Shown here piece after piece: positions 1 through 38,016 of a stretch of DNA of 38,016 nt (position 1 is its first letter; the number at the start of each line of letters is the position of its first letter). The notes beneath the pieces are model-generated. The model ran no database searches and was not told where the DNA came from. It was given only the letters and a program-made list of their open reading frames with translations. Location of the stretch: contig CASGAB010000010.1 in the NCBI GenBank assembly GCA_949299395.1, positions 1-38,016 of the forward strand, read 5' to 3'. Made by a program: the position numbers and the translations under genes. The stretch comes from an uncultured bacterium. GTDB taxonomy: Bacteria > Bacillota_I > Bacilli_A > RFN20 > CAG-826.

Positions 1-40
1 AATTTTAGAACAAGATGTTTTCTAATTTTTAGAAATCCAG

Positions 41-93
41 ACCCCGTAAAATTTGGGAAAAAATAAAAAAATCAATACCCCGTAAAATGTCGG
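41..93. repeat. Two 17-bp imperfect direct repeats, possible transposon-end remnant
   Basis: Copies at 41-57 and 77-93 both begin ACCCCGTAAAAT and match at about 14 of 17 positions, spaced 36 bp. They are more GC-rich than their surroundings and lie outside any gene. Multiple short repeats at an end are typical of IS21-type elements, but no transposase is visible and the window edge cuts the context, so this identity is only a guess. Confidence 0.35.
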
Positions 94-106
94 AGTACCA
101 AATTAG

Positions 107-129
107 CGCGATTATTATCGCGTTTTTTT
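107..129 (+). terminator. Rho-independent terminator, plus strand
   Basis: A perfect 6-bp stem CGCGAT/ATCGCG with a TATT loop is followed by seven T. It reads out on the plus strand, so it would end a transcript entering from the left edge. On the minus strand no T-run follows the stem. Confidence 0.7.
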
Positions 130-138
130 ATTGGCTTG

Positions 139-1040
139 TTATCTTTTAAGATTAGAAATATCTAAAGATTCATAGATTGATAAAGGTAAAGCAAATTCTT
201 TTTTTAAACATCTTAAAAGTCTTCTCTTCAATCTCTTTAGTTAAAGATAAAAGATTTTCACTATTTAAATCTAAATAAATATAAATTTTATTTTATTAAA
301 ATAAGAAATGAAAAAGTTACGTCATATTCATTATTTTTAAAATCATTTTTTAATGATTCACTTAAATTAATAATCGATAAAATTACGCTTGGTTTAATAA
401 TTTTAAAAGTTAATTCTTTATTGTTTGTAAAACAATCAAACTTTTCATTAAATTCATAAAATTCAAATTCAACCTTTGTTAACGATTTTAAACTGATCAT
501 TTCATCAATTGCCTTACTCTTTTTATCAAAAGTTAAAAAAATTCCACTATTTTCATCAATATCATTAAAAATAAAAGGAATATTATTAAAATCAAAATAA
601 ATAACTTTCCCTAAAATTTTAAAGAATTCATATTCTTTGCCATGACGACGAATCTTTTCTTCTCTTTCTTTATTTTTATTTTCTAAACAATAATCTGCAG
701 CAGCAAATTTAACTCCTTCTACTTTTCCTTCATAAATATTTTTATATTTATAAAGTGTAGAAAGACTGAAGAAAGAATTAGACAAGATCGATTTAATTTC
801 TTCGTCATTTTTAATAATTAAAGGTTTCTCAATATCAACTTCTTTCATTATTTCATTAAATAAAGTCTTAAAAATTTCACTCTTATATTTTGCTTTTAAA
901 ACCGCTAGATAATAAACGACAAGCCCAATATCAAAAAATAAAAATAAAGTTCCAAATCCAGTAAAAATAAAACGAATTAAATTATTTGGAAAAGGAAAAA
1001 TTAAAGAAATAAAAACACCAAAAAGAAAATGGAGGACCAT
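139..1040 (-). pseudogene. DUF3137-like membrane protein, C-terminus frameshifted twice
   Basis: The open part (288-1040, 250 aa) has hydrophobic N-terminal segments and then a soluble domain with YEGKVEGVKF and FDCFTNNKE, closely matching its intact upstream neighbour at 1146-2090. It stops early at 288. Homology to the neighbour resumes in another frame directly after (KIYIYLDLNS against RIYIFIDLKA), shifts once more near 200-210 inside a run of A, and ends at a stop at 139-141 with LPLSIYESLDISNLKR against LPYDFYKALNLSSFTR. Removing one base at each site restores a full-length paralogue. Either the gene is decaying or both homopolymer sites carry sequencing errors. Its function is unknown; it is the last gene of a minus-strand cluster beginning with the HAD gene. 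Confidence 0.75.
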
Positions 1041-1145
1041 AAAAGTAAAAATCTTTCTTTTTTTTGTTATTTATTTCTATTCTTTTTTCTTCAACTTTAT
1101 TTATTTTTTTACTAAATTGTTATATGTCTAAAGCCTTAAATAAAT

Positions 1146-2090
1146 CTACCTAGTAAAGCTAGAAAGATTTAAAGCTTTATAAAAATCATATGGAAGTCTA
1201 ATATCATTTTTTACCTTATTTATCGTTTTTTCATCGACTGGTTTAGTTAACTTAATAAAATTTTCATATGCTTTTAAATCTATAAAAATATAAATACGAT
1301 TTTTCATAATATAAAAAACAAATGTTGGATGAAGTTTTTCATTTGGAAACCTGAAATTCATTTCTAACATTTTATTTAAAGATAAGATATCTATGATCGT
1401 TGCTGGAGTTAAAACTCGATAAGCAAAAACTTCATCATTAGTAAAGCAATCAAATCGATCATTAAATTCACTTGATTCAAATTCAACTTTTTTTAATTCA
1501 TCTAATTTATTATTTTCCCCAAAAAAAGTTTTCTTTTTATCAAATCTAAAATAAATAACACTATTTTCGTTAATTTCATTAAAAAACTTTGAACTATCTT
1601 TTAAATCAAAATAAATTATTTTGCCATTAAATGAACTTAACGAATCAGTTGTTGTTTTAATCGAAAACCAATAATCAGAACTTTTAAAAGTAATATTATC
1701 AATTTTTCCTTCGTATGAATCAGAAAATCTATAATCTTGCAAACTTACAAAATATGGATTATTTAAAATAACTCCAAAATCAAAAAATCCTCCATTATAT
1801 TTTGCATCTTTATAACCAATTTCTTCGCTTACTTCTTCAAAAATAGTTTCTAAAATTTTTGATTTATAAAATTTGTTAAACCCAAATCCGATACACCAAT
1901 AAAAAACTAAAGCACTAAAAATTAAAATTATTCCCCAGATTGTATAATAAAAATTTCCTTGAAAAAGATACGTTTGTATAAGCATTAAAACAACACCTAA
2001 AATTAAAATTAATGTTGTTCCTAAATATAAAAATACTGTGTATCTTCTATATTTTTTACGAGATTTCTCGACGTTTTCGTATTTATTCAT
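1146..2090 (-). CDS. DUF3137-like membrane protein
   Basis: This 314-aa protein has a basic N-terminus, two membrane segments (about residues 17-42 and 47-72) and a cytoplasmic domain of about 240 residues. The run LKKVEFESSEFNDRFDCF, followed by a YRVLTP motif and a final beta-rich RIYIFIDL stretch, is what I recognise of the DUF3137 family, whose biochemical role is unknown. Its ATG overlaps the stop of the upstream membrane gene by 8 bases, suggesting translational coupling. A truncated tandem paralogue follows at 139-1040. The family call is moderate; the membrane anchor and duplication are directly visible. Confidence 0.7.
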   Translation of the reverse strand: MNKYENVEKSRKKYRRYTVFLYLGTTLILILGVVLMLIQTYLFQGNFYYTIWGIILIFSALVFYWCIGFGFNKFYKSKILETIFEEVSEEIGYKDAKYNGGFFDFGVILNNPYFVSLQDYRFSDSYEGKIDNITFKSSDYWFSIKTTTDSLSSFNGKIIYFDLKDSSKFFNEINENSVIYFRFDKKKTFFGENNKLDELKKVEFESSEFNDRFDCFTNDEVFAYRVLTPATIIDILSLNKMLEMNFRFPNEKLHPTFVFYIMKNRIYIFIDLKAYENFIKLTKPVDEKTINKVKNDIRLPYDFYKALNLSSFTR

Positions 2091-2844
2091 TTATTAAATA
2101 TTTACCATCAGTAGAAATATTATCCTTAATATTTCGATATAAAATAATATTAATGGATAATAAAAAAATGACAAGCAAATAGATAATATTTTGATTAAAC
2201 TCAAAATTATTAAATGAAATAGAGAATAAATTATCTTTAAAAACTAAAAAAGCAAAAGAGATAGCCACTCCAATAATAAAAGCAAAAACTACCAATAAAT
2301 ATAAGATAAATTTCTTTAAAACAACCTTGTCTTTTTTAATGTTATATTCAAAAAATAAAGAGGTAGTCATTCTTATATTATTAGTCATCATTGTTGGAAC
2401 AAAAATAATATCATTAAAATAGGTAAATGAATGAAGTAAAATTACCCCAAAAAGTGTATTAATAAAAATAGAAGTAAGTCGAGAAATATCGAAATTTTCT
2501 ACTAATACTCCTCTAGGAATGAATAAATAAATTATCGATAAAACAATTAAACAAATAAGTGAAAAAATCGAATAGTTTATTTTATTTTTCATACTTATTT
2601 TTTTTCTTATAAAAAGAATAATAAGAATAAAAAGAATAAATAAAGTCATTGAAATGAGTGGATAGATAAAACTCATATTCGTGTTAAAAGCATAATAAAG
2701 AGTTGAAACTAAGTTTCCAGTTTGCATATAAGTAAAAAGTCCATCATTAAAATAAGATAAAGCTTCGGTTAATCCACCAATTATCGCTAAATTAATAAAA
2801 ATAAATAAATATTTTATGTAAGACTTTTTATTATTAACACTCAT
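2083..2844 (-). CDS. YoaK/DUF1275-family membrane protein
   Basis: This 253-aa protein has about six to seven hydrophobic helices. The first helix region reads GGLTEALSYFNDG, followed by TYMQTGNLV. This matches the DUF1275 (YoaK) hallmark, an AG-x-DA-x-S loop and then Q-TGN, of small inner-membrane proteins of unknown function. The residue usually Asp in the first loop is Glu here. It starts 4 bases after the stop of the HAD gene with no clear ribosome binding site, so it is probably translated by coupling. Its own stop overlaps the next start. The substrate, if it is a transporter, cannot be told from sequence. Confidence 0.7.
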   Translation of the reverse strand: MSVNNKKSYIKYLFIFINLAIIGGLTEALSYFNDGLFTYMQTGNLVSTLYYAFNTNMSFIYPLISMTLFILFILIILFIRKKISMKNKINYSIFSLICLIVLSIIYLFIPRGVLVENFDISRLTSIFINTLFGVILLHSFTYFNDIIFVPTMMTNNIRMTTSLFFEYNIKKDKVVLKKFILYLLVVFAFIIGVAISFAFLVFKDNLFSISFNNFEFNQNIIYLLVIFLLSINIILYRNIKDNISTDGKYLINE

Positions 2845-2848
2845 AATA

Positions 2849-3523
2849 TTATTTTAACGTAATAGCTTCATCGATAAAATTCGATAAATCATCAAGTGTT
2901 CCAATATATTTATAAGAATTATTTTTCTTTAATTCTTCTTTATTTTTATCTGATACATAAACTCCAAAACTTGCACAATTAACATTTACTTCATTACAAG
3001 ATTTAATATCGTTTAAAGTATCTCCAAAATATACGATTTCATCGTTATTTAAAGCGTAATCATTCATTAATTTTCTTAAATTGTCAGGTTTATTAACGCC
3101 ATAAAAACTACCTGAATAAATCTTTTCAAAAAGATCACTTAAACCAAAATAATCTAAAGAAATTTCAGTAGATTTAAGACTTCTTCCAGTTAAAAGGAGG
3201 AGCTTAAATCCATTATCTTTAATCTTTTTTAATATATTTAAATATTTTTTATCAAAACCATCTTTAAATAATTCTTTTTGTAATTCTTCATATTTTTCTA
3301 AGTAATATTTATATGCTTCCTTAGCTTTAGTTTCATCTTTTATTAAGCCATAAAAAACGCCAGCTTCTTCTGGCCCATAACATTTAACAATTTCTTTTAA
3401 AGTAACATCTTTACCCATTACTTTTTTATATCCATAAAAGAATGAAATCCCGACAAGTTCATCACTAGCAAGTAAAGTATTATCGAAATCGAATACAAAT
3501 GCTTTAATCTTGTTATTTTCCAT
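2849..3523 (-). CDS. HAD-superfamily hydrolase, phosphoglycolate phosphatase-like
   Basis: This 224-aa protein carries all the haloacid dehalogenase motifs: motif I FDFDNTL near residue 12 (nucleophile Asp), a helical cap, motif II LLTGRS near 111, a Lys in the KPDN region, and motif IV YFGDTLND near 166. The family hydrolyses phosphate esters with Mg2+ through an aspartyl-phosphate. The cap type resembles Gph/PpaX-like phosphatases, but the substrate is not predictable. Motif II has Thr-Gly-Arg, as in several cytosolic members. It is first in a minus-strand cluster with the YoaK-like and DUF3137-like genes, and is divergent from infC. Confidence 0.85.
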   Translation of the reverse strand: MENNKIKAFVFDFDNTLLASDELVGISFFYGYKKVMGKDVTLKEIVKCYGPEEAGVFYGLIKDETKAKEAYKYYLEKYEELQKELFKDGFDKKYLNILKKIKDNGFKLLLLTGRSLKSTEISLDYFGLSDLFEKIYSGSFYGVNKPDNLRKLMNDYALNNDEIVYFGDTLNDIKSCNEVNVNCASFGVYVSDKNKEELKKNNSYKYIGTLDDLSNFIDEAITLK

Positions 3524-3532
3524 AAATTTCTC

Positions 3533-3561
3533 TTGATTTTCCTTTAATAATCTTATATATT
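3533..3561 (+). promoter_or_regulatory. Promoter of the infC operon
   Basis: A TTGATT -35 (3533-3538) and TATATT -10 (3556-3561) are separated by exactly 17 bp, a good sigma-A match. It would start a leader of about 155 nt before infC. Confidence 0.65.
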
Positions 3562-3567
3562 TATACG

Positions 3568-3725
3568 CGTACGTAGAAAGAAAAAGCGTCCGCTCTTCAC
3601 CAGATCTATATCTTAGATTGGTAAATGCTACAAAATTATAACACTTAAATTATGATTTTTGACGGACGAATTTCTATTGTCCGTTTTTATTTTCTAAAAA
3701 CGATTAAACGCTATTTAAGGAGGTA
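3568..3725 (+). promoter_or_regulatory. infC-rpmI-rplT leader (L20-leader type) with attenuator
   Basis: An untranslated leader of about 155 nt precedes infC. It holds a GC-richer block around 3585-3625 and ends in a rho-independent terminator at 3661-3690. The block's GTCCG (3588-3592) is complementary to the terminator's CGGAC arm, so the two halves can form mutually exclusive antiterminator and terminator structures. In Firmicutes this operon is known to be repressed by ribosomal protein L20 binding such a leader. That L20 acts here is inferred from context. Confidence 0.65.
3661..3690 (+). terminator. Attenuator terminator in the infC leader
   Basis: A 6-bp stem ACGGAC/GTCCGT with an 11-nt loop is followed by TTTTATTTT. 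It lies 40 bases before infC within the same transcript, so it is regulatory rather than the end of a gene. Confidence 0.7.
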
Positions 3726-3731
3726 TTGAAT

Positions 3732-4292
3732 ATAGCTAACAATCAAAACCCTTATCAAGGGAATAAGAATCGCACTAATAAAAATGGCGATTTGGTCAAT
3801 GAGTTCATTCGTTTCCCAGAAGTTATCGTTATTGATCCTGATGGCGAAAACTTAGGAAAAATGTCAAAATTCGATGCTTTAAAAAAAGCTGAAGAATACA
3901 ATTTAGATTTACTTTGTGTTGCTCCACAAGCAAAGCCACCTGTCTGTAAAATCTTAAATTATGGAAAATACAGATATGAATCACAAAAAAAGGCTAAAGA
4001 AGCAAAGAAAAATCAAAAGATCATTGAAATAAAAGAAATTCAATTAACTCCAAAAATTGGGGAGCACGACTTACAAACTAAAGTCAAAGCTGCACTTAAA
4101 TTTTTAGAAGATGGAAACAAGATCAAAGTCGGAGTTCGTTTTAAAGGTAGAGAATTATCTCACGTTGAAGTCGGTGAAGCTGTTATGAACAGATTCTTAG
4201 AACTCGTAAAAGATAAAGCATCTATCGATAAAACTCCTACTCTTGATGGAAAGTGGTTAAATGCTGTCTTATCAAGTAGGATCAAAAAGTAG
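3732..4292 (+). CDS. infC: Translation initiation factor IF-3
   Basis: IF-3 binds the 30S subunit and checks the start codon and initiator tRNA. The N-terminal domain has [17 protein letters not shown], then [11 protein letters not shown] and [17 protein letters not shown]. After the linker the C-terminal domain has [14 protein letters not shown] and [10 protein letters not shown]. Length (186 aa) is normal. A perfect AAGGAGG (3717-3723) lies only 2 bases before an in-frame TTG at 3726 but 8 bases before an in-frame ATA at 3732. I therefore place the start at AUA, in keeping with the rare AUU-type starts through which IF-3 limits its own synthesis. The C-terminal end ([16 protein letters not shown]) differs from the usual MEGR-MVLAPK form. 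Confidence 0.93.
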
Positions 4293-4311
4293 AAAGAAGG
4301 AGAAAATTTTT

Positions 4312-4506
4312 ATGCCAAAAATGAAAAGTAAAAAAGCTTTAACAAAAAGAGTCCATGTTACAGCTAGCGGCAAGGTCACAAGACATCATGCTTATGTTTC
4401 ACACCTCGCACCACATAAGACTCATAAACAAAAGAGACATTTAAGAAAAGCTACAACAGTATCTAAATCAGATATGAAGAGACTTAAATATCTCATTCAA
4501 GAATAG
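4312..4506 (+). CDS. rpmI: 50S ribosomal protein L35
   Basis: This 64-aa basic protein starts [14 protein letters not shown] and has the conserved [12 protein letters not shown] and [11 protein letters not shown] segments of bL35. The start is the ATG at 4312, with AAGGAG 9-14 bases upstream. An upstream in-frame ATG at 4261 lies inside infC and is not used. It is the second gene of the infC-rpmI-rplT operon, 19 bases after infC, and is probably controlled with it through the leader attenuator. Confidence 0.96.
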
Positions 4507-4524
4507 TAAAGAAAGGAGATTATT

Positions 4525-4875
4525 ATGAGAGTAAAAGGTGGAACAGTTACACATAAAAGAAGAAAAAGAATCTTAAAACAAGCTAAAGGCTTCTTTGGAA
4601 GCAAACATTTACTCTTCAAGACAGCTAAAGAGCAAGTCATGAGAAGTAAAAGATATGCTTACATTTCAAGAAAAGATAGAAAAGGTGACTTTAGAAAATT
4701 ATGGATTAAAAGAATTAATGCTGCTTGCAGACTTAATAATATCTCTTATTCCAAATTCATGCATGGATTAAAAGTTGCTAAAATTGACTTAAACAGAAAA
4801 ATGCTTTCTGAAATCGCAATTCACGATGAAAAAGGCTTTGCTGAATTAGTCAAAATTGCAAAAGAAGCAAAATAA
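4525..4875 (+). CDS. rplT: 50S ribosomal protein L20
   Basis: This 116-aa basic protein has the bL20 pattern: [75 protein letters not shown]. The N-terminal basic tail threads into 23S rRNA during 50S assembly. The C-terminal domain is the part known to bind the operon leader in relatives. AAAGGAG precedes the ATG by 7 bases. It is the last gene of the operon; a terminator follows at 4888-4919. Confidence 0.97.
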
Positions 4876-4887
4876 TTTACAAAGATT

Positions 4888-4919
4888 AAAAGCGTGTTCT
4901 ATAATGAATACGCTTTTTA
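4888..4919 (+). terminator. Terminator after rplT
   Basis: The stem AAAGCGT/ACGCTTT, with a 14-nt loop, is followed by a short T-run. It separates the ribosomal operon from the ferritin gene. Confidence 0.6.
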
Positions 4920-4948
4920 TATTACATAAAAAAGGAGAAATTAAAATT

Positions 4949-5440
4949 ATGTTAAACGAACAATTATCAAAATTAATGGTTGAACAAGTTAATAAAGAAC
5001 TTTATTCGGCTTATCTTTATTTATCTATGTCAAATTTTTATGACGAAAAAGGCTTAAAAGGTATCGCTTTTTGGTTTAAAACACAAGCTAAAGAAGAATA
5101 TGAACATGCTATTAAATTCATGGATTATCTCCATGATCAAAATGAAAAAGTCACTCTTTCTTTAATTGAAGCTCCAAAAGGTGATTTCAGTGATTTAAAA
5201 GAACCTTTAATTCTTCAACTTAATCATGAAAAATTTGTTACTGCTTCTATTAATAACATTTATAAAGTTGCAACTGAAAATAATGATTATAGATCACTTA
5301 AATTCTTAGATTGGTTTATTGAAGAACAAGCTGAAGAAGAAAGAGTTGCTCAAGATTTATTAGAAGAATTTGAACATGTTTCAGTTGATTCTAGAGGTAT
5401 CTTTGAATTCTCAGAAAGAGCTGGAGCTAGAAGAAAATAA
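4949..5440 (+). CDS. ftnA: Ferritin (bacterial non-heme type)
   Basis: This 163-aa four-helix protein forms the 24-subunit iron-storage shell. The diiron ferroxidase ligands are visible: Glu in NKELYSAYLYL, the EE-YEH motif in AKEEYEHAIKFMDY, Glu in VATENND, and a later EEQAEEE stretch. The C-terminus FEFSERAGARRK fits FtnA-like ferritins. The start is the ATG at 4949 after AAAGGAG (4931-4938 region); a longer in-frame reading from 4856 runs through the rplT end and terminator and is rejected. In an anaerobe it probably stores iron for the many Fe-S enzymes, such as the hydrogenase in this window, and limits peroxide damage. Confidence 0.92.
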   Translation: MLNEQLSKLMVEQVNKELYSAYLYLSMSNFYDEKGLKGIAFWFKTQAKEEYEHAIKFMDYLHDQNEKVTLSLIEAPKGDFSDLKEPLILQLNHEKFVTASINNIYKVATENNDYRSLKFLDWFIEEQAEEERVAQDLLEEFEHVSVDSRGIFEFSERAGARRK

Positions 5441-5460
5441 TTTATTAACTTATGATATTG

Positions 5461-5488
5461 AAAAAGTCGCCTACTTGGCGACTTTTTT
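5461..5488. terminator. Bidirectional terminator between ferritin and thiI
   Basis: The stem AAAAAGTCGCC/GGCGACTTTTT with a 5-nt loop has A- and T-runs on both sides. It serves the convergent ferritin (plus) and ezrA-nifS-thiI (minus) units. The thiI stop lies two bases past it. Confidence 0.85.
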
Positions 5489-5489
5489 A

Positions 5490-6650
5490 CTATTTAATAA
5501 CTCTTAATTCAGTCTTTTCTATTGCTTCATTAAGTAAAGTTTCATAATCAAACTTCTCTTCAATTTTTAAGCATTCACTAATTTTAGGCATAGTTTTAGG
5601 CTTCTTTATTGGGAAAATTGTACAACAATCTTCATAAGGTCTAATAGAAACTTCATAAGTATTAATGTCTTTAGCAATTTTAATAATTTCCGTTTTATCA
5701 TATGTTGCTAAAGGACGAATAATTGGATAATTAGTTACGGCATTAATTGTATTTAAACTTTCAAGAGTTTGTGAAGCAACTTGTCCAACGCTTTCTCCAT
5801 TACTTATAGCATAAATATGAAGTTTTTTAGCAAGTTTTTCTGCTAAACGATACATCATTCTTCTCATAATTGTTACTTCATATCCTTCAAAAGAATGGTT
5901 ATAAATTTCTTCTTGGATTTTTGTAAAAGGAACAACATAAAGATTGATTTTAGGTTGATAAACATTTAATTCTCTTAATATATCTTCTAACTTATATAAA
6001 ACTGCAACCGAAGTATATGGAGGAGATGCAAAATGAATAAAACTAAGTTCTACTCCTCTTTTCATTAATAAATAAGAAGCAACTGGAGAATCAATTCCTC
6101 CTGAAAGCATCATTAAGCTTCTTCCAATAGCGCCTTTAGGATAGCCTCCCATTCCTTTAACTGTTTCAAAAAACATATAGGCTCCATCATCTCTAATTTC
6201 AATAGAAAGAAGGATTTCTGGATTATGGACATCTACCTTTAAAGATGTATTTTTTAAGATAACAGTCGCAATTTCTCTATTAATTTCATCACTTACATAA
6301 GGATATGATTTATCAATTCTTCTTGTTTTAACTTTAAATGTTTTACCATTTTCTTTTTTAATTTCAGTTAAAGCAATTTCTTTTAAATTGTCTAAATCAC
6401 AATCTTCGATTTTTTTAGCAAGTGAAAAAGAATACATACCGCTAACTTCTTTTAATTTTTCGACTAAATCTGGGATTTCTTCTTTTAAATCTAAATAAAT
6501 ATGATCATGTCTTTTTCTCATTTCATAACTTGATTCATATTCTTTTAAGTGATTATTAATTGAAGAAGCTAAGCGGTTAATAAAATCTTTTTTATTTTTA
6601 CCTTTAGTCGACATTTCTCCAAAACGAACAATAATTGTATTAAATTCCAT
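5490..6650 (-). CDS. thiI: tRNA 4-thiouridine synthetase ThiI
   Basis: ThiI adenylates U8 of tRNA and transfers sulfur to it; it can also supply sulfur for the thiazole of thiamine. The 386-aa protein has an N-terminal ferredoxin-like region and THUMP domain (about 1-165), then the PP-loop MLSGGIDSPVASYLL near residue 181, with the tRNA-handling MRRMMYRLAE and SNGESVGQVASQT motifs. As in most Firmicutes, the C-terminal rhodanese domain is absent, so sulfur must come directly from the adjacent NifS-type desulfurase. A CC pair (EDCCTIF) lies near the C-terminus. It starts 2 bases after the nifS stop and is the last gene of the ezrA-nifS-thiI operon. Confidence 0.95.
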   Translation of the reverse strand: MEFNTIIVRFGEMSTKGKNKKDFINRLASSINNHLKEYESSYEMRKRHDHIYLDLKEEIPDLVEKLKEVSGMYSFSLAKKIEDCDLDNLKEIALTEIKKENGKTFKVKTRRIDKSYPYVSDEINREIATVILKNTSLKVDVHNPEILLSIEIRDDGAYMFFETVKGMGGYPKGAIGRSLMMLSGGIDSPVASYLLMKRGVELSFIHFASPPYTSVAVLYKLEDILRELNVYQPKINLYVVPFTKIQEEIYNHSFEGYEVTIMRRMMYRLAEKLAKKLHIYAISNGESVGQVASQTLESLNTINAVTNYPIIRPLATYDKTEIIKIAKDINTYEVSIRPYEDCCTIFPIKKPKTMPKISECLKIEEKFDYETLLNEAIEKTELRVIK

Positions 6651-6652
6651 AA

Positions 6653-7795
6653 TTATTTTCCTTTAATAGAGGCTAAAATTTCTTTTAACGCATTAATAAA
6701 TTCATCTATTTCTTCTATTTTATTATATTTTGAGAAAGAAATTCTTATTGAATTTAAAGCTTCTTCTTCATTTTTAGTAACTTCATAAATAACATAAGAG
6801 ATTGTTTTTAATTTTGAAGAACATGAAGATTTTGATGAAACATAGATTTCTTTATTTGATAAAGCTTCAACAACAATTGATGCTTCTTTATTTAATGTAG
6901 AAAAATTGATGATATATGGAGTTTTTCTATTAAAATTATTATGAATTTTAATTCCTTCAATTTCATTTAATTTAGAAAGAGCATAATCATGGAGTTCTTG
7001 AATATATTTGCTTTTATTTTCTACATCCTTATTTCCTTTAATAAATGCATAAACTGCGGAGTGAATTAAAGAATAAGATAAAGTTCCACTTCTTAAATTA
7101 TCTTCTTGTCCTCCACCATAAACTAAAGATTCAAGTTCAACATTTTTTCTTTTAATTAATGCACCGATTCCCTTGATTCCATGGAGTTTATAAGCAGAAA
7201 TTGTAAAAAGATCAAAAAGATTAAAATCGATTCTATATTTTCCAAAACTTGAAGCTAAATCACTATGTAAAACAACCTTTTTATTACCGCTTTCTTTAAT
7301 TGCAGCTCTAATTTCTTCAATATTTAAAATACATCCACATTCGTTATTAATATACATTGTAGAAACTAAGATTGTCTCTTCATTTAATGCTTTTTTAAAT
7401 TCATTAATATCGATTGTTCCGTTTTCTTTTACATCTAAATAAGTAACGCTAAATCCTTCTTTTTCTAATTCTTTAAAAACATTTAAAACTGAAGGGTGTT
7501 CAATTTTTGAAGTAATTAAATGTTTTCCTTTATTTTTATTTTTCCTAGCAAAACCTAAAATAGCTAAGTTATTAGCTTCAGTTGCTCCACTTGTAAAAAT
7601 AACATCATGAGTTGAAGGAGATAATTTTAAAGAGGTTAAAAGTTCTCTTTTAAAATTAATAATATCGTAATTTTCCTTCATTCCAAGTCCATGAAGTGCA
7701 CTTGGGTTAGCAATAAATTTATTTGTATCCTCAACAAAAAGATTTAGTACGTCGTTATCAACGATTGTACTTCCTGCGTTATCAAAATATATCAT
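6653..7795 (-). CDS. nifS: Cysteine desulfurase (NifS/IscS family) paired with ThiI
   Basis: This PLP enzyme (380 aa) takes sulfur from cysteine as an enzyme persulfide. Visible are the PLP-stacking His100 (SKIEHPSV), Asp179 of the cofactor pocket, the Schiff-base Lys203 (TISAYKLHGIKGIGAL) and the catalytic Cys325 in a flexible SSKSSCSSK loop. The N-terminus MIYFDNAGST and the ATEANNLAIL phosphate site are typical. The residue usually Gln four places before the SFGK-type segment (DAVQ in IscS) reads DLAS here, a small oddity. It sits 2 bases after ezrA and 2 bases before thiI, so it most likely feeds ThiI, as its B. subtilis counterpart does. Confidence 0.93.
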   Translation of the reverse strand: MIYFDNAGSTIVDNDVLNLFVEDTNKFIANPSALHGLGMKENYDIINFKRELLTSLKLSPSTHDVIFTSGATEANNLAILGFARKNKNKGKHLITSKIEHPSVLNVFKELEKEGFSVTYLDVKENGTIDINEFKKALNEETILVSTMYINNECGCILNIEEIRAAIKESGNKKVVLHSDLASSFGKYRIDFNLFDLFTISAYKLHGIKGIGALIKRKNVELESLVYGGGQEDNLRSGTLSYSLIHSAVYAFIKGNKDVENKSKYIQELHDYALSKLNEIEGIKIHNNFNRKTPYIINFSTLNKEASIVVEALSNKEIYVSSKSSCSSKLKTISYVIYEVTKNEEEALNSIRISFSKYNKIEEIDEFINALKEILASIKGK

Positions 7796-7797
7796 AA

Positions 7798-9534
7798 CTA
7801 TCTAGAAACCTTATCCTTATCTTCTATTCTATTTATAATTGTTTCGCTCATGTCGTAGCTTGATTTATATTCTCCATCAAAGAATAATGATTCAGCTTGA
7901 GTTAATAAATTATGAACATCAGCGAATTTCATTCTATCTCTATTAATTAATGTAATGTTATCAATTGAAAGAATTCTATATGAATTAAGTGAATCAACTT
8001 CAGTGAAAATCTTAATCGATTTTTCTTCTAAATATCCGCATAATTCATTAAGTCTAATAACGTCGATTGGTAATGATTTTATAACAACTGAAATTTCATC
8101 TAAAAGAGTATATACATTATTAATTTCTTCAGCATATTTTGTTTCTAAAGTTTCGTTATTAAATTCTCTTAAGATAGCTTCACATTTTTTCATCTTTAAG
8201 TAGCGAGAATTAATAAGTTCATAAGCTTTATCAGTATCAGTTTTAAGTGATGCTAAATAAGCACTATATTCATCATAATGGTTTTTGCAATCATCAATTC
8301 CGGTTTTTAAATCATTAATTTTATTTAAAAGATCAGTGTAATAAGTTTTTTCTAAGCCGTGGACATAGAAATCAACTCTTCTTTTAAATTTTGATAAAGT
8401 ATCGAGTTCTTCTTTTAAAGCAATACGTTTTTGTTGGTTTACATCATCGATAATATAATATTTTTCAAAGTTATCAATTGAATTATTAAGTTTAATAATA
8501 TCTTTTTCTAAAAGAGTATAAGAGATCATGACATCTTGATAAAGATTATTAAATTTATTTCTAGCATCTTCTTCAAGATCCATGTCATTATCAAGTTTAG
8601 CTAAAATAGCATGTAAAGCTTCGATTTTTTCACCAGCCCCATTAACTTTAAGATTTTTAAAATCACTTCTTAAAGCAACTAAAACATTTTTAATATGTTC
8701 CATTTCATCTTCAACATTAAGATGTCTTAAAGGAAGTTCGCTTAAAACTAAAGCATTATATTTATCTAAAACTTTACCCATTTCTTTTGGAACGAAATCA
8801 TTAACTTCGTTTAAGTAGTTTGGTAAAACTTCTAAAATCTTTTTAAGTTCAGTTAAAACTTTAGCTAAAGAAGGAAGTAATTCTTTAGCTTCATCATATT
8901 GAGCGGTATCAACAAAATCTTCAAATTTATTAAATCTTTTATCAATATTAGAGAAAATCTTATCGAATTGTTCTTCAACAGTTAAGATTTCTTCATGTTT
9001 TTCCATATATAAAGCTTTAACTTCTCTATATTTATCTTTAAGCATTAAAGAATCTTTTCGGCAATCTTCTTCTGGACGAATAACTACTTCTAAATCAATA
9101 TTTAAATCAGTAACAGCTTTTTCAAATTCATTAAAATAATGATAATTTTCATTATAAATTTTCTTAAAGCCCTTAACATTTTTATCTTCAACATAAACTG
9201 CTAAAGCATTGAGTAAATCCGCAACATTAGCATCTTTTTCATCCTTTATTTCATTATATCTAGCTAAATATTCTTCATAAACATCGATATAAAGTAAATT
9301 GGTTTGAGAAATTTGTTCAAGGCGAGAAAGATATTGAGAATCTTGAATTGTAAGCAAACTATTTAAATATTTATAATTTTTATTTAATTCATTATATTGT
9401 TTTTTAATTCTCATTCTTGAAAATACTGTGACTTCTAAAACAATAAATAAAATCGCTAAAAGTAAAATGGCAGCGGCTATAACAACAATTAATATAAAAG
9501 TTAAACTATCTAATCCAAAAATCGTATCATTCAT
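7798..9534 (-). CDS. ezrA: Septation ring formation regulator EzrA
   Basis: This 578-aa protein has an N-terminal outside, one membrane helix (about residues 11-35) and then a long, almost wholly helical, acidic and Lys-rich cytoplasmic rod, matching EzrA in size and architecture. EzrA binds FtsZ, limits Z-rings to midcell and links division to cell-wall synthesis in Firmicutes. No catalytic motif is expected. The order ezrA-nifS-thiI is a familiar Firmicutes arrangement and supports the call more than sequence identity does. The ATG follows GAGGT by about 9 bases. Its presence argues for a walled, FtsZ-dividing cell rather than a wall-less mollicute. Confidence 0.88.
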   Translation of the reverse strand: MNDTIFGLDSLTFILIVVIAAAILLLAILFIVLEVTVFSRMRIKKQYNELNKNYKYLNSLLTIQDSQYLSRLEQISQTNLLYIDVYEEYLARYNEIKDEKDANVADLLNALAVYVEDKNVKGFKKIYNENYHYFNEFEKAVTDLNIDLEVVIRPEEDCRKDSLMLKDKYREVKALYMEKHEEILTVEEQFDKIFSNIDKRFNKFEDFVDTAQYDEAKELLPSLAKVLTELKKILEVLPNYLNEVNDFVPKEMGKVLDKYNALVLSELPLRHLNVEDEMEHIKNVLVALRSDFKNLKVNGAGEKIEALHAILAKLDNDMDLEEDARNKFNNLYQDVMISYTLLEKDIIKLNNSIDNFEKYYIIDDVNQQKRIALKEELDTLSKFKRRVDFYVHGLEKTYYTDLLNKINDLKTGIDDCKNHYDEYSAYLASLKTDTDKAYELINSRYLKMKKCEAILREFNNETLETKYAEEINNVYTLLDEISVVIKSLPIDVIRLNELCGYLEEKSIKIFTEVDSLNSYRILSIDNITLINRDRMKFADVHNLLTQAESLFFDGEYKSSYDMSETIINRIEDKDKVSR

Positions 9535-9923
9535 AATTCTTTTTACCTCGAGTAATATTGTATTATAAATACAATATTTTTCATACTATATTATTTTATC
9601 TAAAAATACCCTTAAATAATAGATATATTTGTTAAATCAGTATAAGTTTTATTAATAAGTATATTTTTATACAAAGTATAAAAATATAGTAGCACATATT
9701 TAAATTATTAATTATAATATTAAAGCAGAATAAATATTACTGCCAATCCGAGTAAGATGAACATAATGTTTAAGCGATTTAAATAAAAAAATCGTCATCC
9801 TTGGAGACCACCTACTTATTTTATTTAAACTAGGTAGGTGGTTTATTTTTCTTATACTTTAAAAATTAAAGGTAAATTAAAAATCTATTAGTACATTTAG
9901 ATAAAAAAATAATTAAAAGATTT
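9535..9923. other. Intergenic region between divergent ezrA and DUF3800 gene, with possible small RNA
   Basis: These 389 bp are very AT-rich up to about 9720. From 9730 to 9850 there is a GC-richer stretch with two hairpins: GCGATTT pairing with AAATCGT around 9774-9795, and the strong terminator at 9807-9850. No ORF runs through it. It could be a short plus-strand RNA or an attenuated leader of the DUF3800 gene; I do not recognise a known family. Confidence 0.4.
9807..9850 (+). terminator. Strong hairpin with T-run upstream of the DUF3800 gene
   Basis: Perfect 9-bp arms ACCACCTAC (9807-9815) and GTAGGTGGT (9834-9842) with an 18-nt loop are followed by TTATTTTT. No protein gene ends here on the plus strand, so it terminates a small RNA or acts as an attenuator. 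Confidence 0.65.
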
Positions 9924-10682
9924 ATGGAAACAAACGGTGTAAAAAATATTTATGTTTATAGTGATGAAAGTGGAGTTTTTGATCCATTTCATTTCGATTA
10001 TTATGCATTTGGAGGAATAATCTTTCTTTCTGAAGAAGAAAAAAATGAGGCTGCTCATCATTTTCATCATACTGTAACTCAAATTAGAGGTGATAAATGT
10101 AAAAGTGAACTTAAAGCTAGTAACCTCGCAACTTCAAATAAATATAAACTCATGAAAAGTATTTCTAAATATATTATTTTTGGCGCAGTTATCAATTTAA
10201 ATATGATTAATAAAAATATTTTAAAAGATAAAAAAACTAAACAAAGATATTTAGATTTTGCTTATAAAATGGGATTAAAAAATGTTTTTAAAAAACTAAT
10301 TGATGAAAACATTATTTTTCCTAATGATCCAATAATTTTAAATGTATATTGTGATGAACATACTACTGCTACTGATGGACTTTATGAACTTAAAGAGTCT
10401 CTAGAAATGGAATTTAAAAGAGGAAATATGAATTTTTATACCGATGAATATTTTCCTCCTCTTTTTAAACGCTTAAATGATGTAAGAGTTACCTATTTAG
10501 ATAGTAAAACAAGCATTTATATTCGTATGGCTGATATTATTGCTAACTTCATATATAGTATGGCAAATTTTAACTTGTCAACTCATCTAAGACTTTATAT
10601 TAAAAATCTTCCTTATCCAAAAACTGAATTTATTAAAAATAATTACTATCAAATTTATAATAAAGAGATTACTTTACACTAA
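9924..10682 (+). CDS. DUF3800 domain protein
   Basis: This 252-aa soluble protein opens with YVYSDESGVFDP, followed by YYAFGGIIF, the acidic DESG strand plus second strand that mark DUF3800. Further acidic residues recur in YCDEHTTATDGL and in RMADIIANFIYS near the C-terminus, the last matching the family's QLADL-type helix. The fold is thought to be RNase H-like, and members often occur with mobile or defence genes; the activity is unproven. It stands alone between a hairpin and the rpsD leader, with only a weak ribosome binding site. The start is chosen because the DESG strand begins about 12 residues later. Confidence 0.8.
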   Translation: METNGVKNIYVYSDESGVFDPFHFDYYAFGGIIFLSEEEKNEAAHHFHHTVTQIRGDKCKSELKASNLATSNKYKLMKSISKYIIFGAVINLNMINKNILKDKKTKQRYLDFAYKMGLKNVFKKLIDENIIFPNDPIILNVYCDEHTTATDGLYELKESLEMEFKRGNMNFYTDEYFPPLFKRLNDVRVTYLDSKTSIYIRMADIIANFIYSMANFNLSTHLRLYIKNLPYPKTEFIKNNYYQIYNKEITLH

Positions 10683-10769
10683 AAATATTGATAAATCTCT
10701 ACTTTTTACTTGTTTTAACATTATAAATGTTATATATTTATTAAGCATTTAAATCTAGCATATAAATAC

Positions 10770-10922
10770 TTTCGGTCTGATGAAAGAAACTAAAAGCAAT
10801 TTTAGAAGATAAAGTAGGCTTAGCTACAAGCTGAAATTAAAGTAAATTCCTTCATCCGCGAAATGGAATTTATATTCTTGCTTTTATTTAGATGCCAGTC
10901 AAAATAAAAGGAGAAATAAGAA
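10770..10922 (+). promoter_or_regulatory. rpsD leader, probable S4-type autoregulatory RNA
   Basis: The 240-nt gap before rpsD contains a GC-richer, hairpin-rich part: CTTTC/GAAAG near 10770-10786, GTAG/CTAC near 10821-10834 and TAAATTCC/GGAATTTA near 10852-10873. AAAGGAG lies 7 bases before the start. In Firmicutes S4 represses its own mRNA through a structured leader, so this is the likely role. I infer it from position and hairpins, not from a match to the known model. Confidence 0.5.
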
Positions 10923-11525
10923 ATGAGAAATTTTGATTCCAAATGGAAACGTTCCAGAAGACTTAACTTTTCACTCTCTGAAACAGGCAAAGAATTAAAG
11001 AAAAGAGCATATGCACCTGGTCAACATGGTCAAGATAAGAAAAAATTATCTGAATATGGTCGTCAATTAAACGAAAAACAAAAATTAAGAGACCTTTATG
11101 GTGTTAACGAAAAACAATTCGTTAGATTATTCAAAATCGCTAGTGCTTCAAATGAAGTTACTGGTACAGCATTCATGATCTTACTTGAATCAAGACTTGA
11201 TAACTTAGTCTATAGAATGGGCTTAGCTTCAACTAGACCTCAAGCAAGACAACTTGTTAACCACGGACATATCTTAGTCAATGGTAAGAAGATTGATATT
11301 CCTTCATACCTTTGCCAAGTCGGCGATAAAATCTCATTAAGAGAAAAAAGCCAAGACTTATCAATTGTTAAAGCAAGTTTAGAAGCAAGTGCTGCTACTC
11401 CACGCTATATTACAGTTGATAAAGAAAAGAAAGAAGGTAGCTTCGACCGTCTTCCAGAAAGAAGTGAATTATCACAAGAAATTAACGAATCATTAATCGT
11501 TGAATACTATAACAGAAGATTATAA
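10923..11525 (+). CDS. rpsD: 30S ribosomal protein S4
   Basis: This 200-aa protein has the uS4 pattern: a conserved N-terminal RNA-binding region with YAPGQHGQ and [12 protein letters not shown], then the S4 domain with [30 protein letters not shown] and [12 protein letters not shown]. It ends with the usual LIVEYYNR. It is a primary 16S rRNA binder that starts 30S assembly. The N-terminal zinc-type cysteines are absent, as in the C-minus form. It is a single-gene unit with its own leader and terminator, as in Bacillus, where S4 regulates itself. Confidence 0.97.
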
Positions 11526-11562
11526 TTTCAACTATTTCGATTTAATATTTCACTTTAATAAG

Positions 11563-11595
11563 AAAAACCAGATGGAAAAATCTCTGGTTTTTTTC
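11563..11595 (+). terminator. Terminator after rpsD
   Basis: Ten-base arms AAAAACCAGA/TCTGGTTTTT with a short loop continue into a T-run. Confidence 0.85.
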
Positions 11596-11666
11596 TTTTT
11601 AATCATTTTAATATTAAAAAGACTAATACTTTTATATAATTATTAATGAATTTAAGGTAAATATTT

Positions 11667-12803
11667 ATGGATAAAAAAGACGTTAAATTGCATTTAGATA
11701 AAAACTTAGTTAATCTTTCTAACTCAATATTGAAATTTTATGATGTTCCTACATTCCATCCATCTTTAAAAATGGTTGATGAATTATTAAAAACTAGAAA
11801 AAACAAAAAAGTTTGTGTCCTTCTTTTAGATGCTTTTGGAAAAGTAATTTATGAAAAATATAAAAATGATTGTCCGTTTTTATATTCTCATATTTATACA
11901 AACTTTTATTCAATTTATCCTCCAACTACTGTTGCTGCAACAAATGCATTTTTAACTGCTAAATATCCTAATGAAAATGGTTTTGTTGGATGGAATCAAT
12001 ATTTTAAAGATGTTGATACTTATATTGATGTTTTCATTAATAAAGATCCAATTAATGATAAAAAATTAGACTTAAACGTTATTAATGATTTCCTTAAACC
12101 AGCCTTTATTACTGATCTTATTAATAAAAAACATGGTAAAGAAATTGCTACTAAAATTTCTTCTTTTGATAAAAAAGATGAAGATAAACACGATGATTTT
12201 GATTATTTTTTCTCTAAAATTAATGAAGAATTAAAAACAAAAGAATTTATTTATGCTTATTCTACTGAGCCAGATCATTCAATGCATGAATATGGAATAA
12301 TAAATGAAAAAATAAAAGAAAAAATTATCTATTTAGATAAAAAAATTAAAGAATTAGTTGAAGCTAATCCTGAAACTTTATTTATAGTTATTGCAGATCA
12401 TGGATTTATTGATATTAAACACTTAAAAGTTTTTGAAGATAAAGAATTATTAGCATGTTTATCCAGTAGAGACCAAAAACAAATCTTTACTATTGAACCT
12501 CGTTTTGCTTCTTTTAATGTTATTAATGAAACAAAATTTAAAGAAATTTATAACGCTAGATATAAAGATAAATATCTTTTATTCACTAAAAAAGAATTAT
12601 TAAATTCTCCAATTTTAGGTGAAGTAATCAAAGAAAAAGAAATAAACATTAACACATTAAATACATTAGGCAATTATTTCCTTATTTCATTTAGTGATTC
12701 AATGCTAGTTAATAAAAATGGCCCAGACTTTGATATGAAGGGAACTCATGCTGGATGTTCTTTAGATGAAATGGAATTAAATTTATTAGTATTTAATAAA
12801 TAA
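11667..12803 (+). CDS. Alkaline phosphatase-superfamily phosphodiesterase / nucleotide pyrophosphatase
   Basis: This 378-aa protein has no signal peptide, so it is probably cytoplasmic. The two-metal site of type I phosphodiesterases is visible in order: Asp in VLLLDAFG (about residue 54), nucleophile Thr in YPPTTVAATNAF, Asp/His in EPDHSMHEYG, Asp-His in VIADHGF, and a last His in KGTHAG. The family cleaves phosphodiesters or pyrophosphates and includes nucleotide pyrophosphatases and phosphonoacetate hydrolases. The substrate cannot be read from sequence. It is a single gene convergent with the membrane protein at 12825, sharing a terminator. Confidence 0.82.
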   Translation: MDKKDVKLHLDKNLVNLSNSILKFYDVPTFHPSLKMVDELLKTRKNKKVCVLLLDAFGKVIYEKYKNDCPFLYSHIYTNFYSIYPPTTVAATNAFLTAKYPNENGFVGWNQYFKDVDTYIDVFINKDPINDKKLDLNVINDFLKPAFITDLINKKHGKEIATKISSFDKKDEDKHDDFDYFFSKINEELKTKEFIYAYSTEPDHSMHEYGIINEKIKEKIIYLDKKIKELVEANPETLFIVIADHGFIDIKHLKVFEDKELLACLSSRDQKQIFTIEPRFASFNVINETKFKEIYNARYKDKYLLFTKKELLNSPILGEVIKEKEININTLNTLGNYFLISFSDSMLVNKNGPDFDMKGTHAGCSLDEMELNLLVFNK

Positions 12804-12812
12804 AATAAAAAA

Positions 12813-12844
12813 GGTTCGAACAAACTATTTCGAACCATTTTTTT
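12813..12844. terminator. Bidirectional terminator overlapping a stop codon
   Basis: The stem GGTTCGAA/TTCGAACC with an 8-nt loop has A-run and T-run flanks. The minus-strand gene's last codons and TAG (12825-12827) lie inside the hairpin, so one structure ends both convergent transcripts. Confidence 0.8.
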
Positions 12845-13520
12845 TATTTCTTTTAGTTGTTGCTTTAGTATGTTCTTTATGATGTTTATCGAGTTTTTTC
12901 TTATTAACTAACTTTTTATTATTAGAAATATTATTAGTATTACCTTCATAATCTTCAACATATAAACTAACTTCATTTTTAGAGTGTTTAATTAATCCAA
13001 AAAGTGAGAACAAGAAAACAATTAAACCTAAAACAAATAGAGGAATACCAATAATAAATGAAGTTATATAAACATCAATTTGTCGATAAAATACGCAAAA
13101 CAAAATTCCTACTACCAATAAAATTAAGCATCCTATAAGTTGAACAATATTGAATATTGATCTTAAAGAAACTCTTTTTAAAATAATAAATTTAATTATA
13201 AAAAATAATCCTGTTCCACTTAAAAAGACTCCAATAACTATAGGAATAGAAATAACAAATATTGTTGGATCAATAAAAACAATTATCGATAAAGCAACAA
13301 TTAATAGATAAATTAAAACTCTAAAAAAGTGTTCACTATCTTTAATAAAGGTATAAATAATTAAAATTATTGATACTAAAAGAAGAGTTGAAGCAAAAAG
13401 ATATCCTAAAAAGATATCCATATAATCGTGATAAGAAAAAACACAAAATAAAATACCTGCAGCCATTAAAATAAAGCTAACAACAAATTTCAAAGCGTTA
13501 TATTTATTTACATCTTTCAT
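12825..13520 (-). CDS. DUF308-like multi-pass membrane protein
   Basis: This 231-aa protein has about six hydrophobic helices spanning residues 8-180, in pairs of the form GILFCVFSY / VGILFCVFYR. This internal repeat is typical of HdeD/DUF308-like small membrane proteins. A highly basic tail (KKLVNKKKLDKHHKEH) is probably cytoplasmic. Function is unknown. It stands alone, with AAGGT before the start, and its 3' end is embedded in a terminator. The family assignment is tentative; the topology is clear. Confidence 0.6.
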   Translation of the reverse strand: MKDVNKYNALKFVVSFILMAAGILFCVFSYHDYMDIFLGYLFASTLLLVSIILIIYTFIKDSEHFFRVLIYLLIVALSIIVFIDPTIFVISIPIVIGVFLSGTGLFFIIKFIILKRVSLRSIFNIVQLIGCLILLVVGILFCVFYRQIDVYITSFIIGIPLFVLGLIVFLFSLFGLIKHSKNEVSLYVEDYEGNTNNISNNKKLVNKKKLDKHHKEHTKATTKRNKKNGSK

Positions 13521-13611
13521 AACTTACCTTTTAAATTTTAAAGTATCTATTTAATAAATAAAATATTAATCTCCTATCTAATATCTAAATATACTTATAT
13601 TTTCATATAAA

Positions 13612-13646
13612 AATGCGACTAGTATAACTAACTAGTCGCATTTTTT
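13612..13646. terminator. Terminator of the hydCBA operon
   Basis: Twelve-base perfect arms AATGCGACTAGT/ACTAGTCGCATT with a 7-nt loop are flanked by A-rich and T-rich runs, so it works in both directions. It lies 22 bases past the hydA stop. Confidence 0.85.
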
Positions 13647-13668
13647 CGATATTTTTAATTAATAGATA

Positions 13669-15453
13669 TTATTCACCAATTTTTAAATTTGGATATTTTT
13701 CTCTATCGACATTATAGGAAGTATGGAGTAATTTATGTGCTTTTTTAGAACCATATTCTCCTAAATAATCTTCATATAATCTCTTAATATCTGGGTTAAG
13801 GTGACTTCTTCTTAATGGTCTATTTCTATCTTCTTCATATAAGACTGCAGCTCTTTTTGCTGGATATGTTTCTAAGATATCATCATCTTCTTTAGGGAGG
13901 AAAAGAGGTGTGACATATGGTTGACCACCACCATTAATACATCCACCTGGACAACCCATGATTTCAATAAAGTCGTATTTTGACTTACCTTCTTTAATTT
14001 GATCTAAAAGGACTTTTGCATTTTTCATGCCTGAACACATTGCAACATTATAAGTATTTCCTAAAATCTTTAATGAAGCTTCTTTAATACCATCAAGTCC
14101 TCTACATGGAGTAAATTCAATTGGCTCAAGTTCATGGCTTGTTAAGATATAGAATGCAGTTCTTAAAGCAGCTTCCATAACTCCACCAGTAACACCAAAG
14201 ATAACTCCAGCTCCGGTATAATCACCAATTAAATCATCATCAAATTCTTCATTTGGTAATTTTTCCCATTGAATACCACTTCTTTTAATGAGTTGGCCAA
14301 GTTCTCTTGTTGTTAAAACAACATCGACATCTTGGATTCCATCAACACTATTTTGTGGTCTTTCTTTTTCAAACTTTTTAGCTGTACATGGCATGATAGA
14401 AACAACACAAATTTGAGATCTATCGATGTTATGTTTTTCAGCATAATAAGATTTAATAATTGCACCCATCATTTCATGAGGAGATTTACATGTTGAAAGG
14501 TGTGGAATTAATTCTGGATAGTAATATTCAATATAGTTAATCCAACCTGGTGAACATGAAGTAAGCATTGGTCCTGGAGTTTTTGTAATAACTCTATGAA
14601 CAAATTCATTAGCTTCTTCAGTAATAGTTAAGTCAGCACCAAAGTTAGTATCGAAAACACGATAGAATCCTAATCTATGGAGAGCAGCAACCATTTTACC
14701 TGTTGCATTTGTTCCAATTGGATCACCGAATTCTTCACCTAAAGCAGCTCTAACTGCAGGAGCCGTTTGAACGATAACGTATTTTCCTTCTTTAAATGCT
14801 TCATCAAGTTTATCAATTTCATTGTGTTCCATTAATGCACCAGTTGGACAAACTAATGTACATTGGCCACATTGAATGCATGGAACATCAGCAAATGATC
14901 TATTTCCTGCTGGAGAAACGATTGTATTGAAACCTCTATTTTCAAAGCCTAAGATACCAATACCTTGAGCATCTTTACATGCTTCAATACATCTTCCACA
15001 AAGGATACATTTTGAAGTATCTCTAACTAAACCTGGAGCAACATTATCTAATGTTGTCTTAGTTTTTTCACCAACATAAACTTCTGGACGAGCACCAACT
15101 CTTCTAGCGACTTCTAAAAGTTCACATTGACCATTTTTTCTACAAGCTTGACAGTTATAGTAGTGATTTGAAAGGAGTAATTCAACTGAAGTTCTTCTTG
15201 CATTAATTGCAGCTGGATCAGAAATATAAACTTTTAATCCGTCTCTAACAGGATATGCACAGGAAGGAACTAATCTTCTTTCGCCTTCAACTTTAACTAA
15301 GCAAACTCTACAAGATGCAACTGAACATCTTCCTTTTTTGAAGTTACAAAGGTTAGGAATGTTATAACCGCAAACTTTTGCAGCTTCTAAGATAGTTAAA
15401 TCATCATCAACAAGATAAGGTTTATCTTCAATATATATAGTAATTTTTGCCAT
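13669..15453 (-). CDS. hydA: [FeFe] hydrogenase catalytic subunit HydA of a trimeric (bifurcating-type) hydrogenase
   Basis: This 594-aa protein carries, in order: a [2Fe-2S] domain (C36, C48, C51, C65), a His-ligated [4Fe-4S] site (H97, C101, C104, C110), two ferredoxin [4Fe-4S] motifs (C149-C159, C192-C202) and the H-cluster domain. Motif L2 is MPCTAKKFE (C356) and L3 is IEIMGCPGGCINGG (C501, C505). Motif L1 reads TSCSPGW, with Ser301 where most relatives have the Cys that bridges the cubane. Encoded with HydB and HydC, it should couple H2 evolution to joint oxidation of NADH and ferredoxin, or the reverse. The C-terminal LLHTSY element follows the small-subunit-like region. It is cytoplasmic; the active site needs HydEFG, not seen here. 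Confidence 0.95.
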   Translation of the reverse strand: MAKITIYIEDKPYLVDDDLTILEAAKVCGYNIPNLCNFKKGRCSVASCRVCLVKVEGERRLVPSCAYPVRDGLKVYISDPAAINARRTSVELLLSNHYYNCQACRKNGQCELLEVARRVGARPEVYVGEKTKTTLDNVAPGLVRDTSKCILCGRCIEACKDAQGIGILGFENRGFNTIVSPAGNRSFADVPCIQCGQCTLVCPTGALMEHNEIDKLDEAFKEGKYVIVQTAPAVRAALGEEFGDPIGTNATGKMVAALHRLGFYRVFDTNFGADLTITEEANEFVHRVITKTPGPMLTSCSPGWINYIEYYYPELIPHLSTCKSPHEMMGAIIKSYYAEKHNIDRSQICVVSIMPCTAKKFEKERPQNSVDGIQDVDVVLTTRELGQLIKRSGIQWEKLPNEEFDDDLIGDYTGAGVIFGVTGGVMEAALRTAFYILTSHELEPIEFTPCRGLDGIKEASLKILGNTYNVAMCSGMKNAKVLLDQIKEGKSKYDFIEIMGCPGGCINGGGQPYVTPLFLPKEDDDILETYPAKRAAVLYEEDRNRPLRRSHLNPDIKRLYEDYLGEYGSKKAHKLLHTSYNVDREKYPNLKIGE

Positions 15454-15464
15454 ATTTCTAACCT

Positions 15465-17342
15465 CTACTTCTTACTAATTGCACCGAATTTACATGCACT
15501 AATACATGATCCACACTTGATACATTTTGCTTGATCAATAACAAATGGTGTTTTACCAACTGTACCTGTAATTGCATTGACTGGACAATTTCTAGCGCAG
15601 AGTGAACATTTTTTACATTTTTCTGGATCAATAGTGAATGAAATAAGTTTCTTACAAATTCCAGCATCGCATTTTTTATCAACAACGTGTCTTTCATAGA
15701 CATCTCTAAATTTAGAAAGTGTTGATAAAACTGGATTTGGAGCAGTTTGACCTAAACCACAGAGTGAACCGACTTGAATAGATTCTGAAAGTTCTTCAAG
15801 TTTATCTAAATCTTCTAATGTAGCTCTTCCATCAGTAACTTTTGTTAAGAGTTCTAATAATCTCTTTGTACCAATTCTACATTGTGAACATTTACCACAG
15901 CTTTCATCACAAATAAATTCAAGATAGAATTTTGCGACGTCAACCATACAGTTATCTTCATCCATGACGATAGCTCCACCACTACCCATCATAGAACCTC
16001 TTGCGATTAAGTTATCGAAATCAATTGGTGTATCAAGTTCATTCATTGTTAAACATCCACCTGATGGTCCACCTGTTTGAATAGCTTGGAATCTCTTATC
16101 GTTAGGAATACCTCCACCGATATCGAAGATTAATTCTCTTAAAGTTGTACCCATTGGAACTTCAACAAGACCAACGTTTTTAACTTTGCCACCAAGAGCA
16201 AATACTTTTGTACCTTTACTTCTTTCAGTACCAACTTCAGCGAATTTAGCTCCGCCAATTCTTAAAATATATGGAACGTTAGCTAATGTTTCGACGTTAT
16301 TAATAATTGTTGGTTTATCCCATAAACCTTTAACAGCTGGGAATGGTGGACGAGGTCTTGGCATACCTCTCTTACCTTCAATTGAATTTAATAATGCAGT
16401 TTCTTCACCACAAACGAAAGCACCTGCACCTAAACGGACATGACATCTAAATGAGAATCCACTTCCTAAGATGTTATCACCTAAAAGTCCGATTTCTTCG
16501 AGTTCCTTGATAGCTAATTTTAAACGGTTAACTGCAATTGGATATTCAGCTCTGACATAGAAATAACCGTTTTGAGCACCAATTGCATAACCTGCAATCA
16601 TCATACCTTCAATAACAGAGACTGGGTTACCTTCTAAGATAGAACGGTCCATGAATGCACCTGGGTCACCTTCATCACCATTACAAACAACATATTTTGT
16701 ATCGTTTACTTGATCATGAGCAAATTGCCATTTTCTACCCGTTGGGAAGCCACCGCCTCCTCTACCTCTAAGTCCTGATTTTAAAACATCATCGATGACT
16801 TCTTGTGGTTTCATGCTTAAAGCTTTAATCAAACCTTTAAATGCATCATAACCTAAAGCTTCATCGATAACTTCAGGGTTGATAGTACCACAACCATGCA
16901 ATGCGATACGTAATTGTTTTTTATAAAAATTAATATCTTCTTGTTTTTCAACTTTTTTATGAGTATTTGGATCTTCATATAAAAGTTCTTCAATACATTT
17001 TCCACCGATAATATCTTCTTCAATGATTCTTTCACAATCACTAACTTTAACAGCGTGATATAAACGATCTTCTGGGAAGATTTTAACGAATGGACCTTGA
17101 GAACAGAAACCAAAACAGCCAACAACGTTAACTGTAACTTTGTCTTCGAGTTTCTTAGCTTTGATAAGTTTATTTAATTGGTCAATGATAGCTTGAGAAT
17201 CTGATGATAAACAACCTGTACCACCACAAACAACGATATGTCTTTTGCCATCTTTACCATTAAATTTCTTTTCTAAACAAGATGAGCAAGTGCTAATCTT
17301 CTTTTCTAATTCTTCAACATTTTTAATTTTTTTGACTGCCAT
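15465..17342 (-). CDS. hydB: HydB: NuoF-like NAD/FMN subunit of the hydrogenase
   Basis: This 625-aa fusion has a thioredoxin-like [2Fe-2S] domain (VCGGTGC and VVGCFGFCSQGP), then a NuoF core with FMN/NAD sites (GLRGRGGGGFPTGRKW, GDEGDPGAFMD), an SLBB region, the [4Fe-4S] ESCGKCSQCRIGT motif, and two C-terminal ferredoxin clusters (CKKCSLCARNC, CIKCGSCISAC). This is the standard HydB layout; FMN is the presumed bifurcation site. I choose the ATG at 17342 (MAVKKIKN), which has AAGGAAGG 9 bases upstream and lies 4 bases after the hydC stop, over an upstream ATG inside hydC. hydA follows after 11 bases. Confidence 0.95.
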   Translation of the reverse strand: MAVKKIKNVEELEKKISTCSSCLEKKFNGKDGKRHIVVCGGTGCLSSDSQAIIDQLNKLIKAKKLEDKVTVNVVGCFGFCSQGPFVKIFPEDRLYHAVKVSDCERIIEEDIIGGKCIEELLYEDPNTHKKVEKQEDINFYKKQLRIALHGCGTINPEVIDEALGYDAFKGLIKALSMKPQEVIDDVLKSGLRGRGGGGFPTGRKWQFAHDQVNDTKYVVCNGDEGDPGAFMDRSILEGNPVSVIEGMMIAGYAIGAQNGYFYVRAEYPIAVNRLKLAIKELEEIGLLGDNILGSGFSFRCHVRLGAGAFVCGEETALLNSIEGKRGMPRPRPPFPAVKGLWDKPTIINNVETLANVPYILRIGGAKFAEVGTERSKGTKVFALGGKVKNVGLVEVPMGTTLRELIFDIGGGIPNDKRFQAIQTGGPSGGCLTMNELDTPIDFDNLIARGSMMGSGGAIVMDEDNCMVDVAKFYLEFICDESCGKCSQCRIGTKRLLELLTKVTDGRATLEDLDKLEELSESIQVGSLCGLGQTAPNPVLSTLSKFRDVYERHVVDKKCDAGICKKLISFTIDPEKCKKCSLCARNCPVNAITGTVGKTPFVIDQAKCIKCGSCISACKFGAISKK

Positions 17343-17346
17343 AAGA

Positions 17347-17832
17347 TTAACCTTCCTTATCTTTCTTACGATATTCATCGATTATTTGTTGTACTTGTGA
17401 AAGTGTAACTTTTGGATAGACTTTACCATTGATTGAAAGAGCTGGTGCAATACCACATGCGCCGATGCATCTTAAAGCATCAAGAGTAAATAATCCGTCT
17501 TCACTTGTTTGTCCAGGTTTAATCTTTAAAAGTTCAGCGAACTTATCTAAGATGTTTTGACTACCTTTAACATAACAAGCTGTACCTAAACAGACACCAA
17601 TAACGTATCTTCCTTTAGGTTTTAATGAGAAGAATGAATAGAAAGTAACAACTCCATAGATATCTGAAACTGGGATATTGAGTTCTCTAGAAATAATTTC
17701 TTGAACTTCAAGTGGAATATAGCCATATTCCTTTTGGGTTTCAGATAATACAAGCATTAATGGAGAAGGCTCATTCTTATACTTGTTGCAGATATTAACA
17801 ATAATATCTACTGCCTCTTTTCTTAAATGCAT
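17347..17832 (-). CDS. hydC: HydC: NuoE-like [2Fe-2S] subunit of the hydrogenase
   Basis: This 161-aa protein has the NuoE fold: an N-terminal helical part (PSPLMLVLSETQKEYGYIP), VYGVVTFYSFF-like core, and the four [2Fe-2S] cysteines in CLGTACYVKG and RCIGACGIAPA. It passes electrons between NADH/FMN on HydB and the other clusters. It is the first gene of hydCBA, with a good promoter upstream and AGGGAGAAAA before the ATG. The ends of hydC and the start of hydB are 4 bases apart, so the subunits are probably made by coupled translation. Confidence 0.93.
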   Translation of the reverse strand: MHLRKEAVDIIVNICNKYKNEPSPLMLVLSETQKEYGYIPLEVQEIISRELNIPVSDIYGVVTFYSFFSLKPKGRYVIGVCLGTACYVKGSQNILDKFAELLKIKPGQTSEDGLFTLDALRCIGACGIAPALSINGKVYPKVTLSQVQQIIDEYRKKDKEG

Positions 17833-17875
17833 AATTATTATTTTCTCCCTAAAAAATTAATAAATAACTTTTTTT

Positions 17876-17904
17876 ATTATACTCACAAATTCGAGTATTT
17901 TTAA
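17876..17904 (-). promoter_or_regulatory. hydCBA promoter with inverted repeat in the spacer
   Basis: Read on the minus strand, TTAAAA (17904-17899), a 17-bp spacer and a perfect TATAAT (17881-17876) form the promoter. The inverted repeat ATACTC/GAGTAT (17879-17898, 8-nt spacer) fills the spacer and touches the -10, where a repressor would block polymerase. The TTGTGAG half resembles part of a Rex site but the full palindrome does not, so the regulator is unknown. Confidence 0.55.
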
Positions 17905-17947
17905 CCTTAATTTTATATAAAATTACTTTATATGGTCTTTCTAATAA

Positions 17948-17973
17948 AAATAGAGACACTAGGGTCTCTATTT
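17948..17973. terminator. Terminator after the 2-hydroxyacid dehydrogenase gene
   Basis: Ten-base arms AAATAGAGAC/GTCTCTATTT with a 6-nt loop. On the minus strand TTTTTATT follows. It isolates this gene from the hyd operon. Confidence 0.8.
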
Positions 17974-17994
17974 GTTTATAATTTTTATTAAAAA

Positions 17995-18912
17995 TTATCT
18001 ATTAAACCATCTTAAGAATAAAAGATAACTTGTTAATTTATCTACGATAATTTGCGCTCTTTTATTCATTGCTTCTTTTGTATAAAAACCTACATGAGGA
18101 GTAATTACAACATTTTGATGTTTAATAAGTTCATATTTATCATCAAGTGGAGGTTCTTTTTCAAAAACATCACTCATATATAAGAAATTTGGACAATTAT
18201 TAAGTTTTTCAACTAAATATCTTTTATTAACTAAGCTTCCTCTTGCGGTATTAATTAAAATTGCATCATCTCTAATCATCGCAAATTCTTTTTTAGAAAC
18301 TAAATTTTTAGTTTCTTCATTTGCTGGAACATGAAGTGAAATAATATCACATTCTTCATAAATTGTTTTACGATCAACAAACCTACATCCATGAATTTCA
18401 TCATGTTCATGAGTTGCATTATATAAAATTTCAATATCTTTAAATGGTGCTAATAATTTTAATGTAGCTTGAGCAATTTTTCCCATTCCGATAAAACCAA
18501 TTTTTAAATTTTTTAATTCTCTTCCAATAACTTTGTTTTTATAAGAAAGCTCATTAAATTTTCTTAAGCCCATTAAAATAAACATCAAAGTTAATTGACT
18601 TGTTGCATCAGTTGAATAACCAGCAGCATTATAAACTTCGATATTATTTTTTTCTAAATAATCTAAAGGAATGTGATCTAAACCAGTAAAAGCAATAAAT
18701 AAAGCTCTTAATTTTTTATCGCTACTTAAAATCTCTTCATCTAAAGGAGTATTATCACTAATTATGATATCTGCATTTTTAATACGTTTAATTATTCCTT
18801 GTTTATCATTAGTTCTTTCATCATAAATTATAATTTCGTGCTCTTTAAATTTTGGATGCACTAAAAAAGATTTGATATCAACTTCTAATGGTTCTAAAAA
18901 GACAATTTTCAT
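17995..18912 (-). CDS. D-isomer specific 2-hydroxyacid dehydrogenase
   Basis: This 305-aa NAD-dependent enzyme reduces 2-oxoacids or oxidises D-2-hydroxyacids. It has the substrate domain, then the Rossmann site IGFIGMGKIAQATL, and the catalytic set Arg (INTARGSLVN), Glu (SDVFEKEPPL) and His (ITPHVGFYT). No ACT domain is present, so it is not a full-length regulated SerA; phosphoglycerate-, glyoxylate- or lactate-type activity are all possible. I start at the ATG at 18912 (MKIVFLEPLEVD), with AGGTGAGG upstream; the longer reading adds 18 residues that do not fit the family. It is a single-gene unit. Confidence 0.88.
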   Translation of the reverse strand: MKIVFLEPLEVDIKSFLVHPKFKEHEIIIYDERTNDKQGIIKRIKNADIIISDNTPLDEEILSSDKKLRALFIAFTGLDHIPLDYLEKNNIEVYNAAGYSTDATSQLTLMFILMGLRKFNELSYKNKVIGRELKNLKIGFIGMGKIAQATLKLLAPFKDIEILYNATHEHDEIHGCRFVDRKTIYEECDIISLHVPANEETKNLVSKKEFAMIRDDAILINTARGSLVNKRYLVEKLNNCPNFLYMSDVFEKEPPLDDKYELIKHQNVVITPHVGFYTKEAMNKRAQIIVDKLTSYLLFLRWFNR

Positions 18913-19024
18913 AATTAAATTATGCCTCACCTTTATACCTATAATATAACTTAAAACGCTAGCCAATTTAAAGTGCTTTTCATCCTCTATCTATTCAAAA
19001 AGTACTCTTATTATAAATAATTAA

Positions 19025-19110
19025 ATGGGTAAGGATTAACCCAAGGCCGCTTCATAAGCAAGAATGCTTCCATCAGCTGACTTTTTACGCATTGATAACG
19101 AAAAAATTGA
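19025..19110. other. GC-richer, hairpin-rich segment of unknown nature
   Basis: In a 290-bp gene-free gap, about 85 bp stand out as much less AT-rich. On the plus strand they hold GGGT/ACCC (8-nt loop), GCTT/AAGC and AAGC/GCTT hairpins that overlap and could be alternatives. On the minus strand this lies upstream of the dehydrogenase and could be part of its 5' leader. It is not a tRNA and matches no riboswitch I can recognise. Short open frames cross it on the minus strand but look incidental. Confidence 0.35.
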
Positions 19111-19165
19111 AAAAAGTTATATACCTATTTCAATCAAAACATATACATATTTCATTTAAAACCAA

Positions 19166-19193
19166 AAAATGGACCTCCATTTTGGTCCATTTT
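19166..19193. terminator. Terminator of the DUF3737-cdd unit
   Basis: Perfect ten-base arms AAAATGGACC/GGTCCATTTT with an 8-nt loop. It lies 7 bases past the DUF3737 stop and reads out in both directions. Confidence 0.85.
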
Positions 19194-19200
19194 TCATAAA

Positions 19201-20049
19201 TTATCGTTTTATAAGTTCACAAGTTGAAGGATATTTAGAATCTTTTAAGATAATTTCATCCGCTGCGTCATAAACAATTTTGCCGGATAAAGGATTTTTT
19301 ATAGACTTAATATTACCTTTTAAAGAAGCATCGACTTCGCTATATTCAAAAGCTAAATCACATCCATCAAGTTCACAATCAATTAACTTCAAATTCTTAC
19401 AATAACATAAAGGTTGTGTTCCTTTAATTTTGCAGTTAATAAATGTTAAATTTTCACTATACCATCCAAGATATTCACCATTAATGATTGAGTTTTTAAC
19501 TATTACATTTTTAGAATGCCAGAAAGCATCTTTTGTATCAAAAATTGAATCCTCTATAGTAAGATTTTCAATATATTGAAATGAATATTTTCCTTCATAT
19601 CTAACTTTTCTTAAATTAATATTCTTGCCCATTAAAAAGACATAATCACCGTTAATAATGAGATTTCTGCCTTCGATATTATTTGATTTCCAACCAAACT
19701 CAACGGAATAAACATTTAATCTATTAAGTTTAATACCATTACATTCTCTTAAAGCCTTGATTCCAAAAAGATTTGAATCATTTATTTCAATATTTTTGCT
19801 ATACCATAAAGCAGCGCGGCAATTTGGAGTCATAGTTGAGTTTGAAATAACAACATTATCATCATGCCAAAAAGGATATTTTAAGTCGAAATAGCAAGAT
19901 TTAATTTCAACTTCAGTAGCTTCTTTTAATGCAGATTCTCCGTTTTCTTCGCCAACGAATAAACAGTTTTCAACTATTAAATTAGTTGCATTATATAAAG
20001 CTCTTTCTTCTTCAAATCTTTGATCTTTAATAACTTTTTTATTACTCAT
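19201..20049 (-). CDS. DUF3737 family beta-helix protein
   Basis: This 282-aa soluble protein is built of repeating short strands of the form ENCLF / IKSCYF / VISNST, giving a right-handed beta-helix. Family marks are the start (DQRFEEERALYNATN), GESALKEA, LKYPFWHDDN, RAALWYSKNIEI and the second ENLTIEDSIFD set with its AFWHSKN echo. Function is unknown; members are common in gut Firmicutes and are annotated as DUF3737. It follows the cytidine deaminase after a single base, so the two are co-transcribed. Confidence 0.85.
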   Translation of the reverse strand: MSNKKVIKDQRFEEERALYNATNLIVENCLFVGEENGESALKEATEVEIKSCYFDLKYPFWHDDNVVISNSTMTPNCRAALWYSKNIEINDSNLFGIKALRECNGIKLNRLNVYSVEFGWKSNNIEGRNLIINGDYVFLMGKNINLRKVRYEGKYSFQYIENLTIEDSIFDTKDAFWHSKNVIVKNSIINGEYLGWYSENLTFINCKIKGTQPLCYCKNLKLIDCELDGCDLAFEYSEVDASLKGNIKSIKNPLSGKIVYDAADEIILKDSKYPSTCELIKR

Positions 20050-20050
20050 T

Positions 20051-20449
20051 TTATTCTTCAGATAAGCGGTGATCCATCCAAGTGTTTGGAAGTAATTCTT
20101 TTAATTTTACTTCTTTTAAATCACTTAAAAGGATAACTGCATCAAGATTTTCATTATTAACTTCGTAAATGAATTCACGACATCTTCCACAAGGAGGATA
20201 AATAACTCCACCTTCATGAACAGCAATGATTTTCTCAATTCTTGTTTCGCCACTTTTTAACATTTCAGCAATAGCTGCTTGTTCAGCACACATTCCTAAT
20301 GAACAAGCTAAATCTAAATTAACACCTGTATAAACATGACCTTTTGAAGTAACTAATGCACAAGCTACTTGGCCAAACTCACCATAATCTTTTATATAGT
20401 TGTGATTTACGGTTTTTAAAGCTATTTCAAATAGTTCCTTATTTTCCAT
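20051..20449 (-). CDS. Cytidine deaminase family protein
   Basis: This 132-aa zinc hydrolase probably deaminates cytidine/deoxycytidine for pyrimidine salvage. The zinc ligands and proton shuttle are MCAEQAAI (Cys and Glu, C-A-E type) and PPCGRCREF (two Cys), the three-cysteine arrangement of the small tetrameric enzymes. GVNLDLACSLG holds the substrate-binding Asn. Relatives include blasticidin-S deaminases, which share this size and motif, so the exact substrate is open. GAGG lies ahead of the ATG. It is first in a two-gene unit with the DUF3737 gene. Confidence 0.87.
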   Translation of the reverse strand: MENKELFEIALKTVNHNYIKDYGEFGQVACALVTSKGHVYTGVNLDLACSLGMCAEQAAIAEMLKSGETRIEKIIAVHEGGVIYPPCGRCREFIYEVNNENLDAVILLSDLKEVKLKELLPNTWMDHRLSEE

Positions 20450-20548
20450 AAAAATCCTCGACTTTCCTTTTTGGGACTTTTATTTTAGTTACTTCACTAT
20501 ATATTGTCAAATGAAAAGTACGAATTTTACCGCTTTTATCTGCTTCCT

Positions 20549-21115
20549 TTAATATTCAATTTTTCTAATTATTTTTGCTGGATTACCAGCAACAATAACA
20601 TTTGCAGGAACATCTTTTGTAACCACGCTTCCTGCTCCAACAATAGAATTTTCACCAATAGTAACTCCTTGAAGAATTACTGATCCAGATCCAATCCAAA
20701 CATTATTTTCTAACTTAATTGGTTTTTGAAAAAGGCATTTTCTTTTTTCGGGCTCAAAGCCATGATTTAATGTTGCAAAAACAACTCGATGCCCGACCAA
20801 ACATCTATCACCAATATAAACACCGCCTTGGTCTTGGAAATTACAATTTGAATTAATTATTACATTTTTTCCGATATGAATATTCTTACCAAAATCTGAA
20901 TAAAATGGCGGAAATAATCTTAAACTTTTATCAACATCTTTTCCGATTAATTCAGAGAAAATTTTTAAAATTCGTCGATTTGTATGATATTTTTTATTGA
21001 GTTTTGAACAAATTTTATAAGCATCTTCTCGACATTTATGAATAACATATAGAGCCTCTTCAAAATTAATATCTTGGCCTTTATTCATTTCAATTTTTAA
21101 TTCATTTACTGTCAT
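20549..21115 (-). CDS. Sugar/maltose O-acetyltransferase (hexapeptide repeat)
   Basis: This 188-aa left-handed beta-helix acetyltransferase uses acetyl-CoA to acetylate a sugar hydroxyl. The N-terminal helical Mac domain is followed by hexapeptide coils: IHIGKNVIINSNC, YIGDRCLVGHRVVF, NHGF (catalytic His), VWIGSGSVILQGVTIG, IVGAGSVVTKDVPAN, and the closing VAGNPAKIIRKI. It resembles Maa/NodL types. I start at the ATG at 21115, preceded by AAGGT; a TTG 15 bases upstream would overlap that site. It is divergent from a LysR regulator with a shared operator-like repeat, so it is the likely target. Confidence 0.88.
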   Translation of the reverse strand: MTVNELKIEMNKGQDINFEEALYVIHKCREDAYKICSKLNKKYHTNRRILKIFSELIGKDVDKSLRLFPPFYSDFGKNIHIGKNVIINSNCNFQDQGGVYIGDRCLVGHRVVFATLNHGFEPEKRKCLFQKPIKLENNVWIGSGSVILQGVTIGENSIVGAGSVVTKDVPANVIVAGNPAKIIRKIEY

Positions 21116-21166
21116 AACATCTACCTTCAATTTGTATTTTAATTATTAAAATCATATATGTTAAAT

Positions 21167-21193
21167 ATTTATATTTGATATTAAAATATAAAT
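21167..21193. promoter_or_regulatory. Inverted repeat between LysR gene and acetyltransferase
   Basis: Perfect 10-bp arms ATTTATATTT (21167-21176) and AAATATAAAT (21184-21193) with a 7-bp spacer lie in the 104-bp divergent intergenic region. The T-n-A dyad form and position match a LysR-type recognition site that would control both genes. AT-richness makes chance symmetry more likely, hence moderate confidence. Confidence 0.55.
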
Positions 21194-21219
21194 GATATTT
21201 ATATATGTGGAGGTATTTT

Positions 21220-22116
21220 ATGGAACTTAGAACATTGCGTTATTTTCTAGCCGTTGCTGAATTAGGAAACATTTCTAAAGCTTCTCTTTTTCTTCATACT
21301 TCTCAGCCAAATATCACAAGACAATTAAAAAATCTTGAAGATGAAATTGGTAAACCTCTTTTTAAAAGAGGAAAAGGAATGATTTTAACTGAGGAAGGTA
21401 TATATTTACGCGAAAGAGCAAATCAAATCATAGACTTGTTCGATAAAATTAATGAAGAAATAAAAACTGTCGATCCTTTAAATTCAGTAATTGCTGGAAC
21501 CATTAAAATTGCCGGTGGAGAAACTTATGCAATGGATTTTATCGGTAAAGTTTTTAAAAAGTTTCACGAAAAATATCCACTCGTTAAACTCGATATTGAA
21601 AGCGTTGCAACTAAGGAAGTTATAAAACGTCTTGAAAAAGGAACAATTGATTTTGGAATTATGATTGAACCAGCTCCAATAACCGACTATAACTTTTTAA
21701 AATTACCTCGTCAAAATACTTGGGGTTGCTTAATGAGAAGAGATTCAGATCTTGCTTCTAAAGAATTCGTTACTCCGGATGATTTATATGACAAGCCATT
21801 ACTTCTTTTTCATTCAAGTGCTCACTTAAATATGTTTAAAATTTGGTTAAATAAAAACCCAAGCGATATTAACATTGTTGCAACTGCGAATTTAATTTAT
21901 AACGAGTCGCTTTTAGTTAAAAATGGCTTGGGTTATGCAATCACTTTAGATAAATTGGTTAATACTAGCGGCGATTTAGAACTAACTTTTAAAGAACTAC
22001 GTCCTAAAGTTACCGCTTATTTAGATCTAGTTTGGAAAACTGATATCGGTTTATCTAAACATGCTCGTCTTTTTTTAGATGAATTAAGAACAGAATTAGA
22101 GAAAGAAGAAGACTAA
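21220..22116 (+). CDS. LysR-family transcriptional regulator
   Basis: This 298-aa regulator has the N-terminal winged HTH typical of the family (MELRTLRYFLAVAE, SKASLFLHTSQPNITRQLKNLEDEIG, PLFKRGKGMILTEEG) and a periplasmic-binding-protein-like effector domain (about 90-290). The start is the ATG at 21220, with GGAGG 6 bases upstream; a longer in-frame reading is rejected. It is divergent from the acetyltransferase and probably controls it and itself through the palindrome at 21167-21193. The effector is unknown. Its stop abuts the stop of the convergent degV gene with no spacer. Confidence 0.92.
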   Translation: MELRTLRYFLAVAELGNISKASLFLHTSQPNITRQLKNLEDEIGKPLFKRGKGMILTEEGIYLRERANQIIDLFDKINEEIKTVDPLNSVIAGTIKIAGGETYAMDFIGKVFKKFHEKYPLVKLDIESVATKEVIKRLEKGTIDFGIMIEPAPITDYNFLKLPRQNTWGCLMRRDSDLASKEFVTPDDLYDKPLLLFHSSAHLNMFKIWLNKNPSDINIVATANLIYNESLLVKNGLGYAITLDKLVNTSGDLELTFKELRPKVTAYLDLVWKTDIGLSKHARLFLDELRTELEKEED

Positions 22117-23004
22117 TTATTCAGTTCTTTCATCACCTATAAAGAATAAAGCAACTGTTCCAGGTCCGGTATGTGAACCAATTGTTGTTCCAATATCGAG
22201 GATTTGAACTTTTGCTTTTAATTTTGGGAAAGCAGCTTCAACCATCTTTTTAAGTAATTCAGCATCTTCTAAACATGCAGAATGTGAAATATAACAAATA
22301 TCATCGTAATCAGCATGATTTAATACTCTTTCTTTCATTACTTCAACAATTCTAGAAAGAACTTTCTTTTTACCTAAAACTTTTTCTCTAGGAATTAAAT
22401 GACCTTCTTTATCAACGTTTAATAAAGGACAAATATGAAGCATTTTTCCTAAATAACCACTAGTTTTTGAAACTCTTCCACCTCTAATAAAGTAAGTTAA
22501 ATCAGTTGTAAAAAACCATGCATTAACTTTAAGTTTATTTGCTTCTGTCATCTCTTTAACTTCATCAATTGTTTTTTTAGCATCTCTTAAATCAGCAACT
22601 TTATCAACAACCATTCCAAATCCACTAGAAGCATTTAATGAATCAATAATATAAAGTTTTCTATCTGGATATTTTTGATCGAGTTCTTCTTTTGCAAGTA
22701 AAGCTGCATTATAAGTTCCACTTAATCCACTAGATAAAGTTAAATGTAAAACATCTTTTCCTTCTTTTAAGAATTTTTCAAAATATTCGATGTAATCAAC
22801 TGTATTAATTTGAGAAGTTTTAGTAATGACTCCATCTTCCATAAGTTGATAAAATTCACTTAAAGGGATTGAAGTTCCAAAATCTTCGACATGTTCAACT
22901 TCATTTAAAAAATAATGATTACAAATATATGAAATATTCCTTTCATCAAGATGTTCTTTTTTTAAATCTGAAGTAGATTCACAACTTAAAATAAATTTGT
23001 CCAT
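22117..23004 (-). CDS. DegV family fatty-acid-binding protein (FakB-like)
   Basis: This 295-aa protein has the two-domain DegV fold. FILSCESTSDLKKEHLD is the N-terminal strand-loop, KTSQINTVDY and LTLSSGLSGTYNAA line the lipid carboxylate site, and YIIDSLNASSGFGM and FFTTDLTYFIRGGRVSKTSG are further family blocks. It ends with GTTIGSHTGPGTVALFFIG. Relatives (FakB) hold a fatty acid for phosphorylation by FakA, feeding phospholipid synthesis. AAGGAGG precedes the ATG. It ends directly against the LysR gene, with no obvious terminator between. Confidence 0.9.
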   Translation of the reverse strand: MDKFILSCESTSDLKKEHLDERNISYICNHYFLNEVEHVEDFGTSIPLSEFYQLMEDGVITKTSQINTVDYIEYFEKFLKEGKDVLHLTLSSGLSGTYNAALLAKEELDQKYPDRKLYIIDSLNASSGFGMVVDKVADLRDAKKTIDEVKEMTEANKLKVNAWFFTTDLTYFIRGGRVSKTSGYLGKMLHICPLLNVDKEGHLIPREKVLGKKKVLSRIVEVMKERVLNHADYDDICYISHSACLEDAELLKKMVEAAFPKLKAKVQILDIGTTIGSHTGPGTVALFFIGDERTE

Positions 23005-23055
23005 ATAACCTCCTTAAAGGTCTTCTGTATTATACACTAGAATATTAATTAAAAA

Positions 23056-23084
23056 AGAAAAAAGCGCTTTCTTTTAGGAAGCGT
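23056..23084 (-). terminator. Terminator overlapping the end of the XRE gene
   Basis: On the minus strand CGCTT pairs with AAGCG across a short A-rich loop and is followed by CTTTTTTC. The last codons and stop of the XRE gene form its 5' arm. Confidence 0.55.
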
Positions 23085-23736
23085 TTTTATCTTTTTTATC
23101 ATCTTTATCGCTATTTTTGCTTAATAATTTTTTTACTAAAGTTAATTGATCAAAGCGAGGTATAACTATGATTAACGCTTGAATAACAACTCCTGCTGCA
23201 ACTATCAATAACCAAGGAATTACTGGGAGTAATAACTCTAAACCAATAAGCAAGAACCATAGGACTAAGGAAGATAAAATTCTAGTATATTTATAAATCT
23301 TTAAGATAATTAAAATTCCTTCACCTAAGAAACATAAAGAAGCTAATATGAAGAAAACAATCGCTGCAATTTGTAAACTTGTTATTTCAACATAAACTAA
23401 AACCGAACCTAAAATTAAGAATGCTAAAACAATTAAAACAACAATTGTTGTAATAAAGAATGCGAGTTTAAATTTAAGTCTTCTTTTTTCTAAGATTTTA
23501 TTTTCTTCATCATCAAGCTTATTAAATTCATGTTCTTCAAAAAGATATGAAATTTCGACATTAAAAAATTCTGCAATTCGATAAAGCATTTCAGCATCAG
23601 GAAGAGAATCTGCTCTTTCCCATTTAGAAATAGATTTATTTGAATAACATAATTTGTCTGCAAGTTCAGCTTGAGTCATTCCTTTTTGTTTACGTAAACC
23701 TGCGATGTTTTTTGCAATAATTTCTCTTACGCTCAT
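23074..23736 (-). CDS. XRE-type HTH regulator with membrane-spanning C-terminus
   Basis: This 220-aa protein has an N-terminal lambda-repressor-like HTH (IAGLRKQKGMTQAELADKL, SNKSISKWERADSLPD, MLYRIAEFFNVEISYLF). About four hydrophobic helices follow (residues 95-200) and a Lys/Asp-rich tail. This is the common Firmicutes layout of a DNA-binding domain tethered to the membrane; it may sense envelope state or simply localise the regulator. No ribosome binding site precedes the ATG, and the -10 lies only 8 bases upstream, so the mRNA looks leaderless. Target genes are unknown; the divergent flavin reductase is a candidate. Confidence 0.85.
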   Translation of the reverse strand: MSVREIIAKNIAGLRKQKGMTQAELADKLCYSNKSISKWERADSLPDAEMLYRIAEFFNVEISYLFEEHEFNKLDDEENKILEKRRLKFKLAFFITTIVVLIVLAFLILGSVLVYVEITSLQIAAIVFFILASLCFLGEGILIILKIYKYTRILSSLVLWFLLIGLELLLPVIPWLLIVAAGVVIQALIIVIPRFDQLTLVKKLLSKNSDKDDKKDKNAS

Positions 23737-23744
23737 AGTTTTAC

Positions 23745-23753
23745 ATTATAGCA
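23745..23753 (-). promoter_or_regulatory. Extended -10 promoter for a leaderless XRE mRNA
   Basis: TGCTATAAT on the minus strand (23753-23745) is an extended -10. Only 8 bases separate it from the ATG at 23736, so transcription should start at or within about 3 bases of the start codon. No purine-rich ribosome binding site is present. Confidence 0.55.
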
Positions 23754-23865
23754 CACTTAATAAAATAAAAATGTAACCAATTTATAAGAAAATATTTAAT
23801 TTTTTTATTTAATTTTTATAGATAAATTGAACTATAATTTTATTAATAAATGGAGATTTTTAGAT

Positions 23866-24429
23866 ATGAGAAAAAATTTTGGTGTAAAAACATATTTATA
23901 CCCTCAACCAGTATTAATTATTGCTACTTTTGATGAAAATAATATTCCTGATGCAATGAATGCTGCTTGGGGAGGAATTGGTGAAGAAGATCAACTCACA
24001 ATTTGTATTAGCGCAGATCATAAAACTACGAAGAATATCTTACTTAAAAAAGCTTTTACTGTTTCTCCAGCAACTAAAAAATATATGTCAGAATGCGATT
24101 ATTTTGGAATTGAAAGTGGAAATAGATACAACAATAAAATTGAAAAAGCAGGAATGCATGTAACAAAAAGTGAACTTGTTGATGCACCAATTATTGATGA
24201 ACTTCCTTTAGCAATTGAATGTGAACTTATTTCATATAACGAAGAAAATTGCGAACTTAAAGGTAGAATCAAAAATGTCTCAATTGATGAATCAATTTTA
24301 AATGAAAAAGGTAAAATCGATATCAATAAATTTGAACCAATAAGTTTTGATCCTATGAATCATAAATATCTTTTAGTTAAAGATGTTGTTGGGGATGCTT
24401 TTGTTGAAGGATTTAAATTTAAAAAATAA
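23866..24429 (+). CDS. Flavin reductase family protein (flavoredoxin-like)
   Basis: This 187-aa FMN-binding split-barrel protein has the family's opening block with YLYPQPVLIIAT, then PDAMNAAWGGIG, CISADHKTTKNI (flavin phosphate region) and FTVSPATKKYMSECDYFGIES. Members transfer electrons from NAD(P)H or Fe-S proteins to flavin, or act as flavoredoxins in anaerobes. I start at the ATG at 23866, after GGAG; the longer in-frame reading from 23827 crosses the TATAAT at 23833-23838 that is probably its own -10. It lies 14 bases ahead of an iron-sulfur flavoprotein gene, so the two form a redox pair. Confidence 0.87.
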   Translation: MRKNFGVKTYLYPQPVLIIATFDENNIPDAMNAAWGGIGEEDQLTICISADHKTTKNILLKKAFTVSPATKKYMSECDYFGIESGNRYNNKIEKAGMHVTKSELVDAPIIDELPLAIECELISYNEENCELKGRIKNVSIDESILNEKGKIDINKFEPISFDPMNHKYLLVKDVVGDAFVEGFKFKK

Positions 24430-24443
24430 AGGAAGAAATAAAA

Positions 24444-25067
24444 ATGAGAGTTTTATTAATAAATGGCAGTCCTCATAAAGATGGTTCAACAGCTTTAGCT
24501 TTAAATGAAGTTACAAAAACTTTAAATGAAGCAGGTGTTGAAACTGAAATTTTTAATATTGAAAATCAAGTAGTTAGAGGATGTATTGCCTGTAGAACTT
24601 GTAAAAAAACGGGCAAATGTATTTTTGAAGATTCAGTAAACCTTTTAAGTGAAAAATTAAAACATGCTGATGGCTTAGTTATTGGAACTCCAGTTTATTA
24701 TGCTAATCCAAACGGAACTCTTTTAAGTTTACTTGAAAGATTATTTTATTCTTATCCAGAGGATTTATCTTTTAAAGTTGGAGCAGCTATTACTTCAGCA
24801 AGAAGAGCAGGAAATACTTCAACTTTTGATGCAATTAATAAATTCTTCACTATTGCAAATATGCCAATTGTTTCTTCTCAATATTGGAATAACATCCATG
24901 GTAATAATAAAGAGGAAGCTTCTAAAGATTTAGAGGGTCTACAAACAATGAGAACTTTAGCAAAAAATATGACTTTTTTAATGAAAGCTATTAAAGACGC
25001 TAAAGAAAAATATGGTTTACCAGAAAAAGAAGAACATATTTATACCAACTTCTCTCATGGAAAATAA
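24444..25067 (+). CDS. Flavodoxin-fold NAD(P)H-dependent / iron-sulfur flavoprotein
   Basis: This 207-aa protein has the FMN-phosphate loop LLINGSPHKDGSTAL, the cysteine motif GCIACRTCKKTGKC (C47, C50, C53, C59; CX2CX2CX5C), and VIGTPVYYANPNG binding the isoalloxazine. That compact motif binds a [4Fe-4S] cluster in iron-sulfur flavoproteins of anaerobes. It probably reduces small oxidants or oxygen, or acts as an electron carrier. GGAAG precedes the ATG. It is in an operon with the flavin reductase upstream, and a methyltransferase-like gene begins 5 bases after its stop. Confidence 0.85.
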   Translation: MRVLLINGSPHKDGSTALALNEVTKTLNEAGVETEIFNIENQVVRGCIACRTCKKTGKCIFEDSVNLLSEKLKHADGLVIGTPVYYANPNGTLLSLLERLFYSYPEDLSFKVGAAITSARRAGNTSTFDAINKFFTIANMPIVSSQYWNNIHGNNKEEASKDLEGLQTMRTLAKNMTFLMKAIKDAKEKYGLPEKEEHIYTNFSHGK

Positions 25068-25072
25068 AATAT

Positions 25073-26194
25073 ATGATTATTAATCTTGATAAAAAAGTAG
25101 TTAGAAAATATTTAGATACAAAAGAGAGTAATATTTTAATCTCTAATATTTATAATGATTATTTAGAGAATTTTGCACCATTTATTGATAAAAACACATT
25201 TATTAATGAATATAAAAACGATTATTATTCTTACTTTTTAGATGCTTTAGAAATTGATTCATATGACCAAGATTTTAAAAGATTAGCAAAGCTTTATGAT
25301 TTATCTAATTTTGATTTACTTGATCCAACCGAATTTAAAGAAAATCCATATTATAAAAGGATAAAATTAGATAAAAATAAAAAATATAAAATTAATGATT
25401 TAGTTTTAAGTTATGACTTTTATAATCCATATGAATGTTTTTTATATAAAAATATTGAAGTCGATTCTTCTTCTTTTTATAAAGAAATTAATAAAATGGG
25501 TTATTTTAATGAAGCTTTTAGCTTTTTATCAATTGCTAAAAATAACAAAACTTGGATGAGCATCACTCCTCATGAAATCAATTCAATGAAAGAAGATATC
25601 ATTAAAGTTAAAGGTAAAATCTTAGTTTTAGGATTAGGACTTGGCTACTTCACCTTTATGGCTTCAATAAAGCAAGATATTACTAATATTGATGTTATTG
25701 AACTAGATAAAGATATTATTTCCTTATTTAATAATCATTTATTTAATCAGTTTGAATATAAAAATAAAATAAATATTATTAATGATGATGCTTTATCCTA
25801 TTTAACTAATAATGATTTATCTAGCTATGATTATATTTATATAGATATATATCATAATTCTTTTGATGCTTTATATTTCTATTTAAAGATTAATAATATC
25901 TTAGAAAATAAATCTTTTGATGAATCAAAAGTTTTATTTTGGATAGATAAAGAAATAAAGTGTTATATTAGAAGATGTTTATTAACATTAATAGAAGAAA
26001 CTATATATAGTAATAATAATTCTAATAATACTAAAGATAATGATAAAAGGTATAAACATTATAAGAATATAGAGGATAAACTTATTAATTATTTATATTT
26101 TAAACTTAAAGATTTAACTATTAATAATATAGAAGAATTAAATAATTTACTTAATGATGAATCTATAGAAAAATTAGTAATAGGTTATAAATAA
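25073..26194 (+). CDS. SAM-dependent methyltransferase-like protein
   Basis: This 373-aa protein has a class I methyltransferase core: motif I ILVLGLGLGYFTFMA (about residues 183-197), the acidic end of strand 2 in IDVIELDKDI, and NIINDDALSYL, followed by YDYIYIDIYH at motif post-II. That order resembles spermidine-synthase-like and RNA methyltransferase folds. The N-terminal 180 residues and the Asn/Lys-rich C-terminal tail (SNNNNSNNTKDND) match nothing I recognise. The substrate is unknown. It follows the flavoprotein by 5 bases without a ribosome binding site, so it is probably coupled. Its stop is 6 bases from the convergent acyltransferase stop. Confidence 0.72.
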   Translation: MIINLDKKVVRKYLDTKESNILISNIYNDYLENFAPFIDKNTFINEYKNDYYSYFLDALEIDSYDQDFKRLAKLYDLSNFDLLDPTEFKENPYYKRIKLDKNKKYKINDLVLSYDFYNPYECFLYKNIEVDSSSFYKEINKMGYFNEAFSFLSIAKNNKTWMSITPHEINSMKEDIIKVKGKILVLGLGLGYFTFMASIKQDITNIDVIELDKDIISLFNNHLFNQFEYKNKINIINDDALSYLTNNDLSSYDYIYIDIYHNSFDALYFYLKINNILENKSFDESKVLFWIDKEIKCYIRRCLLTLIEETIYSNNNSNNTKDNDKRYKHYKNIEDKLINYLYFKLKDLTINNIEELNNLLNDESIEKLVIGYK

Positions 26195-26200
26195 TATTAA

Positions 26201-27481
26201 TTATTCACTATAATCTTTCCATTTACCTTCATGAAGTCGATGCATTTCTTCAGTAGTTAATAACCATTTTATAGTAGAGTTTCTATTTTTTGGATAAAAC
26301 TCAATAAATTCTCCTTTAATAAAGGTATAAAATCTTGATGCATCAGTACACATTCCATAGGTAGGAGTTTCTTTTAAACTTAATTCAAAAGAGTAAGGTT
26401 TATTATTTCTAACTCCTTCAAAGAAAATACCGTTATGATTAATTTTTAATATACCTTTTCCTTGAATATTTGAAGTTTTTTGATGTTTTAAATATTTATA
26501 AGAATCTAAGAAGCCAATTTCTACTTCGTCTCTTAGTTCAAAATCTTTATTTTCTCTAATTTCTTTTTTAACTTCTTCTCTTTGATATTCAAACCATAAC
26601 TTAGGATTTTTAAAAGGAATCTTACTTGTTTCATCTTTTAAATAAAAACTATAAGTATCATCTAAATAAATAGTATTATTACAGTAATTACATTTAATAA
26701 AATCATCTCCACTTACATTTTTGAATTCTTTTCCACAAACTGGGCATTTATATAATAATTGCTCAATATTTTTGGCAATTTCTTTACTTTTATAATGAAT
26801 TTTTTCTTTTTCATTATAAGAATAATCATCCGTTCTTATTTCAGTATTTAAAATTTTGGTAATTTCTTCTTCTTTTAAAGAAGCAAGATCTTCTTCGCAA
26901 AATAACTTTTTAAAAGAAACTTCGACTCTCCCTTTTCTTTCTTTTAAGTTATATTTAGGAGCAATTAAATAAGCTCCTTTAATGTTTGCTAAATATACCG
27001 GAACTTTTAAAAACTTTAATAATTTGGCACTTCCTAAAGCAACTGGTTGAGAACCTCCAGAAATTGAAGACATTCCTTCAGGAAAAAGACAAATTCTTCC
27101 ACCCTTATTGATTACTCTTTTCATTTCCATAACCGCATATAAATCAGGAGTGAAATTTTGTTTAGGTATTTCTTTTAATAGGGAAAAGATTCCTTTTAAG
27201 TGACTTCTAAAAAATTCGTTATATGCAGCAACAAAATTAAAGCGGTGAGGAAGTAAAGGAATAGCAACAAATATATAATCCATTCTTGAAGCATGGTTAC
27301 TTAATAAAACATAAGCCCCTTTTTCTTTTCGAGGATCATCAATAAAAGTTTCTTTTATATGATATTTTTTAGCCATTGTCATTTTCCAAAAATATCCAAG
27401 TAAAAGATAAATAAATTTATTTGGTGGAGTTATTTTCTTTTTATGTAACTTCTTTTCTAATGTTTCTTTTTCTTTTTTCAT
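26201..27481 (-). CDS. PlsC-domain acyltransferase with C-terminal zinc ribbon
   Basis: This 426-aa protein has a PlsC core of the 1-acyl-glycerol-3-phosphate acyltransferase type: the HX4D motif SNHASRMDY (near residue 62) and the FPEGMSS block (near 137). It should move an acyl chain to a phospholipid precursor at the membrane; a hydrophobic segment precedes the HX4D motif. Unusually, it continues about 200 residues with a zinc ribbon (CPVCGKEF and CNYCNNT, near 240-265) and a beta-rich domain of unknown role. This layout occurs in some gut Firmicutes. A palindrome array in its promoter region suggests tight control. Confidence 0.82.
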   Translation of the reverse strand: MKKEKETLEKKLHKKKITPPNKFIYLLLGYFWKMTMAKKYHIKETFIDDPRKEKGAYVLLSNHASRMDYIFVAIPLLPHRFNFVAAYNEFFRSHLKGIFSLLKEIPKQNFTPDLYAVMEMKRVINKGGRICLFPEGMSSISGGSQPVALGSAKLLKFLKVPVYLANIKGAYLIAPKYNLKERKGRVEVSFKKLFCEEDLASLKEEEITKILNTEIRTDDYSYNEKEKIHYKSKEIAKNIEQLLYKCPVCGKEFKNVSGDDFIKCNYCNNTIYLDDTYSFYLKDETSKIPFKNPKLWFEYQREEVKKEIRENKDFELRDEVEIGFLDSYKYLKHQKTSNIQGKGILKINHNGIFFEGVRNNKPYSFELSLKETPTYGMCTDASRFYTFIKGEFIEFYPKNRNSTIKWLLTTEEMHRLHEGKWKDYSE

Positions 27482-27524
27482 ATTTAAAATACCCCTAACT
27501 TATTTCTTTTTTTAATTATAACTT

Positions 27525-27564
27525 ACTTTAAAATTTTAAAGTTCACTTAAAGTCTACTTAAAGT
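27525..27564. promoter_or_regulatory. Palindrome array upstream of the acyltransferase gene
   Basis: A perfect 18-bp palindrome, ACTTTAAAATTTTAAAGT (27525-27542), is followed by two copies of the odd palindrome ACTTAAAGT (27545-27553 and 27556-27564). The last two start 11 bp apart, one helical turn, and the half TTTTAAAGT of the first keeps nearly the same phase. This is what several dimers of one regulator bound side by side would look like. The 231-bp gap holds no gene. Confidence 0.55.
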
Positions 27565-27591
27565 ATATTTTCTTAAATATAAATATAAACT

Positions 27592-27626
27592 TTATACATA
27601 TACTTACTATGTAAGTATATGTATAA
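27592..27626. repeat. 35-bp perfect inverted repeat
   Basis: Sixteen-base arms pair perfectly around a TAT centre: TTATACATATACTTAC (27592-27607) and GTAAGTATATGTATAA (27611-27626). There is no T-run, so it is not a terminator. It lies 28 bp beyond the ACTTAAAGT array in the same promoter region and may be a second operator, a cruciform-forming site or a protein-binding end. Confidence 0.7.
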
Positions 27627-27685
27627 TTAATAAAATAATAAGTGTCAATAGATTAACTACTAATAATTTATAAATAGTTATAAAT

Positions 27686-27717
27686 ATTAAAAAATGAGGA
27701 ACAACTTATTCCTCATT
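27686..27717 (-). terminator. Terminator of the cupin gene, containing its stop codon
   Basis: On the minus strand AATGAGGAA pairs with TTCCTCATT and is followed by a T-run. The TGA stop (27713-27715) is in the 5' arm. Confidence 0.8.
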
Positions 27718-28222
27718 CTATAAACATAAATTCATATTTATTAAATGATTCTTTATCTAGTTTATCTTTTAATTCTTCTTTTTTAATTAATCTAAAATGA
27801 TCATAACTAAATGAAGGAGAGACCATACAACCTACTAAAGAATAAGAGTTATTATCGTTATTATTACTATCATTAATATAATAAGATCCAAAGATATGGT
27901 TTTTCTTAACTAAATATTGAATATATTCATTATTAGAGATATCTTTACCTAGTTTTATTTCTTTAACAATATATTTAGATGAATTCTCATCTAAATATAT
28001 ATCTACTATTATTAAAGAATTACCATCTTGATAATACCATAATTCATCTTCATCAAGCTCGTGAAGATGAGATATATCATTATTTCCTAATAAAAAAAGA
28101 ATAGAAGAATATAATACTTGGTTATTATTATATTTAATATCACTCTTATATGTTTCTTTAAAGTATCCTCCTTCAGGATGAGCAATAAGATGATATTTAT
28201 TGATAATTTCCTTTTTAGTCAT
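27713..28222 (-). CDS. Cupin, DUF985 family
   Basis: This 169-aa single-domain cupin has the DUF985 marks: LIAHPEGGYFKETYKSD near the start, SSILFLLGNNDISHLHELDEDELWYY (the His/Glu metal-site strand), and VGCMVSPSFSYDHFRLI near the end. The role is unknown; some relatives are annotated as sugar-binding cupins. I start at the ATG at 28222 with AAGGAG upstream; 24 extra residues in a longer reading overlap the upstream small ORF. It is the only gene in this window that ends in TGA, at the normal family end and within the terminator, which argues that UGA is still a stop here. Confidence 0.8.
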   Translation of the reverse strand: MTKKEIINKYHLIAHPEGGYFKETYKSDIKYNNNQVLYSSILFLLGNNDISHLHELDEDELWYYQDGNSLIIVDIYLDENSSKYIVKEIKLGKDISNNEYIQYLVKKNHIFGSYYINDSNNNDNNSYSLVGCMVSPSFSYDHFRLIKKEELKDKLDKESFNKYEFMFIE

Positions 28223-28244
28223 AATTAAATAATACTCCTTAAAA

Positions 28245-28436
28245 CTAATAATCTGCAAATTCAGAATCCCACATTCTCTCTGAATATAAATCACATCCTA
28301 TAAGTTTATCTAATTTATTCCCTAAAGTAGGTGTTGAATCAAAATAATCATCTTTATAAACACGTTTTCCGCCAAAACAGCCCATAATATTTGCATAACC
28401 GCTTTCTTCCCACTCATCTAGGAATTGAATTAACAT
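28245..28436 (-). CDS. Small orphan protein, 63 aa
   Basis: This 63-aa ORF ends 22 bases before the cupin start on the same strand. Composition is protein-like, acidic and aromatic (FLDEWEESGYANIMG, CFGGKRVYKDDYFD, LYSERMWDSEFADY), with normal Trp and Gly content and no membrane segment. I do not recognise a family. It may be the surviving C-terminal part of a larger gene, because no clear ribosome binding site precedes its ATG. No homologous reading continues upstream past a stop about 45 bases away. Confidence 0.5.
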   Translation of the reverse strand: MLIQFLDEWEESGYANIMGCFGGKRVYKDDYFDSTPTLGNKLDKLIGCDLYSERMWDSEFADY

Positions 28437-28518
28437 TTTGTCTTCTCTAAAACCAAGTATTATTATATAAAATAATTATTATAAATTGATAAATAATGAT
28501 ATTATTTATCTTAGTAAG

Positions 28519-28584
28519 AGTAGCCTTCGTTCCTTAATAAAGGAACATACACCATTAAATATTTGGTTGTAGGCTACTTTTTTA
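28519..28584 (+). terminator. Three-way-junction hairpin with T-run upstream of the helicase gene
   Basis: Outer arms AGTAGCC (28519-28525) and GGCTACT (28572-28578) enclose a perfect hairpin GTTCCTT/AAGGAAC (28529-28546) and a bulged hairpin ACACCA/TTGGTTGT (28549-28570), then a run of T. No plus-strand gene ends here. It looks like the end of a small structured RNA or a riboregulator in front of the helicase. Confidence 0.6.
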
Positions 28585-28669
28585 TTTGAGAAAGAATATT
28601 TGATTAACAAAAAATAAACTAACTCTTTATTCGCCATCATAATTTCTGCTTAAATAACTGATATTTTTT

Positions 28670-28731
28670 TATATTCTTGTCACTATAAGAATATATAACA
28701 TGATAATTATCATATTTTTATATGCTATAAT
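28670..28731 (+). promoter_or_regulatory. Helicase promoter with two operator-like inverted repeats
   Basis: An extended -10, TGCTATAAT (28723-28731 region), lies 33 bases before the helicase start. The perfect palindrome ATGATAATTATCAT (28700-28713) covers the -35 position. A second perfect repeat, TATATTCTT/AAGAATATA with an 8-nt spacer (28670-28695), lies just upstream. Repressor control of this gene is therefore likely. Confidence 0.55.
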
Positions 28732-28764
28732 TTTTTTGCTAATTAATTAGGGAGAACATTCTAA

Positions 28765-30618
28765 ATGATTGTATATAATGATACACTTAATAAATTTAAA
28801 TATGATGTAACCTTAAATTTAATACAAGATGAAATCCTAAAAATACTTAGAGAAAAAGGTTTAAGTGGCGGTTCTCCTAGCGAAGTCAATTCACGGAATA
28901 ATTCTTTACATTTCATGAAAGATGCTTTAGATGATCCTTATTTTGATCCAGATTGTAAAGTTGCAATCGAATATAATATTCCGCAAACATCTAGAAGGGT
29001 TGACTTCATGATAATGGGGAATGATGGAAAAAGAGATAACATCATTATTATTGAACTTAAACAATGGGTAAAGGTTGAAAAAGTAGATGAAGAATGTTCT
29101 CATTCAATTATGTCTGATTTAAAATCTCATGAACCTACTGCTCATCCTTCTTATCAAGCATACTCATATAAATCATTAATTTTAGACTACTGTAATAATC
29201 ACGTTTTAAATGATGAATCTTTAAAAGCTTGTGCATATTTACATAATCTTGATGAAAAATATCGACCAGTTATCGAAGACGACATTTATAAAGAACGGAC
29301 TAATGAAGCACCAGTATTTTTAAAAAAAGATGTTTTAAAAATACGTGAATATATAAAACAATATATTAAATTAAAAGCTAGTGATGATTCTTTACTTTAT
29401 AAAATTGAAGAAGGTAGATTAAAACCAACTAAATCTTTACAAGACGCTTTAGATTCAATGCTTTGTGGTAATGAAGAATTTCATATGATTGATGATCAAG
29501 TTGTTGCATTTGATAAAATCATGAAAGAAATTAAAGAATCTCAGAAAGATGATAAAAAGCATATAATTATTATTACAGGAGGCCCAGGAACCGGGAAATC
29601 TGTTTTAGCAATTAATGTTTTAGCAAGATGTATTATCGATTTAGATCTTAACGCTTCTTATATAACAAAAAACATGGCTCCAAGAAAATGTTATGAGTAT
29701 TTACTTACTCATGGCGATGCTAAAAAAATAGTTAATCTACAAAAAGCAATTCAATCACCATTCTGCCTACCACATACAATTTATAATGGGCTCGATGTTG
29801 GTATTTTTGACGAAGCTCACCGTATGCAAAAGAAGCCATACATGTATAAAGGTGAAGATATGCTTTTAGATGCAATTAGAGCTTCCAAAGTTGGAATATT
29901 TTTTGTTGATGAAGATCAAAGAATCACTATTAATGATAAATACGGCATTAAATCTATTATTGATTATGCAAACAAAGAAAACGCAATTGTTCATCAACCA
30001 TTTGAATTAGAATCTCAATTCAGATGTAATGGTAGTGATAGTTATATAGCTTTTTTAGATAATCTTTTGGGATTAAGAAATACCTTGAATAATTCGTTCG
30101 AAGTAACAAACTTTAAAGTGAAAATTTTTGATGATCCAAACGAAATGAGAAACGAATTAAGAGATTTGAATAAAACAAATGATAAAACCCGTATGGTTGC
30201 AGGTTATTGTTATGATTGGAATGTAAAAAATAAAAGAGGCGAATGGGATATTGAATTACCTAATAATTTCAAAGCAAAATGGAATTTGGAAAAAGATAAT
30301 ATCTGGGCTATCAACAAAAATTCCTTTGAAGAAATTGGTTGTATTCATACTGCTCAAGGTCTCGAATTTGATTACGTAGGAGTCTTTATAGGACAAGATT
30401 TATATTATAAGGATGGCCGTGTTTACACTAATAGAAATGCGATTTCAAAAGATGACAAATCTAGCGGGATTAGATTAAAAACAACTTCTGATGAAGAAGC
30501 AGATAAACTAATTCGTAGAACTTATAAAGTTTTATTATCTAGAGGTTTAAAAGGTTGTTATATCTATTGTGAAAATGTAGCACTAAGAAACTATTTGAAA
30601 GAAATCTTGAACAAGTAA
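28765..30618 (+). CDS. DUF2075-type nuclease-helicase
   Basis: This 617-aa protein has an N-terminal PD-(D/E)XK-like nuclease part (SRRVDF near 76-81, then IIIIELKQW near 93-101) and a superfamily I-like helicase core: Walker A TGGPGTGKSV (271-280), DEAH (349-352), a QFRC motif III-like block, and CIHTAQGLEFDYVGV with YKVLLSRGLKGCYIYC at the C-terminus. Such proteins are annotated as DUF2075 or Schlafen-like DNA/RNA helicases and are often linked to phage defence or mobile DNA; the role here is inferred. Codons 44 and 178 are CGG, at a conserved Trp position (NS-x-NNSL) and a usually aromatic one, so they are probably Trp. GGGAG precedes the ATG. Confidence 0.85.
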   Translation: MIVYNDTLNKFKYDVTLNLIQDEILKILREKGLSGGSPSEVNSRNNSLHFMKDALDDPYFDPDCKVAIEYNIPQTSRRVDFMIMGNDGKRDNIIIIELKQWVKVEKVDEECSHSIMSDLKSHEPTAHPSYQAYSYKSLILDYCNNHVLNDESLKACAYLHNLDEKYRPVIEDDIYKERTNEAPVFLKKDVLKIREYIKQYIKLKASDDSLLYKIEEGRLKPTKSLQDALDSMLCGNEEFHMIDDQVVAFDKIMKEIKESQKDDKKHIIIITGGPGTGKSVLAINVLARCIIDLDLNASYITKNMAPRKCYEYLLTHGDAKKIVNLQKAIQSPFCLPHTIYNGLDVGIFDEAHRMQKKPYMYKGEDMLLDAIRASKVGIFFVDEDQRITINDKYGIKSIIDYANKENAIVHQPFELESQFRCNGSDSYIAFLDNLLGLRNTLNNSFEVTNFKVKIFDDPNEMRNELRDLNKTNDKTRMVAGYCYDWNVKNKRGEWDIELPNNFKAKWNLEKDNIWAINKNSFEEIGCIHTAQGLEFDYVGVFIGQDLYYKDGRVYTNRNAISKDDKSSGIRLKTTSDEEADKLIRRTYKVLLSRGLKGCYIYCENVALRNYLKEILNK

Positions 30619-30936
30619 TAACTCTGGCATAGAAAAGCAGCTCTCTTATCTCAATAATAAAATATTAAAAAGTAATAAATCTTTATTTAGATTACTACTA
30701 TATTTAATAATATTCTTATATATAACTAAATACGTAGTTTTAGTTATATGACCTAACTATTTTCTTTACAAAGAAACCTTTTATACATATAAATATTTAT
30801 ATCTCTATTTGATAATTAAATAATTAATTATCAATAAATAGTTTAAGCGTCAATTTAGAACTTAATCACTATTATGTATAGAGAGTAATAGTCAAAGCAG
30901 AGAAATCAGTTTTGCCTAACTTCATATAAGTATATT
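30619..30936. other. Gene-free AT-rich spacer with an inverted repeat
   Basis: No coding frame can be supported in these 318 bp. Eleven-base perfect arms ATATAACTAAA (30720-30730) and TTTAGTTATAT (30739-30749) flank TACGTAGT. A second repeat, TTGATAATTA/TAATTATCAA, lies near 30807-30833. The first shares its ACTACGTA core with the repeats in front of the ATPase at 32774-32806. A tiny minus-strand frame (KLGKTDF near 30920) resembles an aldo/keto reductase start but is too short to call. Confidence 0.5.
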
Positions 30937-30969
30937 AAAAGGGAAGATAAGCTATTATCTTCCCTTTTT
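30937..30969. terminator. Strong bidirectional terminator
   Basis: Fourteen-base perfect arms AAAAGGGAAGATAA/TTATCTTCCCTTTT with a 4-nt loop. It can end plus-strand readthrough from the helicase and minus-strand transcripts from the small ORF at 30998. Confidence 0.85.
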
Positions 30970-30997
30970 ACTATTTAGCCGCTTTAAAATCTTCTCT

Positions 30998-31165
30998 TTA
31001 TCTTTTTTTAAAAAGAACGACAGATCTTTTCCCGTCTTTTAAACTCGATTTATTTTTATTTACATATTTTCTAACATAGCTTTTATTGTTAAATTTATCT
31101 TTATTTTCTAATTCAATATATTTTTTATCTTTATTTGTATGATGAGTTATACCATGTTTTCCCAT
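30998..31165 (-). CDS. Small basic orphan protein, 55 aa
   Basis: This short ORF reads MGKHGITHHTNKDKKYIE, then NNKSYVRKYVNKNKSS and a basic end RSVVLFKKR. It is bounded upstream by a stop just before the ATG and ends shortly before the strong terminator at 30937-30969, which fits a real transcript. Lys, Asn and His are abundant; there is no membrane segment or cysteine. No family is recognised, and the ribosome binding site is weak, so it could be a chance frame or a fragment of a mobile-element gene. Confidence 0.35.
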   Translation of the reverse strand: MGKHGITHHTNKDKKYIELENKDKFNNKSYVRKYVNKNKSSLKDGKRSVVLFKKR

Positions 31166-31339
31166 ATTTTTTCATTATCTTCTATTGTTAAAACTGGTTA
31201 TCTTCTTTTTTTTATTAAATAAACATCCCTTCTTTTTCCTTCTTTTTCATATAAGTTATTTTCCTTATATAAACAAGAATGCTGGAATTTAAAAAATGAT
31301 GTCTAAAAGAAAAAGATGCGAATTTCGCATCTTTCCACA
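31166..31339. terminator. Terminator of the ATPase (31312-31334) and AT-rich spacer
   Basis: Ten-base arms AAAGATGCGA/TCGCATCTTT (31312-31321, 31325-31334) are followed on the minus strand by a T-run, just after the ATPase stop. Nothing else is recognisable in the remaining spacer. Confidence 0.7.
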
Positions 31340-32755
31340 TTATTTAAACATTATCTCTAAATCTATTAAATGAAGATTATTATCTTTAATATTAGTTATT
31401 TTTTCATCAAATCCATTTGCCCCAAATAAATATAACTCAATGTTTTCTTTTTTATAACTACTGAATAATTCACTAGTTAGATCTTCTTTCATATCGTTAT
31501 AGTCTCTAATAGTTCTTTTTCTTTTAGAGAATTTTGTTTCGGCAACTAAAAGTTTATCGTTGTAAGAAGAAATAATATCTATTTCAACACTTCTTTTTAA
31601 CTTTTTAGAATAATATTCAAAATTTTCAAACTCTAAAAATAATCCATTTACATTTCCTTTTTTAACTTCTTCTTCTAAATAAGTTAAACAAGTTTTTTCA
31701 TAGCGATGTTCAATAAATTCATTAATCGAATTCATTAAATCTTTTTTAATTAATTTTCCATATCCATTTCTAATCATTTCGCTATTTTCTCTTATAAAAC
31801 GATAATAAAAAGCTACCATTGGATCAAAAATTTCATAACGAATATCTTTTTTAGATGAAAATGATGATCGGCGAATTAAGATTTTATCATCAACCAATTC
31901 TTTTATATATTTTGAGATCTTAGCAGTTTCCATATTTAATCTATTTGATAACTCTTTAACTGAGTCAAAACCTTCAGCAATATATTTAATTAAAGAAGCA
32001 TATAATCCACCTCTAGCCTTATCACTAGTAATTAAATTAGTTGGTTGTTCAATAAATACTCCAGTTTCTTTAAAAAATAAATTATCTAAGTTTTCATCAA
32101 AACTTTTGGAAGCATCAATTAAAGAAAGATAGTATGGAAAAGTATTAGTTAAAGATAATATCTTAACTTTTTCAAAATTGTCTTTAATATTTTTTAAACC
32201 AATTAAAGCTTCACTAAAATCAAATTTATTAACTAGTAAAGAAAATGTATTTCTTTGATATAAAGGAGCTTTAACATTTCCGATTTCTTTTTCTAAAAAA
32301 GAAACATTACTACCAGTTAAGATTAAAGTAAATTTTCTATTTTTATAAAAAAGATCAATTGCTCTTTGTAAAGATGAAGCAAAGTCAGTTACTTTTCTTT
32401 TTCAATCTCTATTTAAAACAATCAAAGGGTATTCATCGAAACATACTAAAACTTTTTCATCTTTAATGAAATTATCCATCGCTTCGAAAAATTGATTCCA
32501 ATCCTTATAAACACCATTATTAACATTAAAAGTTTTATTAAGTGTTCTAGAAAAAGCTTCTCTTTGTTCAATATCAGAAGAATCTGTTGCATAAAACATA
32601 AGAGTTTTTTTATTTTCACTGAGCATATTTAAAAGGGTTGATTTACCAATTCTTCTTTGACCATAAATATATCCAAACTCAAAAGAAGATGAGTTAAATC
32701 TTTCATTTAATAATTCAAGTTGTTTTTCTCTACCATAATACTTATTATTACTCAT
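31340..32755 (-). pseudogene. AAA ATPase (DUF234/DUF4143-like family) interrupted by an in-frame TGA
   Basis: One continuous frame of 471 codons encodes an ATPase of the archaeal-type family: Walker A IYGQRRIGKSTLL (near 30-42), Walker B VLVCFDEYP (near 102-110), the ILTGSNVSFLEKE sensor strand, a winged-helix region and a C-terminal nuclease-like domain (EIDIISSYNDKLLVAETKF). Codon 118 (32402-32404) is TGA. The frame is otherwise intact on both sides, so a single substitution or recoding explains the break. Read normally it yields 117-residue and 197-residue pieces. The family is abundant in gut bacteria, with debated roles in mobile elements or toxin-like systems. Direct repeats lie in its promoter. 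Confidence 0.8.
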
Positions 32756-32773
32756 AAATACGCCCCTGTTTTT

Positions 32774-32806
32774 ACTAACTACGTGTTCACTAACTACGTG
32801 GTTAGT
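32774..32806. promoter_or_regulatory. Tandem repeats upstream of the ATPase
   Basis: Two identical 12-mers ACTAACTACGTG (32774-32785, 32789-32800) start 15 bp apart. The second also forms a dyad with the following GTTAGT (ACTAAC-TACGTG-GTTAGT, 32789-32806). They lie 19-51 bp before the ATPase start, so they are probably an operator for this gene. Confidence 0.6.
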
Positions 32807-32888
32807 AATATTTATTCTTATTTTATTTAAAACTCTCTTAAATTAAAGTATTATTTATTAGTTAAATAAATAATATATATAAATATAT

Positions 32889-34133
32889 ATGAAAAACTTT
32901 GAATTACTTGCTCCTTGTGGAGATTATGAAAAATTAATTACTGCAATTCATTTTGGTGCAGATGCTGTATATTTTGCTGGTAAAAGTTTTGGTTTAAGAG
33001 CTTTTTCTTCTAATTTTGATAATGATGAAATTGTTAAAGCGATAAATTATGCTCATAAAAATAATGTTAAAGTATATATCACAGTAAATATTCTTGCTCA
33101 TAATAATGACTTTAATGGAATGATCGAATATTTAAAATTTTTAGATGCTAATAATTGTGATGGTGTTATAGTTAGTGATTTTGGAATTGCAACACTTGTT
33201 AAAAAATATACTAATTTAGAATTACACGTTTCTACTCAAGCAAATGTTACTAATAAATATAGTGCTAAAGCTTGGGTTGATTTAGGCGCTAAAAGATTAG
33301 TTTTAGCTAGAGAACTCTCTTTAAAAGAAATTAAAGAGATTAAAGAATATGTAGGAAATGACATTGATATAGAATGTTTTGTTCATGGAGCAATGTGTAT
33401 TTCTTATAGCGGAAGATGCCTTTTAAGTAATTATTTAACTAAAAGAGATTCTAATAAAGGAGCCTGTGCTCAAATCTGTCGATGGAATTTTTTAATGATG
33501 GGAGTTAAAGAAGATCCAACTAAAGAAATAAATGATAAAACAAATAAATTATCTTTTTATCCAATTGAAGAAGATAATAAAGGAACCTATATCTTAAATA
33601 GTAAAGATTTATGTTTAATTAATTATTTAAAAGAATTAAAAAAAGCAGGTATATCTTCTTTAAAAGTAGAAGGTAGAATGAAATCTAATTATTATGTTGC
33701 TACTGTTATCAATTGCTATCGTAGAGCAATTGATAACATGTTAAATAATAAAGAACCTGACTTTAATTATATTGAAGAATTAAAAAAGACTTCTAATAGA
33801 GACTTTACTACTGGTTTTTATTTTAATGAAACAGATCGAGAAAATATTGAAACTAGTAGACAAAGTGAAACTCATAAATATATTGCTCAAGTTGTTGAAG
33901 ACACTAATGAAGATGGTTATGTTTTAGTTGAACACCGTAATAAATTCAAAAAAGGTGATGAACTTGAAATATTATCTATTACCGATAGTTTTAATAAAAA
34001 GTTTTTTGTAGAAGAAATAAAAGATCTTAAAAATAATGATTTAGATGAAGTAAAAGCAATTAAACAAAGAGTATATCTTAAATGTCCATATCATTTAAAA
34101 AAATATGATATTTTAAGAATTAAAGAAAAATAA
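32889..34133 (+). CDS. Peptidase U32 family protein, probable tRNA U34 hydroxylation factor
   Basis: This 414-aa protein has the U32 fold: FELLAPCGDYEKLITAIHFGADAVYFAG at the start, VHVSTQANV-type strand (LHVSTQANVTN), and the signature ECFVHGAMCISYSGRC with a later CAQICRW, holding the four conserved cysteines that bind an Fe-S cluster. LKVEGRMKSNYYVA follows, then a C-terminal beta-barrel. Characterised relatives (TrhP/YrrO) hydroxylate U34 of tRNA with prephenate; the label peptidase is historical. No ribosome binding site is visible in the AT-rich leader. A chorismate mutase, which makes prephenate, lies two genes downstream, a suggestive link. Confidence 0.87.
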   Translation: MKNFELLAPCGDYEKLITAIHFGADAVYFAGKSFGLRAFSSNFDNDEIVKAINYAHKNNVKVYITVNILAHNNDFNGMIEYLKFLDANNCDGVIVSDFGIATLVKKYTNLELHVSTQANVTNKYSAKAWVDLGAKRLVLARELSLKEIKEIKEYVGNDIDIECFVHGAMCISYSGRCLLSNYLTKRDSNKGACAQICRWNFLMMGVKEDPTKEINDKTNKLSFYPIEEDNKGTYILNSKDLCLINYLKELKKAGISSLKVEGRMKSNYYVATVINCYRRAIDNMLNNKEPDFNYIEELKKTSNRDFTTGFYFNETDRENIETSRQSETHKYIAQVVEDTNEDGYVLVEHRNKFKKGDELEILSITDSFNKKFFVEEIKDLKNNDLDEVKAIKQRVYLKCPYHLKKYDILRIKEK

Positions 34134-34154
34134 TTAAAATAAAAAAATAAATAT

Positions 34155-35603
34155 ATGAAAACAAAACTTAAAGACAACAATATTTTTAGATGGATTATTA
34201 TTCCTTTATCTTTAATCTTGTGTTTTATAGGTCACTTTATTCCAGAAACAGGTACTATTCCTAAAGATGCTTTAACTTTAATATTAATTTTTATAGGAAT
34301 ATTAATATTATGGTTAACAATTGGAATTGATTGGCCTTCAATTTTATGTTTATTTTCTTTAGGTTTTATTCCTTCATTTGGTTTTAATAAAGTATTTACT
34401 TCTTCTTTTGGAAACGGAACATTCTTCTTTTTACTTTTTACTTTTGTTGCAACCTATGCTTTAAGTAAAACTTCTTTAATAAAGCGAACTGCAATAGGAT
34501 TTATAAATTTTAAATTAGCTAGAAAAAATAGTTATTTATTCATATTTTTCTTTTTACTAGGAACACTCTTTTTAGGACTATTTATTTCTCCATCAGTATT
34601 ATTTTTGATTCTTCTTCCAATTTTAAAAGAGATCTATGAACTCTTAGAAATTGAAAAAGAATCAAAAATGGCTAAAGTTATGATGCTTGGTTTAGGGTTT
34701 AGTGTTTCTATATCAAGTGGAATGACTCCTATTGCTCATGTTTTCCCAATTTTAGCAATAAATGCCGCAAATTTAACTATTTCAACTTTAGAATATACTT
34801 TAATTGCTCTTCCTTCAGGTTTTATTTTATTTATCCTGATGTATTTTCTATTAATATTATTTATAAAACCTGAAAAAAGAGAGATTGATTTTGATAAGAT
34901 TAAGAAATTAAAAAATAATTTAGAAAAAATTAATAAAAAAGACATAACAGTTTTAATTATCTTTATCGTTATTTTAATTTTATGGATAATTCCTTCTTTA
35001 TTTGAAAATATTTATCCACCAATTTATGAATTTTTTAGTAAATATGGCACTGCTATGCCTCCTCTTTTAGGAGTTATTGCTTTACTTATTATAAGAATTG
35101 GTGGAGAACCAATTATTAAGGTTGATGAAGCCTTTACTAAGGGAGTTCCTTGGTCTAGTTTAATGATGTGTGCCGCAACTTTGGCTTTAGGAGAAGCATT
35201 TAAAAGTAATGATATTGGCTTAATTATTTATTTAGAAAATACTTTATCTACTTATTTAATTAATCTTTCTCCAATCTTATTATTAATAATTTTTAGTAGT
35301 TGGGCCGCAATACAAACTAATTTATCTTCTAATATGGTTACTGCTACTTTAGTAGCAACTATTGCAAGTAGTGTTATAACTATTACTATGTCTTCAATTA
35401 ATATATATTCCGTAATAGTAATTATTGGAATGTTATCTTCTTTTGCTTTTGCTACTCCTCCATCTATGCCTCACATTGCAATCATTAGTGCTAGCGAAAG
35501 TGCATCAACTAAAGATTGTTTAATTTATGGATCTATAGTTATGTTAATTTCAATTATTATTTCTTTAATTATTAGCTATCCTTTAGGATTACTTATATTT
35601 TAA
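34155..35603 (+). CDS. SLC13-family sodium/anion symporter
   Basis: This 482-aa protein has about 12 membrane helices with the two-fold inverted repeat of the DASS/SLC13 group. The paired substrate loops are visible as SISSGMTPIAHVFPI (near 190) and AIQTNLSSNMVTATL (near 386), in place of the usual SNT motifs, together with ATPPSMPHIAI near the end. Members import dicarboxylates, citrate or sulfate with Na+. The atypical SNT loops make the substrate uncertain. It follows the U32 gene by 21 bases and precedes the chorismate mutase by 21 bases, so the three form a probable operon. Confidence 0.85.
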   Translation: MKTKLKDNNIFRWIIIPLSLILCFIGHFIPETGTIPKDALTLILIFIGILILWLTIGIDWPSILCLFSLGFIPSFGFNKVFTSSFGNGTFFFLLFTFVATYALSKTSLIKRTAIGFINFKLARKNSYLFIFFFLLGTLFLGLFISPSVLFLILLPILKEIYELLEIEKESKMAKVMMLGLGFSVSISSGMTPIAHVFPILAINAANLTISTLEYTLIALPSGFILFILMYFLLILFIKPEKREIDFDKIKKLKNNLEKINKKDITVLIIFIVILILWIIPSLFENIYPPIYEFFSKYGTAMPPLLGVIALLIIRIGGEPIIKVDEAFTKGVPWSSLMMCAATLALGEAFKSNDIGLIIYLENTLSTYLINLSPILLLIIFSSWAAIQTNLSSNMVTATLVATIASSVITITMSSINIYSVIVIIGMLSSFAFATPPSMPHIAIISASESASTKDCLIYGSIVMLISIIISLIISYPLGLLIF

Positions 35604-35624
35604 TTTTGAATAAACGGGGGAAAC

Positions 35625-35912
35625 ATGGAAAAAGATGAATTAAATTTATATCGAGAAAAAATCGATGAAATCGATTCTAAAATTATTGAATTATACGAAA
35701 AAAGAATGGATATAATTAAAAAAGTTAATGAATATAAATTAAAAAATAATATTCCTACTTTTGATTCTTCTAGAGAAAATACAATGCTTGAAAAAAATTT
35801 ATTAAAAATAAAAAATAATCAATATAAAAAATATTATCCGTTAATTTTAGATGGCTTTTTAAAAGCTAGTAAAAAAATGCAAGATGATTCAAAAATAACT
35901 TTTAATTTATAG
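35625..35912 (+). CDS. Chorismate mutase (AroQ class)
   Basis: This 95-aa all-helical domain catalyses chorismate to prephenate. The AroQ residues are visible: LYREKIDEIDSKIIEL (Arg near residue 9), EKRMDIIKKV (Arg near 26), KLKNNIP with Lys near 39, and SRENTMLEK with Arg/Glu near 50. It is monofunctional, with no prephenate dehydratase or dehydrogenase attached. AGGGGG-like sequence (CGGGGGAAAC) precedes the ATG. It is last in the U32-SLC13-chorismate mutase unit. The only pathway genes seen nearby are the U32 protein, so prephenate may serve tRNA modification as well as Phe/Tyr synthesis. Confidence 0.87.
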   Translation: MEKDELNLYREKIDEIDSKIIELYEKRMDIIKKVNEYKLKNNIPTFDSSRENTMLEKNLLKIKNNQYKKYYPLILDGFLKASKKMQDDSKITFNL

Positions 35913-35936
35913 CAATTATTGATAGTCGCTTTCTTA

Positions 35937-35964
35937 TAAAAAAACAATAACATTATGCTATTGT
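35937..35964 (-). terminator. Minus-strand terminator after the decarboxylase remnant
   Basis: The stem ACAATA/TATTGT with a 9-nt loop is followed on the minus strand by seven T. It sits directly downstream of the acetolactate decarboxylase pseudogene and would have been its terminator. Confidence 0.65.
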
Positions 35965-35997
35965 CTTAAATAGAAATAAATTATTAAATTTATTTTA

Positions 35998-36260
35998 TTA
36001 TCCTTCAATGACTTTAGTTTTTTCATTTAAATTTTCACTTAGATTTGAGGATGAAAACTCTTCAGAATTAGGGAAATTATATTCCATTGATTAAATTTAT
36101 ATATTTTATAAGTTGCTTTACTTGAAGAAAACTTAAATATATGACAACCATATTTTAAATCACGTGATAAGAAGTGAATGTGCCGTCCTGATAAATTTAT
36201 TCCACCAACAATCACTTAAAATTTATTTAAAGATAAAAAAATTAGTATCTCAAATGCATA
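35998..36260 (-). pseudogene. budA: Remnant of alpha-acetolactate decarboxylase
   Basis: In this 420-bp apparent gap the minus strand reads IVGGINLSG-x-HIHFLSRDLKYGCHIFKF, the zinc-binding C-terminal core of acetolactate decarboxylase (usual form G-W-HLHF-S-D-R-GGH). A frame change later, it reads MEYNFPNSEEFSSSN, ending KTKVIEG and a stop at 35998-36000, like the family's C-terminus. Upstream the frame is broken by stops, with only a faint YAFEI block. The enzyme would make acetoin from acetolactate. The residue before HIHF is a CGG codon (36183-36185) where the family most often has Trp. It is clearly decayed, with a matching terminator downstream. Confidence 0.7.
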
Positions 36261-36330
36261 ATTTTAATTATTTATAACTTAATTATAAGTATTTTTAAAA
36301 AATTTAATAAAACAATCAGCAATACCAATA

Positions 36331-37065
36331 TTATATTGTAACAATTAGAGTAGATTCAGTCCCAGCAGAAACTTCTTGAATGATTTTACCATTTTTAAAG
36401 TGTGTTGCTCCGCCTCTAGCAATTTCAAAGTACTCTTTATCGAGGTAATAAGAATTAACATATAAAACTGGACATTTTAAAGATTTAACTTGATTTGCAT
36501 AAGAATATTTTTCGGTGTTATTCCAAACATTATAATTAAAATCTGTATAAACAGGCCATAAAAGTAAATCTAATTCAAGATTTTTATATTTAATGATGTT
36601 TTCATCAAACCATAAATCTCCACAGAGTGAAATTGCAATTTTTTTATTTTTTAAAACAAAAAATGAACATTCATCTCCTTCTTTATAATTTTCATTGGCT
36701 GAGATTTCTTTCCAACCTTTCGATATTCTGCGGTAATTATGAATTATAATTCCTTTATGATTTATAACAATTTGACTACTATAAATTGATTCATTGAAAA
36801 ATTCAAAATATCCAAATGAAACAGCAACATTATTCTCTTTTGCGTGTTCACTTATTTCTTTTATAATTTTGTCACTTTTAGAAATTGCAATTTGTTTATC
36901 TATTGTGTAATTCCGACTTAACGAATCAAAACCTTGTAAAAATGATTCTCCAAAAACAATTAAATCAATATCTTTTGGAGAAGTTTTAATTACTTTAATA
37001 ATTTGATTTTTATTAAAATTAATCTCTTTATTTTTAAATCCTACACAAGCTAATAAAATTTTCAT
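36331..37065 (-). CDS. Carbon-nitrogen hydrolase (nitrilase superfamily)
   Basis: This 244-aa protein has the Glu-Lys-Cys triad: E40 in VFGESFLQGF, K116 in YRRISKGWKE and C148 in ISLCGDLWF. The family hydrolyses amides or nitriles and includes N-carbamoyl-putrescine and omega-amidase types; the substrate here is not clear. Codon 51 (36913-36915) is CGG in GFDSLS-x-NYTID, where relatives that I recall have Trp (GFDSLSWNY). It is probably Trp under table 36. AAGGA lies before the ATG. It is a single gene; its end is close to the acetolactate decarboxylase remnant. Confidence 0.82.
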   Translation of the reverse strand: MKILLACVGFKNKEINFNKNQIIKVIKTSPKDIDLIVFGESFLQGFDSLSRNYTIDKQIAISKSDKIIKEISEHAKENNVAVSFGYFEFFNESIYSSQIVINHKGIIIHNYRRISKGWKEISANENYKEGDECSFFVLKNKKIAISLCGDLWFDENIIKYKNLELDLLLWPVYTDFNYNVWNNTEKYSYANQVKSLKCPVLYVNSYYLDKEYFEIARGGATHFKNGKIIQEVSAGTESTLIVTI

Positions 37066-37346
37066 TGATAAATCCTTAATTATTATATATAAAAGGGAAA
37101 ATGATAAAAATATTTTTTCTCAAGAACATTAATTTAAAATTTTTTACACTTAAAAATATAATAAAAAATATTTACTCGGGAAAATGTAGAGTCGAAAAGT
37201 TCGCTCGGCGCACTTTTCCGCCAAAAATAAAACAGCATCAAATTCTGGTGCTGTTTTTTAGATAAGATGTAAATCTTTTACTTATACGAAAAAACAAGTA
37301 TTTTTTTACCAACATTTTTACCAACTTTTTTTTGAGAAAAATAAAA
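37066..37346. other. Gene-free region with a GC-richer block and a terminator
   Basis: The first 100 bp are AT-rich. At 37176-37222 is a block of near-normal GC that can form GAAAAGT/ACTTTTC around a CG-rich loop. A terminator follows at 37229-37259. On the minus strand, 37280-37320 reads SQKKVGKNVGKKILVFSYK then stop, which resembles the tail of some tyrosine integrases; with the tRNA 60 bp away, a former phage or island site is possible but not shown. Confidence 0.4.
37229..37259 (+). terminator. Terminator near the GC-rich block
   Basis: Ten-base arms AACAGCATCA/TGGTGCTGTT (one G-T pair) with a 5-nt loop are followed by six T on the plus strand. It also has an A-run before it, so it could work on the minus strand. 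Confidence 0.75.
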
Positions 37347-37376
37347 AAATGCGATAACCATCGCATTTATTTCATT
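37347..37376 (-). terminator. Terminator of the tRNA-Trp transcript
   Basis: On the minus strand AAATGCGAT pairs with ATCGCATTT around GGTT, followed by a T-run. It begins a few bases after the tRNA 3' CCA. Confidence 0.8.
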
Positions 37377-37379
37377 TTC

Positions 37380-37453
37380 TGGCGGGGGTGGAAGGAATCG
37401 AACCCACGTCAACGGTTTTGGAGACCGCTGTTCTACCATTGAACCACACCCCC
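37380..37453 (-). tRNA. trnW: tRNA-Trp, anticodon CCA, CCA end encoded
   Basis: Read on the minus strand, acceptor GGGGGTG pairs with CACCCCC, the D-stem is GTTC/GAAC, and the anticodon arm GCGGT-CTCCAAA-ACCGT has anticodon CCA (loop positions 34-36). The T-arm is GTGGG-TTCGATT-CCTTC, with a T-T mismatch at 50-64 where most Firmicutes tRNA-Trp have T-A. The discriminator is G and the CCA tail is in the genome. It decodes UGG. A CGG-reading tRNA-Trp would need anticodon CCG and is not present in this window. yqeY lies directly upstream on the same strand. Confidence 0.93.
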
Positions 37454-37460
37454 AATTGGT

Positions 37461-37489
37461 ATATTTAGGCTTTTTTAAAGCCTAAATAT
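37461..37489 (-). repeat. Hairpin between yqeY and tRNA-Trp
   Basis: Ten-base perfect arms ATATTTAGGC/GCCTAAATAT with a 9-nt loop fill the gap between the yqeY stop and the tRNA. No T-run follows on the minus strand, so it is a poor terminator and may be a processing site in a yqeY-tRNA transcript. Confidence 0.55.
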
Positions 37490-37911
37490 TATAAACTCTT
37501 AAGGACTTTATTGACAAGTCCCATATCACATTTAGATGCAAAATTAGTTTTAAAATGTTTCATGACACTTGGAATAGATCTATCTTCAAGTTTTAAGATT
37601 TCTTCTTTTATTTCTTCTTCACTCATCATTTTAGGAAGGTAAGATGCAATATAAGAAATTTGTTCTTCAATTTTTTTAGCACTATCTTCTCTAGAAGCAT
37701 TTAAATATGAAGATTTTTCTTCTTCTAATTCTTTTAATGTTTTTTGAATAATTTTAATTAAATCTTCATCTTTAGCTTCCTCATTTTTAGCTCTTAATTC
37801 AGTAGTAGGAATCATATATTTATTAATAATTACTGATAAAACCGCTCTTTTATTTTCATTTTTTTCTTTTAAAGCTAACATGTTTTCTTTTTTTATTGTA
37901 TCAATTAACAT
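37489..37911 (-). CDS. yqeY: GatB/YqeY domain protein
   Basis: This 140-aa helical protein matches YqeY: an N-terminal four-helix bundle with IKKENMLALKEKNENKRAVLSVI, YLNASREDSAKKIEEQ and ISYIASYLPKMMSEEEIKEE, then the small C-terminal domain with PSVMKHFKT and VNKVLKSL. It is related to the tRNA-binding tail of GatB, the subunit of Asp/Glu-tRNA amidotransferase, but its own role is unproven. The last gene in the window; tRNA-Trp follows with a hairpin in between. Confidence 0.87.
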   Translation of the reverse strand: MLIDTIKKENMLALKEKNENKRAVLSVIINKYMIPTTELRAKNEEAKDEDLIKIIQKTLKELEEEKSSYLNASREDSAKKIEEQISYIASYLPKMMSEEEIKEEILKLEDRSIPSVMKHFKTNFASKCDMGLVNKVLKSL

Positions 37912-38016
37912 ATCTTTTCTTGTATTCTAAATTTACATCTTAGAGTAATGAAATTTAGAACATTTCCTTTCCTGAGAATGTAGAATTTAGAGCCTTACTT
38001 ATTTATAATTAAATCG
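37912..38016. other. Upstream region of yqeY at the window edge
   Basis: These 105 bp contain an inverted repeat CTAAATTT/AAATTTAG (about 37927-37960) and a similar copy (TAGAATTTAGAGC) further right. They are probably regulatory or leader sequence for yqeY. No coding frame is visible before the edge. Confidence 0.35.

Follow-up and report, generated by a model that had tools for sequence, protein, structure and literature searches.

The closest described counterparts of the gene considered here are the acetolactate decarboxylases BudA and AlsD (PF03306, TIGR01252), encoded in the budABC and alsS-alsD operons, where the decarboxylase (ald) is the second enzyme of the route. The family carries an HxH...H motif which, together with a C-terminal Glu, we take to be the metal-binding site. 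A second described protein of relevance is KdgT, the 2-keto-3-deoxygluconate permease (PF03812, TIGR00793), since the gene that precedes intact ald in relatives of our organism belongs to PF03812. In addition, a change of CGG from arginine to tryptophan has been published for uncultivated RFN20 Bacilli and for Anaerococcus (Shulgina and Eddy 2021, PMC8629427).

The locus described here lies in genome G000, a draft assembly of 1.24 Mb in 39 contigs; the window, by which we mean the whole stretch of 38,016 nucleotides that was analysed, is its contig C10 and has a GC content of 26%. We conclude that the locus is very probably a pseudogene: what remains is the 3′ half of an ald gene, in decayed form, and this gene probably used to be the second in a cassette encoding a KdgT-family permease and Ald.

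The acetolactate decarboxylase relic

The approximately 420 bp between the chorismate mutase (CM) and CN-hydrolase ORFs (Table 1) contain no ORF of gene size. On the minus strand, however, positions 36209-36001 correspond in two frames to residues 165-234 of acetolactate decarboxylase. The frame at 36212-36078 matches PF03306 with 31-35 bits (E ~1e-8) against a family cut-off of 25 bits, and adding the 3′ frame raises the score to 45 bits (E 8e-12). In a frameshift-aware alignment, the best relative, L006 of genome G023, gave a score of 220, compared with 23-39 for 12 shuffles. An earlier note on this DNA had proposed a broken 3′ half of budA/alsD with frame changes and stops, and both the homology, recovered by a frameshift-tolerant search, and the lesions were confirmed: the frame shifts once, near 36073, a TAA stands in frame at 36218-36216, and the 5′ half is gone. 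The first ~120 residues of the protein are missing, and the relic adjoins the stop codon of the CN-hydrolase ORF. It is the sole PF03306 match in G000, and no other piece of ald was found in the genome. The relic resembles BudA and AlsD in that it aligns with residues ~165-234 and retains the three metal-site histidines (GRHIHF...GCH) and the C-terminal Glu-Gly (EG). It differs from them in lacking the 5′ half, and with it a full-length ORF of ~240 residues, in its frameshift and stops, and in its altered invariant residues. Judged from its sequence, the relic is not an enzyme.

Table 1. Features of the relic and of the site that contains it (positions in the window)
Feature	Position	Strand	Basis
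Chorismate mutase (CM) ORF, last of the U32 peptidase - DASS transporter - CM trio bordering the site	35625..35912	+	PF01817
Intrinsic terminator of the relic, most likely the former ald terminator; core stem of 9 bp, extended to 12 bp by A-U pairs that reach into the run of seven T	35938..35967	-	Folding
ald relic, 3′ segment, residues 211-234, PNSEEFSSSNLSENLNEKTKVIEG, shifted frame	36001..36072	-	Frameshift alignment and tblastn to intact congeners
ald relic, main segment, residues 165-209, three His of HxH...H, CGG at the Trp173 site	36075..36209	-	PF03306 match, alignment
Probable further ald relic, residues ~120-164, TAA at 36281-36279, 36266-36264 and 36218-36216	36210..36335	-	Collinear match
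Carbon-nitrogen (CN) hydrolase ORF, intact, directly upstream of the relic	36331..37065	-	PF00795
tRNA-Trp(CCA), opposite border of the variable site	37380..37453	-	

Further upstream (36335-36210), residues 120-128 are matched (YNIGIADCF against FNVRVRSCF), collinearly and with an in-frame 9-bp offset. In position-constrained shuffles this match has p ~0.002, and 21 of 1896 windows of the contig were equally good; when the upstream part was aligned without the position constraint, the match was not significant. We hold with moderate confidence that this part is ald relic too, in which case the entire relic would run from ~36335 to 36001 plus the terminator; the extent of 35998-36260 given in the earlier note is right for its clear part.

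The relic has altered 10 of the 33 positions that are invariant among 12 intact copies, whereas intact copies alter between none and three, and at conserved first and second codon positions it differs in 8 of 61 (~13%). On a tree of the fragment its branch measures 0.44, whereas end branches have a median of 0.06, and it could not be placed among the congeneric sequences. The relic therefore shows both of the marks expected of a pseudogene, namely disabling lesions in a gene with intact homologues in relatives, and relaxed constraint. Since 58 codons of the main frame are free of stops and the metal-site histidines are preserved in it, one could ask whether ald has given rise to functional small proteins, encoded by the open frames of 58 aa or 29 aa. 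With less than a third of the enzyme left, 10 of 33 invariant positions altered and no such frame in the congeners' loci examined, this is highly improbable. A sequencing or assembly error in an intact gene might be suspected in a draft of 39 contigs, yet the lesions are several and independent (the missing 5′ half, the stops, the frameshift and many substitutions), so that a single error cannot explain them, and no further ald piece exists elsewhere in the genome; we give this explanation hardly any credence.

Genomic site and terminator

The earlier note had also assigned the relic its own terminator, at 35937-35964, and a hairpin is indeed present there: at 35967-35938 it has a folding energy of -9.7 kcal/mol (z -4.8), and seven T follow it on the minus strand. 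Being AT-rich, it escaped a simple consensus terminator scan. A hairpin likewise follows the stop codon in most of the intact congeneric ald genes examined, so that the relic hairpin is most likely the old ald terminator. Of the whole relic it alone may still work, now probably ending the transcript of the upstream CN-hydrolase gene.

The CN-hydrolase ORF occupies the spot where the 5′ half of ald and a KdgT gene would be expected. On the other side of the relic, the U32 peptidase - DASS transporter - CM trio is kept in congeners. An intact full-length ald, which the earlier note had suggested looking for at the same locus in close relatives, does occur in 10 of 25 congeners, but at the CM/tRNA-Trp site it is absent from every congener examined, and the nearest relatives of G000 (G003, G014 and G022) have no ald whatsoever. 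No credible ald remnants were found at the corresponding locus of other congeners, and DNA-level blastn of ald genes against these loci gave only noise.

As ald is missing from this site in all congeners examined, the arrival of a fragment has to be weighed against decay in place. A piece of ald, horizontally acquired or translocated and never functional here, could have been inserted with the CN-hydrolase gene between CM and tRNA-Trp. A homologue of the CN-hydrolase is found in only one of the 25 congeners, G010, as a C-terminal fragment of 94 aa; in G010 tRNA-Trp and YqeY also come after CM, and G000 does not share the DNA that separates CM from tRNA-Trp there. The neighbours of ald differ among congeners as well. 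On the other hand, the relic retains its own 3′ terminator and is most similar to congeneric ald, and no mobile-element gene was recognised directly beside it. We consider the arrival of a fragment unlikely, though deserving of serious attention, and favour a pseudogene left by the decay of a resident gene. In a tree of the U32 and DASS proteins, the clade of G000 (G003, G005, G014, G016 and G022) is without intact ald, G005 and G016 being just 70-74% complete. The simple reading is that ald was lost in this clade and that a relic of it remains in G000. The earlier description of the loss as recent finds no backing here, given that the nearest relatives are without ald and the relic is much diverged.

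Two observations on the surrounding genes may be recorded. The CM proteins of G000 and G003 share 93.5% identity, compared with only 71-74% for the neighbouring DASS and U32 proteins, an excess that could reflect gene conversion or the transfer of a single gene. Elsewhere in the window, DUF234 and ATPase_2 pieces on one strand (31340-31933 and 32402-32755) look like the split halves of a single ATPase gene; in the congener G025 an ORF of 468 aa (L109:12751-14157) matches the DUF234 piece of this pair.

Intact ald and its permease partner in relatives

The intact copies of the congeners score above the PF03306 cut-off, and both of the intact proteins tested, L006 from a congener and L003 from the same order, pass TIGR01252. 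A gene for a KdgT-family permease lies directly upstream of ald in all ten congeners that carry it and in G036, G038 and G048, and the same pair occurs in G276, G310 and G407, which belong to another family of the same class. The adjacency was seen in 16 genomes of the class in total (for example at L006:232-2199 and L002:1450-3394, with 14 other loci). Among the 59 relatives searched, KdgT was found in exactly the ten congeners, G036, G038 and G048, with one further match below the cut-off in G010; it is absent from G000. The KdgT homologue scores 120 bits against the TIGR00793 equivalog model, whose cut-off is 454, which makes a substrate different from that of KdgT plausible and, in our judgement, probable.

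The enzyme that would supply acetolactate is not seen alongside this pair. The probe for acetolactate synthase, TIGR02418, detected the enzyme or a relative in 14 of 14 control genomes, and it found none in G000, in nine of the congeners, or in G015, G018, G036, G038, G048, G276, G310 and G407. The ald-bearing G001 yielded a single synthase fragment of 25 bits, below the TIGR02418 cut-off. Fifteen of the 16 genomes with the KdgT-ald pair are therefore without acetolactate synthase, and G001 has only the sub-cutoff fragment. A search with PF02775 returned weak partial matches, confined to long ORFs, which from the ORF lengths we read as other TPP enzymes. In this respect the genus of G000 is unlike the alsS-alsD and budABC systems: as far as tested it lacks acetolactate synthase, and the partner of ald is a permease. 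The classical arrangement is found in G188, G431 and G247, where acetolactate synthase is next to ald and the 1.5-kb flanks showed no KdgT. Neither an adjoining KdgT nor a synthase was found for the intact ald of G055, G058 and G261. In G423 a sub-cutoff relative of the synthase is on another contig, and no KdgT was seen, ald being 530 bases from the contig end. In G321, of the same class, ald is seemingly in two pieces (L221 and L222), without a synthase; the frames contain TGA codons.

Because no route from pyruvate to acetoin is visible in the genus, the proposal in the earlier note that the relic marks a loss of acetoin production is unsupported; neither G000 nor the ald-bearing congeners have a synthase, the 25-bit fragment of G001 aside, and ald is tied to KdgT instead. 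The linkage to KdgT and the absence of the synthase suggest that Ald in this genus acts on imported acetolactate or an analogue. The KdgT-family permease of the congeners would most likely take up acetolactate, or a closely related 2-hydroxy-3-oxo acid, that other microbes produce, and Ald would then decarboxylate the imported acetolactate to acetoin in a step that consumes a proton and might bring an energetic benefit. In such a scheme the permease would stand in for the synthase in the genus. The relic copy would also once have had a KdgT partner, and its lineage would have lost the permease and the 5′ half of ald, leaving a remainder with a frameshift, stops and unconstrained substitutions. 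The lost function was most likely that of a permease-decarboxylase cassette using imported acetolactate. The more general proposal, a two-gene module for scavenging acetolactate in organisms unable to make it, since lost from G000, we put forward only tentatively. In the literature we searched, no paper names both acetolactate decarboxylase and 2-keto-3-deoxygluconate permease, and nothing relevant on acetolactate uptake was found.

The relic itself is an ordinary pseudogene, and the permease-linked Ald without a synthase is a side result of some note. In this group ald is not a marker of acetoin synthesis, and caution is needed in calling acetoin production from ald alone. A permease-linked ald without a synthase also hints at cross-feeding on acetolactate.

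CGG as a tryptophan codon

The follow-up of the relic provided an independent check of the reading of CGG as Trp in the genus. CGG is rare in G000, with 17 occurrences against 596 of TGG in 392 genes (2.8% of Trp codons). Opposite CGG, homologues carry Trp at 14 of the 15 aligned sites of G000, at 23 of 25 in G014 and at 6 of 8 in G020; opposite CGA and AGG they mostly carry Arg. A smaller comparison, with less relative sequence, gave 2 sites only and was uninformative. A gene for tRNA(CCG) is present at C12:29554-29625, with G73 and with an anticodon loop, CTCCGAA, that resembles the CTCCAAA of tRNA-Trp; overall it is equally like tRNA-Arg(ACG). No tRNA(UCG) was seen in G000. The alignments indicate that CGG is read as Trp in G000 and in the two congeners. 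In its low GC, rare Trp-aligned CGG, tRNA(CCG) gene, CGA still read as Arg and lack of a tRNA(UCG), G000 is like the CGG-to-Trp code reported previously (PMC8629427), and it is by these features that we liken the two.

The relic, too, has a CGG at a Trp site, as noted earlier: the codon (36185-36183) falls at Trp173. Of 15 relatives, 14 have Trp at this site and L015 has Phe; in all 12 tabulated sequences the codon is TGG. It had further been suggested that this codon had its altered meaning before the gene decayed. The single codon is uninformative on timing, because CGG accounts for 2.8% of the Trp codons in live genes and, in a dead gene with ~13% of its sites changed, a T-to-C change by chance is about as likely. 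The order of events proposed is better supported by the reading of CGG as Trp in G000, G014 and G020, the three genomes of the genus that were examined: the code change appears to be genus-wide and so is probably older than the decay of ald. The CN-hydrolase ORF next to the relic has one CGG codon, at residue 51.
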